From NCBI GenBank assembly GCA_009840005.1, contig VXOR01000025.1, positions 1 through 64,000 on the forward strand: a stretch of 64,000 nt of DNA. The letters run 5' to 3'. Positions 1 through 64,000 of this stretch are shown here, piece by piece. The translations under genes and the position numbers were made by a program. The notes under the pieces are model-generated. The model was not told the DNA's origin, did no database searches, and saw only the letters and a program-made list of their open reading frames with translations. The stretch is from Gemmatimonadota bacterium. Lineage in GTDB: Bacteria > Latescibacterota > UBA2968 > UBA8231. Every line of letters starts with the position of its first letter. Position 1 is the stretch's first letter.

Positions 1-27
1 CCGCCCATATTGACGAAATATGGGTGG
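1..27. repeat. Inverted repeat (possible terminator) at window edge
   Basis: Arms of 11 bases at 1-11 and 17-27 pair with one wobble around a 5-base loop. The right arm is followed by a short pyrimidine stretch rather than a clean T-tract. It may end a gene lying to the left of the window. The rest of 1-183 shows no convincing gene. Confidence 0.4.
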
Positions 28-183
28 CTTTGCCCAACGCCGGACGCCGCGTTTGTAGCCGCGCGAAGGCCACCAGGGGTTTTCAGACAGCTTCTTATGT
101 GAATGCGATGTGACAACCGCTAGTTGGGGTGTTGAGGCAAAAAAACCGGTCCGCCCTAGATGGCCTCGTCCTCGTCCACAATC

Positions 184-1029
184 CTACACCAGTATGCGCT
201 GGTCGCTGAGATCCTTACTGCCTACGGTCTTGCTGACGGTGCCGCCGCGGAATTCCTTGATCTCTAGGTTGTGGAACGCGTTGACGATCATGTACTGGGT
301 CGGCATGTCCTCCCAGCGTGCGGGGTGAAACTCGACCGTCCCGTCGCCCTGCCACAACTCGGTCAGGCGGCTGTTGCTGCCCTCCGCCGGGGTAAGGCAG
401 GCGTAGGCCGCGTCTGCTTCGCCCCAGTGGCCGGTGCGGGGCATGTACTTGTAGTGGAGCAGCCCGGTCAGCACGCCGTCGGTGCGCGGCGCTGCCGGTG
501 CTGGATAGTCGGCGGGCGCTACCTCGCGCATGTTGGTCAGCTTCATGTCGAGGAAGCGAAACCCCTGCCAGTGCGCTGTGACGTGAGTCTCGCCTAGGCA
601 CACGGCCGGGTCCGGCAGTTCGCAGTAAATCTTCGAGAACCCGAGCTGTTCCCGGCCAGTGAGGATCGGCTCGGTCATGTTCTCCCACAGGACGGTCAGA
701 AACGGTCCCATTGCGCGGTCGCGCTTGCCGGTGTAGGTCGCCGGAAAGGTCACGCCCATCATGTTGTAGCCGCGTCCGGCCAACCACTCGATCTCCTTCA
801 GGTGGGTTTGGTACACCGTCACCACCGGCTCGCCGTGCAGTAAGAACCCCTCCGGCAACAGTTCTTCGAGCTGTTCGGCGTTGGTCAGGAAGCTGACCGA
901 GTAGCTGGTGTTCTTGGGGGTGTCAATGCAGGCATACCCCTTGCCGTCGGGGCCGCGCCGCGGTCCCGTCATTGGTCCGAAGTGAGTGGGCATGAGGTAC
1001 ATCACGCCCGGCTGAAATTGGTACGCCAT
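184..1029 (-). CDS. Acetoacetate decarboxylase-family protein
   Basis: The 281-residue product looks like the acetoacetate decarboxylase (ADC) fold over most of its length. A GREQLGFSK segment at residues 125-133 matches the family motif G-R-E-x-x-G-x-P-K, so Lys133 is the probable Schiff-base lysine. The usual proline before that lysine is serine here, so the substrate may not be acetoacetate; ADC-like proteins include aldolases and dehydratases. The start is supported by a GAGAGGA ribosome site a few bases upstream. It lies downstream of a broken PhyH gene on the same strand, a context typical of small-molecule catabolism. No signal peptide is seen, so it is probably cytoplasmic. Confidence 0.72.
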   Translation of the reverse strand: MAYQFQPGVMYLMPTHFGPMTGPRRGPDGKGYACIDTPKNTSYSVSFLTNAEQLEELLPEGFLLHGEPVVTVYQTHLKEIEWLAGRGYNMMGVTFPATYTGKRDRAMGPFLTVLWENMTEPILTGREQLGFSKIYCELPDPAVCLGETHVTAHWQGFRFLDMKLTNMREVAPADYPAPAAPRTDGVLTGLLHYKYMPRTGHWGEADAAYACLTPAEGSNSRLTELWQGDGTVEFHPARWEDMPTQYMIVNAFHNLEIKEFRGGTVSKTVGSKDLSDQRILV

Positions 1030-1151
1030 GAATGAGGTCCTCTCTTGGTTTGATTTGCGTTGTCCTAGTCCAAGCTGTTCCCAGAGCCGTATATTATCTG
1101 CGGCAATTTGTGCCGGGTGGGTGAGACGGCGAATAGACTCATGGGTGTGGC

Positions 1152-1423
1152 TTATCCATAGGCCATTTCAGGGTGTTTGCCGAGAACGCGCAGGAGGCGT
1201 TCGTCGGCGTCTTCGAGGACGTAATCGGGCATGTGATAGTTGAGATAGGGCCAGAAGCGCTGGGCGACAAATAGGGTTCGGCGAAGATCTGGTCGACGCG
1301 GCTGCATATTTGCTCGCATTCTTCGCGGGATAAGATGTTGCGGATGATGGTCGCGCCGTTTTTGTAAAAATCTTCGAGAATCGGCGCTAGTTCTTCTTCT
1401 GTAAAGGGTTTGTGCTGTGGCAT
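1152..1423 (-). pseudogene. Broken phytanoyl-CoA dioxygenase (PhyH) family gene
   Basis: The ATG at 1423 has a GAGGAAT ribosome site. It opens about 55 residues typical of the N-terminus of PhyH-type Fe(II)/2-oxoglutarate oxygenases (FYKNGATIIRNILSREEC, RVDQIFAEPY). Near 1262 the reading frame changes. In the next frame a protein-like stretch (RFWPYLNYHMPDYVLED, then LLRVLGKHPEMAYG) runs to a stop at 1152-1154. The family is normally about 260-300 residues with an HxD...H iron site, which is absent here. The remnant looks like an N-terminus joined out of frame to a C-terminal tail by an internal deletion. That last point is inference. Confidence 0.6.
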
Positions 1424-1550
1424 GGGATATTCCTCGCTATAGCTAGTTTGCTTTTCAACAACCAATGAGCAGGTGCCGCTTCCAATTCAGAGACTTTCAT
1501 TTGGATTACTTGCCGATTAATCACTCGCACACCATACCATGCGGACTTCC

Positions 1551-1946
1551 CTAAAGCACTTCAAATCGTACGTCGTCTTTTAAGGCGCGATCAAAACTGA
1601 GCGTTTTTTCGCAGCCAGACTTTTCGCCCACGCGCCCAATCACATAGTCGGCAAAGTCGCCTCTACCCTTTTTGTAATCGCCCAGCCCCTGCCAGAGCAG
1701 GTCTTTGTCCGCAAAATGAAATGAGCGCGTCTGCAAAATGCCCTCCAGCGCGTCGCCAATCTGCGCCCGGCTGTATCCATAGGCCCGATCGAGCACCCAT
1801 ACTAGTTCGCAGACAACGACATTGGCAATAAAATAGATCTCGCCCGCATCCGATCCCGCTTCGATCTCTTTTGCCGTGCGCCGCGCCTGTGCCGCATCGT
1901 CCTGCACTAGATAGCGCACCAGCACATTGGTATCCAGCCCCCTCAC
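1551..1946 (-). CDS. vapC: PIN-domain ribonuclease toxin (VapC family)
   Basis: The 131-residue single-domain PIN protein opens with LDTNVLVRYL. The acidic metal-binding residues expected of VapC RNases are visible: Asp5, Glu47 (CELVWVL), Asp97 (DFADYVIG) and Asp119 (SFDRAL). VapC toxins cleave specific RNAs, often initiator tRNA or rRNA, when not held by their antitoxin. The start codon overlaps the end of the upstream AbrB-type antitoxin gene by four bases, the classic translationally coupled vapBC layout. Family assignment is firm; the RNA target cannot be read from sequence. Confidence 0.9.
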   Translation of the reverse strand: MRGLDTNVLVRYLVQDDAAQARRTAKEIEAGSDAGEIYFIANVVVCELVWVLDRAYGYSRAQIGDALEGILQTRSFHFADKDLLWQGLGDYKKGRGDFADYVIGRVGEKSGCEKTLSFDRALKDDVRFEVL

Positions 1947-2185
1947 AGCGCTTTTGCCGCGCCTTCGCGCACCGTGCGATCCATTTCCTCTAGCGATACG
2001 GCCTTCTTGGGTTTCGGCAGGATATTCTTTAGGTCTCGCACATCCCGGGTGGCCGGTCTGACGACCACTTCGCCATCGTCTTGGATGATAAAATCCACGC
2101 TGTCGCCCTGCTGTAGGTGCAGGTGCTGGCGTATGGCTTGGGGGATGACCAGTTGTCCTTTGGAGGTTAGTTTGGCGACGGCCAT
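1943..2185 (-). CDS. vapB: AbrB/MazE-type antitoxin (VapB)
   Basis: The 80-residue protein has an N-terminal SpoVT/AbrB swapped-hairpin DNA-binding domain: AKLTSKGQLVIPQAIR, then LQQGDSVDF and a VVVRP strand. A C-terminal tail with KKAVSLEEMDRTV should wrap the toxin. It should bind and neutralise the downstream PIN toxin and autoregulate the pair. An AAAGGA ribosome site precedes the ATG. A TATAAA-like element lies about 45 bases upstream, but I could not pair it with a convincing -35 box. Confidence 0.88.
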   Translation of the reverse strand: MAVAKLTSKGQLVIPQAIRQHLHLQQGDSVDFIIQDDGEVVVRPATRDVRDLKNILPKPKKAVSLEEMDRTVREGAAKAL

Positions 2186-2204
2186 CGCGTGGTCCTTTTG
2201 TTGA

Positions 2205-2577
2205 TTCCTACTTTTTTGAAGACTCCAACTTTATAGTAAGAATCTAGCGAACTCTTCATACTTTGCCAATATGTACTTGGCCATGCTTTTCTATCTTTGC
2301 GTACCAGAGTTCATCTCGTGCGCTGGCTGGGCGCGGAACATTGTCGTCTAAGCGGTTTCTAAAAAGTAGTGGGATTCTAATTCGAGAAAGCTTGCAGCAA
2401 CTCCCGGAATTGTATAGGAATTATAAAGGGCCTTTCAGGGAACAGGTCAAGCGGTGTCGGCGTCTTTGGAGCGGCTTGGCTGTGTATTGCGGCGCTCTTG
2501 GTTCAGGCGTTGGTCCTGCTAGAGGGCGGCCCGCTGGCGGCTAGGGTTTGTTTCCATCGAGATTCATAGGAGGAAAA
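2205..2577. other. Intergenic stretch without a recognisable gene
   Basis: About 370 bases separate vapB from the SIMPL-domain lipoprotein gene, whose coding region begins at 2578. One 93-codon open frame crosses it, but its composition, start context and translation do not resemble a protein. The vapBC promoter must lie near the left end. I see no RNA gene, repeat array or clear terminator here. Confidence 0.5.
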
Positions 2578-3318
2578 ATGAAAAGGTGTAATTATTGGTT
2601 TTTAACGGTCGGCGCACTGCTGATTTTAACACTCACTGCCTGTGATGTGAATATTGCCTCGGAGGTATTATCGTCCTCAGCAACGGACCGAACTATCCAT
2701 GTAACCGGGAGCGGTTCAGTTACTGGTGAGCCAGATATTGCAACACTCGATATAGGTGTGTCTGTTGAGAGAGAGACCGTTGCAGAGGCACGTGAAGAAG
2801 CGGCAAGTGCGATGACGGCGTTAATAAATTCTCTGCAAGCAAACGACGTGGCTAAAAAAGACATTAAAACGGAGAATTTCAGTATCTATCCCCAGTACGA
2901 CTATACAGATGATGGACGCGTACTTCGCGGTTACAGGGTAAACAACACCGTTCGGGCGAAGGTCCGAGACTTGGCAACCCTCAGTGATGTCATAGATGGT
3001 GCCGCCGGAGCAGGAGGGGATAGCATTGTTATTAACTCTATCCAATTTATGATTGATGATACTACGCCATTGCAAACACAGGCGCGTAGTTTGGCGGTAA
3101 AGGATGCCGAAGCGAAAGCACAAACCCTAGCGAAAGCAAGCGGTGTAAGGCTAGGGGAACCTATTACTATTACTGAAAGTACCTATTTCGAAGGTCCGCC
3201 AATCCCGTTTGCGACTGCAGAAGCAGACTTCGATGATGCCGCGCGTACTGCCACTCCCATTGCCCCTGGTGAACTCGCTGTCACCGTGACTGTCACTGCG
3301 GTGTATGAAATTGAGTGA
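2578..3318 (+). CDS. SIMPL-domain (YggE/DUF541) lipoprotein
   Basis: The start at 2578 is fixed by a strong AGGAGG site five bases upstream; an earlier in-frame start 30 bases before it has no such site. The 246-residue product begins with a signal peptide ending in a lipobox, LTLTAC, with Cys22 as the likely lipidated residue. The mature part matches the SIMPL/DUF541 family: ITVTGSGSV-like opening, TENFSIYPQYDY, then a GYRVNNTVRAKVRDL segment and a DAEAKAQTLAKASGV helix. Family members are envelope proteins linked to oxidative stress or outer-membrane function, with no settled activity. Its 3' end overlaps, in the opposite orientation, a possible coding remnant. Confidence 0.85.
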   Translation: MKRCNYWFLTVGALLILTLTACDVNIASEVLSSSATDRTIHVTGSGSVTGEPDIATLDIGVSVERETVAEAREEAASAMTALINSLQANDVAKKDIKTENFSIYPQYDYTDDGRVLRGYRVNNTVRAKVRDLATLSDVIDGAAGAGGDSIVINSIQFMIDDTTPLQTQARSLAVKDAEAKAQTLAKASGVRLGEPITITESTYFEGPPIPFATAEADFDDAARTATPIAPGELAVTVTVTAVYEIE

Positions 3319-3538
3319 ACCGTTTTAAGACTTCCTTTTCCACTTCGTCGTAATCTATCTCTCCCACCCACTGCGCTACGATCTGACTTTCTCGATCGAG
3401 AAGATAGATCCAGGAATCGCTATTTGCAGGCGTCGATGCAGGCGGTAATTGGCGGTAAACCGCCACTGAGGACGGTCCATTGACGTATTTACATACCGCC
3501 CCGAAAGTGTGAATTTCGCAATTAGGTAAAGAGACGCG
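3293..3538 (-). pseudogene. Possible residual coding fragment (thioredoxin-like C-terminus)
   Basis: Between the HypE-like gene and the SIMPL gene, one minus-strand frame is open for about 82 codons and reads like real protein (for example DSWIYLLDRESQIVAQW, then DYDEVEKEVLKRF). It resembles the C-terminal end of a TlpA/thioredoxin-like or redoxin protein. A stop codon lies just upstream and there is no ATG, GTG or TTG near the beginning. Its end overlaps the SIMPL gene by about 26 bases. I read it as the tail of a decayed gene; it could also be chance. Confidence 0.35.
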
Positions 3539-4535
3539 TTATTTCGTCCACCGGGAAAGTAGGCAATGGCGTCAGATGGCCGTCGCGGCGTAGCTGAATC
3601 CCGAAGGAAGGGGGACGGACCGTGCCGATGCGGGCTGCGGCTATGTTGGCGTCGTGCAGGGCCGCGAGGATGGCGTCGGTGGAATCGGTCGTGCAGCCGA
3701 TTAGCAGCGCACCCGAGGAAATCACGCCAAGGGGATCGAGTTCAAAGGCCGCGCAGAGATGCGCTGTGGCTGGATCGATAGGTAGCGCGTGGTAGTTGAT
3801 GTCTGCGCCCACAGCAGATGCGGTGGCTAGTTCCCATAGCCCTGTGGCGACCCCGCCTTCGGTCGGATCGTGCATGGCGGTAACTCGTCCTGCTTGGACG
3901 GCGATTTGGGCATCGCGCACGACGCTGATGCCGGGGGTGTGGAGGAAGTCGGCGCAAGCGTCCAAGAAGGCGGGCGTACAGCCGAGTTCGCGCAGTTGCG
4001 CGCGTTTTTCGCGGGCGATGATGGCACTGGCTTCAATCCCTAGGCCCTTGGTCAGGAGCAGGGCGTGCCCGGGCCGCAAGTCCGAGGAGCGCACCAAGCG
4101 GTCGCGCGTGGTTTCCCCGAGCATCTGACCAATGACTAGGGGACGGTCGAGTCCGTAAGTCACCTCTGTGTGGCCGCCGCAGACGGCGATGTCCAAGTCC
4201 TCGGCAGCTTGGTGGATGGAGCGGAAAATGGATTCCGCCAACTCGGGCGTGGCGCGTTCTGCGGGGAGGAGGATGGTGCTGAGGAAGAAGCGGGGCGTCG
4301 CTCCCATAGCGGCAATGTCGTTGGCATTGACGTGGACTGCGTACCAGCCAATTTCGTCGCTGGCGAAAGTGATGGGGTCGGTCTTGGCCACGAGCAAGCG
4401 GTCGCCGCAGTCGATAACAGCCGCGTCTTCGCCCACGGTCGGTGGCACAAGCAGGCGTTCGTGCCGGTGGGTATAGGCGTTGAGCAGACGGCTTAGTTCA
4501 GCGGGAGGCAGCTTGCCGGCAGGGTAAGTTTTCAC
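3522..4535 (-). CDS. AIR synthase-related protein (HypE/ThiL-like)
   Basis: The 337-residue protein belongs to the PurM/HypE/ThiL/SelD ATP-binding superfamily. It has VGEDAAVIDCGDRLLVAKTDP and VNANDIAAMGATPRFFLSTIL in the N-terminal half, then CGGHTEVTYG, and MHDPTEGGVATGLWELA in the C-terminal half. The layout is closest to archaeal-type HypE-like proteins. The C-terminus ends ITRLFT and lacks the PRxC cysteine of true HypE, so it should not dehydrate a thiocarboxamide for hydrogenase cyanide synthesis; no hydrogenase gene is near. The first four bases overlap the cobA-hemD gene, so it is probably the last gene of the heme operon. Substrate unknown. Confidence 0.75.
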   Translation of the reverse strand: MKTYPAGKLPPAELSRLLNAYTHRHERLLVPPTVGEDAAVIDCGDRLLVAKTDPITFASDEIGWYAVHVNANDIAAMGATPRFFLSTILLPAERATPELAESIFRSIHQAAEDLDIAVCGGHTEVTYGLDRPLVIGQMLGETTRDRLVRSSDLRPGHALLLTKGLGIEASAIIAREKRAQLRELGCTPAFLDACADFLHTPGISVVRDAQIAVQAGRVTAMHDPTEGGVATGLWELATASAVGADINYHALPIDPATAHLCAAFELDPLGVISSGALLIGCTTDSTDAILAALHDANIAAARIGTVRPPSFGIQLRRDGHLTPLPTFPVDEITRLFT

Positions 4536-6061
4536 GGGGCGTAGAAAGCGATGATGGCTTGAACTAGAGCGGGGATACTGCTTTCGCTGGGCTGTACGTG
4601 AACGACAAACCCGAGCTGGTGTACGGCTTCAGCCGTGGTGGGGCCGATGCAGGCGATATGGGTGCGGGCGAATACGGTCTTCGCGCGTTCTGGCCCTAGG
4701 ACCTGATGAAAATTGTGGACGCTGGAGGGGCTGGCAAAGACGATGAGGTCGAGTTTGTTCTCGGCCAGTGTGGCGGGGAGGTCGATCTGGTCCGGTAGGC
4801 GATTTACGTACGTCGTTAGGTGGTGAACTTGGGCTCCGCGTGCGGCGAGCGTGTCGGCGAGTTCAGTGCGGCCAATGGAAGAGGCGGGCAAGAGGATTTC
4901 TTGGCCGGTCACATCGAATGCGGCAAAGGCGCTGGCTAGCGCGGCCTGCGATTGGCGCGGGGGCACGAGATCGGGGACTAAGCCCTGTTGGCGCAGGGCC
5001 GCAGCCGTAGCCAAGCCGACGGCTGCGATGCGCGTGTGGGAAAAGGCCCGGGCATCGCAGCCGCGCTGATAGAGCCGGTCGCAGAAAAAGGCTACGCTGT
5101 TGGGGCTGGTGAATACGACCCAAGCCGCGTTCCCCAGGCGGTCTTGGGCTGCATCCACAGCCGTCCAGTCGTCGGGCGGGCTGATGTGCAGGAGGGGCAG
5201 CGTTGATACGGCCGCTCCTTCGGCTTCGAGGCGTTGCTGGAGGGGGCCAGCCTGTTCGCGGCTGCGGGTGACGAGCAAGCGGCGGCCAAAGAGCGGTTTG
5301 CTCTCAAACCAGTTGAGTTCTTGGCGCAGTGCGACGACTGGACCGACCACAATGAGGGCTGGTGGGCGGATTTGCTGGGCAATGGCGCGGTCCGGCAGGT
5401 GTTGGAGATCAGTGACGACCGTGCGTTGGTCGGGCCAAGTGCCCCATTCAATAGCTGCGGCCGGCGTCGAAGCCGGTCGGCCCCGAGCGACGAGATGTTG
5501 GCATATACTGGCGAGTTTGCGGACGGCCATGAAGATGACGAGGGTGCCGTCAAAGGCCGCTAGCTGATCCCAGTCGATGGTCGCGTCGGGCTTAGCTGGA
5601 TCCTCGTTGCCGGTGACTAGCAGCGCGGCCGAGGCGGTGCCGCGATGGGTTAGGGGGATACCCGCGTAGGCCAAGACGCCAGAAGCTGCGGAGACGCCGG
5701 AGACGATCTCAAAGGGAATGCCGGCCTGACGCAGGTGCAGAGCCTCTTCGCCACCGCGACCGAAAATTAAGGGATCACCGCCTTTGAGGCGGACGACGAT
5801 ATGGCCTTGGCGAGCGCGATCGACGAGGAGCGCATGGATCGCGTCTTGAGAGGGGCTTTTGCGGCCACCGCGTTTGCCGACCGCGATTTGCTCACACGTG
5901 CTGGGCACTAGGTCGAGCAAGCGGCTGTCGAGGAGGTCGTCGTACAGGACGACGTCGGCCTCGCGCAGGTAGCGCAGGCCCTTGAGGGTCAGCAGGCCGG
6001 GGTCGCCGGGACCAGCGCCGACGATGTACACGGTGCCCGGGGTGGCGTATTCAGCGGACAT
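4532..6061 (-). CDS. cobA-hemD: Fused uroporphyrinogen-III methyltransferase / uroporphyrinogen-III synthase
   Basis: The 509-residue fusion has two domains. Residues 1 to about 250 are a SUMT/CobA methyltransferase (VYIVGAGPGDPGLLTLKG, VRLKGGDPLIFGRGGEEA, PLTHRG), which makes precorrin-2 from uroporphyrinogen III using SAM. Residues about 255-509 are HemD-like (GRRLLVTRSREQAGPL, VFTSPNSVAFF, IAAVG, FASPSSVHNF, IACIGPTTAEA), which closes hydroxymethylbilane into uroporphyrinogen III. The polypeptide thus makes and can divert the same intermediate toward siroheme or cobalamin. Its start abuts the end of hemC (shared base 6061) and its end overlaps the HypE-like gene. Such CobA-HemD fusions are known in clostridia and other phyla. 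Confidence 0.93.
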   Translation of the reverse strand: MSAEYATPGTVYIVGAGPGDPGLLTLKGLRYLREADVVLYDDLLDSRLLDLVPSTCEQIAVGKRGGRKSPSQDAIHALLVDRARQGHIVVRLKGGDPLIFGRGGEEALHLRQAGIPFEIVSGVSAASGVLAYAGIPLTHRGTASAALLVTGNEDPAKPDATIDWDQLAAFDGTLVIFMAVRKLASICQHLVARGRPASTPAAAIEWGTWPDQRTVVTDLQHLPDRAIAQQIRPPALIVVGPVVALRQELNWFESKPLFGRRLLVTRSREQAGPLQQRLEAEGAAVSTLPLLHISPPDDWTAVDAAQDRLGNAAWVVFTSPNSVAFFCDRLYQRGCDARAFSHTRIAAVGLATAAALRQQGLVPDLVPPRQSQAALASAFAAFDVTGQEILLPASSIGRTELADTLAARGAQVHHLTTYVNRLPDQIDLPATLAENKLDLIVFASPSSVHNFHQVLGPERAKTVFARTHIACIGPTTAEAVHQLGFVVHVQPSESSIPALVQAIIAFYAP

Positions 6062-6966
6062 CAGGACACCTGCAAAAGGGCATCGGCACCTTGGGTGCGC
6101 AGGTCGTCTGCAAGGGATTCGACTAGGGATTCAGCGCGAGCGCGGGGGGCACGCAGTTTGGCGCGCAGCAACTGGGTGCCTTCGGGATGGCCGACCAAGC
6201 CGTCGAGTACGAGGAGGTCGCCTTCGATGCGGCCCCAAGTGCCGACGGGCGCGTGACACCCGGCGCGCAGGGTGTGCAGCAGATGGCGCTCGGCTTGCAC
6301 TGCGACTAGGGTTGGAGCGTGGTTGAGGGCTGCGACGGTGGTACTCGCGGGGTGGTCGCCGCGCATTTGCAGTCCTAAAGCGCCTTGGCCGGGTGCAGGT
6401 AGAACCTGATTCAAGGGCAGATAGCAGCCGATGCGCTCTTGCCAGCCGAGGCGGTTGAGTCCGGCAACGGCTAAGACAACGGCATCGCACTCGCCGCGCA
6501 TGGTTTTGTCGATGCGGGTGTCTAGGTTGCCGCGAATATCTATAACGTTTAGGTCGGGCCGCAGGGCCTTGAGTTGGGCGCGGCGGCGCAGGCTGCCCGT
6601 TCCCACACGTGCGCCATCCGGCAAGTCGGCCAGCGAAGATATGCTGGGGCCGACGAGGGTGTCGCGCACATCTTCGCGCTCGGGCGTGGCGACGAGGGCG
6701 AGATCGGAGTGCATCTGAGTCGGTAGGTCTTTCAGGCTGTGGACCGCTAGGTCGATGTGCTCGTCCAACAGCGCGCACTCAAGAGCTTTGGTAAAAACGC
6801 CCGTGCCCCCCAAGCTGCGCAGCGAACCTGTTATCGCGTCACCGGTGGTGCGGATGGTTGAGATCTCAATGTCCAGCCCGTCGTGCAGTGCTAGCAAGCG
6901 GTCGCGGACCTCGTGGGCTTGGACGAGGGCGAGTTGGCTGCCGCGACTGCCGATGACGAGTTTCAC
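6061..6966 (-). CDS. hemC: Porphobilinogen deaminase (hydroxymethylbilane synthase)
   Basis: The 301-residue protein has the full family signature: IGSRGSQLALVQA at the N-terminus, HSLKDLPT at 76-83 with catalytic Asp80, GTGSLRRRAQL, DIRGNLDTR, and LRAGCHAPVG with Cys237 carrying the dipyrromethane cofactor. It polymerises four porphobilinogens into hydroxymethylbilane, which the adjacent HemD domain cyclises. Length is normal. It is the first gene of hemC-cobA/hemD-HypE-like and sits after glnA on the same strand, separated by a strong hairpin. Confidence 0.97.
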   Translation of the reverse strand: MKLVIGSRGSQLALVQAHEVRDRLLALHDGLDIEISTIRTTGDAITGSLRSLGGTGVFTKALECALLDEHIDLAVHSLKDLPTQMHSDLALVATPEREDVRDTLVGPSISSLADLPDGARVGTGSLRRRAQLKALRPDLNVIDIRGNLDTRIDKTMRGECDAVVLAVAGLNRLGWQERIGCYLPLNQVLPAPGQGALGLQMRGDHPASTTVAALNHAPTLVAVQAERHLLHTLRAGCHAPVGTWGRIEGDLLVLDGLVGHPEGTQLLRAKLRAPRARAESLVESLADDLRTQGADALLQVS

Positions 6967-6993
6967 GAGGTGTGGCCGTAGGGTGTATATAGA

Positions 6994-7030
6994 GCAAGGG
7001 AAGATTCCCCTAGTGGAAATCTTCCCTTGC
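6994..7030 (-). terminator. 13-bp perfect hairpin between glnA and hemC
   Basis: Arms at 6994-7006 and 7018-7030 are perfectly complementary (GCAAGGGAAGATT) around an 11-base loop. It lies just past the glnA stop codon and before hemC. There is no strong T-run after it on the minus strand, so it may be a weak terminator, an RNA-processing signal or an attenuator of readthrough into hemC. Confidence 0.6.
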
Positions 7031-7056
7031 CCAGAATACCCCGCAGTTATGGTTGT

Positions 7057-8544
7057 TTACACGTCGTAGTAGAGGGCGAACTCATAGGGATGAGGCCGCA
7101 AGCGGAGGGCATCGACCTCCTCGGTGCGCTTGTAGTCAATCCACGCGTCGATCAGGTCGTCAGAGAATACATCCCCCTGCAACAGAAAGTCCCGATCCTG
7201 CTCCAAGTGATCCAACGACGCCTCCAACGAACCGGCCGTCTGCGGAACCCCTGCCCGCTCCTCCGCCGACAAGTCATACAGATTCTTGTCCAACGGCTCC
7301 CCCGGATCCAACTGACGCTCGATCCCGTCCAACCCCGCCATCAGCATCGCCGACAGCGCCAAGTAGATGTTGCACGACGGGTCGGGACAACGAAACTCCA
7401 CCCGCTTGCTCTTGGGCGAAGGCGAATACATCGGAATGCGCACCGACGCACTGCGGTTGCGCTGCGAATAGGCCAAGTTCACCGGCGCTTCGTAGCCAGG
7501 CACCAGCCGCTTGTAGGAGTTGGTCGTCGGATTGGTAAATGCCAACAGCGCCGGCGCGTGGTGCAGCAGCCCGCCGATGTAGTGCAACGCCATTTGGCTC
7601 AGACCCGCATAGCCACTACCGGCAAACAAAGGCGTATCGCCTTGCCACAGACTCTGGTGGGTGTGCATACCCGTGCCGTTGTCCTCAAACAGCGGCTTGG
7701 GCATGAACGTGGCCGTCTTGCCGTGCCGACGCGCCACATTCTTGACGATGTATTTGTACAGCATCATCCGGTCGCCGCAGATAAGCAGCGGACAAAAGCG
7801 AATGTCGATCTCGCCTTGGCCGGCGGTGCCCACCTCGTGGTGGTGGATTTCGGTGTCAATGCCGCAGTCGAGCATGGTCTGCACCATCTCGGTGCGGATG
7901 TCTTGCAGCGAATCCGTCGGCGGCACCGGGAAGTAGCCGCCCTTGTAGTCGGGCTTGTAGCCTAAGTTGGGGCCGTCCGCCGAGCCGGAGTTCCAGCGGC
8001 CTTCCACCGAGTCGATCTCGTAGAAACCCAGATGGGCTTGCTGGTCGAAGCGGATGTTGTCGAAGATGAAAAACTCGGCTTCCGGGCCGAAAAAGGCGGT
8101 GTCAGCCAACTGAGTGTGCAAAAGATAGGCTTGGGCGCGCTGGGCGACGCCGCGGGGATCGCGGGCATAGGGCAGGCGGGTGATGGGGTCTTCAACCGAG
8201 CAGACCAGCGACAGGGTAGGCGCTTGGGTAAACGGGTCCATGACGGCGGTGGTCGGATCGGGCACGACGAGCATGTCGGATTCGTTGATTTCCTGCCAGC
8301 CGCGGATCGACGAGCCGTCGAAGCCGAGACCGTCTTCGAACAGGTCGGGTTCGAGATCGGCGATGGGCATGGTGAAGTGCTGCCAAGTGCCGGGCAGATC
8401 GACGAACTTGAAATCGACCATCTGCGCGTCGTTCTGGCGTGCTAAAGCCAGCGCGTTGTCGATGGCGCTGGCTTTGGCCGACTTGGCTTTGGGTTTGGCT
8501 TTGCTTTTGCTTTTGGGTTTGGCTTTCGCCTTGGCTTTGGCCAT
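7057..8544 (-). CDS. glnA: Type I glutamine synthetase with Lys/Ala-rich N-terminal tail
   Basis: The enzyme makes glutamine from glutamate, ammonia and ATP. Class signatures are clear: [51 protein letters not shown] and [28 protein letters not shown] near the C-terminus keeps the tyrosine that is adenylylated in enteric enzymes. The frame stays open upstream for 115 more codons, but the start at 8544 is preferred: it has an AAAGGA site upstream and lies about 60 bases from a consensus promoter. The 495-residue product is about 25 longer than usual because of a low-complexity tail ([15 protein letters not shown] and so on) before the N-terminal beta-grasp domain. Confidence 0.95.
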
Positions 8545-8605
8545 GAGAGTGGGTTCCTTTCTCGCGTCGAACAACTTTAAGGTGGTTAGAAAAAACAAAG
8601 ATTCA

Positions 8606-8634
8606 ATAGTACGATTCTGTAAATCGGCTGTCAA
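8606..8634 (-). promoter_or_regulatory. Sigma-70-type promoter for glnA
   Basis: On the minus strand, TTGACA (8634-8629) and TACTAT (8611-8606) are separated by exactly 17 bases, giving a leader of about 55-60 bases before the glnA start at 8544. It lies back-to-back with the hrcA promoter. Confidence 0.75.
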
Positions 8635-8653
8635 GCAAGCTGGGCAGCGAGTC

Positions 8654-8681
8654 TTGACAAGCAATCGGCGGCTTTTATTAT
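8654..8681 (+). promoter_or_regulatory. Sigma-70-type promoter for hrcA-grpE-dnaJ
   Basis: TTGACA at 8654-8659 and TATTAT at 8676-8681 are 16 bases apart, about 65 bases before the hrcA start. I looked for a CIRCE element (TTAGCACTC-N9-GAGTGCTAA), the usual HrcA target, and did not find one here. Confidence 0.65.
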
Positions 8682-8746
8682 ATCTCAGAACCTCAGTATC
8701 TTCAGTATCTATCTGGCGTTTATGCCGCTGGGGATGCTTTCCGGCC

Positions 8747-9781
8747 ATGGCCACTAGCCCACTATCCAAACGCGAAATCCAAGTTCTGCTTGCCTTGGTC
8801 AAAGCCCATGTTGCCCTTGGTGTTCCGGTTGGCTCACAGACGTTGAACCAGCGCGAGGACCTAGGCGTCAGTTCGGCTACCATACGCAATGCCTTAGCCT
8901 CTTTAGAGGAAAAGGGCTACGTCTCCCAGCCCCATGTATCGGCGGGCCGCATTCCCTCTGAAAAGGGCTACCGATTCTACGTGCAGCGCTGCATGGCGAC
9001 GGCCGACGCTGGCTCGGACGAGGCTGAGATCACCCTGCGGCAGCAGCTAGAGGCTGCACAACAGGAGGGCGATTACGAGGAGATCCTGTATCAACTGGCG
9101 AGGACCATCGGCGACCTGTCGAACCAACTCGGGTTGGTTTTGGCCCCGCGCTTTAATCAGGGCATCTTTCACAAGCTGGAGCTTTGGCACTTGGGGCAGC
9201 GCCGCTTGTTGCTAGTCGTCACGATTCGTGGAGGCCTGACAAAGAGCTTGATGATCGAGGTAGATTGCGCGGTGTCGCAGCGCGATTTGGAGGCCCTGAG
9301 TCGGCTTTTTAACGAGCGCTTGCACGGGTTGACAATGGCTGAAATCCAAAACGCGGTCGAGGCGCGAATGGTCGAGTTAGGGCCAGTCCCGCGGCCGGTG
9401 GTGGAGGCCGTCGTAGGTCAGATCGAAGGTTTGGCTATCACGCGCGGTGCCGATCTCCACGTCTCGGGGACCCGCAATCTCTGTCTAAAGCCCGAATTTG
9501 ACGATCCGAGCCACGTGGCTGGTTTGGTCGATTTAGTGGAGAAAAAGGATATTCTCGCTCAGCTTATGAGCGAGCGGCGCGGCGTGGTCATCACCATTGG
9601 TTCCGAACACCGGCCGCGGGCGATGGGGCGATGCAGTATGGTGACGGCCAGTTACGAGGTTACCGGAGCCAAAGGCGTAATCGGCGTAATCGGCGTAATC
9701 GGCCCGACGCGCATGCCCTATAGATCGTTAGTGAACTTGGTCAATTGCGCGGCCTCCCGAGCGGCAAATCTGATCTGTTAA
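8747..9781 (+). CDS. hrcA: Heat-inducible transcription repressor HrcA
   Basis: The protein of 344 residues begins with the winged-helix domain typical of HrcA ([59 protein letters not shown]). It ends with the IGPTRMPY motif. HrcA represses chaperone operons and needs GroEL to fold. The open frame extends upstream into glnA-antisense sequence, but ATG 8747 follows the promoter and gives normal length. Near the end a 9-base unit (ggcgtaatc) is repeated three times at 9674-9700, turning the family's GVIG turn into [10 protein letters not shown]. First gene of hrcA-grpE-dnaJ. Confidence 0.93.
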
Positions 9782-9827
9782 CGAATTTTTGTCCCAATCT
9801 ATTCACAGTCAAGAGTAAGGAGCGTCG

Positions 9828-10475
9828 ATGAGCGAGCGCGAAACTCAGGACCGCGTTGGAGTGGAAGAGGCGAGCGCGGAGGGTGCCGTCGAGTCGCATG
9901 CGGAAGCGGCGGAGCCACAGGAAGAACAATCGGCGGAGTCGCAGGAAGCAGCAGCGGCGGAGTCGCAGGAAACAGCAGCAGAATCACAGGACGAAGCGGC
10001 CGATGGGCTGGCCGAACTCGAGGCGGCTCGCGCCGAGGCGGCGGCTAATTATGACCGCTATGTGCGGGCGGTCGCCGAGTTGGATAACTACCGCAAGCGC
10101 ACGGTGCGGATGCGCGCGGAAACGCGGGATGAGATCTTGCGCGATATCTTGTTGCAAGTCGCGCCCATCTTGGACAATTTGCGCCGCGCCCTTCGTCAGG
10201 AGACCCAAGAAGCCGAGTTGCTCAAGCAGGGCGTCGAATTGATCTGTGGCCAGTTCAACGACGTTCTCCAAGGTTATGGACTAGCCGAGATTGAGGCGCT
10301 GGGCCAGCTTTTTGACCCTGAAGTCCACGAGGCCCTAGCGGAGGTCCCAGACGACGAGCACGCTCCTGGTACGGTCATTGAGGAGATGGAGAAGGGCTAC
10401 AAACTCAACGACAAGGTAGTCCGCTACGCACGCGTCGTCGTCAGTAAGGCGAGTGCGGAGAGCACGGAAAACTGA
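9828..10475 (+). CDS. grpE: Nucleotide exchange factor GrpE
   Basis: The 215-residue protein starts after an AAGGAG site. Residues 1-70 are a disordered acidic tail with repeated ESQE(T/A)AA units, matched by near-repeats in the DNA around 9935-9990. The rest is the GrpE core: the long dimerisation helix (ANYDRYVRAVAELDNYRKR), ILDNLRRAL, and the beta-wing (GTVIEEMEKGYKLNDKVVRYARVVVSK). It releases ADP from DnaK. dnaK, which usually follows grpE, is not between it and dnaJ. Confidence 0.95.
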   Translation: MSERETQDRVGVEEASAEGAVESHAEAAEPQEEQSAESQEAAAAESQETAAESQDEAADGLAELEAARAEAAANYDRYVRAVAELDNYRKRTVRMRAETRDEILRDILLQVAPILDNLRRALRQETQEAELLKQGVELICGQFNDVLQGYGLAEIEALGQLFDPEVHEALAEVPDDEHAPGTVIEEMEKGYKLNDKVVRYARVVVSKASAESTEN

Positions 10476-10483
10476 GGAATCGA

Positions 10484-11626
10484 ATGTCCAAAAGGGACTA
10501 TTACGAAGTACTGGGCCTCGAGCGGGACGCCAGCGACAGCGCGATCAAAGGGGCGTACCGCAAGAAGGCGCTGAAGTACCATCCCGATCGCAATCCCGGA
10601 GACGCCGCGGCCGAGGAGCAATTCAAGGAGGCATCCGAAGCATACGAAGTGCTTTCGGACCCCGAGAAAAAGGCCGCATACGATCGCTACGGGCATGCCG
10701 GTATTGAGGGCAATTTCGGTCGCGGCGGCTTTCAGTGGTCGGATTTTACGCACGCGGGCGATTTCCAAGACATTTTCGGCGATATTTTCGAGAGCTTCTT
10801 CGGCGGGAGTCGGCGGTCGCGAGGGGGATCGGTGAAGCCAAAGGGCCGCGACTTGAAGATCAAAGTGGCCTTGACGCTAGAAGAGATCGCCACGGGCGTG
10901 GAAAAGAACATCGCCTTGACGCGCTTGCAGCGCTGCAAAAGCTGCGATGGAACCGGTGCGGCAAGTGGAGCGGGCCGCAAGACCTGCTCCACTTGCGGTG
11001 GGCAGGGCCAAGTGCAACAGATGGCGCGTACCCTCTTTGGCCCGTCAATGACTGTGGTGACGTGTCCGGCCTGCGAAGGGGAAGGGCATATTGTGTCCGA
11101 TCCCTGCCCAGAGTGCCGGGGCGAGGGCCGCGAGCGCGGCCAAACGACTCTGACGGTGCGCATTCCCGCTGGCGTCCAAGAAGGCAACTACATTCCATTG
11201 CACGGCCAAGGCGAAGTTGGGCCGCGCGGGGGGCCGGCCGGAGATTGCTTGGTTTTTATCGAAGAAAAAGAGCACGACTATTTTATCCGCGATGGCGACC
11301 ACGTGATCTACCGATTGCCCTTGGGGTTTGCCCAAGCTGCACTAGGCGCGGAAGTAGAGGTCCCGACCTTGTCCGGCAAGGCCCTGTTGAAGATCCCCGC
11401 TGGCACCCAATCAGGGCGCGTCTTCCGCATGGGTGGCCGGGGCATTCCAGATGTCAACGGCCGCGGTGTCGGCGACCAGCTAGTCGAGGTCGTCTTGTGG
11501 ACTCCCGAGGGCCTCAGCCGACGAGAGCGCGAACTATTCACCGAGCTAGCTGAACTCGAAAAAGAGCGCGTGGCCCAAGAGGGCGAGAGCTTCTTCGCCA
11601 AAGTGTGCAAGGCCTTCGGCTCCTAA
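10484..11626 (+). CDS. dnaJ: Chaperone DnaJ (Hsp40, type I)
   Basis: The 380-residue protein has all type I elements: J domain with HPD at 33-35, a Gly/Phe-rich linker (residues about 75-115), and four CxxCxGxG zinc motifs (Cys151/154, 168/171, 194/197, 208/211). The C-terminal substrate-binding domains follow (LTVRIPAGVQEGNYIPLHGQGE, GDHVIYRLPL). It delivers substrates to DnaK and stimulates its ATPase. It starts eight bases after grpE, so the two are translationally close. Confidence 0.97.
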   Translation: MSKRDYYEVLGLERDASDSAIKGAYRKKALKYHPDRNPGDAAAEEQFKEASEAYEVLSDPEKKAAYDRYGHAGIEGNFGRGGFQWSDFTHAGDFQDIFGDIFESFFGGSRRSRGGSVKPKGRDLKIKVALTLEEIATGVEKNIALTRLQRCKSCDGTGAASGAGRKTCSTCGGQGQVQQMARTLFGPSMTVVTCPACEGEGHIVSDPCPECRGEGRERGQTTLTVRIPAGVQEGNYIPLHGQGEVGPRGGPAGDCLVFIEEKEHDYFIRDGDHVIYRLPLGFAQAALGAEVEVPTLSGKALLKIPAGTQSGRVFRMGGRGIPDVNGRGVGDQLVEVVLWTPEGLSRRERELFTELAELEKERVAQEGESFFAKVCKAFGS

Positions 11627-11638
11627 GAGTAGGTACCC

Positions 11639-12412
11639 TTGTCCGTTCCCCGAACCGGCTCCTTAGCCCAAGTGCGCCATACCGTCGCCATTGCCAGTGC
11701 CAAGGGTGGCGTGGGCAAATCGACTGTAAGTATCAACTTAGCCGTGAGTCTGGCGGCCCAAGGGGCTCGCGTCGGCCTGCTCGACGCCGACATCTACGGC
11801 CCGAGTATTCCTTTGATGATGGGTATTAGGGAGCAGCCCGCAACCGGAATGCAGGGTACTATGCGTCCGGTGTACAAGGCCGGGGTCGCCCTGATGTCGA
11901 TTGGTTTTATCGCCGGTGAGGACGCGCCCGTAGTTTGGCGGGGGCCGCTTTTGGCTCGGGCATTGCAGCAGTTTTTGCATCAAGTAGAGTGGGGGCCGCT
12001 CGACTATTTATTAATCGATCTGCCACCTGGCACTGGGGATGTGCCGCTTACCTTGAGTCAGGCCGTGGCCCTGTCCGGCGCCTTGATCGTGACCACTCCG
12101 CAGAGCGTGGCGCTGGAGGATGTGGAGCGAGGCATTGCCATGTTTTCCAAGGTCGAGGTGGATATCCTCGGGATCGTCGAAAACATGAGCTATTACCTGT
12201 GTAGCCAATGCGGCCAACGCCACGAGATTTTCGGCTGCGGTGGCGGACGCGAGGCCGCGGAGCGGTTGGGGTTGCCCTTCTTGGGTGCGCTGCCCCTGTC
12301 GGCTGCAATTCGCCAGAGTGGGGATGAAGGACGGGCCGAGCCCGACCCCCTTTTCGCCGCCATCGGCGAAGGACTAGTCGCCGAGCTGCGCCGCTTGGAG
12401 TCCGGTGAATAA
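11639..12412 (+). CDS. mrp: Mrp/ApbC-family Fe-S cluster carrier ATPase
   Basis: The 257-residue P-loop protein has a deviant Walker A (SAKGGVGKST, 20-29) and the Mrp/NBP35 CxxC (Cys188, Cys191) that bridges an Fe-S cluster at the dimer interface. It probably carries clusters to apo-proteins. The N-terminal MIP18/DUF59 domain found in many Mrp proteins is absent, giving a short NBP35-like form. The start is a TTG with an AGTAGGT stretch upstream; no ATG fits. It follows dnaJ by 12 bases and its end overlaps prmA by eight bases. Confidence 0.88.
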   Translation: MSVPRTGSLAQVRHTVAIASAKGGVGKSTVSINLAVSLAAQGARVGLLDADIYGPSIPLMMGIREQPATGMQGTMRPVYKAGVALMSIGFIAGEDAPVVWRGPLLARALQQFLHQVEWGPLDYLLIDLPPGTGDVPLTLSQAVALSGALIVTTPQSVALEDVERGIAMFSKVEVDILGIVENMSYYLCSQCGQRHEIFGCGGGREAAERLGLPFLGALPLSAAIRQSGDEGRAEPDPLFAAIGEGLVAELRRLESGE

Positions 12413-13286
12413 GCGGGCTTGGCACTGTTTGCGGCTAGAGGTACCTGCGGCCTGCGCCGAGGATGTGAGCGCGTGGGCGTATGAGCTAGGTAGCTGTGGC
12501 CTTCAGGCCGAGGAAGCAGGGGAACGGACTCAGTTGAGCGCGTACTTTGCAGCCGAGCCGATGTGCGATTTGGCTGGGGTGAGGCGCGAGCTAACGCATA
12601 GGCTTGCCGCGCTCGGCTTGGCATTGCCGATAGGCACCGAATGCGTGGAGGAACAGGACTGGGAGGCCGAGTGGCGGCGGTTTTTTGCGCCGGTGTGGGC
12701 CACCGAGCGGATCGTCGTCCACCCTTCGTGGATTCCGGTCGAGCTAGCCGAGGGCCAAATCGCCGTGCGCATAGACCCCAAAATGGCCTTTGGCACGGGT
12801 GGGCACGAATCGACCCAGCTTTGCTTGCAGGCATTGGAGCGCTGTCTGCGTCCCGGGATGCGCTGTCTGGACTTGGGGACGGGCAGCGGCATTCTTAGCA
12901 TTGCTGCCGCGCTGCTAGGGGCCAGACCGGTGCTCGCCGTGGATATTGACGAGCAGGCCGTGGCTAATGCGCGGGAAAACTTGGCGCACAACCGCATTAG
13001 CTCTGAGCAGGTTGAGGTGCGATTAGGAGGGGTGGAGGCCGTTGCGGAAGGGCCGTTCGACTTAGTCTTAGCCAATATCCAGAGCCACGTGCTGCGACCT
13101 CTGTTAGCCCCGTTGCGCGGCTTATTGGCAGCGGATGGACGAGTCGCGTTTTCGGGGTTGTTGGCGCGGGAAGAAGCGGCTTTTTGCCGCTGGGTCACAG
13201 AAGCTAAATTAGAGGTCGATACAGTCTTGAAAAAAGAAGCGTGGATCTGCGTGGTAGCGCGAAATAGTGGAGGTCAATTTGACTAG
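12405..13286 (+). CDS. prmA: Ribosomal protein L11 methyltransferase
   Basis: The 293-residue SAM-dependent methyltransferase has the PrmA layout: a small N-terminal substrate-recognition domain, a linker ([20 protein letters not shown]), then the Rossmann domain with [32 protein letters not shown] and the PrmA-type [11 protein letters not shown] motif. It trimethylates lysines and the N-terminus of L11. It starts with GTG inside the end of mrp. dnaJ-prmA adjacency is common in bacteria and supports the call. Confidence 0.93.
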
Positions 13287-13731
13287 CATCTTAGTCCTAC
13301 ACGGACCTAATCTCAACTTGCTGGGAACGCGCGAGCCCGAGGTATATGGTCGGGAGACCTTGGCGGTGATCGACGCGTTGATTGCCGACCACGCGCAGAG
13401 GCTCAGGGTGCAGGTGCGCTGCTGCCAATCCAATAGCGAGGGCGCGCTAATCGACGCTTTGCACCAAGCCCAAGAGCAGGGCCTGCTGTTCAATCCAGGG
13501 GCCTTCACCCATTATAGCCTTGCCCTGCGCGACGCTGTGGCGGCCAAGGGGTTGCCGACCGTCGAGGTGCATCTGTCCAATGTCCACGCCCGGGAAGCGT
13601 TTCGCCAGCAATCAGTTATTGCGCCCGTCTGTCTAGGGCAAATCGCCGGGTTTGGCAGTTTTAGCTACGTGCTTGGATTAGAGGCTTTGGTGCAGCACCT
13701 ACGGGGTGCGGAACGCCCTCAGAACGAATAG
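13279..13731 (+). CDS. aroQ: Type II 3-dehydroquinate dehydratase
   Basis: The product of 150 residues matches the small type II dehydroquinase: [46 protein letters not shown], and [12 protein letters not shown] with the catalytic histidine region. It converts 3-dehydroquinate to 3-dehydroshikimate in the shikimate pathway. A GTG at 13267 also opens the frame, but TTG at 13279 is preferred because a perfect GGAGGT sits five bases before it. The beginning overlaps the end of prmA. Confidence 0.93.
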
Positions 13732-14303
13732 ACGTAGGATACGCCGACGCGCGGCTCGCCGTGGTGGAAACTGAGCTCGGGAAAGATGCGGCGGGTGGTT
13801 TTGCGTGGGATCAGAGCCACCCCAAAGCTACCGACGGCGAGCACAGCGGTGGACCACCCATAGAGGCGGGCGCGATCGGCTTTGTCGTCGAGCTTTTGGG
13901 CGCGGGATAGCTGGCCGTGTTCGCGGTTGAGGGCCGCTTCGGCTTCGTTGTCGGAAGCCCGGTCGAATTGCAGCCAAGAGAGTAGGCCGAAGGCAAGAGC
14001 GCCCCCGAGAAAACTGATGTAGGGAAACTCGGTCACCGAAATCGTTTGGGCACCCCCACCCAGCGATTCGAGGGTGATGATCTTGTCGATTTCGGTCTTA
14101 TCGAAAGTGAATATCTTGTCGTTGACGCGCATGATGACCAGATCTTGGTCTCTTTCGATTAGATTGCCTTCCACTAAGCTGCCATCGGCCAGATAGAGGC
14201 GGGTATCTGCCCCGGTGATGGGTGCCGGTTCCGTCTCGGCGAGGGCCATGACGGGTTGCAGAACGAGGCACAAGCAGGCAACTAACGCCGTGTAGCGCTT
14301 CAT
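13719..14303 (-). CDS. Hypothetical membrane protein with signal peptide
   Basis: The frame extends further upstream, but ATG 14303 gives a clean signal peptide ([22 protein letters not shown]) and lies 30 bases from a consensus promoter. The 194-residue product then has a small beta-rich segment of about 70 residues ([20 protein letters not shown]), a possible OB- or SH3-like barrel. It has two hydrophobic segments ([15 protein letters not shown] and [16 protein letters not shown]), and a C-terminal strand ending in Phe. I do not recognise a family; an envelope location is likely. Its 3' end overlaps aroQ by 13 bases, tail to tail. Confidence 0.6.
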
Positions 14304-14332
14304 GTTAAGGCTCCTCTTGGTAACTTTTCGCA

Positions 14333-14360
14333 AATATACTAGGTCGATACCTAATGTCAA
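14333..14360 (-). promoter_or_regulatory. Promoter of the hypothetical membrane protein gene
   Basis: On the minus strand, TTGACA (14360-14355) and TATATT (14338-14333) are 16 bases apart, 30 bases upstream of ATG 14303. The -35 box overlaps the rnhB start codon, so transcription of the two divergent genes may interfere. Confidence 0.6.
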
Positions 14361-15700
14361 TAGATGAGACGCCTGCCGGCATGAGCCGTTCCTGCGAACG
14401 GGACGCCGCAGCCGAACTTGCCGGAATGACGATTGCCCAGATACGCGCACAAGTGGTGGAGTGGGAAAGCGACGAGCCGAGCTGGGCCTTGCTCGAAAAA
14501 GATCGCCGCGTTGGCGTCCGACGCTTGGTGGTCGAGCGGCGGCGGCGCGATGCGCGGGAGCAGGCCGAGTCCCAACGGCGCGAGCGGCTCTTGCACTTTG
14601 AACGGCATCTTTGGGCACAAGGGGTGAGCCGAGTGGCTGGCGTTGATGAGGCGGGGCGCGGTTGCTTGGCGGGGCCTGTGGTGGCCGCCGCGGTCGTCTT
14701 GTCGCCGGCCTGTGTCATCGCCAAGATTGACGATTCCAAGAAGCTGTCGCGCACCCAGCGCGAAACCCTGTACGAGGAGATCGTGGCTAAGGCCCTAGCC
14801 GTGGGAATAGGACAAGTCGAGGCTGCGGAGATCGACAGGTTGAACATCCTGCAGGCCTCGCTCAAGGCCATGCGCTTGGCGCTGGAGAATTTGCCCACTC
14901 CGCCCGATAGGGTGCTGATCGACGGACACCTGCCGGCGCGCAGTCCCTATCCCGAGCAAGCCATCATCGACGGAGACGCCCGCTCGCTGTCGATTGCCGC
15001 GGCCTCAATCGTGGCCAAAGTACACCGCGACCGCCTGATGTGCGAATGCGACATCCGCTATCCCGAATACGGTTTTGCCGCGCACAAAGGCTACGGCAGT
15101 GCTGCACACTTAGCCGCACTTGACGCGCATGGTCCTTGCCCGCTACACCGCCGCAGTTTCGGTCCGGTGGCCGCACGAGTCGCCGAGCCGCGCTCGGAGC
15201 TTTTTCTTTCTTTTGAGGAGGGCATATACGACTGCGCCAACCTCGCCGAGCTAGAGCAGTTGGGACAGTTAGTCAGAGAGGCCGCCGACGAGTTGGCCGC
15301 CGATGAACTGACGGCTCTGAGAGGGGTCTATCGGGAGCAGCGCGATAGGTTGGGGGACATCGGGCGGCGAGGTGAGGCGGCGGCCGCAGCCTATCTGGAA
15401 GAACGGGGCTATCGGATCCAGGAGCGTCGCTATCGCGCTGCTGGCGGCGAGATCGACTTGGTGGCTGAAGAGGGGGGCGAGTTGGTCTTTGTCGAGGTAA
15501 AGACCAGCCAGCGCGCGTCTCGCCCCGAACAAAGGGTAAATCGCGCCAAGCGGCAGCGTCTGACGCGGGCTGCCCGGCACTATATCCAATACTGCACCGC
15601 CGCCGATCCGGTCTGCCGCTTCGACGTGATCGCCGTGTGGCTGCGTGCAACCGACGCAGAAATTGAGCATTGGCCGGACGCGTTCAAACCCCTCGATTAA
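14354..15700 (+). CDS. rnhB: Ribonuclease HII fused to a YraN/UPF0102 nuclease-like domain
   Basis: The 448-residue fusion has three parts. Residues 25-90 form a helical N-terminal domain (MTIAQIRAQVVEWESDEPSWALLEKD) like that of Bacillus RNase HII. Residues 95-275 are RNase HII, with GVDEAGRGCLAGPVVAAAVV (Asp98 and Glu99), LIDGH (Asp190), and SIAAASIVAKVHRDRLM; it nicks at ribonucleotides in DNA. Residues 335-448 are YraN-like, with GRRGEAAAAAYLEERGY and GGEIDLVAEEGGELVFVEVKT, where Asp368, Glu381 and Lys383 form a PD-(D/E)xK-like site. An acidic helical linker joins them. rnhB and yraN are often neighbours; here they share one frame. It converges on pyrC with a 4-base overlap. Confidence 0.93.
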   Translation: MSIDETPAGMSRSCERDAAAELAGMTIAQIRAQVVEWESDEPSWALLEKDRRVGVRRLVVERRRRDAREQAESQRRERLLHFERHLWAQGVSRVAGVDEAGRGCLAGPVVAAAVVLSPACVIAKIDDSKKLSRTQRETLYEEIVAKALAVGIGQVEAAEIDRLNILQASLKAMRLALENLPTPPDRVLIDGHLPARSPYPEQAIIDGDARSLSIAAASIVAKVHRDRLMCECDIRYPEYGFAAHKGYGSAAHLAALDAHGPCPLHRRSFGPVAARVAEPRSELFLSFEEGIYDCANLAELEQLGQLVREAADELAADELTALRGVYREQRDRLGDIGRRGEAAAAAYLEERGYRIQERRYRAAGGEIDLVAEEGGELVFVEVKTSQRASRPEQRVNRAKRQRLTRAARHYIQYCTAADPVCRFDVIAVWLRATDAEIEHWPDAFKPLD

Positions 15701-16995
15701 GCGGCCAACTCGCTATAGACAATCTGGCCGCCGACGATGGTGGCTACGGCCTTGCCCTTTAGGTGGTACCCTGCAAAGGGGGTGTTCCGCGATTTGGAGC
15801 GGAAGTGCGCGGGGACTACCTCCCATTCGCGCGTTAGATCGAGCAGGGTTAGATCTCCGGGCATCCCCTGAGTGAGCGCCCCCCCGGGCAGGCGCAAGAT
15901 GCGCGCCGGATGGCAGGTCCAGCGCGCGATGGCTTCTTGCAGGGACAAAACGCGATCCACCAAATAGGTCAAGGTGAGGCCGACAGCCGTCTCTAGGCCG
16001 ACAATGCCCATGGGAGCTTGGGTTAGGGATTGGGCTTTTTCCGCGGCCGTATGCGGCGCGTGGTCGGTTGCAATGACCTCTATGGTGCCATCGGCTAGTC
16101 CTGTGAGCATGGCATCGACATCGGCGGCTTCGCGCAACGGAGGGCTCATCTTGGCGGCCGTGCCTTGGTGCTCGACCTCGCAGTCGGTGAGTACAAAGTG
16201 ATGGGGCAGCACTTCGCAGGTCACGGGTAGGCCGTCGGCTTTGGCGCGCCGGACCAATTGCGCGGTGCCGGCCGTGCTGATATGGGCGATGTGCAAAGGG
16301 CCGCCGGTCTGGCGGACGAGTTCTATATCGCGGGCAACCATCTCCTCTTCGCCTGCTGCTGGCATCCCTTTGACACCGAGGCGTGCGTTCACTTCTCCTG
16401 CGTGCATACAGCCGCCAGTCGTAAGCGACTTGACCTCTTCGTGTGGGAAGATGGGCCGGTCAAGGTCGCGGGCGATTTCGAGGGCGCGGCGCATCAAAGC
16501 CTCGTCTTCGACGGGATCACCGTCGTCGGAAAAGGCCACCGCGCCTAGTTTCGCCAATTCTTCAAGAGGGGCGAGCGACCCGCTCCCTCGGCGGGCCACA
16601 GTCACACAGGCGATTGGATAGTAGCGCACGTTGGCCGTCTGCGCTCGTTCTAGCGCTAATTGCAAATGGTCGCTGCTGTCCGGGGGAGGATTGGTATTGG
16701 GCATGGCGGCCACTGCGCAGATACCGCCAGCCGCGGCCGCTGCGGTGCCGCTCTGAATGGTCTCCTTGTGTTCGTAACCCGGTTCGCGGAGATGGGTATG
16801 GATGTCGATGAAACCCGGAGCGACGACCAAGCCGGTGGCCATTAGGATGGGCACGTCTGGAGGCGTCGGGAGGTTCGGGCGAGACTCGACTATTTTCCCT
16901 TGGCGGATGAGGATATCTCCCAGGGCATCGGTGCCGTTGGCTGGGTCGATGAGGCGTCCTTGGCGGACGAGCAAGTCGGCAGAAAATTTAGACAT
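15697..16995 (-). CDS. pyrC: Dihydroorotase
   Basis: The 432-residue amidohydrolase has the metal-binding HTHLREP motif, a PNTNPP loop, HISTAGTAQLVRRAK, and TDHAPHT with the catalytic aspartate, followed by the composite beta domain (FAGYHLKGKAVATIVGGQIVY). It is the long, class I-like bacterial dihydroorotase that cyclises carbamoyl-aspartate in pyrimidine synthesis. Its start overlaps the end of the ABC ATPase gene by eight bases, so the two are co-transcribed from the promoter at 18.7 kb. pyrB is not in the window. Confidence 0.95.
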   Translation of the reverse strand: MSKFSADLLVRQGRLIDPANGTDALGDILIRQGKIVESRPNLPTPPDVPILMATGLVVAPGFIDIHTHLREPGYEHKETIQSGTAAAAAGGICAVAAMPNTNPPPDSSDHLQLALERAQTANVRYYPIACVTVARRGSGSLAPLEELAKLGAVAFSDDGDPVEDEALMRRALEIARDLDRPIFPHEEVKSLTTGGCMHAGEVNARLGVKGMPAAGEEEMVARDIELVRQTGGPLHIAHISTAGTAQLVRRAKADGLPVTCEVLPHHFVLTDCEVEHQGTAAKMSPPLREAADVDAMLTGLADGTIEVIATDHAPHTAAEKAQSLTQAPMGIVGLETAVGLTLTYLVDRVLSLQEAIARWTCHPARILRLPGGALTQGMPGDLTLLDLTREWEVVPAHFRSKSRNTPFAGYHLKGKAVATIVGGQIVYSELAA

Positions 16996-18694
16996 GGGAG
17001 AGGGCGACGAGTGGGGCGAGCCAGTCGATGGTTTCTTCTATGGTCAATGGGTCGCCGTTTAGGACTAGGCCTCGTTGTCGCAGGCGGCGAGCCAACTGCA
17101 CGGACATCGGGGGCACAAGCCCGCTGATAGACTCGAATTCGGGATGGGCCAGCACGGCGCGGGTCGGTCCTTGCAATTCGATCCGGCCTTGGCGCAGGAC
17201 CACTACGTGGGTGGCTAGGTGGCTGACTAGCTCCATATCGTGGCTGATTAGCACGAGAGTGCGGCCTTGGTTGCTTAGCTCGGCGAAGAGCTTGCATAAG
17301 CTGGCCGTAGTCTGGGGATCGAGGCCGGCGGTTGGTTCGTCGAGCACCAAGACCTCTGGGTCCATGGCGAGGACGCCAGCAAGCGCGACGCGACGCCTTT
17401 CGCCTCCGCTCAACGAGAGGGGCTGGCGCAGCCCGAATTCTGCCAGCGGCATATCTACCAAGGCGAGCGCGTGCGCCACGAGGCCATCGACGCGCTCTGG
17501 AGCAAAGCCGAGGTTGCGCGGCCCAAAGGCCACATCCTCAGCTACGGTTTCGGCGAAGAGCTGGAGTTCGGGAAATTGAAAGGCCAAGCCGACGCGCTGG
17601 CGCACGCGAGCCGGGGGTTGAGAGCCGATGTCACAGCCGTCGAGGCGCACGCGACCACGCGAGGGTTTGAGCAGAGCGTTGAAATGCTGGGCGAGGGTGG
17701 TCTTGCCTGCGCCGTTGGTGCCCGCGAGGGCTAGGACGGAGCCGGTGGGGATGTCCATGGTGATGTCGCGAATGCCGCGTCGCTGGGTGGGCAAATGCTC
17801 GTCGTAGAGATATGTAAGCCCTTCGGTCGCTAGTTTGCTCGTGGTGGGTGGCGGCGGAGTGGGCGGAGTCCAAAGGGGTAGGAATGTCTGGGGTTTTAAC
17901 GCGGTCAGCGCGTCGGACAATGTACCTAGCTCCAAGGGGGTTTCAGCCAGCGACAAGTGAGCGGCGAGGGTGCTTGCAAAGGGCAGATCGAGGCCGAGAG
18001 CGCGGAGCTTGGGCGGGTCGGCAAATAGGGAGGCAGGGGAGCCGTCCGCATGGACTCGACCCGCGTGGAGGACGATGACGCGGTCGGTGCGAGCGGCTTC
18101 TTCTGGAGACTGAGTGATGAGTATGGTCGCGATGCCGTATGCGGTGCGCAGTCGCTGAAGCAACTCGGCTACTTGCTGTCTTTCGCTAGGGTCGAGCAGG
18201 GCTGTGGATTCGTCCAAGACGAGATAGCGCGGTCGCATCGCCACTACTGCGGCAATAGCTACGCGCTGTTTCTCGCCGCCGGAGAGCTTGTGCGGCGGAT
18301 AGTGGCGATAGGCATCGAGGTCGAAAGCGACGAGTGTTTCTTCGACGCGGCGGTGGATTGCATCGCTGGCTAGAGCTAGGTTTTCCAAGCCAAAGGCCAA
18401 TTCGTCTGCGACCGTGGTGGCGACGAGCTGATCGTCTGGGTTTTGCGAGACCATGCCGACTAGCTGGCGGATGGCGCGGAGTTGGGTTGGGTCGCTGGCG
18501 TCCATGCCATCGACGAGGACCCGGCCCGTTTGGGGCTGTAGTAGTCCGTTTAGGCAGTGCGCAAGGGTGGTTTTGCCCGAACCATTGGCACCGATGAGGG
18601 CGATGTCTTCCCGAGGGCTGATGTGGAGATCAATGGAGCGCAAAGCGGCTAGGCCCCCGCGATAGCTAAGGCTGAGTTTTTCGACGCGGATCAT
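16988..18694 (-). CDS. Two-headed energy-coupling factor (ECF/CbiO-like) ATPase
   Basis: The 568-residue soluble protein has two complete ABC domains. The first has GANGSGKTTL, LSGGEKQRVAIAAVVAMRP and LVLDESTALLD; the second has AGTNGAGKTTL, LSGGERRRVALAGVLAMDP and LVLDEPTAGLD. The LSGGExxR(V)A(I/L)A(A/G)VLAMxP form is characteristic of ECF A-subunits, which power vitamin and metal uptake with an EcfT membrane protein and S-components. Both sites look active, although the first has DEST in place of DEPT. The natural partners EcfA1 and EcfA2 appear fused. No EcfT or S gene is visible. There is no ribosome site; the mRNA is probably leaderless. Confidence 0.87.
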   Translation of the reverse strand: MIRVEKLSLSYRGGLAALRSIDLHISPREDIALIGANGSGKTTLAHCLNGLLQPQTGRVLVDGMDASDPTQLRAIRQLVGMVSQNPDDQLVATTVADELAFGLENLALASDAIHRRVEETLVAFDLDAYRHYPPHKLSGGEKQRVAIAAVVAMRPRYLVLDESTALLDPSERQQVAELLQRLRTAYGIATILITQSPEEAARTDRVIVLHAGRVHADGSPASLFADPPKLRALGLDLPFASTLAAHLSLAETPLELGTLSDALTALKPQTFLPLWTPPTPPPPTTSKLATEGLTYLYDEHLPTQRRGIRDITMDIPTGSVLALAGTNGAGKTTLAQHFNALLKPSRGRVRLDGCDIGSQPPARVRQRVGLAFQFPELQLFAETVAEDVAFGPRNLGFAPERVDGLVAHALALVDMPLAEFGLRQPLSLSGGERRRVALAGVLAMDPEVLVLDEPTAGLDPQTTASLCKLFAELSNQGRTLVLISHDMELVSHLATHVVVLRQGRIELQGPTRAVLAHPEFESISGLVPPMSVQLARRLRQRGLVLNGDPLTIEETIDWLAPLVALSHV

Positions 18695-18702
18695 AGGGCG
18701 GC

Positions 18703-18731
18703 AGCATACGGCAAAAGAATTTTGTCGTCAA
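18703..18731 (-). promoter_or_regulatory. Promoter of ECF ATPase-pyrC (probably leaderless)
   Basis: On the minus strand TTGACG (18731-18726) and TATGCT (18708-18703) have a 17-base spacer. The ATG at 18694 starts only nine bases after the -10 box, so transcription should begin at or next to the start codon. Confidence 0.65.
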
Positions 18732-18740
18732 GGCATCAAG

Positions 18741-18769
18741 TTGACAGCTAGAGGTGGAGATTGTTTATT
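18741..18769 (+). promoter_or_regulatory. Promoter of the hydrolase lipoprotein gene
   Basis: TTGACA at 18741-18746 and TTTATT at 18764-18769 are 17 bases apart, about 75 bases before the coding start. It is divergent from the ECF ATPase promoter, with nine bases between the two -35 boxes. Confidence 0.6.
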
Positions 18770-18842
18770 CAGATTCAAGGAGTTACGAAAATTAGGAGCG
18801 TTGCCAATTGCGGGCGCTCGCAACGTGCTTTGGGTGAGGATT

Positions 18843-19682
18843 ATGGCTTTTATGAGCAAGATACTGTGTAGGTGGATTTGGGTGCTGGCTATTGGAGTCG
18901 CAGGGTGCAGCGAATCGGAAGAAGAGTTGCAGATCGTCGGCCCCGATCTACCGGAAGGGCCGGGTCGCGTTTATCCCATTTCAGCCGTTAGCTTCACGTC
19001 CATCGACAGTGTCGAAGTGAGCGCACTTTTTGGCACGGCGGATGCCGGCGAATCGCTGCCAGTGGTGATCCTCCTGCACGATCTGGGCGGGAACAAAGCC
19101 GACTGGTTGAGTGCCACCGATACGTACGTGGCCTTGCTCGAGCGCGGCTACGCGGCCTTGGCCATCGACCTGCGCGGGCACGGCGAGACTCCACTGCCCG
19201 ACGACCGACTGACCTTAGAATTGATTGACCTGGAACGGAGCTTTCTCGATGTCCACGCTGCGCTAATCTGGCTGCAGAATCAGTCCAATATCGATGTCAG
19301 CCGCGTCGCGGTCGTGGGCAGTGGCTCGGGGGGCAATGTGGCCTATGTGAGTTCGGGTGTTTTCCCCGAGTTAATAAAAACCAGCGTCTCCCTCTCGCCT
19401 GGGCTGTGGGGATCCACTTCGCTAGAACCGTTAGTCATTGGGACCGGCCTCGAATCATTTGGTCCGCGGTCCATGCTCTTTATGGTAGGCGATCAGGATC
19501 AAATTCAGGCCGGGGACGTCATTCTCAGCTATGTCGATTTCGCTCGCAATCTAGAGGCCCGGACAGCCGAGCCGAAGGATCTGCGCGTTTTTACAGACTC
19601 GGCTGACCACGGTTGGGCATTGCTCAACAATGTGCCCGAGGCGCAGGATCTGTTCTTCCTCTGGTTGGAGGAAAATCTCTAA
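18843..19682 (+). CDS. Alpha/beta-hydrolase lipoprotein
   Basis: The open frame starts at 18741 inside the promoter, so an internal ATG is used: 18843, or 18852 which gives MSKILCRWIWVLAIGVAGC. Either yields a lipoprotein signal ending in the lipobox GVAGC. The rest resembles dienelactone hydrolase/prolyl-oligopeptidase folds: VVILLHDLGGNKADW oxyanion region, AIDLRGHGET, nucleophile elbow VGSGSGGN (serine in GSGSGG, where GHSxGG is usual) and DSADHGWALL carrying the catalytic histidine. Its substrate is unknown. It is probably an envelope esterase or peptidase. The GT2 gene follows after 27 bases. Confidence 0.75.
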   Translation: MAFMSKILCRWIWVLAIGVAGCSESEEELQIVGPDLPEGPGRVYPISAVSFTSIDSVEVSALFGTADAGESLPVVILLHDLGGNKADWLSATDTYVALLERGYAALAIDLRGHGETPLPDDRLTLELIDLERSFLDVHAALIWLQNQSNIDVSRVAVVGSGSGGNVAYVSSGVFPELIKTSVSLSPGLWGSTSLEPLVIGTGLESFGPRSMLFMVGDQDQIQAGDVILSYVDFARNLEARTAEPKDLRVFTDSADHGWALLNNVPEAQDLFFLWLEENL

Positions 19683-19709
19683 ACAGCACTTCACCTGCGG
19701 TGCCAGCGC

Positions 19710-20417
19710 ATGGACTCGCCGCCTGCCATTGCCGTCGTCATTCCCGCCTGCGACGAAGAAGAAGCCATCGGCAAGGTGCTGCAAGACATACCCGATATCG
19801 CGCAGCAGATTATCGTCGTCGATAATGGCTCGGCCGATCGCACCGCCGAGGTGGCACGCTGCTTGGGGGCCTGCGTCGTCATCGATCCGCGCCGCGGCTA
19901 CGGCCAGGCCTGTCTAACGGGCATGGCCCATCTCGATTGTCCGGATATCGTCGTCTTTCTCGACGGCGATTACAGTGATTACCCCGAGGACATGCTGGCT
20001 ATAGTAAGACCGATCATCGCAGATGGTGCCGATATGGTCATTGGTTCTCGGGTCTTGGGACAGCGAGAAAAGGGTGCTCTTCTGCCGCAGGCCCGCTTTG
20101 GCAACTGGTTGGCCACCTTCTTAATCCGCCTATTGTTTGGCGTTACTTTTACGGATTTGGGGCCTTTTCGCGCATTGCGCTACGACGCGCTCATGCGGCT
20201 AGAGATGCAGGATCGCAACTTTGGCTGGACTGCGGAGATGCAGGTCAAAGCCGCTCGGCTGGGCCTGCGCTCAGCCGAAGTGCCCGTGCGCTATCGCCGC
20301 CGCATCGGCAGTTCCAAAATCACCGGCACGCTCAGCGGCACGCTGCAGGCCGGATACAAAATTCTCTGGACCATTTTTCGCTATGTGCGATGGCGTCCTA
20401 AGCAGTCCCAGGGATAG
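19710..20417 (+). CDS. Family 2 glycosyltransferase
   Basis: The 235-residue GT-A enzyme opens with AIAVVIPACDEEEAIG and has VVDNGSADRTAEVAR, a GYGQACLTGM segment and FLDGDYSDYPED, the DxD-like metal/nucleotide site. It resembles dolichol-phosphate-mannose synthase/DPM1-type GT2 enzymes that charge a polyprenyl phosphate with a sugar. The C-terminus has a basic amphipathic helix and no transmembrane segments, so it is cytoplasmic or peripheral. The acceptor is not determinable. It lies between the hydrolase lipoprotein and queA, all on the plus strand. Confidence 0.85.
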   Translation: MDSPPAIAVVIPACDEEEAIGKVLQDIPDIAQQIIVVDNGSADRTAEVARCLGACVVIDPRRGYGQACLTGMAHLDCPDIVVFLDGDYSDYPEDMLAIVRPIIADGADMVIGSRVLGQREKGALLPQARFGNWLATFLIRLLFGVTFTDLGPFRALRYDALMRLEMQDRNFGWTAEMQVKAARLGLRSAEVPVRYRRRIGSSKITGTLSGTLQAGYKILWTIFRYVRWRPKQSQG

Positions 20418-20431
20418 GTTGATACCGCTCG

Positions 20432-21460
20432 ATGCGCTTGGTGGACTACGACTTTGACCTACCCGATGCCCTGATCGCCCAACGCCCAACGCCCGAACGC
20501 GATCAAGCGCGTCTGTTGCTCTTGAACCGGACGGATGGCTCGTTGCAGCACCTGCACTTTGGGGCTATCGTCGATCGGCTTGCGCCTGGCGACGCCCTAG
20601 TATTGAATCAAACACAGGTCGTACCGGCTCGGCTCAGAGGGCGTAAAGTCGCTACCGGAGGGCGGGTTGAACTGCTGTTGCTCAGGCCGCTGACTGCGGG
20701 CGATTGGCTGGCGATGGGGCGGCCTAGGCGGGGTTTAAAACCAAAGACGCGGTTGGAGTTTGGCGATGGAGCGGTGGAAGCGCACATCGTCGAGCAGGTT
20801 GCGCCGGGGCGGTTCCGCGTGCGCTTTGTCGTTGAAGACGTGCTGGCGCGGCTGGAAGAGATCGGGGAGATACCGTTGCCGCCCTATATTCGGCGTTCGC
20901 CCGAGACCGCGGACCGAGAGCGCTATCAGACCGTCTATGCGGCGCGCCCGGGGGCTGTTGCTGCGCCCACGGCTGGCTTGCACTTTACCCCTCAGTTAAT
21001 CGCTGAGATTGCTGCCAAGGGCGTGGCGGTCCTAAAAGTGCTTTTGCACGTGGGGCCGGGCACGTTCGAGCCGGTGCGCTGCGCCGACCCACGCCAGCAT
21101 GTGCTTGAGCCCGAATACTGCGAAATTGACGAGTCGGTGGCGGCCGCGCTCAGGCGTTGTCGCGCGGGTGGTGGACGCATCGTCGCCGTAGGTACTACCG
21201 TGGTGCGGACCTTGGAGTCAAGCGTTGATGCTGAGGGGTATGTGCGCGCCTGCGGAGGATTGGCAAATGCTTTTATTTATTCACCCTACACATTTAAAGC
21301 AGTCGATACGTTGGTGACGAACTTTCACTTGCCGCGCTCGAGTCTGTTGCTGCTCGTGGCGGCGTTTGTCGGGCGGGAACGACTTTTGGCCGCCTACCGC
21401 GAGGCCGTAGAGCGGGGCTATCGCTTTTACAGCTATGGCGATGCCATGATGATCGTGTGA
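20432..21460 (+). CDS. queA: S-adenosylmethionine:tRNA ribosyltransferase-isomerase
   Basis: The 342-residue protein has the QueA signatures [19 protein letters not shown] at the start, [49 protein letters not shown] and [11 protein letters not shown] near the end. It transfers the ribose of SAM to preQ1-modified tRNA to make epoxyqueuosine at the wobble base. Length is normal. There is no preQ1 riboswitch-like leader. ispDF starts four bases after its stop. Confidence 0.96.
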
Positions 21461-21464
21461 GATC

Positions 21465-22631
21465 GTGGAACGCATAACTGCCATCATCCCGGCTGCCGGT
21501 CGGGGGCAGCGCATGGGAGCAGATCGGCCCAAACAGTACCTCCCGTTAGGAGGTCGGCCTGTACTCTGGCACGTGCTCGCGCGTCTCGAAGCTAGCCCGC
21601 TGGTGACCGATATCGTCTTGGTCGTGCGGCGCGAGGACATGGACTATTGCCGTAGCCAATTGAGTGAAAGTGGGGGCTTTGCCAAAGTCGTCGCCTTTGT
21701 ACCTGGGGGTGCTGAGCGCAGCGCATCCGTGTATCGAGGTTTGCTGGAGACTCGCGCCGATATGGTTTTGGTACACGATGCCGTGCGACCGTTTATTTCA
21801 GAGGGGCTGCTGGAGCGGGTGGTCGCCGCTACTCGCGAGCACGGAGCGGCGCTGCCCGCTTTGCCGGTAGTAGAGACGATCAAGGAAGTGGCGGACGATC
21901 TGGTCGTTGGCACGCCGCGCCGCGAGCGGCTGTGGCAGGCGCAGACCCCGCAGGGATTTGACCGCGAGTTGCTGCTGAGGGCATACCACGCGGCCGGAAC
22001 CGACGCGGTGGCCACGGATGACGCCGCGCTAGTCGAGCGGCTGGGCCACACAGTCTGTGTCGTGCCCGGCGAAGCCGACAACCGCAAGCTGACCACGCCC
22101 GAGGATCTGGCTTGGGCTGAGTGGCGAGTGCGCGCAAGGGAGGAGGTGCCTGCTATGGGCTTGCGCATAGGACAGGGCTACGACGTGCATCGCTTGGAGG
22201 AGGGGCGGCCTCTAATTTTGGGCGGAGTCACCGTACCTTTTGATCGGGGGTTGGCGGGCCACTCGGACGCGGATGTGCTGACACATGCCGTAATCGACGC
22301 GCTCTTGGGTGCCTTGGCGGCCGGAGATATCGGCCAGCTCTTCCCCGACTCGGACGCGCAATACAAAGACATATCGAGCTTGGTGCTGCTCGAACAGGTC
22401 GGTACCCTGATAGCGGAACGAGGGGCGCGAATCCAGCACATCGACGCCGTCGTCGCAGCCCAGCGGCCCAAGCTCGCGCCGCACATAGCTGCGATGCGCC
22501 AAGCGCTAGCGGCGACCTTGGGCCTAGACGTGGGGCAGGTCTCGCTCAAGGCCACCACGACCGAGCGTTTGGGGTTCGTCGGGCGCGAGGAAGGCATGGA
22601 GGCCCAAGCTGTGGTCCTTTTGGCGCTCTAA
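21465..22631 (+). CDS. ispDF: Bifunctional IspD/IspF (MEP isoprenoid pathway)
   Basis: The 388-residue fusion carries IspD at residues 1-225 ([51 protein letters not shown]) and IspF from Met231 ([46 protein letters not shown]). IspD couples CTP to methylerythritol phosphate and IspF makes the cyclodiphosphate two steps later; IspE is a separate gene elsewhere. Fused IspDF is known in alpha- and epsilonproteobacteria and some other phyla. Start is GTG, four bases after queA. Confidence 0.96.
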
Positions 22632-22634
22632 AGC

Positions 22635-23243
22635 ATGGCAAAATATTTGGACTCTCTGCTCGCGGCCTTGTCTGGCGTCGATCCACTGTGGGCGTATGGC
22701 ATCTTGTTGCTTAGCGCCTTTTTGGAAAACATTGTGCCCCCTATACCGGGCGATACGGTGGTGGTGTTCAGCGCCTATTTGGTCGGGCGCGGCCTTTTGG
22801 ATATATGGCCGGTTTTTCTCGCTACTTGTGCCGGGGGTATGGCCGGCTTTTTCGTCATGTACTATTTGGGCTATAGCCGGGGACGCGCCTTTTTCGCCGG
22901 CCGTCGGGGCACGGCGAAACTGGACCAAGCCGAGCGGTGGCTCAGTCGCTACGGCGTCGCGCTCATTTTAGGCAACCGATTTTTAAGCGGCATTCGGTCG
23001 GTCATCGCCATCGGTGCTGGTCTGGGACGCATGCCTTGGCCGACCGTCGTGCTCTGCGGCGCGATCGGCATGGCAGTTTGGAATGGATTGCTGCTCTACG
23101 CCGGAATTTTGGTGGGTGAAAACTGGGAACAGGTCACGGAGCTGCTCGCACAATACAATAGATTATTGGTGGGGATCCTGTGCTTGGTAGGGGCCGTGCT
23201 AACTTGGCGTTGGTGGCGCAAGCGGCGGGTGGCCCAACCTTGA
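22635..23243 (+). CDS. DedA-family inner-membrane protein
   Basis: The 202-residue membrane protein has four or five hydrophobic segments and the DedA/SNARE-associated signature: FLENIVPPIPGDTVVVFSAYL near the N-terminus and ILGNRFLSGIRSVIAIGAGL in the second half. DedA proteins flip phospholipid or undecaprenyl-phosphate carriers and support envelope integrity. The usual FxRxxP of the second motif is FLSGIR here. It ends in a basic cytoplasmic tail (WWRKRR). The start lies four bases after ispDF, so queA-ispDF-dedA is one unit. Confidence 0.88.
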   Translation: MAKYLDSLLAALSGVDPLWAYGILLLSAFLENIVPPIPGDTVVVFSAYLVGRGLLDIWPVFLATCAGGMAGFFVMYYLGYSRGRAFFAGRRGTAKLDQAERWLSRYGVALILGNRFLSGIRSVIAIGAGLGRMPWPTVVLCGAIGMAVWNGLLLYAGILVGENWEQVTELLAQYNRLLVGILCLVGAVLTWRWWRKRRVAQP

Positions 23244-23280
23244 CAAGCACGGATAGAGGGCTTAGGTTAAACAATTTCTA

Positions 23281-23286
23281 TATAAT
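23281..23286 (+). promoter_or_regulatory. Consensus -10 box before rplM
   Basis: A perfect TATAAT sits 13 bases before the rplM start codon. The only clean TTGACA (23240-23245) is too far away for the same promoter, and no good -35 is at 16-18 bases. If used, the 5' leader would be about six bases. Confidence 0.45.
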
Positions 23287-23299
23287 CTGAGAAAAGACG

Positions 23300-23734
23300 A
23301 TGAACGACATTACCTACGCCCCTAAAGCGGGCGACATCAAGCGGCAGTGGTTTGTGATTGATGCCACTGATAAGGTGCTAGGGCGGCTGGCTTCGGAAAT
23401 CGCCCAAGTGCTGCGCGGCAAGGGCAAGCCCGAATACGCCCCACATGCCGATGTGGGTGACCACGTCATCGTGATTAATGCCGAGAAGGTAAAAGTCACG
23501 GGCAACAAGGCCGAAAAGAAGGTCTATTACCGCCACACCGGCTATCCAGGTGGCTTGCGGGCCACGTCCTACAGCCGCATGGCTGAACGACATCCCGACC
23601 GCATCATCCGCAAGGCCGTGTGGGGTATGCTGCCGCACACTAAATTGGGCCGGATGCAGCTAAAGAAGCTCCGCATTTATGCCGGCGGCGAACACCGGCA
23701 CCAAGCGCAAAACCCCCAGCCTCTCGAACTTTAA
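23300..23734 (+). CDS. rplM: 50S ribosomal protein L13
   Basis: The 144-residue L13 is full length, with the typical KQWFVIDATDKVLGRLASEIAQVLRGK opening region, the HADVGDHVIVINAEKV segment, KKVYYRHTGYPGG, and a MLPHTKLGRMQLKKL C-terminal part. It is an early assembly protein of the large subunit. The rpsI gene follows after 18 bases, the conserved rplM-rpsI pairing. Confidence 0.98.
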   Translation: MNDITYAPKAGDIKRQWFVIDATDKVLGRLASEIAQVLRGKGKPEYAPHADVGDHVIVINAEKVKVTGNKAEKKVYYRHTGYPGGLRATSYSRMAERHPDRIIRKAVWGMLPHTKLGRMQLKKLRIYAGGEHRHQAQNPQPLEL

Positions 23735-23752
23735 GCCAAAGGCAACGCGCCC

Positions 23753-24145
23753 ATGCCCTTAGAAAGCTATGAAGCGACCGGCCGCAGAAAGACCTCGGTC
23801 GCCCGAGTTCGCATGCAGCTCGGCAATGGCACTATTTACATGAACGGTCGCGCGGTCAGCGAATACCTGCGCCGAGATTCCCTAGAGATGATCCTCGTGC
23901 AGCCTCTGGACCTGACCGAGACGCGAAACGCGTTCGACATCCACATTTCCACCCGTGGCGGCGGCCTGCGCGGTCAAGCCGGTGCTGCGAGTTTGGGCAT
24001 TGCCCGCGCCTTGGTACAGTACGACCCGCAGAAGCGGGAAGTGTTGAAGAAAGGCGGCTTTTTGACGCGCGACGCCCGCGAGAAAGAGCGCAAAAAATAC
24101 GGATTGGCCGGCGCGCGCAAGCGCTTCCAATTCTCCAAGCGCTAG
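23753..24145 (+). CDS. rpsI: 30S ribosomal protein S9
   Basis: The 130-residue S9 starts with YEATGRRKTSVARVRM. It has the GGGLRGQAGAASLGIARAL core and the basic C-terminal tail KKYGLAGARKRFQFSKR, whose end contacts the P-site tRNA. It forms an operon with rplM. Confidence 0.98.
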   Translation: MPLESYEATGRRKTSVARVRMQLGNGTIYMNGRAVSEYLRRDSLEMILVQPLDLTETRNAFDIHISTRGGGLRGQAGAASLGIARALVQYDPQKREVLKKGGFLTRDAREKERKKYGLAGARKRFQFSKR

Positions 24146-24268
24146 TTCCATTCCAATACACACGCTTTCCGATGCACGGCAGAGAGTGTCCCGTGGGCGT
24201 TCGGCGTCTGCGGGGCTTCTGTGTGTAGATGAAGGAGGCGGAGGCCCAACTAACATTGAGGAGCGATC

Positions 24269-25057
24269 ATGGCTGACTTCACTATCCGCGACTTGCTGGA
24301 AGCGGGGACCCACTTCGGGCACCAGACCCGGCGTTGGAACCCCAAAATGCAGCCCTACATCTTCACCGAGCGCAACGGCATCCACATCATCGACCTGCAA
24401 AAGACGGTCGGCAAGGTCGAGGCCGCTTGCGAGGCCGTGCGTCAGACGGTGCGCGCCGGGCGCGCCGTGTTCTTTGTCGGTACGAAAAAACAGGCCGCCG
24501 AACTCGTGCGGCAGGAAGCCGAGCGCTGTGGCATGTTTCACGTCACCGAGCGCTGGCTTGGCGGGATGTTGACCAACTGGCAGACTATCCGCCAAAGCAT
24601 TCGGCACCTAGAGCATCTAGACCGCATCTCGGGCGACGGCACCTACGAGAACCTCAAGAAAAAAGAAGTTCTGCTGCTCGAAAAAGAACGCGCCCGACTC
24701 CAGCGGACCTTGGCTGGCATCCGCAATATGGGTAGCTTGCCCGGCTTGGTCTTTATCATAGACATCAAGAAGGAGCACATCGCCGTGCGCGAGGCGGCCA
24801 AGCTGGGTATTCCCTCCGTGGCCATCGTCGATACCAACTGCGACCCCGACTTGGTGACCTATCCGATTCCCGGCAACGACGATGCCATCCGCTCGATCGC
24901 CCTCATCACGCGCTTGATCGCCGACGCGGTGATTGAGGGTAGGGCCGAAGCCGAAGTCGAGAAAGCGGCGCGCGACGACAAGCAAGAGGCCGAAGAGGCC
25001 GTGGAGACCGAACAAGCCGAAGAGGCCCCGGCGGATGTAGCCGAGGCCACCGCATAG
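24269..25057 (+). CDS. rpsB: 30S ribosomal protein S2
   Basis: The 262-residue S2 has the [24 protein letters not shown] opening, [28 protein letters not shown] and [21 protein letters not shown]. The last 35 residues form an acidic, low-complexity tail ([18 protein letters not shown]) beyond the usual core. A GAGGAG site precedes the ATG. The 123-base gap after rpsI could hold a separate promoter or S2 leader, but none could be assigned. Confidence 0.98.
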
Positions 25058-25088
25058 CTAGATCAACTACTTTTGAAAGCAAACGACG

Positions 25089-25691
25089 ATGACTCAGATT
25101 ACCGCACAAAGCGTACGAATGCTCCGGGAGAAAACGGGCTTGGGCATGATGGATTGCAAGAAAGCCCTGCAAGAAACCGGCGGCGACAGCGAAAAGGCCA
25201 TTGAGTACTTGCGCAAGCAGGGCCTGTCCGCAGTGGAGAAGCGGGCCGGTCGCGACGCCAGTGAGGGCCTGATCCAAGCGTATATTCACCAAGGTAGCCG
25301 CCTCGGTGTGCTGCTAGAGGTCAACTGCGAAACCGACTTCGTCGCTCGCACCGGCGACTTCCAAGAGTTCGCCAAGGATGTGGCTATGCACATTGCCGCT
25401 TCCCAGCCTTTGGCGGTCGATCGGGAGGGCATTTCCGCCGACGCCGTGGAAAAGGAGCGAGCCATCTTTCTCGAACAGGCCAAAAACGAGGGTAAGCCCG
25501 AGCACATTGCCGAAAAAATCGTCGAGGGCCGCATGGAGAAATTCTATCAGGAAAATTGCCTGCTGGAACAGGTCTTCGTCAAAAATCCCGACCAGACCGT
25601 CGGCGAATTGGTCACCGAGATAACCGCCAAAATCGGCGAAAAAATTACCGTGCGTCGCTTTGAGCGGTTCGTCTTGGGAGAAGACGCCTGA
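25089..25691 (+). CDS. tsf: Elongation factor Ts (short form)
   Basis: The 200-residue EF-Ts has the N-terminal UBA-like domain with VRMLREKTGLGMMDCKKALQE, which contacts EF-Tu, then LLEVNCETDFVARTGDFQEFAKD and the coiled region. The family is often 280-300 residues; this one is the compact form with one core repeat, as in Thermus, and the frame is intact. It exchanges GDP on EF-Tu. It follows rpsB by 31 bases. Confidence 0.96.
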   Translation: MTQITAQSVRMLREKTGLGMMDCKKALQETGGDSEKAIEYLRKQGLSAVEKRAGRDASEGLIQAYIHQGSRLGVLLEVNCETDFVARTGDFQEFAKDVAMHIAASQPLAVDREGISADAVEKERAIFLEQAKNEGKPEHIAEKIVEGRMEKFYQENCLLEQVFVKNPDQTVGELVTEITAKIGEKITVRRFERFVLGEDA

Positions 25692-25709
25692 AAACACATT
25701 GAGGCCGTC

Positions 25710-26270
25710 ATGTTGGAAGAGGTCCTTGAAACAGTAAAAGAGGCTATGGATAAGGCCATTGAGTCTCTGCGCCGCGACTTAGCCTCCATCCGCACGGGGC
25801 GGGCCTCGGCCGCCATGCTCGACAATGTGCGGGTGGATTACTACGGCCAACAGACACCGCTCAACCAAGTGGCGACGATCAGTGTCCCCGAGCCGCGCTT
25901 GTTGGCGATCAAGCCTTGGGAGGCGGCCTTGATTCCCGTGATTGAAAAGGCCATTCTCGCCGACAAGAGCTTGGGGCTCAACCCGGCCAACGACGGCACC
26001 ATCATCCGGCTGCCCATTCCCGAACTGACCGAGGAGCGGCGGGTAGAAATCACCAAAGTCGCCCGGCATCGAGCCGAGGAAGGGCGAGTTGCCGTGCGCC
26101 ATGCGCGGCGCGACGGGATTGATCTGCTCCAGGAAGCGCAAAAGGACGGGGATATCTCCGAAGACGAGTCGCGCAGCGCGCAGAAAAAAGTGCAGGAGCT
26201 GACCGCTGAATACGTAGCCTCCATTGACGAGATCATCGAGAACAAGGAAAAGGAGATCATGGAGGTCTGA
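25710..26270 (+). CDS. frr: Ribosome recycling factor
   Basis: The 186-residue RRF has the diagnostic LRRDLASIRTGRASAAMLDNVRVDYYG, the NLxxPEPRLL-like domain II segment, and the long helix ending VQELTAEYVASIDEIIENKEKEI. With EF-G it splits the post-termination ribosome. It starts 18 bases after tsf. pyrH, which commonly sits between tsf and frr, is absent here. Confidence 0.97.
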   Translation: MLEEVLETVKEAMDKAIESLRRDLASIRTGRASAAMLDNVRVDYYGQQTPLNQVATISVPEPRLLAIKPWEAALIPVIEKAILADKSLGLNPANDGTIIRLPIPELTEERRVEITKVARHRAEEGRVAVRHARRDGIDLLQEAQKDGDISEDESRSAQKKVQELTAEYVASIDEIIENKEKEIMEV

Positions 26271-26290
26271 GCGGCCCCTGCTCTCCGGTT

Positions 26291-27175
26291 ATGCCGAAGC
26301 ATAGCCTCGTTTTGTCGCTCTACTACATCCTCTGGTCCATGCGCCCCCGGCAGTGGATCAAGAATGCCTTCGTCTTTCCCGCCCTCGTATTTTCCGAACA
26401 CCTCTTTGAACTTTCCTACCTAATACACAGCTTAGGGGCGGCCCTCTGCTTCGTCCTGCTGAGCGGCGGCGTCTATTTGTTCAACGACATCTTCGACCGC
26501 CAGTACGACCGCCTGCATCCCCAAAAGTGCCATCGGCCGATTGCCGCTGGTCATCTGTCGGTTGCGTTGGCTTGGGGAGCGGCTTTAGTCGCGTTGGTCC
26601 TTGCGTTGGCCTTTGCGTTTTGGCTGCATCCTCATTTGGGGTGGGTGGCCGTGCTCTACGCGGCGCTCAACGCGGCGTACTCGCTCCGGCTCAAGCACGT
26701 AGTGTTGGTGGACGTGCTGATCGTGGCCGCGTGTTATCTGCTGCGCGCCGTCGGTGGCGGCGTGGTTATTGAGGTGTCTATTTCCACTTGGTTTATCGTC
26801 TGTATCTTCGCGCTGGTGCTATTTATGGCAGCGGTCAAGCGCCGGCAGGAGATCGTGCAACTGGCGGATGATGCCACAGATCACCGCGCTATTCTCGAAG
26901 AATACAGCGTGGCTTTTCTCGATCAAATGATCGCCGTCCTCACGGCCGTGACCGTGGTCTGCTACGCGCTGTACGCGATGGGGGTGGGCGGAGCAGAAGA
27001 TGCGCGATTGCAGTGGACGGTTCCTTTTGTGCTCTACGGTGTGTTGCGCTATCTCTATTTAGTGTACCATCGGGGGCAGGGGGCCGATCCGACGGCAGTC
27101 GTCTGGAGTGATCGACCTTTGCAGGTCAACACCCTGCTCTGGTTGGTGGCTAGCTTATTCGGGCTGTACGCCTAA
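26291..27175 (+). CDS. UbiA-family prenyltransferase, DPPR-synthase-like
   Basis: The 294-residue protein has about eight membrane helices and the UbiA Asp motifs: YLFNDIFDRQYDRLHPQKCHRPIAAG (NDxxDxxxD) and, less clearly, a second motif near MAAVKRRQEI. The start MRPRQWIKNAFVFPALVF and the GADPTAVVWSDRPLQ ending resemble decaprenyl-phosphate phosphoribosyltransferase more than quinone prenyltransferases. That enzyme joins phosphoribose to a polyprenyl phosphate for arabinose donor synthesis. No DprE1/DprE2 genes are near, so the role is inferred. It follows frr by 20 bases. Confidence 0.8.
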   Translation: MPKHSLVLSLYYILWSMRPRQWIKNAFVFPALVFSEHLFELSYLIHSLGAALCFVLLSGGVYLFNDIFDRQYDRLHPQKCHRPIAAGHLSVALAWGAALVALVLALAFAFWLHPHLGWVAVLYAALNAAYSLRLKHVVLVDVLIVAACYLLRAVGGGVVIEVSISTWFIVCIFALVLFMAAVKRRQEIVQLADDATDHRAILEEYSVAFLDQMIAVLTAVTVVCYALYAMGVGGAEDARLQWTVPFVLYGVLRYLYLVYHRGQGADPTAVVWSDRPLQVNTLLWLVASLFGLYA

Positions 27176-27213
27176 CCGAGGTATTGGCATTCTCTCTTAA
27201 AGGAGACGCGAGC

Positions 27214-27930
27214 ATGGCAGCGAATTTGAAGCAAAAGATCAAGCGGGGCGAACAGGTGGTGGGATTTGGCATCCGCGGCGACATTGAGCGCGACGCATTC
27301 CAGCGCATCGCCGAGTTGGGCGCGTGCGATTTTGTCTTTGTCGATAGTCAGCACTCGCCCTATAGCGAAGACCGCTTGGTCGCGTTGGCAGGCATGGTTG
27401 GGGAGTTTGGCCTGCCGCTGCACTTTCGCATCAAGCACACCCGCAACACCTACTTGATCGGCAACTGCTTGGACTTGGGGCCTTCGGGGATCGAAGTGCC
27501 CCAAGTGGAGACCGTAGCGACCACTGAGGAGGCCGTGGCCAATTTCTATTACTTGCCGCAAGGGGTGCGCAGCCACGGCGGCGGTGCCCGCGTCGGCGAC
27601 ACGAGCAACGGTCCCCAGGCGTATGCGGATTGGTGGAACCAGTACGGGGTGTTGTGGCTGCAAGTCGAATCCGTGGCAGCAGCGACCAGTGCATTCAACT
27701 TGGCGCGGCCTGGGGTCGATTGCCTCTCCTTTGGCCCTACTGACTTGCAAATGGACTTAAATCACCACGGGCATCCCCATCTGAAAAGCGTTGACGATTG
27801 CGTGCGCCACGTAGTTGAGTCCTTGCAGGGCACAGATACCGCGGTCTGTTTTCGCAATGGCACGGCCGAGAGCCGGTCGCGCTACGCCGATATGGGGGTG
27901 CGCGTCTTTCTCGAAGCGCCGCCGACCTAA
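27214..27930 (+). CDS. HpcH/HpaI-family aldolase
   Basis: The start at 27214 is chosen over an in-frame ATG 30 bases earlier because AAAGGAG lies eight bases before it. The 238-residue TIM-barrel protein resembles 2-oxo-3-deoxy sugar-acid and 4-hydroxy-2-oxo-heptanedioate aldolases. It has CDFVFVDSQHSPYS (FVDxEHxP in relatives), GIEVPQVET, VLWLQVES with the metal-binding glutamate, and SFGPTDLQMDL with the metal-binding aspartate. The substrate cannot be read. It faces an SDR gene and precedes a cluster of probable catabolic genes. Confidence 0.82.
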   Translation: MAANLKQKIKRGEQVVGFGIRGDIERDAFQRIAELGACDFVFVDSQHSPYSEDRLVALAGMVGEFGLPLHFRIKHTRNTYLIGNCLDLGPSGIEVPQVETVATTEEAVANFYYLPQGVRSHGGGARVGDTSNGPQAYADWWNQYGVLWLQVESVAAATSAFNLARPGVDCLSFGPTDLQMDLNHHGHPHLKSVDDCVRHVVESLQGTDTAVCFRNGTAESRSRYADMGVRVFLEAPPT

Positions 27931-27961
27931 CAGATCTGCTAGCGGGCCTATCCCTAATAAG

Positions 27962-28747
27962 TCACCAAGCCGTCCAGCCGCCGTCCACCGGTACGACGGT
28001 TCCGTTGACATAGCCGCTGGCCTTTGAGCACAAAAAGAGCAAGGTGGTGGCTAGCTCCGCGGGCTGACCAAAGCGCCCCTGCGGCGTAAAGGTACGCAGG
28101 CGGGTGCTCATCTTCTCGTTGTCGAGGGCGGTCTCGGTCATTTCGGTGGGAAAATAGCTAGGGGCGATGGCGTTTGCAGTGATGCCGTGTCTGCTCCATT
28201 CCACGGCCTGCGAGCGCGTCAGTCCTACGAGTCCGTGCTTGCTGATCGTGTAGGCACTCAAGCCGTTGATTACTGAGGCTCCCAATCCGTAGATCGAGGC
28301 GATGTTGACGATGCGGCCGGCTTCAGATTCGCGGAGCAGGGGAAAGTAGGCTTTGGCGAGCAGCCACTGAGCCTTGAGGTTGAGATCGACGACCGCGGCA
28401 AAGTCTTGCTCGGCCATATCTTCGAGGCGGACGCGGGTGGCTGTGCCGGCATTGGCGACCAAGATATCGCAGCCGCCGAGTCGCTCGCTTGCTTGCTCGG
28501 GCAAGGCGGCAATAGCGACGTTGTCGCTGAGGTCGGCTGCGTGGGCGTGGATGGTGCCGGCGTGGTCTTGCAATTCGTGGGCGAGTGCTTCAAGGCGCTC
28601 TTGGCGGCGGGCGATGGCGAGGACGTCGGCACCTGCCGAGACGAGAACGCGAGCCAGTTCGGCTCCTAAGCCGCTGGAGGCACCCGTGACGATGGCTTTG
28701 CGACCTTGGCAGCCGAAGAGGGCGTGTAGGTAATCTTTGCTGTTCAT
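27962..28747 (-). CDS. Short-chain dehydrogenase/reductase
   Basis: The frame runs on upstream, but ATG 28747 gives a standard SDR of about 261 residues. It has the cofactor motif TGASSGLG (21-28), the NAG motif, SAYTISKHG with the YxxxK catalytic pair, and a PVDGGW ending typical of classical SDRs. Residues after the second strand (IARRQERLEAL) suggest NADP(H). The substrate is unknown, perhaps a sugar acid or keto-deoxy intermediate given the aldolase next to it, whose gene converges with this one. Confidence 0.87.
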   Translation of the reverse strand: MNSKDYLHALFGCQGRKAIVTGASSGLGAELARVLVSAGADVLAIARRQERLEALAHELQDHAGTIHAHAADLSDNVAIAALPEQASERLGGCDILVANAGTATRVRLEDMAEQDFAAVVDLNLKAQWLLAKAYFPLLRESEAGRIVNIASIYGLGASVINGLSAYTISKHGLVGLTRSQAVEWSRHGITANAIAPSYFPTEMTETALDNEKMSTRLRTFTPQGRFGQPAELATTLLFLCSKASGYVNGTVVPVDGGWTAW

Positions 28748-28859
28748 GGGGTTGTAAGGTAACGGATGCGTCTGGAGCGGCCAAGCGGACCGCTTGCCTG
28801 TGCATGTACCGCCGCCTAGAATTACGTCCAACCTTTTCTCGCACAGGAGGCAGTAGGCG

Positions 28860-30836
28860 ATGGCAGCAAATAATATGACCAAGATCGAGGCGACCGAGGT
28901 CGCGGCCCCACCGGCGTGGGCCTTGATGGAGCGGAATTTAATCGCGCTTATGGAGGAATCGGGCCGCCTGTTTGCTCGGCAGTACTTTGAGCGCGGCGGC
29001 GGCACCTTGTTGGCCGAGGATGTGGATGATCTCTATGAACAGGTGTACAACTTTGGTCTGTTCTACGCGATTGGCGCGGCTGACGATTTGCTTGACCTCC
29101 ACTTCCGCAACTGGAACGCCGCCACCCGCATCAGCGACGATCGCATCAATCACCGCACGCGCTACAACGACCACAAGAAGGTCTTCCGGCCGTCCATCTA
29201 CAACGAGTTCTGGAATCTCGAACAAGCCATGGAGTGGCACCATTTGGGCGAGGGCAATATGGCCTTTTACGACTTTGGGGTGGCCGATCCCACGGTGTCG
29301 GAAAACATGCGGCGGGCGCGGAGTTTTGCGGCCATGTTCATCGGCGAGGACCCCCAAGCCCCCAACTGGGATCCCGAATACCGCATCCTGCGCTCGCCTT
29401 TCCATTCGAGCCAGGGCCCCAAGCTCCACGCGGACGCGGAATACGCCAACACCATGCTGCTGGCCGGGCGCGGCTTGGGTGGTCAGGCCAACTACTACGG
29501 GGTGCGCGCGAGTCTGTATCCCATCGTCAAAAACTTGGAGACTCGGTGGTTTGAAAATCCGGCGCGGCGCAAGCAGATCGTCGATCTGTTCGACCGGCTC
29601 GTCTTGCAGTGCGACACGCCCAACAGCTTGGCGGCTACTGCGCTGGTGACCAATGCCTATCTGTACACCGGCGACAACAAGTACAAACAGTGGGTTCTCG
29701 ACTACACTGAAGCGTGGATGGAGCGCACGGAGAAAAACGGCGGTATTTGCCCGGACAACGTCGATGCCAAAGGCGTCATTGGCGGGGGACGCGAAGGCGT
29801 GTGGTGGGGCGGCCAGTACGGCTGGAACCACTACCAGGGCTACAACATCATGTACCACGGTATCAACATCGCGGTCGAATGCGCTCAATTGCTCACCGGC
29901 GACAGCGGGTACCTCGACTTTTTGCGCTCGCAAATCAAGCTACAAGTCGATAACGGCAGAAAGCGAGAGGATGGGCAATTCCTCGTGCCGGTGCGCTACG
30001 GGCCGGACGGTTGGGAATGGAATCCAGCGCCGGGGCTGCACGTAAGCGACGGCATTGAGATGCGGGGCTACTGGCTGGAACCCACGCCGCTGCGGGGCCA
30101 GGACATCATGCATCTGTACCACGCCTCTATGGCCAGGGAGGACTACGAACTGATTACCTTGGTGCGCGATGGCGACGTGGAGCGCGACTGGAACGACGTG
30201 GGGGCAGCCCTAGGCGAGAAGAACTGGGGCAATACTGAATTCGCCCGCTTCCAGTACTACGACGGCAAGAACCCCGGCTGGCCGGAGCAGATCCTGCGGG
30301 CGGAGTACCAGCAGGCCTTGGAGACTTACGAGACCATGCGCGCCGACGAGCGCAGTCCCTTGGAGATCATTGCGACTAACCGACTCCCATCGCAGCCGGT
30401 GTTGACCAAGGGGTTGACCCAAGTGACGCTGGGGGCACCGCAGTCGGTTTATAACGGAGGCCTGCTGCGAGCTACAGTGCGCTACTTCGACGCCGACCGA
30501 TTGCGGCCGGGGCTGCCCTTAGACGTGGCTGCTTTAGTGGATGAACTGGGACCGGACGTAGTTGGCATCCAATTCGTCAACACGTCGCGGCACGAGACGC
30601 ACCGCCTCATTGTACAGGCCGGTGCCTTTGGAGAGCATCGCTTCACGCAGCTCAAATACCGAGCCGCAGGGAAGGATGGCGAGGTCGTAGCTACTGTAGA
30701 AGGGAAGTACTTCTCGGTGGAACTGCCGCCTTCTACGGCGATTCGCGTTGGAGCTGGGCTAGAGCGCTTCTGCAATGCGCCGAGCTATGCCTTCCCGTGG
30801 CACGGCGATGGGATTCCCGTGCCGTTTCCGTCGTGA
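28860..30836 (+). CDS. Large soluble protein of unrecognised family
   Basis: The start follows AGGAGG with nine bases spacing. The 658-residue protein has no signal peptide or membrane segments. Residues 15-510 are rich in aromatic residues and helices, with motifs such as AAYLYTGDNKYKQWVLDY-like repeats and GGGREGVWWGGQYGWNHY. The spaced helix pairs suggest an (alpha/alpha)6 toroid like those in glycan-active enzymes. Residues about 530-658 look beta-rich and end without a domain I can name. It lies between SDR/aldolase and PhyH genes, consistent with breakdown of an organic compound. No function is assigned. Confidence 0.75.
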   Translation: MAANNMTKIEATEVAAPPAWALMERNLIALMEESGRLFARQYFERGGGTLLAEDVDDLYEQVYNFGLFYAIGAADDLLDLHFRNWNAATRISDDRINHRTRYNDHKKVFRPSIYNEFWNLEQAMEWHHLGEGNMAFYDFGVADPTVSENMRRARSFAAMFIGEDPQAPNWDPEYRILRSPFHSSQGPKLHADAEYANTMLLAGRGLGGQANYYGVRASLYPIVKNLETRWFENPARRKQIVDLFDRLVLQCDTPNSLAATALVTNAYLYTGDNKYKQWVLDYTEAWMERTEKNGGICPDNVDAKGVIGGGREGVWWGGQYGWNHYQGYNIMYHGINIAVECAQLLTGDSGYLDFLRSQIKLQVDNGRKREDGQFLVPVRYGPDGWEWNPAPGLHVSDGIEMRGYWLEPTPLRGQDIMHLYHASMAREDYELITLVRDGDVERDWNDVGAALGEKNWGNTEFARFQYYDGKNPGWPEQILRAEYQQALETYETMRADERSPLEIIATNRLPSQPVLTKGLTQVTLGAPQSVYNGGLLRATVRYFDADRLRPGLPLDVAALVDELGPDVVGIQFVNTSRHETHRLIVQAGAFGEHRFTQLKYRAAGKDGEVVATVEGKYFSVELPPSTAIRVGAGLERFCNAPSYAFPWHGDGIPVPFPS

Positions 30837-30865
30837 CGACTCCCAACTCGCGAAAGGACACTCAC

Positions 30866-31696
30866 ATGCAGGAGCAAAGACTAAACGAAGAAGTATTTGA
30901 AGCGCTTGCCACGTGCGGCTACGTCATCGTCCACAACTACCTCCCCGAAGCCCAACGCGCTGCCATGGCCGCTGCTCTGCGCCGCATCCTCAAACCTTGG
31001 GACGAAATCGCGGACAACCCGCCCGACGATCGCATCGGCTCCTGCTATTTTCCCTATCCCGAACAATGCCTCAACCGCGCCATCGTTGATCGCGAGGCCA
31101 TCGCCTTTGCCCGACGCTGGCTCGGTACCGACCAAATACACTACCGACCCGGACTGGGTCTGATCTCCTATCCGGGCCGCAAGGGCGGGCCGTTCCACAT
31201 CGACAATGGCAACAACTCGCTGCTGCCGCCCACTGAATCCGACCGTCGCCACAGCCAACTCAACTTCTGGTTCTGCCTCGAAGACGTCGACGAGGATCAG
31301 GCCCCGACTCTCTTCGTCGCCGATGGCGATGGCCAGCACCAGGACGCGGCCAGAGCTGAGCCAATGGTCGCTCCTGGCGGCTCGGTGGCCATCTTCCACA
31401 ACTACTCCTGGCACGCCGCCAGCGACTATCGGCGCGCCGACGGGCAGCGCTATATCTGGAAATTCGCCTATGGTCGCGCCGACCACTATTGGGAAGGCGT
31501 CGAGCACTACACCCACGTGGGGCGCAACCCGCACTTTTGCGAGTTTATCGCCGACCTCACGGCCGCCGATCGCCAGCTCTTCCGCTTCCCACCGCCTGAC
31601 CACCCCTACTACACCCGTCAGACGCTCGCCGCCTTGGAAGCGCAGTATCCCGGCTGGAACGCCCGCGGCGAATACCGGCCTTGGGACGGGGAATAA
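30866..31696 (+). CDS. Phytanoyl-CoA dioxygenase (PhyH) family protein
   Basis: ATG 30866 has a GAAAGGA ribosome site; the longer frame begins inside the previous gene. The 276-residue protein matches Fe(II)/2-oxoglutarate oxygenases of the PhyH family. FHIDNGNN gives the HxD pair, and WHAASDYRRADGQR carries the distal histidine and the arginine that binds 2-oxoglutarate. FWFCLEDVDEDQAPTLF fits the family's DxxxDNGP-like region. It hydroxylates an unknown small molecule. The last base of its stop codon lies five bases from the converging ATPase gene. Confidence 0.88.
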   Translation: MQEQRLNEEVFEALATCGYVIVHNYLPEAQRAAMAAALRRILKPWDEIADNPPDDRIGSCYFPYPEQCLNRAIVDREAIAFARRWLGTDQIHYRPGLGLISYPGRKGGPFHIDNGNNSLLPPTESDRRHSQLNFWFCLEDVDEDQAPTLFVADGDGQHQDAARAEPMVAPGGSVAIFHNYSWHAASDYRRADGQRYIWKFAYGRADHYWEGVEHYTHVGRNPHFCEFIADLTAADRQLFRFPPPDHPYYTRQTLAALEAQYPGWNARGEYRPWDGE

Positions 31697-31700
31697 TGGT

Positions 31701-32867
31701 TCAACGAGATTGCGCCAGTAGCTGGACGATGGCGGGCAGCGTTACGGCTTGGATGTCCTTCGCCAGTGGGAAACTTTCGCTGCCAGCGTGAACGACGAAC
31801 TTCCGGTCTGGCCGCAGGTCTTCGCAGGCGCTGTGGAATCCCTTGGAAACCTTGGGGGCCGAGCTAAACTTAATCTCTATTGCCCAGATCTCGCCGGCAC
31901 CGAGATTGACAATTAGGTCAACTTCTGCGCCGCCCGACGTGCGGTAGTAGCCGCAGGACGCACGTCTCGGCAGCGCCCCGGCAATGTTCTCGATTACATA
32001 GCCTTCCCAACTGCCGCCGATGACAGGATGCCCGAACAGTTCGTCGAGCGTCTCAATGCCGAGCAGCGCATGGCAGACGCCGCTATCTCTGACATATACC
32101 TTGGGTGCCTTGACGAGTCGCCGCCCCATGTTGCTGGTCCAAGGCTGCAGGCGGCGGACCAGTAGAAGGTCGGCCAGCAAATCCAGATAGCGGGCTATGG
32201 TAACGCCACTGACATCCAGCCCCCGTGCGAGTGCGGCCGCGTTATGGGTTTGCCCCTGATTGTGGGCGAGCATGGTCCAGAACCGGCGCAAGGTCTCGGC
32301 GGGAATGCGTGGCCCGAGTTGGGGAATGTCGCGTTCGAGGTACGTGCGGATGAAGGAGAGGCGCCAGTCGAGGCTGTCCGCGTCGCTTTGGGCGAGGTAG
32401 CTCTCCGGGAAACCGCCTCTGCACCAGAGCTGGCGCAGTTCACCCGCAGGTACTTCTCTAACATTGATGGGATGCAGCTCGCAGTAAGCAATGCGGCCAG
32501 CCAGCGTCTCGCTCGACTGTTTCAGCAGGTCAATGGAGGCCGAGCCGAGCAACAGAAATAGCCCCGTCCTCTTGCCGGTCCGCCGATGTTCGTCTATGAC
32601 GCTACGCAACGGGGCGAACAAGCCCGGTGCGCGATGTACCTCGTCGAGAATGAGCAAATGGTTGACGTTTTCAGCGCAGTATTGCTCGATATCGGCGGTC
32701 TTGGCCAGATCACTGGGGCGCTCGAGGTCCAAGTAGAGGGCATCGCGCTCATTGGCGACTTCGCGGGCGAGGGTCGTCTTGCCGACCTGACGCGGCCCGA
32801 TCAAGACAACCGCCGGGTTTCTATCCAGCAGCTCGTTCAGGGTTGACTTGATGTTGCGAGCTATCAT
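31701..32867 (-). CDS. AAA_14/DUF4143 ATPase (copy 1)
   Basis: The 388-residue protein has an AAA+ P-loop (VLIGPRQVGKTTLAREV), a Walker B-like LLILDEVHRAPG, LFLLLGSASIDLLKQSSETLAGR, and a C-terminal DUF4143 part with a nuclease-like fold (GAEVDLIVNLGAGEIWAIEIKFSS, E-x-K). Such proteins are widespread in accessory DNA with no settled function. Only about 30% similarity by eye to the second copy at 33.3 kb is apparent. The gene starts directly beside a perfect inverted repeat, which could be its operator. Confidence 0.88.
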   Translation of the reverse strand: MIARNIKSTLNELLDRNPAVVLIGPRQVGKTTLAREVANERDALYLDLERPSDLAKTADIEQYCAENVNHLLILDEVHRAPGLFAPLRSVIDEHRRTGKRTGLFLLLGSASIDLLKQSSETLAGRIAYCELHPINVREVPAGELRQLWCRGGFPESYLAQSDADSLDWRLSFIRTYLERDIPQLGPRIPAETLRRFWTMLAHNQGQTHNAAALARGLDVSGVTIARYLDLLADLLLVRRLQPWTSNMGRRLVKAPKVYVRDSGVCHALLGIETLDELFGHPVIGGSWEGYVIENIAGALPRRASCGYYRTSGGAEVDLIVNLGAGEIWAIEIKFSSAPKVSKGFHSACEDLRPDRKFVVHAGSESFPLAKDIQAVTLPAIVQLLAQSR

Positions 32868-32904
32868 CTATGCAAATGTAACTCAATGTGTTGCATTTGC
32901 ATAG
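32868..32904. repeat. Perfect 11-bp inverted repeat at ATPase copy 1 start
   Basis: CTATGCAAATG at 32868-32878 pairs with CATTTGCATAG at 32894-32904 around 15 bases. It abuts the start codon at 32867. It could be an operator for autoregulation or a hairpin in the mRNA leader. Its sequence differs from the palindrome near copy 2. Confidence 0.75.
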
Positions 32905-32968
32905 TTATAGCGGAAAATCTACGCCAATTCGCGTCGGAGCCGAGCTACGCCCCCAAGCGTGGGGCGGC

Positions 32969-33241
32969 TTAGGTGTGCAAAATGCAGTTGGTGGTGCCGA
33001 AGGGATTGGGGCGGCGCTCTTCGCACTGCGGATCATCGCGCCATTCGCCATCGACCACAAAGCGGTATTCGTGCTTGCCCAAAGGCAAAGTGACCGAAGT
33101 TTTCCACAGGCCCTCGGCGTCTTTTTTTAATGGGCGGGCCTGCGGGTCCCAATCGTTGAAGGAGGCGGCTAAGTAAACGCTTTCGGCCTGTGGAGCTAAG
33201 AGTTTGAACAGCTTGCGCTTTTTAGTTTTAGGTGTGGTCAT
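32969..33241 (-). CDS. Solitary CBM48 (glycogen-binding-like) domain protein
   Basis: The 90-residue protein is a single isoamylase N-terminal/AMPK-beta-type domain. It opens with a basic stretch (TKKRKLFKLLAPQAESVYLAASFNDWDP), then GLWKTSVTLPLGKHEYRFVVDGEWRDDPQCE. The FNDWDP and EYRFVVDG segments are diagnostic. Such lone domains bind glycogen or other alpha-glucans and may regulate enzymes or act as a scaffold. No glycogen gene is near. It lies between the two AAA_14 ATPase genes on the same strand. Confidence 0.87.
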   Translation of the reverse strand: MTTPKTKKRKLFKLLAPQAESVYLAASFNDWDPQARPLKKDAEGLWKTSVTLPLGKHEYRFVVDGEWRDDPQCEERRPNPFGTTNCILHT

Positions 33242-33316
33242 AGTAGGAACTTTCCTGTTGATAAAGGGGAACTAAATCAAAGAACGGGGATGCGTGGAAA
33301 AAGTCAATAAGTCGGA

Positions 33317-34456
33317 TTAAGGCAGCCCTACTTCGCGGCAGAAGGTAGAAAACGGCAGCACGCGCGTGTTGGCGGTGGCGTTGCCAAAATCTTTTGTGCC
33401 GAGGTGTACCTGATAGAACCGGGGAATGTCTGTCCGCTCCCTGAAGTAGCGGCAGGCGGGCGCAGTGCTTTGCTCGCCGCTTTTGCACTCCACGGCGAAT
33501 TCCGCTCTGCCATCGCGTAAAACGACGAAGTCCACCTCGCGTTTGTCGGTATCGCGGATGAAGCGCAATTCCATCTCATGCCCTTCGGTGTCCTCGACAT
33601 AGTGGCAGTACTTCAGCAGGTGACCAGCCACCATGTTCTCGAACCGGGCACCCTCAGCGGCCACGCGCGACCAGTCCCAGAAGTACAGCTTTTTCTCCTT
33701 GCGGACAGCCCGAATTCGCTTGGCTCCAAACGGCGGAATGCGATAGCACAGGTACAGCCGCTCAAAAATCGTCAGCCAGCGCTCGACAGTTTCGTACGCC
33801 ACTTGTAGCAGTTTGCTGAGGCTGTTGACCGAAAGAGGGGAGCCTACGCACGCCGGCAAGTGCGACAGCAACAGTTCTAGCATGGACACTTCGCGAACAT
33901 GCTCTAGATCGCGGAGGTCTTCATAGAGGACTCTTGCGGAATGCTCGCGCAGCCAGCGGCGCTGAAAGCGCTCCTCACCCCTGAGAAAAGGCTCGGGGAA
34001 ACCGCCAAACCTGAGCAATTGCTCCACGAGTGCGTCATTGGGTACCCGCCCGTATTCCATTGTCGTGAATGGATGAAGCCGATAGTAGTGATACCGGCCC
34101 TGCAAGGAGTCGCCGCCTTTGCGATAGTAATCCAGACGCGCCGAGCCGGTGACGATGAAGGAAACAGCAGTCTTGTTCTTGTCGAACAATCCCTTCATTA
34201 GGTTGCGCCAGCGTGCGTACTTGTGGATCTCGTCAAAAATGACGCGGGGCTGATCAGCGGGGAGTCGTTCGGCCAGAATATCTTCGCGATCGGCCAACAC
34301 ATCCCAGTTCAGATAAGCCGTCGCCGACTCGTCTTGGCCGCTTTCTAGTAGAGATAGCGCAAGGGTCGTTTTGCCAACTTGGCGTGGCCCGCCGATGAAT
34401 ACCATCCTGTTCGCAAGATCCGCGTCAATACTATCTTTGATATAGCGAGGCTCCAT
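33317..34456 (-). CDS. AAA_14/DUF4143 ATPase (copy 2)
   Basis: The TTG at 34474 opens the frame, but ATG 34456 has GGCAGGG upstream and gives 379 residues starting MEPRYIKDSID. It has a P-loop (MVFIGGPRQVGKTTLALSL), Walker B-like VIFDEIHKYARWR, sensor region SFIVTGSARLDYYRKGGDS, and a DUF4143 C-terminus with an EVDFVVLRDGRAEFAVECKSG segment (E-x-K). It belongs to the same family as the gene at 31.7 kb but to a different subtype. Its function is unknown; toxin- or defence-like roles have been suggested for relatives. Confidence 0.87.
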   Translation of the reverse strand: MEPRYIKDSIDADLANRMVFIGGPRQVGKTTLALSLLESGQDESATAYLNWDVLADREDILAERLPADQPRVIFDEIHKYARWRNLMKGLFDKNKTAVSFIVTGSARLDYYRKGGDSLQGRYHYYRLHPFTTMEYGRVPNDALVEQLLRFGGFPEPFLRGEERFQRRWLREHSARVLYEDLRDLEHVREVSMLELLLSHLPACVGSPLSVNSLSKLLQVAYETVERWLTIFERLYLCYRIPPFGAKRIRAVRKEKKLYFWDWSRVAAEGARFENMVAGHLLKYCHYVEDTEGHEMELRFIRDTDKREVDFVVLRDGRAEFAVECKSGEQSTAPACRYFRERTDIPRFYQVHLGTKDFGNATANTRVLPFSTFCREVGLP

Positions 34457-34500
34457 CCCTGCCGACTTTCCCAATTGCGGTGTTATTATTTCAGACTATA

Positions 34501-34528
34501 CTCTAAAATACTCATGGGTATTTTAGAG
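34501..34528. repeat. Perfect 11-bp inverted repeat upstream of ATPase copy 2
   Basis: CTCTAAAATAC at 34501-34511 and GTATTTTAGAG at 34518-34528 surround a 6-base loop, 45 bases before ATG 34456. AT-rich arms suggest an operator or promoter-proximal hairpin. Sequence is unlike the palindrome of copy 1 but the placement is similar. Confidence 0.7.
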
Positions 34529-34582
34529 TCAACAGGAAAACGAGGATATGTGGCCGATCGGTAGAATCGACGCAGAAGCTGT

Positions 34583-34620
34583 TTGCAATACATCGCAGAT
34601 TGCAATATGTACTTACATAT
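34583..34620. repeat. Short repeats before lipoprotein gene
   Basis: TTGCAATA occurs at 34583-34590 and 34600-34607 (17-base period), and ATATGT-ACTT-ACATAT is a perfect inverted repeat at 34605-34620. They lie about 80-110 bases before the lipoprotein start and may be protein-binding sites or a promoter region. Confidence 0.35.
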
Positions 34621-34696
34621 CAAGCTACGACCGTAGAGGATTATTCATAGACGTGCTTTGTGCAAACGCCTTATTCCCTTAGCGGAGATGCAAACT

Positions 34697-35923
34697 ATGA
34701 GACCTTTGTTTGTTTGGCATCGCAACCTTACAAGATACGGCCATTTGATCATCCTTTTCGCTATTACATTTTGTTGTCTGTACGGCTGCGCCGTCAGCGG
34801 CGGCGCTAAAATGCCCAAGGATCTGAACGAAAGGAACATAGCAGTTCTGGTCCTGGCAAGGGATTCCGATCCGTACTCATGGCGTGAGGCCAAGAGGGCT
34901 TTTACCCCTCTCACGAATCGGGAGGCTGATGGTTTGGAGTGGAAATTGTTGAAGGAAGTAGAGGGTTTAGGGCTATTTGAGCACGTCACGCGCTACGAAG
35001 ATCCCCTGACCTACAGCCTAAAGCCGGCATACGAGTTGAGTATGTATGGGGCTTGGTTTGCACGCCATGAGAAGGAAAGCATAATGACCAAAGAATTTGT
35101 CGATGTACCCGTTCCCACATGGGTGGCGGAAACGAGTGGGCGGGAAATCGTCACCCAGCGCGGTCTTATGGGACGCTACGAGCTAAAGGACCGCAGGAGC
35201 GGCGAGATCGTAGCGAAATGGTATTCGTTTAGCGCAGCGTCATTCCCCGAGGATGAGATGAAGGTGCCCGTTATAGCGCAGACCTTATTGGAGGATGAAC
35301 ACCGGGCGATCTTGCACTCGGTCGCTCCCGACGATGTGACCGAGACGGCCCATCGGGCAGTCAGCATTATGTCGCCGCCGTCTGCGGGAAACAAGGAAGT
35401 CATCGCGCAGGTGCCAGCGGAGTCGGAGTCGGGGCTACTTATTGCGGGGCGCAGTACTCATCAATTCGGGCAAGGACTGGAGCAGTCTATCGTCGGAGGA
35501 GAGAATCTGGCCGGCAGCCCCCTTTACACTTATTTCGGCACGATTGATGTATCATACATAAAAGAGCAGACGGTCGATCTGCATCAGTCGCTGGTGGTCG
35601 CCTTGGTCGAGCAGATTGGTGAGTCGCCCATGCGGTATTTTCCTTGGAAGGGCGACTACAAATTGGCGTTCGACATTATGAGGCTCAATTTCTGGCATGA
35701 TTCCGAAAGGCGCGCCTTCGGCACCGCCGAAATCGGCGTGCAGTTGATTCTCCTATCGGAAAGAAGAGTTCTTTTTGAACAGACCCCTCCTCTGATTGTG
35801 TCGGTGCAGAAATCTACGCCGGGCGGCAAGGAGCCTATGGCCCTACTGTGCCAAGATGCGGCAGCAAAAATCGCGCAACTGCTGAAAGCCTACTTGGCGC
35901 AAGGGCACGGCGGAACGCCTTGA
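34697..35923 (+). CDS. Hypothetical lipoprotein
   Basis: Of several in-frame starts, ATG 34697 is best placed behind GGAG with a nine-base spacer. The 408-residue product begins with a hydrophobic signal ending in CCLYGC, a plausible lipobox. The body is mixed alpha/beta with no cysteine motif I recognise. The middle has a low-complexity stretch (PAESESGLLIAGRS), and the C-terminal part (ESPMRYFPWKGDYKLAFDIMRLNF) might be an ABC-transporter auxiliary-lipoprotein-like fold, but that is a guess. It precedes the substrate-binding protein gene on the same strand. Confidence 0.65.
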   Translation: MRPLFVWHRNLTRYGHLIILFAITFCCLYGCAVSGGAKMPKDLNERNIAVLVLARDSDPYSWREAKRAFTPLTNREADGLEWKLLKEVEGLGLFEHVTRYEDPLTYSLKPAYELSMYGAWFARHEKESIMTKEFVDVPVPTWVAETSGREIVTQRGLMGRYELKDRRSGEIVAKWYSFSAASFPEDEMKVPVIAQTLLEDEHRAILHSVAPDDVTETAHRAVSIMSPPSAGNKEVIAQVPAESESGLLIAGRSTHQFGQGLEQSIVGGENLAGSPLYTYFGTIDVSYIKEQTVDLHQSLVVALVEQIGESPMRYFPWKGDYKLAFDIMRLNFWHDSERRAFGTAEIGVQLILLSERRVLFEQTPPLIVSVQKSTPGGKEPMALLCQDAAAKIAQLLKAYLAQGHGGTP

Positions 35924-36010
35924 GCGGAGGGACGGACGCGACTTAGATTAAATGGGTCGTCAATCTGATAAAATCAGAATCCATCCACACCTCTTAGAAG
36001 AAGATCTGCC

Positions 36011-37159
36011 ATGAAATTGTTCTACGCCGCCTGTATTGCAGCCATCGCGTTCACCGCTTGTGAGGATAAGGCTTCTCTGTCTTCTACTGCGGACGGCGAT
36101 GGCACTCCCGTTAAAATTGGGTTCCTCGTCTCAGGCGACCGCATTACCTATCCAAATGGGGCTAAAATTGCGGTGGACGAAGTCAACCAGCGAGGGGGGC
36201 TGTTGGACCGATCCGTTGAATTGGTCATCCAGATAGACATACAGGAAGCGGCGGCGGCCGTGCAGGCTGCTGAGACCATGATCCTCACCGACGAAGTAGT
36301 AGCCCTCGTTGGCCCCAATCGCTCCTCGCACGCCATTGAGGTAGGGGCTGTAGCCCAGCGTCACGGCGTGCCGATGATTACTACGGCGGCCACCAACCCA
36401 GCCGTGACCGCTGCTGGCGCCTTTGTCTTCATGGCTGCTTTTACCGACCAGTTTCAAGGGCGCGTCATGGCGCAGTTTGCCAAAGAGACGCTCGGGGTGA
36501 ATACAGCCGCTGTTTTGACGCAGCGCGGGGAAGTCTATTCCGAGGGGATTGCCGAGTTTTTTACCGCTCATTTTAGCGGCTTTGGGGGAGAGATCGTCGC
36601 TGAAGAGTTCTACGAGAGCGGTGAGACGGATTTCGCCGCGCAATTGACCCTCATCGCGGCGGCGGCTCCCGAAGCGGTCTTCCTATCGGGGCTGCCGCCG
36701 GAGGTTGCGCTTGTGACCAAGCAGGCGCGTGCCTTGCCGCTGCACAACGCGGCTGGGGAACCGACGCTTTTTCTCGGGGCCGATGCTTGGGACAATCCGA
36801 CGCTGTTAGACAATGAGGAAGCCGCTGTGGATGGCAGCTTTTTCAGCAGCCACTTTTCGCCGGACACGGACGAGCCGAGTGCGCGCGCATTTGTCGACAC
36901 ATACCAAGCCTTGTACGGGATTGTTCCCACCGGCGGCGATGCGGTGAGCTACGATGCGGTCCGCTTGCTCTTGGAAGCTGCAGCGCGTGCGGGTAGGCTC
37001 GACGCAGATGCGATACGGCAACAACTGTTGGCTACCGAACAGTACGCTGGAGCGACGCGCATTGCCGGCTACAACGAAAACCGCCACCCGACCAAAAGCG
37101 CGGTTATTATGACCATTGAGGATGGCGCGAAAAAGTTCTATCAGCAGGTGGACCCGTAG
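36011..37159 (+). CDS. ABC substrate-binding lipoprotein (LivJ type)
   Basis: The 382-residue protein starts with a short signal and a lipobox, AFTAC. The rest is a type I periplasmic binding protein: VKIGFLVSGDRITYPNGAKIAVDEVNQRGGLLDRSVELV, VALVGPNRSSHAIEVGAVAQRHGVPMI, a TTAATNPAVTAAG loop and AAVLTQRGEVYSEGIAEFF. This is the branched-chain amino acid/amide receptor family (Peripla_BP_6). The cognate permease and ATPase genes are not nearby, so it may serve a distant transporter or a sensor. Confidence 0.85.
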   Translation: MKLFYAACIAAIAFTACEDKASLSSTADGDGTPVKIGFLVSGDRITYPNGAKIAVDEVNQRGGLLDRSVELVIQIDIQEAAAAVQAAETMILTDEVVALVGPNRSSHAIEVGAVAQRHGVPMITTAATNPAVTAAGAFVFMAAFTDQFQGRVMAQFAKETLGVNTAAVLTQRGEVYSEGIAEFFTAHFSGFGGEIVAEEFYESGETDFAAQLTLIAAAAPEAVFLSGLPPEVALVTKQARALPLHNAAGEPTLFLGADAWDNPTLLDNEEAAVDGSFFSSHFSPDTDEPSARAFVDTYQALYGIVPTGGDAVSYDAVRLLLEAAARAGRLDADAIRQQLLATEQYAGATRIAGYNENRHPTKSAVIMTIEDGAKKFYQQVDP

Positions 37160-37251
37160 GGGATAGGTACATATCTGGATCGGGAATTTCCCAATGCGAC
37201 CTACGGCAATTCGCCGTGGAAGCACCCTGAACCCGGCCGCGGAATGGGCTG

Positions 37252-38091
37252 TTAGTCCTGACCTTTAAAGTAGATTTCTAGAGCGTTCTTCCCCAAAATC
37301 CACGTCTTGTCTTCAACGCTGAAAAAGGGAATCAACTCCTGCATAATGAGCAATTCGTAAAAATTGGCCCATACCATCCGCCGCGGCCCAAAGCGGTCGT
37401 ACACCCGCTCCAAAAAGGGCCATACATCGCGGAAGGGTGGTCGTTCCCTAGAAGGATTGTGCAGCGAGGTGCGGATGTACACATTGGGCCAGCGGGCTAG
37501 ATCGAGCAGCGGCCCAAAGCCCTCGCTATCGGGGGCGCTGATGTCGATCATCGCCAGATGGTCGATGACCACTTTGACCCCGGGGAAGCGCTCGGCCATA
37601 GCCGCCACCTGCCCCACTTGGTGCGGCGCTAGGAAGATGTTAAACACCGCGCCCAATTCCTCGGCCCGTTGCCACAGCGGATAGCTGACCTCATCATTGA
37701 GCCAGACCACGTCACGGTCGTAGATGGGACTCAAGCGCAGCCCTGCCAAGCCCTCCTCTCGCACGGCCCGTTCCAAGCGTGCCGGATTCTCCGGATCGGC
37801 CGGATGGTGCAGCCGGTACCCCACTAAAAGGCCGATGGCGGCAAAGCGGTCGGGATAGCGCTGTACGCAGTGGCTGGCATAGCGGTTGTCGCGGCCGTAG
37901 TAGCACACGTGGCTGATGACGACCTTGTCGACTCCATAGGTCCGCATGTGCTCGATGAGGTCTTCGGCCGACTGCTCATAGTTGGGCTTGGCGTCGGGGC
38001 AGTTGGACAGACGCGGGTCGGGCTTAAAGCGGGGGTCGTGGAGCACCCAGGCGTGCTCGGCACCGTTGACAATGGGATAAGAGGCGGCCAC
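37252..38091 (-). CDS. Amidohydrolase family 2 protein
   Basis: The 279-residue TIM-barrel protein belongs to the amidohydro_2 group that includes ACMSD-type decarboxylases and lactonases. It has a GVDKVVISHVCYYGRDNRYASHCV segment, a GLAGLRLSPIYDRDVVWLND strand, and VKVVIDHLAMIDISAPDSEGF, where the histidine and aspartate are metal or catalytic candidates. The N-terminal HxH motif is not obvious (NGAEHAWVLH holds the nearest histidines), so it could work with a single metal. The substrate is unknown. Confidence 0.78.
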   Translation of the reverse strand: MAASYPIVNGAEHAWVLHDPRFKPDPRLSNCPDAKPNYEQSAEDLIEHMRTYGVDKVVISHVCYYGRDNRYASHCVQRYPDRFAAIGLLVGYRLHHPADPENPARLERAVREEGLAGLRLSPIYDRDVVWLNDEVSYPLWQRAEELGAVFNIFLAPHQVGQVAAMAERFPGVKVVIDHLAMIDISAPDSEGFGPLLDLARWPNVYIRTSLHNPSRERPPFRDVWPFLERVYDRFGPRRMVWANFYELLIMQELIPFFSVEDKTWILGKNALEIYFKGQD

Positions 38092-38186
38092 GGCTCACAA
38101 AGCGGCGGTGCTGAGGGTAGGCGCGTGCAATGCTCTCATCGAAAACCTTTTGGTTGCGGAGCGAGGGCGATCCAAATCAGAGCAGC

Positions 38187-38501
38187 TCACAGTGATGCCA
38201 GCCGCTCGAAGGTATCCGGGTATTTCTGGGCCATGAGAATGAGGGCTGCCGCCGCATCCGGTGGACTGGATCTGCCTTGCTCCCAGCCCTCAACGGTGCG
38301 CACCGGTACGCGCAGCAGGTGGGCGAATACCGCTCTTGAAACGTCGAGCTCTTCGCGAATCCTCTTAATCATATCGGGCGTGAGTCCGGGCAGGGGCTTC
38401 GCCTCAACCTGGGTGGTTCGCAATGTGCGCTTGCCGGCTCGGTGCTCTCGAACTTCGTGCAGACCCGCAAGAACTTCGGCGGCGATGTTCCGTTCAGCCA
38501 T
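38187..38501 (-). CDS. HigA/NadS-type antitoxin (XRE HTH)
   Basis: The 104-residue protein has a C-terminal Cro/C1 helix-turn-helix: KRIREELDVSRAVFAHLLRVPVRTVEGWEQGRSSPPDAAAALILMAQ. The N-terminus is basic. This is the usual partner of RelE/HigB toxins and would bind the promoter to repress the pair. Its gene overlaps the upstream toxin gene by eight bases; toxin-first order is typical of higBA. There is no close transporter or phage gene. Confidence 0.88.
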   Translation of the reverse strand: MAERNIAAEVLAGLHEVREHRAGKRTLRTTQVEAKPLPGLTPDMIKRIREELDVSRAVFAHLLRVPVRTVEGWEQGRSSPPDAAAALILMAQKYPDTFERLASL

Positions 38502-38814
38502 TTTTGATCTCCTCTACGACCTTGCGCCACGCGGCCCGCTCGGCAGGCGTCAGATCGTCCTTCACGCCCTTGCCGTACAGAGTGAGTAGATAAATATGGT
38601 CCTCGGCGACATGCCAGTAGTAGATGACCCGGCTACCGCCTCGTTTGCCGCGCTCCTTCGATCTCCAGCGGATTTTCCGAATACCGCCCGATCCGCGAAT
38701 GATGTCGCCGGCGTCTGGGTACGCACTGAGAAACATCTGAAGCGTGGCGTAACTGTCGTCATCGAGATGCGACCCCAGATGCTTGGTGAATTCCGATGTC
38801 TCGATGAACAGCAT
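38494..38814 (-). CDS. HigB/RelE-like toxin
   Basis: The 106-residue protein reads LFIETSEFTKHLGSHLDDDSYATLQMFL, then IRGSGGIRKIRWRSKERGKRGGSRVIYYWHVAEDHIYLLTLYGKG. This fits RelE/HigB2-like mRNA interferases that act on the ribosome, with basic residues in the central sheet and a C-terminal helix. The start codon lies seven bases from a strong -10 box, so its mRNA is probably leaderless. Confidence 0.88.
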   Translation of the reverse strand: MLFIETSEFTKHLGSHLDDDSYATLQMFLSAYPDAGDIIRGSGGIRKIRWRSKERGKRGGSRVIYYWHVAEDHIYLLTLYGKGVKDDLTPAERAAWRKVVEEIKNG

Positions 38815-38821
38815 ATGACCA

Positions 38822-38850
38822 ACTATACGTAGTTTGCGTTGTCATGTAAA
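38822..38850 (-). promoter_or_regulatory. Promoter of the HigBA-type pair (leaderless)
   Basis: On the minus strand TTTACA (38850-38845) and TATAGT (38827-38822) are exactly 17 bases apart, and the toxin ATG begins eight bases after the -10 box. No ribosome site fits between them, so a leaderless transcript is expected. Confidence 0.72.
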
Positions 38851-38915
38851 GATCATCCAGCGGTAGGCAATGGAGGCGGCTCCCTCTTGCTTTAGAAGTA
38901 TATCGCAGTCCTTGC

Positions 38916-40718
38916 TCATTCTTCTGTATCCCGCAATTTCGCTTCCTTCTCGCCGTACCACTGCGCCTGCAAAGCCCATAAGCGGGCGTATTCTCCCTTT
39001 TGAGACAGCAATTCGCCGTGCGTCCCGTTTTCGAGCAGGCGTCCCTCTTTTAGCACCAAGATTCGGTCGCATAGCCGAGCCGAGCCCAAGCGGTGGGAGA
39101 CCACGATGGTGGTGCGCTCGCCGGACATGGCGAGGAAGCGTCGGAACACGTCGGCCTCGGCTTGGGGATCGAGCGACGCGGTTGGCTCGTCGAGCACGAT
39201 CAGGGCGGCGTTGCGCATGAATCCCCTTGAGATGGCGACGCGCTGCCACTCGCCACCGGACAGTTCGGTTCCGCCGGCAAATTCCTTGGTGAGAAGGGTG
39301 TGGTAGCGCTCTGGCAGTTGCTCGGCGATGGGGGCGGCTCCGCCTTGGTGCGCGGCGTGCTCAACGGCTGCTTGGTCGCCCATGCGCTCGGTGCGTCCCA
39401 AGCCGATGTTCTCTCCCAGAGAAAAGGCGAAACGGGTATAGTCCTGGAATACTGCGGCCGATTGGTCCCAAAGGCCGTTCCGGTCTGCCCGGTCCAGATC
39501 GACATCGCCGTAGAGCACCTTTCCCTCTGTGGGGTGGAACAAGCCTAACAGTACCTTGACCAGCGTGGTCTTGCCCGAGCCGTTGGCACCGACGAGGGCC
39601 ACGCGCTCGCCGGGCTCGATGGTGAATGAGATGTCGTCGATTGCCGGGCGTTCCGCCTGCGGATAGCGGAAGGAGAGACCGTCGGCCGCAATCGGGACCT
39701 CGCCGACGCTGTCGATTGGCTTGCCTTCCTTCGGTTCTTCTGGGCCCAGATCGAGGTAAGTGAAGAGATCGGCGATGTACAGGAGGCGATTGGCGAGATA
39801 ACCGAAGCGAAAGAAGACCAGATCGACATGCGTACTGACTTGCTGTAGAGCCACCATCATGGCGGCGAACTGCCCGGGGGAGAGGCCGCCGTTAGCCACG
39901 GCCCAAGCCGACCAGCCGATGCCGGCGGCCAGACCGGCCAAGCTAAAAGCCGCTAGCAAGATATTGACCAAAGACTGCGAGCGTTTCTGCTGAAAGAGCC
40001 GATCGGCCACCTGCCAGTAGAGATATCCCCACCAACCGAGCAGGGTCGATCCAAGGTTGAAGACTCGCACTTCCTTGGCGGCGGCGCGCTCGGTGAGAAT
40101 GCGCTCCAAGTAGGCCCGCAGGCGCTCGCGCTGGGTCTGCTTGCGCTTGAGGTAAAAGGTGTTCTTCTCTTGGAGCACCCGCGCTAGCGGCGGCGGCACT
40201 GAGACCAAGGCGATGGCGATCAGGAGCAGCGGATTCCACAGCCCGACGACCAAGGCGACGGAGACGACCGTCAGCATTCCGGTGATTATCGTGTGGATCT
40301 CGCCGATAAGGCTGAGAAAAAAGCCGGGCGTGGCCGCCTCTTGTGCCCGGCGCAGCACGTCGTGGAAATCGGCGCGCTCGAAGGTCTCGAGTCGCAGGAC
40401 GCTTGCTTTGTGCTGGAGTTGGGTGAGTAGCCGGTCTTCTAACTCCTGTTTTAGCCGATCAACTAGTAAAAAGAAAAGCTCCAACCTGAACACTTCGTGC
40501 GCGAGTGCCAGCACGACCCAAAGAGCGATCCACAACAGTATGTCCTCTACGGGCAGGTTCCCTTCGTACACCGCGAGGCTGCGATCGAAGAATGCCCGCA
40601 TAACCCATATCGACGCGGCTGGCAGCAGACCGGTGGCGAACTGGAGCACCAGTAGAACGATGGAGTAGCGGGGGTCTGTCTGGATCATCCACCTCAGAAA
40701 GCGCCAGAGCGTACGCAT
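38916..40718 (-). CDS. ABC exporter half-transporter (subunit 2)
   Basis: The 600-residue protein has six predicted membrane segments (residues about 20-290) and a C-terminal ABC domain: GANGSGKTTLVKVLLGLF, LSGGEWQRVAISRGF, LIVLDEPTASLDP, SHRLGSARLCDRI. The frame is open 162 codons further upstream but the translation there is arginine-rich non-protein, so ATG 40718 is taken. It starts 35 bases after its partner gene and both look catalytically complete, so they probably form a heterodimeric exporter. The substrate is unknown. Confidence 0.9.
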   Translation of the reverse strand: MRTLWRFLRWMIQTDPRYSIVLLVLQFATGLLPAASIWVMRAFFDRSLAVYEGNLPVEDILLWIALWVVLALAHEVFRLELFFLLVDRLKQELEDRLLTQLQHKASVLRLETFERADFHDVLRRAQEAATPGFFLSLIGEIHTIITGMLTVVSVALVVGLWNPLLLIAIALVSVPPPLARVLQEKNTFYLKRKQTQRERLRAYLERILTERAAAKEVRVFNLGSTLLGWWGYLYWQVADRLFQQKRSQSLVNILLAAFSLAGLAAGIGWSAWAVANGGLSPGQFAAMMVALQQVSTHVDLVFFRFGYLANRLLYIADLFTYLDLGPEEPKEGKPIDSVGEVPIAADGLSFRYPQAERPAIDDISFTIEPGERVALVGANGSGKTTLVKVLLGLFHPTEGKVLYGDVDLDRADRNGLWDQSAAVFQDYTRFAFSLGENIGLGRTERMGDQAAVEHAAHQGGAAPIAEQLPERYHTLLTKEFAGGTELSGGEWQRVAISRGFMRNAALIVLDEPTASLDPQAEADVFRRFLAMSGERTTIVVSHRLGSARLCDRILVLKEGRLLENGTHGELLSQKGEYARLWALQAQWYGEKEAKLRDTEE

Positions 40719-40753
40719 GGTAGGCGGGCGGACCACCGTTGTATCCTGTAGGA

Positions 40754-42667
40754 TTACTGGTACCACGAGGCTTGCTCCTCCCACATGGCAGCGTACTCGC
40801 CGCCCTTTGCCACTAGGTCGTCGTGGGGGCCTTGCTCGACGATGCGACCGTCCTTGAGGACGAGGATGCGGTCGGCCATGCGGGCCGAGCCAAGCCGATG
40901 GCTGATCAACAGCGCAGTGTGACCGGCGAGCAGCTCGCCAAACTGCCGGTACACCTCGGCCTCGGCCATGGGGTCCAGCGCCGCGGTCGGCTCGTCGAGG
41001 ATCAGCAACTCGGGCTGGCGGATGAATGCGCGGGCAATGGCGAGTCGCTGCCACTCGCCCCCGGAAAGCCCCTGTCCGCCATCGAGGACGTGTCCTACCG
41101 GGGTGTCGTAGCTTTGGGGCAGGCGCGCAGTGATGACATCGACTCCGGCTCGCTGCGCTGCTTTTTGTACCACCGCTGGATCGGGTGGCAGCCATCCCGG
41201 CCATAAGTCGGTTCCTTGGTCGCTACCACCGCTGCCGAGGACACCGATCCCGATTGATTGGGAAGCGGTGAGTTCAAAGTTGAAGAAGTCTTGGAACGCG
41301 GCGCTGACTGCGTTCGCAAGGCTATTTCGGTCGATCTCGTCGTAGTGGACTCCATCGACGGTGATCTCGCCCGATGCTGGTTGGTACAGGCCCAATAAGA
41401 GCTTGGCGAGGGTCGATTTTCCCGCGCCGTTTGCGCCGACGAGGGCTACTCGTTCTCCGGGCTTGAGGTGCAGGCTTACGCCCTGTAGGACGGGACGGGA
41501 GTTCTCGCCCTCGGTGGCATCCGTTGCCGGATAGGAAAACCAGACGTCTTTGACGGCAAACCCCTCGCGCAGCGGTTTGGGGAAGAGCCGGGTTGGTTCG
41601 CGGTCGGCTGGCGGTCGTTGCATCCAAGCGCCGTCGTCCTCGGGCAGGTCGAGAAATTCGCGCACATAGCTGATTTCAGCGCTTTGGTTTTGCAGTCTCA
41701 TCGAATGGTAGCCGAGGCTGGAACCGGCTCCCAGCATGTCGTCCACTCCTCGGAACAGGGCGACAAAGTGGCCGGGTGTGAGGAGTCGGTCACCGAGAAA
41801 ATAGGCCAGTGCAACGGCGACGCCGGCCGAGACAGCGAAACGCAAACAGGTGACGGGGAGGCGTCCTCGGACCTGTTGCTTTTGTTGTCGCCAGAGTTGC
41901 TCTCGCAATGCCCGGCGTATGGCCCGCCATCGCTGGCCCAGTGTCTGGTGGAGGGCAAAGAGGCGCTTTTCTTTCTGTTCGCCCCGCCCAGTGAGAATCC
42001 GATCGACGTAGCCAGCCCGGCGCATTTCCTCGGTTTGGCCGTAGGTGAAGCTCATGAACCGCCGGCTTTGTTCTATGGACATTCGGATCTGCGGTACTAG
42101 GACAATTAGAAGAGTTAGCGAGATCCACGGAGAGACTAGGACGAACATGGCCGCGATGGAGAGGACTCGGATGCCGGCCTGAAATGTGTGCATGACCGCG
42201 AAGAAGAATCGATCAACCGTGCGTCCCGGATTCTTGGCGCGTTCCAGGCGGTCGTAAAACGCGCTTACCTCAAAGAAGACGAGCGGCAGCTTCGACGCCT
42301 TGGCCAGAAAGCGCTGGCCGAGCGCGTGTTCGAGGTTCTGTTCGAGCCGCAGATGGAGCGCGTCCCGGATCTCCCACTGCACATCGCTTGTGAGCAGGAG
42401 CACGAGCCCGAATGAGAGGAGCCACGGCAGGGTTTGTTCAAAGCCAGTGCCTCCTGCACCTGCCGAGGCGACGACGGTGTCGACAAGATGCTGAGTGATG
42501 TAGATGAGCAGTGCGGGCTGGAGGCCTAGGAGTATTTGCACAGCGACGATGCCCAAGGCCGGGGCCCGCCCGTGCGTCCAGATGTGGGCGAGGGTCCAGC
42601 GCAGGTTAGTCCAGATAGCCTCCGCGCTTGTGCGTCGATTCCAGAATTCGGGATCGCTCCTCGACAA
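40754..42667 (-). CDS. ABC exporter half-transporter (subunit 1)
   Basis: The 637-residue protein pairs an exporter membrane domain (GIVAVQILLGLQPALLIYI and later hydrophobic helices) with an ATPase domain: GANGAGKSTLAKLLLGLY, LSGGEWQRLAIARAF, LLILDEPTAALDP and a SHRLGSARMADRI switch. It is similar in plan to the downstream subunit and is 35 bases away, in the same operon. It lies 27 bases downstream of a TIM-barrel enzyme gene, whose product might make or process the exported compound. Confidence 0.9.
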   Translation of the reverse strand: MSRSDPEFWNRRTSAEAIWTNLRWTLAHIWTHGRAPALGIVAVQILLGLQPALLIYITQHLVDTVVASAGAGGTGFEQTLPWLLSFGLVLLLTSDVQWEIRDALHLRLEQNLEHALGQRFLAKASKLPLVFFEVSAFYDRLERAKNPGRTVDRFFFAVMHTFQAGIRVLSIAAMFVLVSPWISLTLLIVLVPQIRMSIEQSRRFMSFTYGQTEEMRRAGYVDRILTGRGEQKEKRLFALHQTLGQRWRAIRRALREQLWRQQKQQVRGRLPVTCLRFAVSAGVAVALAYFLGDRLLTPGHFVALFRGVDDMLGAGSSLGYHSMRLQNQSAEISYVREFLDLPEDDGAWMQRPPADREPTRLFPKPLREGFAVKDVWFSYPATDATEGENSRPVLQGVSLHLKPGERVALVGANGAGKSTLAKLLLGLYQPASGEITVDGVHYDEIDRNSLANAVSAAFQDFFNFELTASQSIGIGVLGSGGSDQGTDLWPGWLPPDPAVVQKAAQRAGVDVITARLPQSYDTPVGHVLDGGQGLSGGEWQRLAIARAFIRQPELLILDEPTAALDPMAEAEVYRQFGELLAGHTALLISHRLGSARMADRILVLKDGRIVEQGPHDDLVAKGGEYAAMWEEQASWYQ

Positions 42668-42694
42668 GGTTCCTCCTTAGCTGAAAAGCGACAA

Positions 42695-44269
42695 CTAGCG
42701 CGGCAGCACAGTCACTTCTAGTTCGTCGATGACGACAGCCCCTGCGGGGAGGCCGGAGAACAACAAGCGGACGCCGAGGGCATTGTCGCCATCGCGTATG
42801 GGTGGCGACGACAGATCGATAATACAGGTCGTGTGCGCGGGAAGCTGTCGCCCTTGATTTGGGTGCCGTCCGTTGCTGTGCCAGATGTGGCGCACTCTGT
42901 CGGCGGGGATGGCCGTGCCGTTGATATCGACCTCAATTCGATCGTATGGTCCCAAACCCGTAGCGCGGAAGAACAGTTTGGCGAAGACGATCTCGTCGAA
43001 GTCTTCGTACAGGCGAAAATGATACTGCCCATAAGGCTGCTGCTCCGTCCGCTCAAGGTGGATCTTATCGTCTCTGATAATCCCACCCGCGGTCTTGCCC
43101 GGGGATCCAAAGGCGGTAGAGCCACCCCACATGGGATGAAAGAGATAGTGCCGAGCGCCAGCGGCAATTTTGGCCGGATCTCTCAGTTCACGCAAGTAGC
43201 TAAGGGCTAGGGGATACATGGCCTCTGGCCCTGGGTCGCGGCTCGCTTTCCAGAAGGCATCCCAGTGCATCTGGAAGTTGTACATGGAGACCCCGTCGGC
43301 ACCTTGGCGGGCAAACGAGTGGGCCAAGGCGCGGTAGTTTTCGAGCGTCAACGGCGGACCCGTGCGGTCGAGGTTGGCGCAATAGGGGAGGAGGCCGGGG
43401 ATGAGTTTGCACTTAGTGTCCTTGGTGAGTTGGCTGAATTCTTGGTGCGGGGCGTTGCAATCCGAATACATGGCGTCTTGGGGCGCGACGTAGTTGACGA
43501 GCGCTTCCGCTATCCAGGTGGGCACGTCGAGACCGCAGTTGTGGCACTCCTCCAGCGTCTCTGGGACGCGGACCCCCAACTGCAGGTTGCGGCCCCGGCT
43601 GCTTCCGGCTTGGTCGAGCATGGCCCGCACTCGCTGGATCAATTCAGTCATGAGCGGTTGGCGCTCGCTCGCGAGGCTTCTATCGCCTTGGGGCGCAGGA
43701 AAGTAGAGACCTTCGCGGAAGACCAGCTCAAGCCCATCTACATCGAATTGATCGACGACTTCCGCCATCACTGAAAAGAGGTAATCGCGCACCTCGGCAA
43801 AGGTGAAATCCATCCTGTTGCCGGGAACGAAGGCCGCGCCCTGCGGCATCTCCGCAATTTTCCACTGCGGGTTCTTGTGGAGAAACATCCCGCCTTGGTC
43901 GGGTGCGCCGTGGCTGTCGTTCATGCGAAAACCAGCGAGGAAGTTCATCCCGTGCTTGCGGGCTTGGTCGAGCATCACCTGCAAGGGCATGATCCCGTCG
44001 TCCATCATGGGAATAAAGCGCCGGTGCTGGGGACGGGCATCGTACTCGAAGCGCGGGGAGCGAAAGTACAAGGTCCAGCCGGAGTTATAGACCTCTTGGA
44101 TAAAGGTATCGGGCCTGTTGGCAGCGACGTTGTCGATTATGCGCTGCAGTTCCTCTGGCTTGGCGGGGTGTGAGGTGATGAGGGGACGCGCCATGCCCGG
44201 GTCAAAATCGTAGTTGGCATTGCCCGAGGGGTCGCTGACGTAGATGAGTCTCCATTTGTCGTGCGGCAT
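42695..44269 (-). CDS. TIM-barrel protein, glycosyl-hydrolase-like (DUF4985-like)
   Basis: ATG 44269 follows GGAGG by five bases; ATGs at 44281 and 44317 lack one. The roughly 524-residue cytoplasmic-looking protein has no signal peptide. It includes GWTLYFRSPRFEYDARP, the MDDGIMPLQVMLDQARKHGMNFLAGFRMNDSHG strand, VVDQFDVDGLELVFREG and SMYNFQMHWDAFWKASRDPG. These look like a TIM barrel with a carboxylate (DGLELVF) at a strand end, as in family-10-like hydrolases. The C-terminal 110 residues form a beta sandwich. Catalytic function is not established. Confidence 0.7.
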   Translation of the reverse strand: MPHDKWRLIYVSDPSGNANYDFDPGMARPLITSHPAKPEELQRIIDNVAANRPDTFIQEVYNSGWTLYFRSPRFEYDARPQHRRFIPMMDDGIMPLQVMLDQARKHGMNFLAGFRMNDSHGAPDQGGMFLHKNPQWKIAEMPQGAAFVPGNRMDFTFAEVRDYLFSVMAEVVDQFDVDGLELVFREGLYFPAPQGDRSLASERQPLMTELIQRVRAMLDQAGSSRGRNLQLGVRVPETLEECHNCGLDVPTWIAEALVNYVAPQDAMYSDCNAPHQEFSQLTKDTKCKLIPGLLPYCANLDRTGPPLTLENYRALAHSFARQGADGVSMYNFQMHWDAFWKASRDPGPEAMYPLALSYLRELRDPAKIAAGARHYLFHPMWGGSTAFGSPGKTAGGIIRDDKIHLERTEQQPYGQYHFRLYEDFDEIVFAKLFFRATGLGPYDRIEVDINGTAIPADRVRHIWHSNGRHPNQGRQLPAHTTCIIDLSSPPIRDGDNALGVRLLFSGLPAGAVVIDELEVTVLPR

Positions 44270-44314
44270 TTTGGCCTCCATAGTAGAGCTTTGAGTTGAG
44301 TGCCGGAGCGAGTA

Positions 44315-44369
44315 CAAAAATAGAAGCGGATCTCAGACACAAGCTATGTGCTTGTTCTAGATCCGCTTC
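44315..44369 (-). terminator. Rho-independent terminator after tRNA-Ala
   Basis: On the minus strand, GAAGCGGATCT and AGATCCGCTTC arms (44369-44359 and 44333-44323) enclose a 25-base apex that forms an inner stem (AACAAGC/GCTTGTG), and a TATTTTTGT tract follows. It ends the tRNA-Ala transcript before the TIM-barrel gene. Confidence 0.85.
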
Positions 44370-44384
44370 GCTGTTACACTTAAA

Positions 44385-44460
44385 TGGTGGAGCTGATCGG
44401 GATCGAACCGACGACCTCAGGCTTGCAAAGCCCGCGCTCTCCCAGCTGAGCTACAGCCCC
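44385..44460 (-). tRNA. tRNA-Ala (anticodon UGC)
   Basis: The 76-base cloverleaf fits well: acceptor GGGGCTG with CAGCTCC, D stem GCTC/GAGC, anticodon stem CGGGC/GCCTG with loop TTTGCAA, T-arm GTCGG TTCGATC CCGAT. The discriminator A is followed by an encoded CCA. The anticodon TGC in the loop reads alanine codons. A terminator lies 15 bases beyond its 3' end. Confidence 0.95.
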
Positions 44461-44526
44461 ATATTTTTAGCCCACCCCCCCTTTTAGAGCCACAAACAAA
44501 GAAACCGTGACTTACGTTATGAGGTT

Positions 44527-44555
44527 AAAAAAATACGCAGCACAGCTAGCTGCGT
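44527..44555 (-). terminator. Terminator-like hairpin upstream of thiolase
   Basis: ACGCAGC (44535-44541) and GCTGCGT (44549-44555) form a 7-bp stem with a 7-base loop; on the minus strand it is followed by ATTTTTTT. It would stop transcription coming from antisense to thiolase. No minus-strand gene is directly upstream, so it may instead lie in the thiolase leader on the other strand. Confidence 0.5.
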
Positions 44556-44576
44556 CAACGAAATAGAGGTGAAACC

Positions 44577-45758
44577 ATGGCAGATCCAGTTGTAGTTAGC
44601 GCCCGGCGTACAGCCACGGGCCGCTTTGGCGGCGCATTGCAAGACGTGACGGCGGCGGAGCTGGGCGGCAAGGTGCTTGCCGCTGCATTGGCGGAGTACC
44701 AAGTGGAAGCGAGCGAAGTGGATGAGGTGTTGATGGGCATGGTGTATCAGGGCGGGGCCGGGGCCAATCCGGCGCGCCAAGCGGCCATCGCTGCCGGGCT
44801 GCCGTACGAGGTACCGTCGATGACGGTCAACAAGCTATGCGGCTCGGGGCTGAAGGCGGTTGCGCTGGCCGCCCAGAGCCTACGAGCCGGCGAGGCCGAG
44901 GTAGTGCTGGCAGGGGGCATGGAGAATATGAGCCAGGCACCCTATGTCTTGCACGGGGGACGGTGGGGACAGCGACTGGGGCACGGCCAAGTCGAGGACA
45001 TGCTGCTGCTCGATGGGCTGTGGGATTGTTTTTACGATTGCCACATGGGGATTACAGCGGAAAACTTGGCCGCAGAATACGGGATTACCCGCGCCGAGCA
45101 GGACCAGTTCGCCGCGCGGAGCCAACAGCGATGGGCCAGCGCCCAAGAGCAGGAGGCATTTGCCGACCAGATTGTGCCCATCCCCATCGCGCAAAAAGGC
45201 GGAGAGACCGTCTTTGCAACAGATGAGCATCCGCGTCCCGGTACCACTGCCGAGCAGCTAAGTCAGCTCAAACCAGCGTTCAAGAAAGACGGGACCGTGA
45301 CTGCGGGCAATGCTTCGGGGATCAACGATGGAGCCGCGGCGCTGCTGTTGATGACTGAAGAAGGGGCCAAGGCGCGCGGGTTGGTGCCGCTGGCCTATCT
45401 GCGGGGAACGGCCAGTGCTGGCGTCGATCCCCGCATTATGGGCATCGGTCCGGCACCCGCGATCCGCAAGCTGTTGGCCCAGACCGGTACCCGGCTCGAA
45501 GATGTGGATCGGATCGAACTCAACGAAGCGTTCGCCGCCCAGAGCTTGGCCGTGGGCCGGGAGTTGGATTGGGACTGGGATAAGGTCAACGTCCAAGGCG
45601 GAGCCATTGCCATCGGCCACGCAGTCGGTGCCAGCGGCGCGCGCATTGCCACCACGCTTTTACACCAGATGCAGCAGCACAGCGTCAGGCTGGGTATAGC
45701 TGCGCTGTGCATTGGCGGGGGAATGGGCATTGCCGCGCTCTTTGAGCGAGCAGGATAA
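44577..45758 (+). CDS. Thiolase (acetyl-CoA acetyltransferase)
   Basis: The 393-residue protein has all thiolase signatures: [33 protein letters not shown] with the acyl-accepting Cys88, [13 protein letters not shown], the [11 protein letters not shown] motif, [16 protein letters not shown] with the catalytic histidine, and [15 protein letters not shown] with the second cysteine. It condenses or cleaves acetyl-CoA units. Length and the [10 protein letters not shown] form match the biosynthetic AtoB/PhaA group. An AGAGGTGAAACC stretch precedes the start. No fatty-acid gene is adjacent. Confidence 0.95.
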
Positions 45759-45825
45759 GCGCGGGCTAGGCGCGGCGCGTCTCGTTCGTCTGCCGACTGC
45801 ACCCGCCTGCGCCCGCGCACATTCC

Positions 45826-45872
45826 CTTCGGCTGAGCTCAGGACTTCGGCGAGCTCAGTCGAGTCGTCGAAG
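45826..45872. repeat. Palindromic repeat (probable dispersed element)
   Basis: CTGAGCTC at 45832-45839 and GAGCTCAG at 45851-45858 are perfect inverted arms inside a larger CTTCG...CGAAG frame. Similar GAGCTCAGTCGAG palindromes are scattered in intergenic regions of many high-GC bacterial genomes. Only this copy was seen in the window. It could act as a bidirectional terminator between thiolase and ssb. Confidence 0.55.
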
Positions 45873-45878
45873 CCTTGC

Positions 45879-46280
45879 TCAAGCCGCTTGAAGGGCAGTT
45901 TCGTGCTGCACGTTTTCCTCCTGCATGTCTTCTGCATCTCTTTCCAGAACTTGCAGGTTCCGCACCTGCACTTGGACGCGGAAGCGGGGCTGGTTGTCGC
46001 TATCGCGCCAAGAGTGGCTTTGCAGGCGGCCGGTAATAAAAACCGGTGTGCCCTTGTGCAGGCGTTTGGCCAAGGTCTCGGCGGCTTTCTGCCAGAGGAC
46101 GATGTCGAAGAAGGAGGTCTCCTCTTGCCATTCTTGATTGCGGTCGCGGTAGGAGCGGTTGACGGCGATCCGCCCCCGCAAGCGAGCGGCACCGTTGTCC
46201 ATGAAGCGGAAGTCGGGGTCTTGCACCAAGCGGCCGCTGAGGGCGACTTGGTTGATGTTGGGCATCCGTAAGGTCGGCAT
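45879..46280 (-). CDS. ssb: Single-stranded DNA-binding protein
   Basis: The 133-residue protein has an OB fold (MPNINQVALSGRLVQDPDFRFMDNGAARLRGRIAVNR, ETSFFDIVLWQKAAETLAKRL, GTPVFITGRLQSHSW). The C-terminus is short and acidic (DAEDMQEENVQHETALQAA) but does not end in the DDDIPF-like tip that recruits partners. It is smaller than the main SSB of most bacteria, so it may be a second, specialised copy. An AGGAGG site precedes the ATG. Confidence 0.87.
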   Translation of the reverse strand: MPTLRMPNINQVALSGRLVQDPDFRFMDNGAARLRGRIAVNRSYRDRNQEWQEETSFFDIVLWQKAAETLAKRLHKGTPVFITGRLQSHSWRDSDNQPRFRVQVQVRNLQVLERDAEDMQEENVQHETALQAA

Positions 46281-46321
46281 GGGGTTCCTCCTGAAAGATG
46301 AACGTGGATGAATGGGTGAGG

Positions 46322-46337
46322 GTCCGTTGGCGGACCG
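46322..46337 (-). repeat. Hairpin in the ssb-methylase intergenic region
   Basis: GGTCCG and CGGACC (six bases each) flank TTGG. It lies about 42-57 bases upstream of the ssb start, in its untranslated leader or promoter. The remaining 46338-46467 shows no convincing promoter for either divergent gene. Confidence 0.35.
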
Positions 46338-46467
46338 CGTGACTAGCGTGTTAGCAGAAAGTGTGCCAGCGAGCCGCTTGAGTCCATAAAAATTTGTCCA
46401 GCAATTCGTTATGTAGGTTTTTTAACAAACTGCAATAAGTAGCTATTGCCCCAAATGGGATACACTA

Positions 46468-47931
46468 ATGAGTAACGGAGGAAACGCGAAGATCCTAGCG
46501 CAGCACTTTACGCCTCCAGCAGTCGCGCAGTTGGTTTGGGACGCGGTACACACGCTCGCGGGAAAAGAGTTGGGGGCTGGAGCGCGCGTGATTGATCCAG
46601 CCGCGGGTGCAGGAGCGTTGTTGGGCGTTGTCGGACGAGCCTACCAGACCACAGGCATTGAGATTGACGCGGGGCTAGCCGAGCGGGGACGCAGCCAAGC
46701 GGATCGCTTTTACACCGGAGACGGCTTGCTCGGCACCTTACCCGAGGTGGCGGATGAGACGTTCGATTGCGTGTTGGTCAATCCGCCTTTTGGCAAGTTG
46801 GGGCCGATGTTGCCCTTGCTGGGGACCGATGGCCCCGGTCGGCTCGCCCAGCGCTTCGAGCTGCTCGATAGACAAAAGCAGATGCGCTCCTTCCCGGTGG
46901 AGTTGCTTTTTATTGAGCGCGCGCTGCAACTGACCCGGCCCACTGGTTGGATAGCCCTGATATTGCCCGAAGGATTTCTCGCCAATTCCCGGCGGCAGGG
47001 CGCGCGAGACTGGTTGTTAGCGCACGCTGAGGTGCGGGCTGTCGTCGCCCTGCCTGGAGCCTTCAACAAGGTGCAGACGGCCTTGGTCGTCTTGCGCCGC
47101 AGCAAGTCACTGACCCGGCCCAAGGCGCGGCTGATCGCACCAGTCGGGAAGAGGCCGAGCGAGCAGTACGCGCAACACGTCCGGCTCTTACTCAGCGCGT
47201 CGGCTCGCCGTGCGCCGGAGGCCGCGCTTCTGAGCGTAGGGCAGCGCGCGTTGTGCGCCCAGCGTTGGGATCCGCGGTTCTGGCAGGGGCGCGCTGCCGT
47301 GCGCCGCTTGGCGAGTTGCTTGCGACTGGTCCCGTTGGGGGAGTACATCTGCCATTTGACGTACGGGCCGATTGTCACGGGCAGCCGCCCTCAGCACGTA
47401 GAGACCGGAGTGCCGGTCATTCGGCAGGGCGACATCGCCGAAACCGGGCTCGACGAGCGCGCGCTGTTGTGCGTCGCGCCCGCAGGAGCGCACGATCCCC
47501 CGCGCAGCCGTGTGCGCCCCGGGGACTTGCTGTTGTCGCGGTCTGGGGCCGGGGCCTTGGGCCGGAATCGCCTCGCGGTCTATTTGGGGAGCAAGCCGGC
47601 CAATGTGGGTTGCTTTGTCGATTTGATTCGCTTCGAGGGGCTCAATCCGTTTTACGCTTGGTTTTTTTTCAAAACGCGGCTGGGACGAGAGCAGATCGCC
47701 GCCTACGCCAACGGAGTGGGCACGCCGAATATCAGCTTTAGCGAAATTCGCGCGTTGCAGATTGCGGCTTTGCCCACGGCCTATCAGGACGGGCTCGAAA
47801 GGCGCTATCGGGAGCAAGTGTGGCCCCTGCACTGCCGCCGCGAGCGGGCGGACATTCGCGCCGAGGCCGAGCGGTGCTTCCGCGCCATCGTCGGCGACCT
47901 AGAAGACTACCTACAGACGCGACGCCAATAG
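46468..47931 (+). CDS. Fused N6-adenine methylase and HsdS-type specificity domain
   Basis: The 487-residue protein joins a type I-like N6 adenine DNA methylase to a target-recognition domain. Residues 43-50 (DPAAGAGA) form the SAM motif and 105-108 (NPPF) the catalytic motif IV. FPVELLFIERALQLTRPTGWIALILPEGFLAN matches HsdM. From about residue 285 the LVPLGEYICHLTYG start and VRPGDLLLSRSGAGALGRNRLAVYL, then ISFSEIRALQIAALP, match one HsdS half. An endonuclease domain is absent at either end and no nuclease gene lies next to it, so this looks like a solitary modification enzyme that could regulate genes or have lost its nuclease. Confidence 0.85.
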   Translation: MSNGGNAKILAQHFTPPAVAQLVWDAVHTLAGKELGAGARVIDPAAGAGALLGVVGRAYQTTGIEIDAGLAERGRSQADRFYTGDGLLGTLPEVADETFDCVLVNPPFGKLGPMLPLLGTDGPGRLAQRFELLDRQKQMRSFPVELLFIERALQLTRPTGWIALILPEGFLANSRRQGARDWLLAHAEVRAVVALPGAFNKVQTALVVLRRSKSLTRPKARLIAPVGKRPSEQYAQHVRLLLSASARRAPEAALLSVGQRALCAQRWDPRFWQGRAAVRRLASCLRLVPLGEYICHLTYGPIVTGSRPQHVETGVPVIRQGDIAETGLDERALLCVAPAGAHDPPRSRVRPGDLLLSRSGAGALGRNRLAVYLGSKPANVGCFVDLIRFEGLNPFYAWFFFKTRLGREQIAAYANGVGTPNISFSEIRALQIAALPTAYQDGLERRYREQVWPLHCRRERADIRAEAERCFRAIVGDLEDYLQTRRQ

Positions 47932-47987
47932 ACACGACCTCTGCGTAGCTCTATCGCCAACGCCCATCGAATCGTATTTTATCAACT

Positions 47988-50048
47988 ATGTCTGATCCCA
48001 AGCACACCAACCGCCTCGCCGCCGAATCCAGTCCGTACTTGCGCCAGCACGCCCACAATCCCGTCGATTGGTATCCTTGGGGTGATGAGGCGCTGGCTGC
48101 GGCCCGGGCCGCCGACCGGCCCATCTTGCTCTCAGTGGGGTATTCGGCCTGTCATTGGTGCCACGTCATGGAGCGCGAATCCTTTGAAAACGAACGGATC
48201 GCCCAGCGCATGAACGAGCACTTTATCAATATCAAGGTCGATCGCGAGGAACGGCCCGATGTCGATGAGATTTACATGACGGCCGTGCAGGCCATGACCG
48301 GCCAGGGGGGCTGGCCGATGACGGTGTTTCTGACGCCGGATTTGCAGCCTTTTTACGGCGGGACGTACTTCCCACCCGAAGACCGTCACGGGCGGCCGGG
48401 CTTTCCGAGGGTGCTGCAAGCGATAGCGGATTACTACCGGGAAAACCGCGCTGGCGTCGCCGAAAAGACTGCCGAACTGATGCGCGCGCTCCAGCAGCAC
48501 GCCGAGTTTTTGACGCCGGGCGGCGTCCCCGGAGAAGAGGTCCTCGACGGAGCCTGTGCGCAGCTCAAATCCACGTATGACGCTAGATTTGGCGGATTTG
48601 GCGGTGCGCCCAAATTCCCGCCGAGCATGAGCGTATCCCTGCTGTTGCGGCGCTATGTTAGACGAGGCGACCAACGCGCGCTAGCAATCGCTGAACACAC
48701 GCTCAAGCGCATGGCTAGGGGAGGGATGTACGACCAGCTTGGCGGGGGTTTTCACCGCTATTCGGTAGATGAGCGCTGGCTCGTGCCCCACTTCGAGAAA
48801 ATGCTCTACGACAACGCCTTGTTGGTGTGGACGTATCTCGAAGCCTATCAGGCGACTCAAGACGAATTCTACCGCGAGGTCGTCGAGCACACCCTCGGCT
48901 ATGTGCTGCGCGAGATGACGCAGCCCGAAGGCGGCTTCTACGCGGCGCAGGACGCGGACAGCGAGGGCGAGGAAGGTCTGTTTTTTACTTGGCTCTTAGA
49001 GGAGATTGAGGACTTGTTGGGCGAAGAAGATGCTGCGCTTTTTGTCCGCTATTACGGCGTTGTGCCCGAGGGCAATTTTGAGCACGGGCGCAATATCTTG
49101 CACGTGGAAAACGAGCTAGAGGGCGTTGTGCGCTTCCTCAACGTAGAGCCGGAGCGGCTAGCGCAAGTCGTAGAGCGCGGGTGCAAGGTACTGCTTGCGG
49201 CGCGGCAACAGCGCGTTGCCCCCGGGCGCGACGACAAAATTCTGACGGCTTGGAACGGACTGATGATCAGCGCGATGGCCCGCGCCTATCAGGTTATTGG
49301 GGAGGATCGCTACCTGCGAGCGGCTGTCGAGGCGGCCGACTTTATTTTACAACGCATGGTCTGCGATGGCTGTCTCCTGCACACCTACAAGGATGGTCGG
49401 GCGCGGATTCCGGCCTATCAGGACGATTACGCTTGTCTGGTCAACGGCTTGCTCGACCTGTATGAGGCGAGTTTTGAGTTGCGTTTCTTTGCCGCCGCCG
49501 AGCACTGGGCCGGCGAGATGATTGCGCGGTTTTGGGATGGGGAACACCGGGGATTTTTCTATGCAGGGGCCGAGGCGACTGACTTGATCGTGCGTACTAA
49601 GAACCCGTTTGACAACGCCACGCCCTCGGGTAACTCGCTGGGTGCGTTGGCGCTGTTGCGCTTGGGGGCGATGAAGGGCGATCAGGCGTTATGGCAGCAG
49701 GGCGAGCAAACGCTGGTCCTCTTCGAGCAGCTATTGCGCCGCGCTCCTGCCGCTGGGGCGCAAATGCTCTGCGTACTCGACTTTTACTTGGCTAGGCCCA
49801 CGGAGGTTGCCTTGGTGGGGGACCAAGCCGAGTGCCGCACTTTTGCCGCCGCACTGCACCGGTGCTTTGTGCCCAATAAGGTCGTGTTAGCTGCTGGCGT
49901 TGGAGCGGGTGAAGCTGAGGCTGCGTTGCCGCTGTTGGAAGGGAAGCTGGCGGTTGGTGGACGAGCGTACGTGTGCCGCGACGCGACGTGCTCGCGACCC
50001 CTAGCTACGGTTGCGGACTTGGTGGAGCAGCTAAAGGCCGAGGGATGA
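47988..50048 (+). CDS. YyaL/SSP411-type thioredoxin-domain protein (DUF255)
   Basis: The 686-residue protein opens with the YyaL pattern: [25 protein letters not shown], a thioredoxin-like segment [19 protein letters not shown] (CxxC as CHWC), [14 protein letters not shown], and [24 protein letters not shown]. Residues after about 200 form an (alpha/alpha)6 barrel ([33 protein letters not shown], then [21 protein letters not shown] helices). The family is conserved from bacteria to human SPATA20 but its activity is not known. cysK follows with a four-base overlap. Confidence 0.93.
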
Positions 50049-50998
50049 GCAAGCGCAAGATTGCAGACGACATGTTGCAGTTGGTGGGGGACACGCCGCT
50101 CGTGCGCCTCTACCGCGTCGCGCCGACCAACGGCAGCCAACTCTACGGCAAGCTCGAAGTGCGCAACCCAACTGGCAGCGTCAAAGACCGCATCGGCGTT
50201 AGCATGATCCGCGCCGCCGAGGCAGCCGGCCAGCTCAAAAAGGGCATGACCATCGTCGAGCCTACCAGCGGCAATACCGGGATCGCGTTGGCTCTCGTCG
50301 CGGCCGTCCTGGGCTACCGGCTGGTGTTGACCATGCCCGAGAGCATGAGCTTGGAGCGGCGACAAGTCATGGCCAGTTACGGTGCGGAGATTGTGCTGAC
50401 ACCCGCAGCCGAAGATATGCCCGGGGCCATCCGCAAGGCCGAAGAGTTCAAGGCGGCTGATCCCGCGGGCGTGTTTATTCCCCAGCAATTTTCTAACCCG
50501 GCCAACCCAGAGGCCCATCGCCGCACCACGGCCGAGGAAATTCTCGCGGCTACCGGAGGTGAGTTAGACGCCTTTGTTGCCGGGGTGGGGACTGGCGGTA
50601 CCATAACCGGCGTTGGGGAAGTGCTCAAGCAGGCCGTGCCAGACGTGCACATAGTAGCAGTCGAGCCTAAGCGCTCGCCCGTACTCTCGGGGGGCGCAGC
50701 TGATTTACACGGCATTCAGGGGATTGGCGCGGGTTTTGTGCCGGAAGTCCTCGATCGGGAACTGATCGACCAGGTCGTGCAGATAGACGACGACGAGGCT
50801 TTTCGCTACACCCGCCGCTTGGCCCGCGAGGAAGGGTTGCTGTTGGGGCCTTCATCTGGGGCCAATGTGGCGGCCAGTTTGCAAGTGGCTAGTGCTCTAG
50901 GCCCGGAGGCCCGTCTGGTGACCATGCTCTGCGATACGGGATTTCGCTATTTTAGCGTTGATGGGTTTATCGAATCAGTGGAGTCAGCGCAAGAGTAA
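50045..50998 (+). CDS. cysK: Cysteine synthase A (O-acetylserine sulfhydrylase)
   Basis: The 317-residue PLP enzyme has the CysK motifs [29 protein letters not shown] with the PLP lysine, [25 protein letters not shown] for the phosphate, and [12 protein letters not shown]. It makes cysteine from O-acetylserine and sulfide. The start at 50045 overlaps the stop of the YyaL-type gene (ATGA). A GAGG site precedes it. Neighbouring sulfur-transfer genes at 54-57 kb fit a cysteine/sulfur theme but are not in the same operon. Confidence 0.95.
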
Positions 50999-53512
50999 CA
51001 TCTTCGTCGTTTGGCGCACCGCGCCAGCGCGCATGATGAGCAAGTAGGTGCCGCTGGATAGCGCTCGTCCTTGATCGTCTTTTCCATCCCAATGAATTTG
51101 ATGCGTCCCCGCTTCCCGCTGCTGATGCAAGAGCGTGCGCACGGCTTGGCCGAGGACGTTGTATATGTGCAGTTCGACCGGGGTCTCGGCGGCGAGTGTG
51201 TAGGTAATCTGCGTCGAACCGTTGAAGGGGTTGGGGAAGGTCGGCGCTAGGGCGAAGTGGGTTGGGTGTTGGGACTCGATGGTGGGCCAAACCGGCTGTG
51301 TCAGCGCGATGCCGCGTGGATTCTGGCCGGTTGCGTAGTGGCCGACAACGGAGTCGCGCACGGCATCGACGATGTGGATCTCGTTGGAAAAGGAACTGGT
51401 GACGTACGCCTGCGTGCCGTCGGGCGAGAAGGCAATGGCCCGTGGATTGCGGCCGATGGCGAGCCTCTTGCGCAGGGTTCCGCTGGCCACATCGACGACT
51501 AGGAGGGAGCCTTCGCTATACGCGGTCAAATAGAGCTTGCGGCCATCTAGGCTAGGCGCGATGGCAAAGGTGCCGCTGACGTCTAAGTCGATGGTGCGTG
51601 CGACGGTTGCGTCATCGGCGTCGATAGCGGTCAAGCGGCCCGTGTCCATGCTGGTTACGTACAGCGTCTTGCCGTCGGGTGCGAGTGCGAGCGAGCGCGG
51701 CTTCGGTGGCACTGGGATGCGGCCAGTTATGCGGCCTTGCGGCGAGAGGACGAGGACTTGGCTACCAGCGATGTCGGTGGTGAATATCTTGTCGGCGGTG
51801 GCGGCAATGCCGTATAGTCCTTCACTCGTATCGGCGATCTCGATGGTGTGCGCTTGGCCTGACTCAACATCGACAATGGTCAGCGCATTCGTGCCCGAGT
51901 TGGTTGCGTAGAGCGTTTTGCCGTCGGGCGCGAGGGCTAGGTCGAGGGGCTGGACCGCGGTCTCGATGTGAGCTTGTACTTGGAAGGTCGCGGTGTCGAT
52001 GATGCGGAGGTCGTTCGAGGAGAGGTTGGATACGAAGAGTTGGTCACCGGCTAGGATCATTTGGATCGGTTCGTCGCCGACGGGGATGCGCGCTAGCTCG
52101 CGGCGGGTGCCCGTATCGACCACGCCGATGGCATCGTCGCCGCGTAAGGCAGTAAAGGCCAGCGGGGCTCCGGTCAGTTCGACGACGGTGAAGTCGAGCC
52201 AAGCGTCCGCATGGGGAAAGTACGAGACCTTGCCGTCGGCACCGCGGGCTTCGATTTGATAGGCGATGCGTGCGCCGACGTGCTGGCCGGGAATTTGGGC
52301 GACGAAGAGGCTGTCTTGCTGCTGCATTTGCAAGTGCTCGACGCTCCCGCCGTCAATCTGATAGAGGAGCCACACGCTGGCGGCATCGCGGGCTGCGACG
52401 CGCACTGGATAAGGACCTTGGGTATCGGGGGTGTTGGAGACTATGGCTATGGGGACTACGAAGGGATAGCCGGGGACGGCAAAATCGGAGATGAAATCGA
52501 CATCGTCGATGTGTTGGGCCGCGGCCAAGTCGAGGACGCGAGCGTAGGTGTCGTCGCGGGCGTTGTCGTAGAACTCCGCGGGGAATCCAGTGGCAAAACC
52601 AGTGAAAATGCCGCCGAAGTTCTCTTCGTTGATTGCTCCGGCAATAGGCGCTAGGCTCAGGCGGTAGCGGCCCGATGTCAAACCGTGCAGCCGGTAGTGC
52701 CCGACCGTGGCGGCACCTAGTTCGGCCCCCGAGACGGTGCTGAACAGTTCGCCGGTGTCGAGATTTTCGGCCATGATGTGCGTGCCGAAGAGTGGCTGTT
52801 GGTCGAAGTCGCGGACTTGGCCGGCGATACTGCCGACGCTGGCTTGATAGCCAATGGCCGGATAGAGAAAGCTGATGCCGGCGATGTCGTCGGGTTCGAG
52901 GGTTTGCGCCTCGCCGGAGTCGTCGCTGTGGTTGAAGGGGTTCATGGTTGGGCGGATATCTGGAGTGCCATCGAGCGGGGTGTGTTCAAGTCCGAGCAGG
53001 TGGCCGATTTCGTGGACGGCCACGTCTTTGAGATTTATCCAATTGCCGGGTTGAACAAATAGACCAGCGGAAAAGCGGAAGTCGCGCCCGTTAAAGATGA
53101 TGTCCGCATCGGTGATTTGGCCGGTCGCAAAATGGGACTGGATGCGGGTTATGGCGATGACGCCGGTTTCGGGTGGGGCGTCTAGATAGCGTCCTGTCTC
53201 GTCGAAGTAGATCAGGTTGCGCCTATCTCTTTGCGTTGGGACGCTGTTTTGGGTTGTGCCCTGATCGACAAATTCCACCCGTGCCGTAGCTACGTCGCTC
53301 CAGACCTGAAAACTCTCGCGGATCAACGCATGGGTCTGAGCAGGGGATAGATCGTCGGAACCAGCGGCGTGAAGCACAAAGGAAATGCGGTCGGGGCGGC
53401 TCCAGGTCTGCTGGACTTGGTTGCCAAATCGGGATTCAAAGGTCTGGATGAGGAAGCCGTGGCTGGGCATGGCGACGAGCAGGCCGCCGAGCAGTAGGCT
53501 GCTAGCGCGCAT
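50984..53512 (-). CDS. Secreted matrixin-like metalloprotease with beta-propeller and sorting domain
   Basis: The 842-residue protein begins with a signal peptide (ending near SHG). Residues about 40-215 are a metalloprotease domain with HEIGHLLGLEH (167-177), the zinc-binding motif of M10 metzincins, and a Met-turn-like PTMNPFNH. A Gly/Pro-rich carboxypeptidase-regulatory-like segment and a beta-strand linker follow. Residues about 440-740 form a YVTN-type beta-propeller (repeats of IDTATFQVQAHIETAVQPLDLALAPDGKTLYAT type). The last 90 residues are a FlgD-Ig/type IX sorting-like domain ending [21 protein letters not shown]. It converges on cysK with a 15-base overlap. Confidence 0.9.
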   Translation of the reverse strand: MRASSLLLGGLLVAMPSHGFLIQTFESRFGNQVQQTWSRPDRISFVLHAAGSDDLSPAQTHALIRESFQVWSDVATARVEFVDQGTTQNSVPTQRDRRNLIYFDETGRYLDAPPETGVIAITRIQSHFATGQITDADIIFNGRDFRFSAGLFVQPGNWINLKDVAVHEIGHLLGLEHTPLDGTPDIRPTMNPFNHSDDSGEAQTLEPDDIAGISFLYPAIGYQASVGSIAGQVRDFDQQPLFGTHIMAENLDTGELFSTVSGAELGAATVGHYRLHGLTSGRYRLSLAPIAGAINEENFGGIFTGFATGFPAEFYDNARDDTYARVLDLAAAQHIDDVDFISDFAVPGYPFVVPIAIVSNTPDTQGPYPVRVAARDAASVWLLYQIDGGSVEHLQMQQQDSLFVAQIPGQHVGARIAYQIEARGADGKVSYFPHADAWLDFTVVELTGAPLAFTALRGDDAIGVVDTGTRRELARIPVGDEPIQMILAGDQLFVSNLSSNDLRIIDTATFQVQAHIETAVQPLDLALAPDGKTLYATNSGTNALTIVDVESGQAHTIEIADTSEGLYGIAATADKIFTTDIAGSQVLVLSPQGRITGRIPVPPKPRSLALAPDGKTLYVTSMDTGRLTAIDADDATVARTIDLDVSGTFAIAPSLDGRKLYLTAYSEGSLLVVDVASGTLRKRLAIGRNPRAIAFSPDGTQAYVTSSFSNEIHIVDAVRDSVVGHYATGQNPRGIALTQPVWPTIESQHPTHFALAPTFPNPFNGSTQITYTLAAETPVELHIYNVLGQAVRTLLHQQREAGTHQIHWDGKDDQGRALSSGTYLLIMRAGAVRQTTKMLLLR

Positions 53513-54062
53513 TGTGTGTTTGGTTTTCAGTCAAGGCTCGCACCCGCGCCAAAAATTGATCGAGCAGCATACCTTGGACGGGTTCGTGGGGCGGTGCCTT
53601 TTTGGGTGCGCTGTGCGACTCGGTGTGCAGCGCAAGGCCGTCTAACTCTTGAAAGACGCGTGGTTTATTGGCGGCGCGGCGCTTGATGGCAAAGCGTCCT
53701 TGAGCTAGTCCGACTGGCCAGGCGTGTCCCAAGGCGTTCGCCGCGGTCAGAAAGAGCACCGCCTCGTCACCGGGGGCGAAGACGGGCATGCCAATGATGC
53801 GGGTAACAGCCCCTTGTAGATGGCCGCCGGGCAGGTGCAATTCCAGTTGCGCGATCGCCGGCCCTTTGATGACTTGGGAGACGGAAAACACGTAGCGGGT
53901 ATAAATCTGTCCGCGCACCCATTGGGGCTGGGCTTGGCGACAGACTCCGACGACGATGCGTTCGGCGTTGGCCGTCAGGGCCGCTAGGTCGAAGCGCTGG
54001 ACTGTCGTGGCTGCCAGCGGAGTGGTCAGCCAGACTAGACAGAATGCAATGCGTGCGATCAT
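53502..54062 (-). CDS. Secreted protein of unknown function, partner of metalloprotease
   Basis: The start at 54062 is fixed by GAGGAGA nine bases before it; the longer frame has no site. The 186-residue product starts with a signal peptide (MIARIAFCLVWLTTPLAATT) and continues with a beta-rich domain (ERIVVGVCRQAQPQWV, TRYVFSVSQVIKGPAIAQLELHLPGG, EAVLFLT). The pattern resembles small domains seen beside secreted proteases but I cannot name it. It overlaps the start of the protease gene by 11 bases, so they are translationally coupled; it may be an inhibitor, chaperone or cofactor. Confidence 0.7.
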   Translation of the reverse strand: MIARIAFCLVWLTTPLAATTVQRFDLAALTANAERIVVGVCRQAQPQWVRGQIYTRYVFSVSQVIKGPAIAQLELHLPGGHLQGAVTRIIGMPVFAPGDEAVLFLTAANALGHAWPVGLAQGRFAIKRRAANKPRVFQELDGLALHTESHSAPKKAPPHEPVQGMLLDQFLARVRALTENQTHNAR

Positions 54063-54151
54063 TGCGCTTATCTCCTCGGGTTTTCGGAGATGTAGGTTTA
54101 GCATATCTTTTTTATAGAATATAGGATAATAGGCTCTTTGGGGTCGATTCA

Positions 54152-54180
54152 TTGACACTTACGTTCACGTCAAGTACATT
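54152..54180 (+). promoter_or_regulatory. Promoter with operator in the spacer (merR operon)
   Basis: TTGACA (54152-54157) and TACATT (54175-54180) are separated by exactly 17 bases, and that spacer is CTTACGTTCACGTCAAG. It is an imperfect dyad with ACGT on both sides of two bases, resembling MerR-family operators (LiuR-type TTNACGTNNACGTNAA). It lies about 35 bases upstream of the MerR start and probably mediates autoregulation of the operon. Confidence 0.72.
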
Positions 54181-54212
54181 GCTTGCCAGAACTTCGCAGC
54201 GAAGGATTCTCC

Positions 54213-54674
54213 ATGCAAATAGGGGATTTGGCCGCCAAGGCCGGGGTCACACCGCGCACGATTCGCTACTATGAAGAACTGGGAATCGTCGAGCCAGAAG
54301 AGCGCACCGCAGGTGGGTTTCGCCTATATTCGGAAGCGCAACTGCGCCGCTTGCAGATCGTTCAAAGCCTCAAGGATTTGGGGTTTGAGCTAGAGCACAT
54401 TCGCGTGTTCTTCAACCTGAAGCACTGCAACGAGTCGGGCGGCGGCTTGGCGCGCGAGCTCGTCGAGCACCTCACCGAGCAAGAGCGGCGGATCGACGAG
54501 CGCATTCGCCAGTATTCGCTGATGAAGGAGCGGAACCGGCGGGCCATTGAAATTCTCAGTGGCTGTTTTTGCTGTACGGTCAAGGTAGTAGAGCGGGATT
54601 GTCACCACTGCGAGGTCTATCGGCGGCACGACGAGGTGCCCGACCTCATCGAATGCGCCATTTACGAATCTTGA
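54213..54674 (+). CDS. MerR-family regulator with Cys-rich C-terminus
   Basis: ATG 54213 has an AAGGA site. The 153-residue protein starts with a MerR winged helix (MQIGDLAAKAGVTPRTIRYYEELGIV, GGFRLYSEAQLRRLQIVQSLKDLGF) and a dimerisation coil. Seven cysteines follow, Cys72, 118, 120, 121, 130, 133 and 148, with six packed in residues 118-148 (CFCC, CHHC). Such a cluster suggests metal or Fe-S sensing, unlike the single-effector-binding MerRs. It starts the iscA-iscS-MoeB operon behind a dyad-bearing promoter, so I infer control of sulfur or Fe-S supply. Confidence 0.87.
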   Translation: MQIGDLAAKAGVTPRTIRYYEELGIVEPEERTAGGFRLYSEAQLRRLQIVQSLKDLGFELEHIRVFFNLKHCNESGGGLARELVEHLTEQERRIDERIRQYSLMKERNRRAIEILSGCFCCTVKVVERDCHHCEVYRRHDEVPDLIECAIYES

Positions 54675-54682
54675 GGGGAAAT

Positions 54683-55006
54683 ATGGTAACTATAACGGAA
54701 GCCGCGGCCGAGAAGATCAAGGACTTGCTCAGCGAACAGGGCAACGAGGAGCACGGGCTGCGCATGGGCGTGATGGGTGGGGGGTGTTCGGGGTTCCAGT
54801 ACAAGCTGGATTTCGAGGAAAGCGCCGGCGACATGGACCACGTCTTTGAGATAGACGGCGTCAAAGTATTTATCGACATGAAGAGCAGCCTCTATCTCAA
54901 CGGCGTGATCCTCGACTACCACGACGGGTTGATGGGGGCGGGCTTTAAGATCGAAAATCCCAACGCCCGCACCACCTGCGGATGCGGTGAGTCCTTCAGC
55001 GCCTGA
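54683..55006 (+). CDS. iscA: A-type Fe-S carrier (IscA/ErpA)
   Basis: The 107-residue protein opens with TITEAAAEKIKDLL and has GGGCSGFQYKLDFEE with Cys35 and a terminal TTCGCGESF with Cys99 and Cys101, the three ligands of A-type carriers. It receives Fe-S clusters from a scaffold and passes them to targets. It starts eight bases after the MerR gene. A scaffold (IscU) and SufBCD are not in the operon, so they must be elsewhere. It could equally be called ErpA. Confidence 0.93.
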   Translation: MVTITEAAAEKIKDLLSEQGNEEHGLRMGVMGGGCSGFQYKLDFEESAGDMDHVFEIDGVKVFIDMKSSLYLNGVILDYHDGLMGAGFKIENPNARTTCGCGESFSA

Positions 55007-55016
55007 GCGACGAGCC

Positions 55017-56189
55017 GTGCAAATTCCAGTCTATATGGACAACATGGCCACCACGCCGGTTGACCCGCGCGTCTTGGCGGACATGTTGCCGTACTTTGGC
55101 ACGCACTTCGGCAATGCGTCTAGCAAGACCCATGCCTTTGGTTTGGCCGCCGCCGACGCGGTCGAAAAGGCGCGGGAAGAGGTTGCCGGGTTAATCGGCG
55201 CACGCGCTCAGGAGATCGTCTTTACGGCCGGAGCTACAGAGGCCAACAATTTGGCCATCAAAGGCGTGGTGCAGATGGTGCCGCCCGGAGCACACATCGT
55301 CACCTGTGCCACTGAGCACAAGGCCGTCTTGGAGTGTTGCCACACCTTGGAGCAGCAAGGGGTGGAGGTAACTTATTTACCTGTGGACCGCAGCGGTCAG
55401 ATTGACCTCGACCAACTCGCGGCGGCAATCACTCCGCGGACGGCTCTCATCTCGCTCATGGCTGCCAACAACGAGATTGGGGTCTTGCAGCCGCTGGCGG
55501 CGATTGGGCGACTGGCTCGCGAGCGCGGCGTCTTGTGGCACTGCGACGCAGCCCAAGCCGTTGGCAAGGTGCCGCTCGATGTGGAAGCGCTCGGCATTGA
55601 CCTGCTCTCGGCTTCCGGCCACAAACTCTACGCTCCCAAGGGCGTCGGTTTTCTCTACGTGCGTTCGCGCAAGCCGCGCGTGCGCTTGCAGGCCCAAGTC
55701 GAGGGCGGCGGGCAAGAGCGCGGCCTGCGTGGCGGCACTCTCAATGTGCCGGGCATCGTCGGTTTGGGACGCGCCTGTCAGTTGGGGCACGAGGAGATGA
55801 CCGAGGAAGCGGCGCGATTGGTGCAAATGCGACGACGACTGTGCGCCGGGTTGGAGGCCGCGCTCGGCTCCTTGGTCGTCAACGGCCATGCGGAAGATCG
55901 CCTGCCGGGCAACCTCAACGTGAGCTTTCTTGGGGTGGACGGAACCGAACTGCTTTTGGGATTGCGCGAGATTGCGCTGTCTTCGGGCGCGGCCTGTTCA
56001 TCGCGGACGAGCGCACCCTCACACGTCCTCAAAGCCATCGGCGTAAACGACGATTGGGCGCGGGCTTCCCTGCGCTTTGGGTTGGGACGTTTTAATACTA
56101 TGGCAGAAGTAGAATTTGCCATTGACCGCACTGTTGCTCAGGTCGAGCGCTTGCGCGATGGTGCATTAGCAATCGAGGAGAGAATATGA
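55017..56189 (+). CDS. iscS: Cysteine desulfurase (IscS/NifS)
   Basis: The PLP enzyme has VYMDNMATTPVDPRVLADMLPYF at the start, TAGATEANNLAIKG, CATEHKAVLECC, HCDAAQAVGK, SASGHKLYAPKGVGFLY with the PLP lysine, and LSSGAACSSRTSAPSHVL with the persulfide cysteine. It removes sulfur from cysteine for Fe-S clusters, thiolation and cofactors. GTG 55017 (QIPVYMDN) is preferred to GTG 54987, which starts 20 bases before the iscA stop; 390 residues is the normal length. Its end overlaps the next gene by four bases (ATGA). Confidence 0.95.
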   Translation: MQIPVYMDNMATTPVDPRVLADMLPYFGTHFGNASSKTHAFGLAAADAVEKAREEVAGLIGARAQEIVFTAGATEANNLAIKGVVQMVPPGAHIVTCATEHKAVLECCHTLEQQGVEVTYLPVDRSGQIDLDQLAAAITPRTALISLMAANNEIGVLQPLAAIGRLARERGVLWHCDAAQAVGKVPLDVEALGIDLLSASGHKLYAPKGVGFLYVRSRKPRVRLQAQVEGGGQERGLRGGTLNVPGIVGLGRACQLGHEEMTEEAARLVQMRRRLCAGLEAALGSLVVNGHAEDRLPGNLNVSFLGVDGTELLLGLREIALSSGAACSSRTSAPSHVLKAIGVNDDWARASLRFGLGRFNTMAEVEFAIDRTVAQVERLRDGALAIEERI

Positions 56190-57373
56190 CTGTTACATCT
56201 AATCAGCTACTAGAGAGCGTAAAGGCCGAAATCGCCGAAGTGACGCCGGCTGAGGTCCAAGCAGCCCTCCAAGCTGGCCGGCCGGTTCACGTCGTAGATG
56301 TGCGCGAGCGGGAAGAAGTCATGGATGGCTATATCCCTGGGGCCGAGTTGATCCCACGCGGTTTTTTGGAACTCAACATCGAAGAAGACGTGACCGTAGA
56401 TCGCGACGCGGAAATCGTGCTCTATTGCGCCGGGGGCAACCGCTCCGCCTTGGCTGCGCGCGATTTGACCTTTATGGGCTACACCAATGCCAAGTCCATG
56501 ATCGGTGGCATCAAAGGCTGGAAGGACGCCGGCTATGCAATCGATCAGGGCGGTCTGCTCTCCGAAGAAGACTCACAACGCTACGCTAGGCATCTCATTC
56601 TGCCTGAGGTAGGGGAGAAGGGTCAGCAGCAGTTGCTCAAGGGCCGGGTGTTGCTAGTGGGAGCGGGTGGCTTGGGTTGCCCAACGGCCCTGTATCTGGC
56701 CGCAGCCGGCGTCGGCAAGATCGGCTTGGTAGATGCCGATGTCGTCGATAAGAGCAACTTGCAGCGGCAAGTGCTGTTCGGCGAGTCCGATCTCGGCCGG
56801 CCCAAGGTCGAGGCCGCCCGCGACCGGTTGCTCGACATCAACCCCGGCATTGAAATACACCCGCACTACGAGCTGTTGACGTCGCACAATATTTTCGAGA
56901 TCATGGACGGCTACGACATCGTGGTCAATGGCTGCGACAACTTTCCGACCCGCTATTTGGTCAATGACGCGGCTGTAATGCAGAAAAAGCCCGTGGTTGA
57001 CGGCAGCATCTTTCGCTTTGAGGGCCAAGCCACCGTGTACGTGCCCGGGGATGGCCCGTGCTATCGCTGCCTCTATCCCGAGCCGCCGCCGCCCGGAGAG
57101 GTGCCAAGCTGCGCCGAGGGCGGGGTCTTAGGGGTCTTACCCGGCATCATCGGGTTGGTGCAGGCTACCGAGGTCGTCAAGCTGCTGTTGGGGCAGGGCA
57201 CTTCCTTAGTAGGGAGGGTAATGCTCTACGACGCGCTGGAGATGAAATTCCGCGCACTCAAGCTCCGGCGAGACAGCGAGTGCCCAGTATGCGGCGACAA
57301 CCCGACCGTCACCGAGTTGATTGACTACGAGCAGTTTTGCGGCTTGCCTTCGCACAGCGAGGCCGCAGGTTAA
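56186..57373 (+). CDS. Rhodanese-MoeB/ThiF fusion (sulfur-carrier adenylyltransferase)
   Basis: The 395-residue protein has an N-terminal rhodanese domain (residues 20-118, with YCAGGNRSA and persulfide Cys81) joined to an E1-like MoeB/ThiF domain. The latter has SQRYARHLILPEVGEKGQQQLLKGRVLLVGAGGLGC, DADVVDKSNLQRQVLFGESDLGRPKVEA, NGCDNFPTRYLVND, and CYRCLYPEP and CPVCG zinc-type pairs. It should adenylate and thiolate a ubiquitin-like sulfur carrier (MoaD/ThiS type), taking sulfur from the upstream cysteine desulfurase. Most MoeB-R proteins carry the rhodanese at the C-terminus; here it is at the front. Confidence 0.92.
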   Translation: MTVTSNQLLESVKAEIAEVTPAEVQAALQAGRPVHVVDVREREEVMDGYIPGAELIPRGFLELNIEEDVTVDRDAEIVLYCAGGNRSALAARDLTFMGYTNAKSMIGGIKGWKDAGYAIDQGGLLSEEDSQRYARHLILPEVGEKGQQQLLKGRVLLVGAGGLGCPTALYLAAAGVGKIGLVDADVVDKSNLQRQVLFGESDLGRPKVEAARDRLLDINPGIEIHPHYELLTSHNIFEIMDGYDIVVNGCDNFPTRYLVNDAAVMQKKPVVDGSIFRFEGQATVYVPGDGPCYRCLYPEPPPPGEVPSCAEGGVLGVLPGIIGLVQATEVVKLLLGQGTSLVGRVMLYDALEMKFRALKLRRDSECPVCGDNPTVTELIDYEQFCGLPSHSEAAG

Positions 57374-57398
57374 GCTATACTCGCAGTGTTGTTTGTAC

Positions 57399-57436
57399 GG
57401 CGCTCCCCCCTACCTAGGGGAGCGCCTTTTCTTTTG
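57399..57436 (+). terminator. Rho-independent terminator after the MerR-isc-moeB operon
   Basis: A perfect 10-bp stem (GGCGCTCCCC, 57399-57408, with GGGGAGCGCC, 57417-57426), an 8-base loop and a TTTTCTTTT tract follow the MoeB-like gene by 25 bases. It separates this operon from trmB. Confidence 0.92.
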
Positions 57437-57447
57437 GGGAGAATTTG

Positions 57448-58050
57448 ATGGAGCAGACCGAGGCGGGTTTTTTGGCGTTGCCGGATAACCCAGACCAGGA
57501 TCCGACGTTGGATTGGCGGGAAGTTTTCGGCAACGATCAGCCGGTGGAGGTCGAAATCGGCATTGGCAAAGGGCGCTTTATCATCGACGCGGCCAGTCGC
57601 CAGCCCGCAGTGAATTTCGTCGGGGTCGAATGGGCGGTCAAATACTTGCGCATTGCTCGCCAGCGCGCCGTGCGTCGCAACCTCGTCAATGTGCGGTTCG
57701 CGCACATGGATGCGCGGGAATTCGTCGAGTTTTTCGTGGCCGCGGCGTCAGTGCGAGCCTATCACATCTACTTTCCCGATCCTTGGCCTAAGAAGCGGCA
57801 TCACAAGCGGCGGCTTTTTAACGAGGCATTTCTGCGAGAAGTCGAGCGCACGTTATGCGTGGGCGGTCAGTTGTGGCTAGCTACGGATTACGCCGACTAT
57901 TTCGACGTCATGCTCGCGGCGCTGGAAAACAGCTCGTGTTTAGTGGAGGTGGATGCGGAGTGGCTGGGGGCGCGGACCAATTACGAAGACAAGTTCCTCG
58001 CACAGGGCAAGCCGATCTACCGTCAGGTTATGGAGAAGATATCGGCGTAA
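57448..58050 (+). CDS. trmB: tRNA (guanine-N7)-methyltransferase
   Basis: The 200-residue SAM enzyme has VEVEIGIGKGRFIIDAA, FVGVEWAVKYLRIARQRAV, VRFAHMDAREFVEFF, HIYFPDPWPKKRHHKRRLF with the substrate-recognition PDPWPKKRH motif, and ATDYADYFD. It methylates G46 of tRNAs. The length is a little below the E. coli form. It starts just after the upstream terminator, so it probably has its own weak promoter. Confidence 0.95.
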   Translation: MEQTEAGFLALPDNPDQDPTLDWREVFGNDQPVEVEIGIGKGRFIIDAASRQPAVNFVGVEWAVKYLRIARQRAVRRNLVNVRFAHMDAREFVEFFVAAASVRAYHIYFPDPWPKKRHHKRRLFNEAFLREVERTLCVGGQLWLATDYADYFDVMLAALENSSCLVEVDAEWLGARTNYEDKFLAQGKPIYRQVMEKISA

Positions 58051-58074
58051 AGGCACTGTTGAACGCGGAAAAGG

Positions 58075-58108
58075 AGGGTTGGACCACGCGATGGCCAACC
58101 CTTTTTCT
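58075..58108 (+). terminator. Rho-independent terminator after trmB
   Basis: AGGGTTGG at 58075-58082 and CCAACCCT at 58095-58102 form an 8-bp stem with a 12-base loop, followed by TTTTTCT. It ends trmB transcription before the dcw cluster. Confidence 0.87.
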
Positions 58109-58162
58109 ATGTCAATATGACAGCAAAGGCGGCGATTAAAGAGAGCGAGTAGCAGTTAGATT

Positions 58163-58194
58163 GCACACAAAACAGTGTTTATATGCACACAAAA
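58163..58194. promoter_or_regulatory. Direct repeats upstream of the dcw promoter
   Basis: GCACACAAAA occurs at 58163-58172 and 58185-58194, exactly 22 bases apart, about two helical turns. The second copy is part of an ACACAA-AA-TTGTGT inverted repeat (58187-58200). They lie 70-100 bases upstream of the mraZ promoter -35 box, so they may bind an activator or repressor of division genes. Confidence 0.5.
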
Positions 58195-58264
58195 TTGTGT
58201 ATTCGCACTTTAGAAATAGCCGTATCTATCTGAAAAATATAGATTATTGATAGAAAAAATGTGC

Positions 58265-58294
58265 TTGACAGTCCTATTGATGTAGGTGTATTTT
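58265..58294 (+). promoter_or_regulatory. Promoter of the dcw (mraZ) operon
   Basis: TTGACA (58265-58270) and TATTTT (58289-58294) are 18 bases apart; TGTATT at 58287-58292 with a 16-base spacer is an alternative. It lies about 60 bases before the mraZ start and directly before the MraZ-box repeats. Confidence 0.7.
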
Positions 58295-58330
58295 GGGAAG
58301 TGGTGGAAAATGGTGGAAAATGGTGGAGCA
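58294..58330 (+). promoter_or_regulatory. MraZ-box tandem repeats over the transcription start
   Basis: TGGTGGAAAA is present at 58301-58310 and 58311-58320, followed by TGGTGGAGCA at 58321-58330 and preceded by TGGGAAG. The 10-base period and GTGG cores match the known binding boxes of MraZ. Lying just after the -10 box they allow the MraZ protein to repress its own operon. Confidence 0.82.
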
Positions 58331-58357
58331 GGAATTCTAACTTGGTGTGGGAATCAA

Positions 58358-58801
58358 ATGGCACAGTTTTTCACAGGCAGACACGAGGTTCCCGTCGATG
58401 ACAAAGGACGGATTTTTGTGCCTGCGGAGTTCCGCAAGAAACTACCGCCAGAAGCCGACGACACGCTCGTGGTAGTGCGGGGTTTCGACCGCTGCCTGAC
58501 GGCCTATCCCCAGCAAGTTTGGGAAGAGACTGCGCAACAACTGTTGGACTTGCCCCAGACCAATCCCGAAGCGCGAGCCTTCATTCGTTCGATGCTCTCG
58601 CGTGCAACTGAAGTCAAAATGGACCGGCAGGGGCGCATCGGTATTCGGCGAGACCTCTTGAAGCTCGCCAATATCACCGACCAGATGGTGATTATTGGCG
58701 TTTTGAACAAGTTGGAGTTTTGGAATCCAGAGGACTGCGAGGAGTTTCCGCCTATGGAAGAGGTGGCGGATGGCCTCGACAGTTTTGGTATAAAGCTATA
58801 A
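58358..58801 (+). CDS. mraZ: Transcriptional regulator MraZ
   Basis: The 147-residue protein holds two SpoVT/AbrB-like halves: FFTGRHEVPVDDKGRIFVPAEFRKKLP, and EVKMDRQGRIGIRRDLLKLANI (DxxGRI motifs), plus an acidic C-terminus. It binds GTGG repeats and represses or modulates the division and cell-wall operon. ATG 58358 is chosen because upstream in-frame starts lie inside the repeats. The gene begins the dcw cluster. Confidence 0.95.
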   Translation: MAQFFTGRHEVPVDDKGRIFVPAEFRKKLPPEADDTLVVVRGFDRCLTAYPQQVWEETAQQLLDLPQTNPEARAFIRSMLSRATEVKMDRQGRIGIRRDLLKLANITDQMVIIGVLNKLEFWNPEDCEEFPPMEEVADGLDSFGIKL

Positions 58802-58825
58802 GAATAATGTTGAACAGGAAACGAC

Positions 58826-59752
58826 ATGGTGTACCACGTTCCGGTCATGGTCGAGGAAGTGGTCGCGGGACTGGTCGCCGATCCGGACGGAGCGTACGTG
58901 GATGCGACAGCCGGCGGTGGTGGCCACAGTTGGGCATTGCTTCAGGCTCTCGGCTCCAAGGGGCGGCTGCTGGCAGTGGATCGGGATCGGGAGGCCGTAG
59001 CGGCCGCGCGAGCGCGGTTAGCAGCCGATGCGCGGGCCGTCGTGAGTCAAGGCTGCTTTGCCGAATTGAGCGAGTTGCTGGCGCAAGAGGGGATCGGGTC
59101 GTTGAGCGGCGTTCTGTTCGACTTAGGGGTTTCCTCGCATCAAATCGACGCATCGGCTCGGGGATTCAGCTATCAGGCCGACGGGCCTCTCGACATGCGA
59201 ATGGATGCGGCAGTTGGCCCAACAGCCGCCGAATTGATCGCGGCTTGCAGCGAGCGCGAACTGGCCGAGTTGATTGCGCGCTACGGAGAAGAGCGCGCAG
59301 CGCGGCGGATCGCGCGCTCGATCTATCGGCAGCAGCGCCTCGCGCCCTTGACCACTACGCAGGCTTTGCGGGAGGCCGTAGCGGCCACGCGGCCCCAGAT
59401 GCTCAACAAGACGCTGGCGCGCGTATTCCAAGCGCTGCGCATTGCCGTCAACGACGAGTTGGGACAGTTGCAGGCGGGGTTGACGGCTGCGGAGGCCGGA
59501 CTGAAACCCGGTGGCCGACTGGCCGTCTTGGCCTATCACTCCTTGGAGGATCGGTTGGTCAAGCAGCATTTCGCGGCGCTAGTGCGCGGCTGCATTTGTC
59601 CGCCGCGCGTACCCATTTGCACCTGCGGGAGGAGACCGTCGTTCAAGCGAGTAGGTCGCAAATTGCAGAGGGCGAGCGAGGCCGAGGTCAAACAAAATAC
59701 TCGAGCGCGCAGCGCCATTTTGAGAATTTACGAAAAAATCGAGGCAGGCTAA
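58826..59752 (+). CDS. rsmH: 16S rRNA (cytosine1402-N4)-methyltransferase RsmH
   Basis: The 308-residue SAM enzyme has YHVPVMVEEVVAGL, DATAGGGGHSWALL (SAM-binding), FDLGVSSHQIDASARGFSY, GPLDMRMD, and KTLARVFQALRIAVNDELGQL and LAYHSLEDRLVKQHFA. It methylates the P-site base C1402 of 16S rRNA. It is the usual second gene of the dcw cluster, 24 bases after mraZ. A similar-length alternative frame shadowing it is not protein-like. Confidence 0.97.
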   Translation: MVYHVPVMVEEVVAGLVADPDGAYVDATAGGGGHSWALLQALGSKGRLLAVDRDREAVAAARARLAADARAVVSQGCFAELSELLAQEGIGSLSGVLFDLGVSSHQIDASARGFSYQADGPLDMRMDAAVGPTAAELIAACSERELAELIARYGEERAARRIARSIYRQQRLAPLTTTQALREAVAATRPQMLNKTLARVFQALRIAVNDELGQLQAGLTAAEAGLKPGGRLAVLAYHSLEDRLVKQHFAALVRGCICPPRVPICTCGRRPSFKRVGRKLQRASEAEVKQNTRARSAILRIYEKIEAG

Positions 59753-59753
59753 T

Positions 59754-60056
59754 ATGAGCAAAGGCGGAATTTCCTGTGTGAAGTACGTGCTCCTCATAGG
59801 GATGCTGGCTGGGGCGGCTCTCTTCCACGTCTGGCAAAAGGTCGAAATGGCCCGGGTGGTCGGCGGCATAAACACGACTGAGACGCAAATAGCCGAGCTC
59901 GACAGTGCGCGCGCTCAGCTATTGGCGGCTATTGTAGTGCGGAAAAACTCCGGCTTTGTCGAGAAAGTGGCCTTCGGCCAGCTCGGCATGGTCTATCCCT
60001 CGCAGACTATAGATGGCATGAATAATGGTGCATTGGCTCATTGGGAAGGAGATTGA
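59754..60056 (+). CDS. FtsL-like division protein
   Basis: The 100-residue protein starts immediately after rsmH, with a short cytoplasmic end (MSKGGISCVK), one membrane helix (YVLLIGMLAGAALFHVW) and a periplasmic segment with a heptad-like coiled coil (GINTTETQIAELDSARAQLLAAI). This size, topology and position between rsmH and ftsI fit FtsL of the FtsQLB divisome complex, whose sequence is poorly conserved. It overlaps the ftsI start by one base. Confidence 0.82.
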   Translation: MSKGGISCVKYVLLIGMLAGAALFHVWQKVEMARVVGGINTTETQIAELDSARAQLLAAIVVRKNSGFVEKVAFGQLGMVYPSQTIDGMNNGALAHWEGD

Positions 60057-62020
60057 TGGGGCCACGGGTACAACATACGGGCATTAGTCGGCTGCGTTGG
60101 ATCGTGATTCTGGGTGCGGTGGCGTGGTTGGGGCTATCTGCACGCCTCATCCAAATCCAGATCTTCAGGCATGAGGCGTACAGCGCCGAAGCCCATGCGC
60201 AGTATCTTGAGCGCCGCACGCTGAAAGCGAGCCGGGGTCGGGTCGTCGATCGGCGCGGCAACAATTTGGCCGTAGATGTCCAAGCCACGTCGTTTTACGC
60301 CTATCCCGATCAGGTGGAATATCCCAAGCGCGTAGCCGCCCACTTCGCGTCCCTGAGCGATAAACGGACCGAGTTCATTGAGGGCCAATTGCGCGGGGAC
60401 AAGCAATTTATCTACCTGGCGCGTCAGGTGGTTGACGCGGATGTGGGAGCGGTCGCGTTCGTCGGCGTGTCCCAACACCCAGAGACTCGTCGCCAGTATC
60501 CCTTGGGGCCGCTGGCCGGCCAACTCATCGGGCACACCAACATCGACAACAGCGGTCGCGAGGGGATTGAGCGAGCCTTCGACGATATATTGAGCGAAAA
60601 GGATGGCTCGATAGTGGGATTCGTCGATGCGCGCGGCAAGCAAGTACCCGGGCGTCAGCAGCAGCGTGAAGAGCCAGAGCATGGTCGAGACCTGATGCTG
60701 ACCATTGATGGAGTCTATCAGAGCATTCTAGAGGAAGAGTTGCAACGGGCCATCGACGGTTCAAAGGCCCAAGGTGCATTGGGCGTCATTATCGCCCCGC
60801 GCAGTGGTGAGGTACTGGCCATGGCCAACCTGCCGCTTTTCGATCCCAATAAGGCGTCTCGCTCCTCTCCGGAACTCAGGCGCAATCGTGCGATAACCGA
60901 CGTGTACGAACCTGGTTCGACCTTCAAAGTCATCGCGGCTGCCGCCGTCCTTGAAGATGGGCTAGTCAGCCTGCACGATCGCATCTTTTGCGGGCACGGG
61001 AGGTTCAGGTTGGCCAATGGCGACACGATCCGCGATATCCAGCCCCACGGCGATTTGCTCTTTGCTCAGGTCTTGGAAAAATCGAGCAATATCGGCACGA
61101 TCAAGCTGGCGCAGCGGCTAGCGCGGCATCGCTTTTACGAACACATCCGCAACTTTGGCTTCGCGATTCGCACGGGCATTGACTTGCCAGCGGAAACGCC
61201 TGGTTTATTGCAGGAGGTCGATCAGTGGTCTAGACGGTCGCTGGCGACTATTGCCATCGGGCAGGAGATCGGCGTGACGGCCCTACAACTCGCCATGGCG
61301 TACGGAGCCATTGCTAACGGTGGCGTGTTGATGGCACCGCGGATCGTCGCCGGAACGATTGACTCGGACGGTCGGCTCGACGATCGCGGCGGCCCCCAAT
61401 CGATCCGGCGGGTCGTGAGCCGGAAGACGGCGGCGACGCTGAGCAAGGTGCTGACTGGAGTCGTGGAAAGGGGCACCGGGCAAAAGGCCCGCATCGAGGG
61501 CGTGGCTGTAGCCGGAAAAACGGGCACGGCTCAGTGCGCCTTAGCCGATGGCAGCGGCTACGATCCCAACGCCAGTATAGCCTCATTCGTCGGCTTTCTG
61601 CCAGCCAACAATCCTCAGTACGCGTGCGTGATTATGGTCGAAAACCCCAGCGTGAATGGGTCGGGAGGATCTGTGGCAGCCCCGACCTTCCGCCGGGTGA
61701 TGAAGCGGATCATCAGCCTGCCTGGTGGCCTGTTGGTCGAGCCAGCAGCCAAGCGTCCGCAGAAGGAGGGTCCGGCCGTGCCCGATCTGCGTGGTATGAC
61801 CCCAAACATGGCCCGCTTTCAAGCGCAGATGCGGGGGTTGCCGGTGGTCTTTTCTGGCGTGGGTACCGTGGTCGTCAATCAGTCGCCCTTGCCGGGGCGG
61901 GCCGGACGCGTAGGGCAGATCAACTGTACGCTGGGCGCAGAAGGCGCTCGCAGCCCGTGGAAAACGCAGCAGGCTCGCCTCGTTGGAAACATGCCAGTCC
62001 AAAGCTCGAGAGGTATCTAA
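60056..62020 (+). CDS. ftsI: Peptidoglycan transpeptidase FtsI (PBP3) with a PASTA domain
   Basis: ATG 60056 follows AAGGAG; the TTG at 60041 is inside ftsL. The 654-residue protein has a membrane anchor (residues about 13-33), a dimerisation/pedestal domain (KASRGRVVDRRGNNLAVD), and the transpeptidase triad: EPGSTFKVIAA (SxxK), EKSSNIGTIKLA (SxN), and VAGKTGTAQC (KTG). A C-terminal PASTA domain follows (residues about 580-640: VPDLRGMTPNMARFQAQMRG, then VVVNQSPLPG). It cross-links septal peptidoglycan. A single PASTA is SpoVD-like rather than E. coli FtsI-like. Confidence 0.95.
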   Translation: MGPRVQHTGISRLRWIVILGAVAWLGLSARLIQIQIFRHEAYSAEAHAQYLERRTLKASRGRVVDRRGNNLAVDVQATSFYAYPDQVEYPKRVAAHFASLSDKRTEFIEGQLRGDKQFIYLARQVVDADVGAVAFVGVSQHPETRRQYPLGPLAGQLIGHTNIDNSGREGIERAFDDILSEKDGSIVGFVDARGKQVPGRQQQREEPEHGRDLMLTIDGVYQSILEEELQRAIDGSKAQGALGVIIAPRSGEVLAMANLPLFDPNKASRSSPELRRNRAITDVYEPGSTFKVIAAAAVLEDGLVSLHDRIFCGHGRFRLANGDTIRDIQPHGDLLFAQVLEKSSNIGTIKLAQRLARHRFYEHIRNFGFAIRTGIDLPAETPGLLQEVDQWSRRSLATIAIGQEIGVTALQLAMAYGAIANGGVLMAPRIVAGTIDSDGRLDDRGGPQSIRRVVSRKTAATLSKVLTGVVERGTGQKARIEGVAVAGKTGTAQCALADGSGYDPNASIASFVGFLPANNPQYACVIMVENPSVNGSGGSVAAPTFRRVMKRIISLPGGLLVEPAAKRPQKEGPAVPDLRGMTPNMARFQAQMRGLPVVFSGVGTVVVNQSPLPGRAGRVGQINCTLGAEGARSPWKTQQARLVGNMPVQSSRGI

Positions 62021-62021
62021 T

Positions 62022-63506
62022 ATGGAACTAAAATACCTACTCGAAGAGCTGCCCGACGCCTGCGTGGAGGGGGATCCAGATATTGAACTAGGGCAGATCC
62101 GCTGCGATTCGCGCTGTGTGGAAGAAGGCGACTTTTTCGTGGCTATACGCGGAGGCCAAGAGCAGGACCGACACCGCTTTGTAGATCATGCCATCGCCCG
62201 CGGAGCTCGCGCCGTGATGGTGGAAGAGCGGATCGATTGTGCCGGTGCGACGCGGGTGCAGGTGGCAGACTGCCGAGCCGCATTGGCTCGAATGGCGGCG
62301 CGCTTTTACGCCTTTCCCGGACAAGCGCTGCTCAACGTCGGCGTCACCGGCACCAATGGCAAGACCACCACGGCCTTCCTGCTCAGGAGTTCCCTCGAAG
62401 CTGCTGGCCTATCGTGCGGGTACTTGGGAACCTTGGGATTTTGGTGCAATGGCGGATTGGAGAAGATGGGCAATACTACGCCCGAGGCCGTCCAGCTACA
62501 CGGCTCACTGCGCCGGCTCGTCGATGCCGGCAAGCAAGCGGCCGTGCTAGAAGTGTCTTCTCATGGACTGGCATTAAAAAGGGTGAATGGCATTCCCTTC
62601 CGGGCGGCGGTTTTTACCAATCTGACGCGCGATCACTTGGATTTTCACGGGACTTGGGATGCCTACTTTGCGGCCAAGGCCCGGCTTTTTGAGGAGCTGC
62701 AAGAAGGCGCGATTGCGGTGATTAACGCCGACGATGCCCACGCCGACGAATTGGCTCGCAGGACCGAGGTGCGCGTCGTGACGTATGGCTGTGGCCCAGA
62801 GGCCGAGGTGCGGTTGCAAAGCGCCGACGTTGGCCCCCAGGGAGTGCATCTGTGCTTGGATACTCCAGTTGGTCCTATTGAGGTGCAGACGCATTTGATC
62901 GGTCGTTTCAACTACTACAATACTATGGCCGTCGTGGCTACCGGATTGGCCTTGGATTTGGATGCCGCGGCGCTGTGCCGCGGCTTGGCTGCCCAAGAGA
63001 GCGTCCCAGGCCGCTGCGAGCAAATCGCCGAAGGGCAGGATTTCGCGGTCATCGTGGATTACGCCCACACCCCGGATGCGCTAGCAAGGGTTTTGCACGC
63101 CGTCCGCGCCTTGGGCAGCGGTCGCTTGATCTGCGTCTGCGGCTGTGGTGGAGATCGAGACCGCGGTAAGCGACCCCTGATGGGCCGCGTTGCTGGCGAG
63201 TTGGCCGATTGGACGATCTTGACTTCGGACAACCCGCGCAGCGAGGATCCGCAACGCATCATCGACGATATGGTCGCTGGCGTGCCCGACAGCAGCGCGG
63301 TTCACAGCGAAGTTGACCGCGCACAAGCGATTGCTACAGCTCTGGCCGCTGCGCACAGCGGCGATGTCGTAGTCATTGCCGGCAAAGGCCACGAACAGGA
63401 GCAGGAACTAGCCGACCGCGTCGTAGCTTTTGACGACCGCGAAGTTGCGCGGCGCGTGCTGCGGAGTATGCACTCTGGGGAAGGGCAGCCGCTATGCGCG
63501 CTGTGA
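62022..63506 (+). CDS. murE: UDP-MurNAc-tripeptide synthetase MurE (meso-DAP type)
   Basis: The 494-residue Mur ligase has VGVTGTNGKTTTAFLL, TTPEAVQLH, FTNLTRDHLDFHGTWDAYFAAKARL with the carbamylated-lysine region, DYAHTPDALARVL and VCGCGGDRDRGKRPLMG. The TSDNPRSEDPQRIIDDMV segment carries the DNPR pattern of meso-diaminopimelate-adding enzymes, so the cell wall should contain meso-DAP. GAGAGGT precedes ATG 62022. It overlaps murF by 13 bases. Confidence 0.96.
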   Translation: MELKYLLEELPDACVEGDPDIELGQIRCDSRCVEEGDFFVAIRGGQEQDRHRFVDHAIARGARAVMVEERIDCAGATRVQVADCRAALARMAARFYAFPGQALLNVGVTGTNGKTTTAFLLRSSLEAAGLSCGYLGTLGFWCNGGLEKMGNTTPEAVQLHGSLRRLVDAGKQAAVLEVSSHGLALKRVNGIPFRAAVFTNLTRDHLDFHGTWDAYFAAKARLFEELQEGAIAVINADDAHADELARRTEVRVVTYGCGPEAEVRLQSADVGPQGVHLCLDTPVGPIEVQTHLIGRFNYYNTMAVVATGLALDLDAAALCRGLAAQESVPGRCEQIAEGQDFAVIVDYAHTPDALARVLHAVRALGSGRLICVCGCGGDRDRGKRPLMGRVAGELADWTILTSDNPRSEDPQRIIDDMVAGVPDSSAVHSEVDRAQAIATALAAAHSGDVVVIAGKGHEQEQELADRVVAFDDREVARRVLRSMHSGEGQPLCAL

Positions 63507-64000
63507 CCCTGAGTGAGATGGTGGAGTGGACGGCTGCCGACCCGGTCGGCAACCTCCAGCCGGATTGCGCCCTGCAAGCGGTGGCAACCGACAGCCGGTC
63601 CATTGACGAGGGGGAGCTGTTCGTCGCGCTGCGAGGCGAGCGCTTTGACGGGCACGACTTCGTCGAGGCCGCCTTTGCCCGCGGCGCGTGCGCAGCCTTA
63701 GTGGAACGCCACTGGCTAGGGTTGGACCAGGCGGCCTCCGGCCCGCTATTGGCCGTTGACTCGACTCTGCAAGCGCTGGGCGACATGGCGCGAGCGTATC
63801 GGCGGCGCTGGGAGGTGCCGGTGGTGGCCGTCGTCGGCAGCGCAGGCAAGACGACGACCAAGGAAATGATCGCCGCTGTGTTGGGGCAGCGGTATCGCGT
63901 TTTAAAAACGATTGGCAGTGAAAACAACGAGATAGGGGTGCCCCGCACTCTGCTGCAACTGTCGCCGAACCACGAGGCGGTGGTGTTGGAACTGGCAGCG
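63494..64000 (+). CDS. murF: UDP-MurNAc-pentapeptide synthetase MurF (3' end cut)
   Basis: ATG 63494 starts inside the end of murE and the frame stays open to the window edge, giving 169 codons without a stop. The translation matches the MurF N-terminal domain (VTLSEMVEWTAADPVGN, ATDSRSIDEGELFVALRGERFDGHDFV). The P-loop follows (VVAVVGSAGKTTTKEMIAAVL), then TIGSENNEIGVPRTLLQL, the start of the central domain. It adds D-Ala-D-Ala to the tripeptide. The C-terminal two thirds lie beyond the window. Confidence 0.93.
   Translation, partial: MRAVTLSEMVEWTAADPVGNLQPDCALQAVATDSRSIDEGELFVALRGERFDGHDFVEAAFARGACAALVERHWLGLDQAASGPLLAVDSTLQALGDMARAYRRRWEVPVVAVVGSAGKTTTKEMIAAVLGQRYRVLKTIGSENNEIGVPRTLLQLSPNHEAVVLELAA

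Follow-up and report, generated by a model that had tools for sequence, protein, structure and literature searches.

Most of what is known of MerR-family regulators concerns SoxR and the efflux of metals and drugs; the regulators described for isc and suf operons are mostly of the Rrf2 type. IscR gives isc negative feedback, and the classical ISC operon holds iscU, hscA/B, fdx, and iscR along with iscS and iscA. The cluster motif of SoxR is CX2CXCX5C (PMC8063818), MerR activators work on promoters with 19-20 bp spacers (PMC8113463), and a described sulfur relay leads from NFS1 through the MOCS3 rhodanese to URM1/MOCS2A (PMC5372717). A literature search covering titles and abstract starts of open-licence papers returned no description of MerR control of isc-type genes.

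The window (the whole analysed stretch of DNA, 64,000 nucleotides) contains a compact operon headed by a MerR-family gene (Table 1). Pfam and NCBIfam profiles agree with the family assignments, and the intergenic gaps from the MerR gene to the rhodanese-MoeB gene are 8, 10, and −4 bases. Gene coordinates and profile families thus confirm the original prediction of a four-gene operon with gaps of −4 to 10. In comparison with the classical ISC set, the operon has the desulfurase and the A-type carrier only, with no iscU, hscA/B, fdx, or iscR.

Table 1. Coordinates of the operon genes and their flanking signals in the window
Feature	Coordinates	Strand	Details
Promoter, 29 bp	54152-54180	+	−35 TTGACA 54152-54157; 17-bp spacer CTTACGTTCACGTCAAG; −10 TACATT 54175-54180
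MerR-family regulator gene	54213-54674	+	153 aa; PF13411, PF00376, and PF09278 over cut-off
A-type Fe-S carrier gene, ErpA type	54683-55006	+	NCBIfam NF010147 ErpA
Cysteine desulfurase gene, IscS/NifS-like	55017-56189	+	GTG start; Pfam PF00266
Rhodanese-MoeB fusion gene	56186-57373	+	NCBIfam NF006444; rhodanese domain N-terminal
Intrinsic terminator	57399-57426	+	hairpin and T-tract; followed in the window by trmB

As for the proteins, the carrier scores 124 bits against the ErpA cut-off of 117 and has Cys 35, 99, and 101, and the fusion protein scores 538 bits against a cut-off of 449, which makes it PRK08762-type, with Rhodanese and ThiF domains and the motifs YCAGGNRS (C81), GAGGLG, two CXXC pairs, and SCAEGG (C309) in this order. 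The desulfurase has an SSGAAC loop; its best NCBIfam profile is PRK14012 (510.1 bits, below the cut-off of 548), and it also stays below the IscS equivalog cut-off (TIGR02006, 489.9 vs 643.2). The route of sulfur through these proteins can be proposed from their families. The desulfurase would draw sulfur from cysteine as persulfide, C81 of the rhodanese domain would accept it, and the MoeB domain would adenylate the C-terminal glycine of ThiS-fold carriers (MoaD-like, CysO-like) encoded elsewhere; these would depart as thiocarboxylates toward molybdopterin and cysteine, and tRNA thiolation might be a further destination. Fe-S clusters would pass from ErpA to client enzymes. Such a route resembles the NFS1-MOCS3-URM1/MOCS2A relay (PMC5372717) in its sequence of desulfurase, rhodanese, E1, and ubiquitin-like carrier. 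It differs in the N-terminal position of the rhodanese domain and in having desulfurase, E1, ErpA, and MerR encoded in a single operon.

Gene order was compared across 64 genomes of the phylum. The succession MerR-carrier-desulfurase occurs in the window and in 23/23 genomes with a close MerR homolog, and in 22 of these 23 it is followed by Rhd/MoeB, either complete or truncated at the contig end; in the exception, G001, the contig stops within the desulfurase gene. Lack of a conserved order in relatives had been named beforehand as a refuting outcome, as had a MerR gene always lying outside the operon; the MerR-carrier-desulfurase order is conserved, and MerR heads the operon in all 23 genomes. 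The same 23/23 order rules out MerR as a chance neighbour. Part of the order is plain synteny, with cysK, trmB, mraZ, and mraW likewise kept as neighbours. Distribution outside the phylum was assessed by an exact-word contig scan and two protein searches, with the best 120 proteins of each. The exact-word scan of genome contigs gave 13 close relatives, all metagenome-assembled genomes, labelled Latescibacteria/Latescibacterota, Gemmatimonadetes/Gemmatimonadota/Gemmatimonadaceae, or Handelsmanbacteria. Loci L014 and L015, remote matches to the HTH only, are left out of all counts.

The operon had also been described as bounded by one promoter and one terminator. Both signals are present, the terminator hairpin having 10 pairs, 9 of them GC, before its T-tract. 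A scan of the window reports 5 promoter-like sites versus 1.4 (sd 1.1) expected and 5 terminator-like sites versus 4.9 (sd 2.2) expected; by itself it proves little, and the comparison among relatives decides. Both Rhd/MoeB and trmB are visible in 20 loci (window included); by our own hairpin rule, applied with no shuffle control, 18 of them have a terminator-like hairpin between the two genes. The hairpins of L005 and L086 have 6 matched pairs only, and none was found between these genes in L010 and L012.

On the promoter side, the block at 54152-54180 is a conserved island in 12 loci, with pairwise identity of 0.93-0.97 in its three ten-base blocks, compared with 0.74 directly upstream and 0.34-0.50 in the remaining flanking blocks, values lowered by indels because the comparison is ungapped. 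In 22 of 24 loci, a spacer of 17 bp gives the best match; within the window's spacer lies the likely MerR operator, ACGT-TC-ACGT. With up to 3 mismatches, TTGACAYTTACGTTCACGTCAAG occurs a single time, at the operon's own site, in each of the 11 genomes that share this promoter type, and the reversed-pattern control gives 0; this search thus found no further targets of MerR in these 11 of the 23 genomes. The remaining 12 keep the hexamers and their spacing with different spacer letters, and the candidate operator therefore rests on 11 close genomes. When spacer dyads were compared with spacer shuffles, 0 of 14 isc-type promoters were significant at 0.05 (window p 0.535; the best, L077, p 0.078).

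Conservation of the block suggests that MerR binds there, and the length of the spacer bears on how it would act. Activation is the usual mode of the MerR family, according to PMC8113463, and the spacer does fall inside the conserved block, so a loaded form that distorts the promoter and switches the operon on would be in keeping with both. However, a 17-bp spacer between good hexamers should already work as a promoter, and we consider activation improbable. The spacer is shorter than the 19-20 bp of MerR activators, and this favours repression as the proposed mode of action of MerR.

Regarding the regulator itself, MerR-family membership (HTH and dimer helix) is supported by Pfam scores over cut-off (71, 55, and 27 bits for PF13411, PF00376, and PF09278, respectively). 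A structure search showed mostly MerR-family chains among its rows, which informs on the fold only. The AF2 model has a mean pLDDT of 87.8, with confidence dropping from 80 to 64 across residues 111-150. The protein has seven cysteines (72, 118, 120, 121, 130, 133, and 148), as originally counted; as a possible sensor site, however, the seven reduce to four. C118, C121, C130, and C133 form a C-terminal CX2C-X8-CX2C motif after a long helix (76-116) and are invariant in a 36-row alignment of the window MerR and 35 proteins picked for spread from the best 120 listed, and C72, C120, and C148 are absent from its invariant and near-invariant lists. The motif is present in 125 of 128 MerR homologs, these being all proteins listed by two protein searches with at least 120 matches each.

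Zinc and an Fe-S cluster would each fit the predicted Cys4 site, which may hold either a metal or a cluster. One alternative takes it as a structural or sensory zinc site in a regulator that responds, as ZntR, CueR, and CadR do, to zinc, cadmium, or copper, the operon being induced to repair the damage these metals do to Fe-S and thiols. These share the MerR fold and include the highest family scores of this protein, yet the scores reach about half of the equivalog cut-offs or less (ZntR 74.8 vs 143 and 68.9 vs 168, CueR 69.2 vs 147, CadR-PbrR 55.1 vs 151). C72, which we take to be the position of the dimer-helix metal Cys in ZntR and MerR, lacks conservation, the four genes of the operon include none for efflux, and the spacer is 17 bp. 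A metal sensor of this kind is thus rather unlikely. SoxR carries its cluster in the same region as these four Cys (PMC8063818), but with CX2CXCX5C in place of CX2C-X8-CX2C; the SoxR profile gives 41.8 bits vs a cut-off of 116.9, and this MerR differs further by the 17-bp spacer and its place at the head of a sulfur operon.

The cysteines might instead sense persulfide or sulfane sulfur from the desulfurase and rhodanese, as a product-feedback switch. By family, the desulfurase and rhodanese-E1 make or move persulfide sulfur, and four invariant Cys are at hand. In contrast, CX2C-X8-CX2C appears to resemble a single four-ligand site, not a two-Cys switch, and a cousin MerR with identical Cys spacing has, in the 8 genomes compared, flanks where nothing matches the desulfurase, carrier, or Rhd/MoeB of the window, which leaves persulfide sensing with little probability. 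This cousin lies outside any isc operon in 8/8 genomes with flanks tested (of 16) and adjoins a sigma-factor gene in 3 loci read gene by gene. Its promoter has an ACGT core resembling the window's, and of its 6 loci, 5 have a 17-bp spacer as the best match and L089 has one tied as second. The spacer is a perfect palindrome in 2 of the 6 (L088 and L092); against shuffles, the dyads of the 6 promoters are strong in 2, at 0.043 in 1, and not significant in 3.

The operon had further been called self-contained, a view that the relatives' genomes contradict. In all nine examined (of 23), SUF genes form a cluster of their own next to an Rrf2 regulator gene, two NifU_N proteins are encoded away from the operon, and three or four ThiS-type carriers are unlinked to it. 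One carrier lies within a group read as cysM-JAB-CysO-cysK. The reported absence of IscU, IscR, and MoaD/ThiS-like genes thus holds for the operon and fails for the relatives' genomes. SufS-like genes adjoin suf, and in 4/9 relatives another IscS/NifS-like gene (39-48% identical) occurs as well, so the operon's desulfurase is one among several. The operon as the basis of the cell's Fe-S supply is ruled out in these nine, all with SUF; given the SUF, NifU_N, and carrier genes elsewhere, it would be a sulfur-relay branch and not a full Fe-S factory. In each of the nine, the operon's own E1 is the one strong MoeB-type activator found, although remote ThiF proteins could be missed because the count used one protein at E 1e-8. 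This count leaves out weak ThiF-part matches in G008 and G003 (~40 bits), a rhodanese-only match in G009, and a broken rhodanese-part match in G007; G001 gave a fragment only.

An autoregulated sulfur-relay operon under a MerR repressor with a predicted Cys4 metal or Fe-S site is the reading we prefer, and we hold it about as apt to stand as to fall. The MerR dimer would sit in the promoter spacer and repress in one state of the C118/C121/C130/C133 site, thought to be cluster- or metal-loaded, and would release the promoter once the site is emptied or oxidised. This would be negative feedback of the IscR kind, built from a MerR protein. The likeness to IscR/Rrf2 control of isc/suf is that a regulator gene heads a desulfurase operon, with probable negative feedback; the difference is that MerR belongs to another protein family. 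With an Rrf2 gene beside suf in 9/9 relatives, both regulator kinds coexist. A broader and more tentative proposal, somewhat less apt to be right than wrong, is that CX2C-X8-CX2C marks a second class of Fe-S sensor within the MerR family, which represses promoters with 17-bp spacers and has assumed IscR-like feedback control of a desulfurase/E1 operon in one Latescibacterota lineage, the cousin standing beside a sigma factor in other genomes of the phylum. If true, the joining of MerR to a desulfurase, ErpA, and the one strong E1 would give a cell another means of coupling its supply of thiocarboxylate carriers to Fe-S or metal status.

According to record titles, the phylum is represented here by metagenome-assembled genomes only. 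Elsewhere in the phylum, iscS-mrp-rhd/moeB occurs without this MerR, and in some of these genomes an in-frame TGA takes the place of the catalytic Cys codon of MoeB.

The four-gene operon is real and conserved, and the positions originally predicted for its genes, promoter and terminator were all borne out on re-reading the window. Intergenic gaps within it are 8, 10 and −4 bases. The first gene product is assigned to the MerR family (PF13411 and others), the A-type carrier scores above the cut-off of the ErpA model, and the rhodanese-ThiF protein (Rhd/MoeB, the operon's E1) above that of PRK08762 MoeB. As for the desulfurase, it is of the class V aminotransferase type, near IscS but below the curated IscS cut-offs.

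Features of the operon, its upstream neighbors and related Rhd/MoeB genes
Feature	Position or locus	Strand	Description
Promoter	54152-54180	+	TTGACA-17-TACATT, spacer CTTACGTTCACGTCAAG; almost unchanged across the window and 11 genomes
MerR	54213-54674	+	start codon ATG
A-type carrier	54683-55006	+	ErpA-type
Desulfurase	55017-56189	+	IscS-like; start probably GTG 55017
Rhd/MoeB	56186-57373	+	rhodanese-MoeB fusion
Terminator hairpin	57399-57426	
Upstream gene	50984-53512	−	large secreted-looking protein, metalloprotease-like start, propeller-like repeats (by eye)
Upstream gene	53502-54065	−	smaller protein, no Pfam match
TGA at MoeB catalytic Cys	L153/L160		genome G042
TGA at MoeB catalytic Cys	L154		genome G041
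TGA at MoeB catalytic Cys	L155		genome G039
TGA at MoeB catalytic Cys	L161		genome G047
TGA at MoeB catalytic Cys	L162		genome G048
TGA at MoeB catalytic Cys	L166		genome G035

A scan of genome contigs yielded 13 close MerR relatives, and a profile search covered 64 genomes of the phylum of G005, a relative in which locus L007 bears the title "uncultured Latescibacteria bacterium". MerR matches at E ≤ 1e-20 are present in 39 of the 64 genomes and form two sets, a close one of 23 (E ≤ 4.4e-69) and a set of 16 more distant cousins (E from 1.6e-46 to 8.1e-38). The original prediction had proposed looking for the same gene order in relatives, and it is found there: the A-type carrier and then the desulfurase follow MerR in 23/23 close-set genomes, with Rhd/MoeB next, whole or cut, in 22, the exception being G001, whose contig stops within the desulfurase gene. 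Distances differ among loci (8–145 bases between MerR and the next gene, from −4 to 132 ahead of Rhd/MoeB): the genes are closely coupled in the relatives nearest to the window, less so in others. The remaining 25 genomes have no MerR match at this threshold; among them, G064 has Rhd/MoeB together with the last part of a desulfurase gene where a contig ends, and in G059 an E1 has its rhodanese part at the opposite end, with no desulfurase match adjoining.

Outside the operon, cysK is found upstream in 20 of 21 genomes with sufficient DNA (not seen in locus L086), trmB downstream in 20/20 loci reaching that far, window counted, and mraZ and mraW after trmB wherever contigs extend far enough. 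Since these genes are also kept, part of the operon order is inherited synteny. The two minus-strand upstream genes are likewise retained in many relatives.

Pairwise identity among the window and 11 genomes is 0.93–0.97 in three ten-base promoter blocks, 0.74 just upstream and 0.34–0.50 in other flanking blocks; the comparison is ungapped, flank values being low partly through indels, and a gapped alignment was also made. The promoter sequence occurs as a single site in each of the 11 genomes with at most 3 mismatches (reversed control, 0), and the remaining 12 of the 23 retain the hexamers and 17 bp with different spacer letters. The best-matching spacer length is 17 bp in 22 of 24 loci; in L084 the hexamers at the corresponding position are weaker, and a 20-bp spacer match ties in L085. 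Cousin promoters are of the 17-bp type in the six loci tested, and the spacer holds a perfect palindrome in L088 and L092 (10/10 pairs, ≤1/2000 shuffles), a weaker one in L089 (p 0.043) and none in L087, L090 and L091. A dyad test against shuffles gave no significant result in 14 promoters of operon loci (window p 0.535). Because the ACGT core and its place are common to operon and cousin promoters, the block is likely the MerR operator.

The four-Cys spacing CX2C-X8-CX2C is seen by eye in 8/8 cousins compared. Flanks were tested for 8 of the 16 cousins (L040-L046, L087-L092); neither the carrier nor the desulfurase nor Rhd/MoeB of the window has a match in them, though some contigs end nearby. 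Gene-by-gene reading of three loci (L087, L089, L091) places the cousin directly before a gene whose translation reads as a sigma-70-type factor. It is about as likely as not that MerR represses its own operon and has a Cys4 site for a metal or cluster; Fe-S as the ligand is less likely than not.

The cell setting was surveyed in nine of the 23 genomes (G001-G009). SUFBD is present in all nine, and its contig also carries NifU_N and Rrf2 genes, separated by a few hundred bases; each genome has a second NifU_N at a separate place. Another Rrf2 scores above cut-off elsewhere in G005 and G007. Each genome encodes three ThiS-type proteins, or four in the case of G008, all of them away from the operon; the C-termini of the three in G005 are GG, GGN and GGAS. 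The operon supplies the only strong MoeB-type match (a fragment in G001) in 9/9, and its A-type carrier is the top PF01521 match in 9/9; a weaker second PF01521 match in 8/9, in a frame of 190-268 aa, is perhaps NfuA. Besides SufS-like genes by suf, a second IscS/NifS-like gene (39–48% identity) accompanies the operon's desulfurase in G004, G005, G008 and G009; G008 has two such genes, and one in G009 contains a stop. SUF, the separate carriers and the sole strong E1 suggest that the operon would activate carrier-bound sulfur beside SUF and itself provide the sulfur and Fe-S for this. This step resembles the known NFS1-MOCS3 sulfur relay (PMC5372717). Locus L096:4491-7222, which encodes one of the ThiS-type proteins, carries cysM, a JAB protease, a CysO-like carrier ending in GGN and cysK beside aspS (identities read from the genes), a thiocarboxylate cysteine pathway that would require an E1 such as the window's.

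Rhd/MoeB surroundings were also read in 13 further genomes from this phylum (L147-L163, L166, L167). A Mrp-like gene, named from translation, precedes Rhd/MoeB in 13/13, and a desulfurase precedes it in 12, the G035 contig ending first; the Mrp-like gene stands in place of the ErpA-MerR head. Neither MerR nor the carrier of the window has a match in these stretches (flanks of 1.5 kb for some, ~7 kb for others). The iscS...rhd/moeB pair with an adjoining Fe-S protein may be older, and MerR and ErpA particular to the window's lineage.

Related Rhd/MoeB genes of 12 genomes contain one in-frame TGA, which falls at the MoeB catalytic Cys position (S*DEAGV for SCAEGGV) in the six genomes where its place was checked; six other genomes checked retain this Cys. 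The TGA probably encodes selenocysteine, and a MoeB selenoprotein family has already been published (PMC1088965). A hairpin follows the TGA in 5/5 loci folded, a count without shuffle control. The rhodanese active-site Cys is missing in 12 of 13 genomes checked and present in G027. One Rhd/MoeB gene, from a single genome (L145, G054:C9), has one in-frame TAG, which may reflect an error or decay of the copy.
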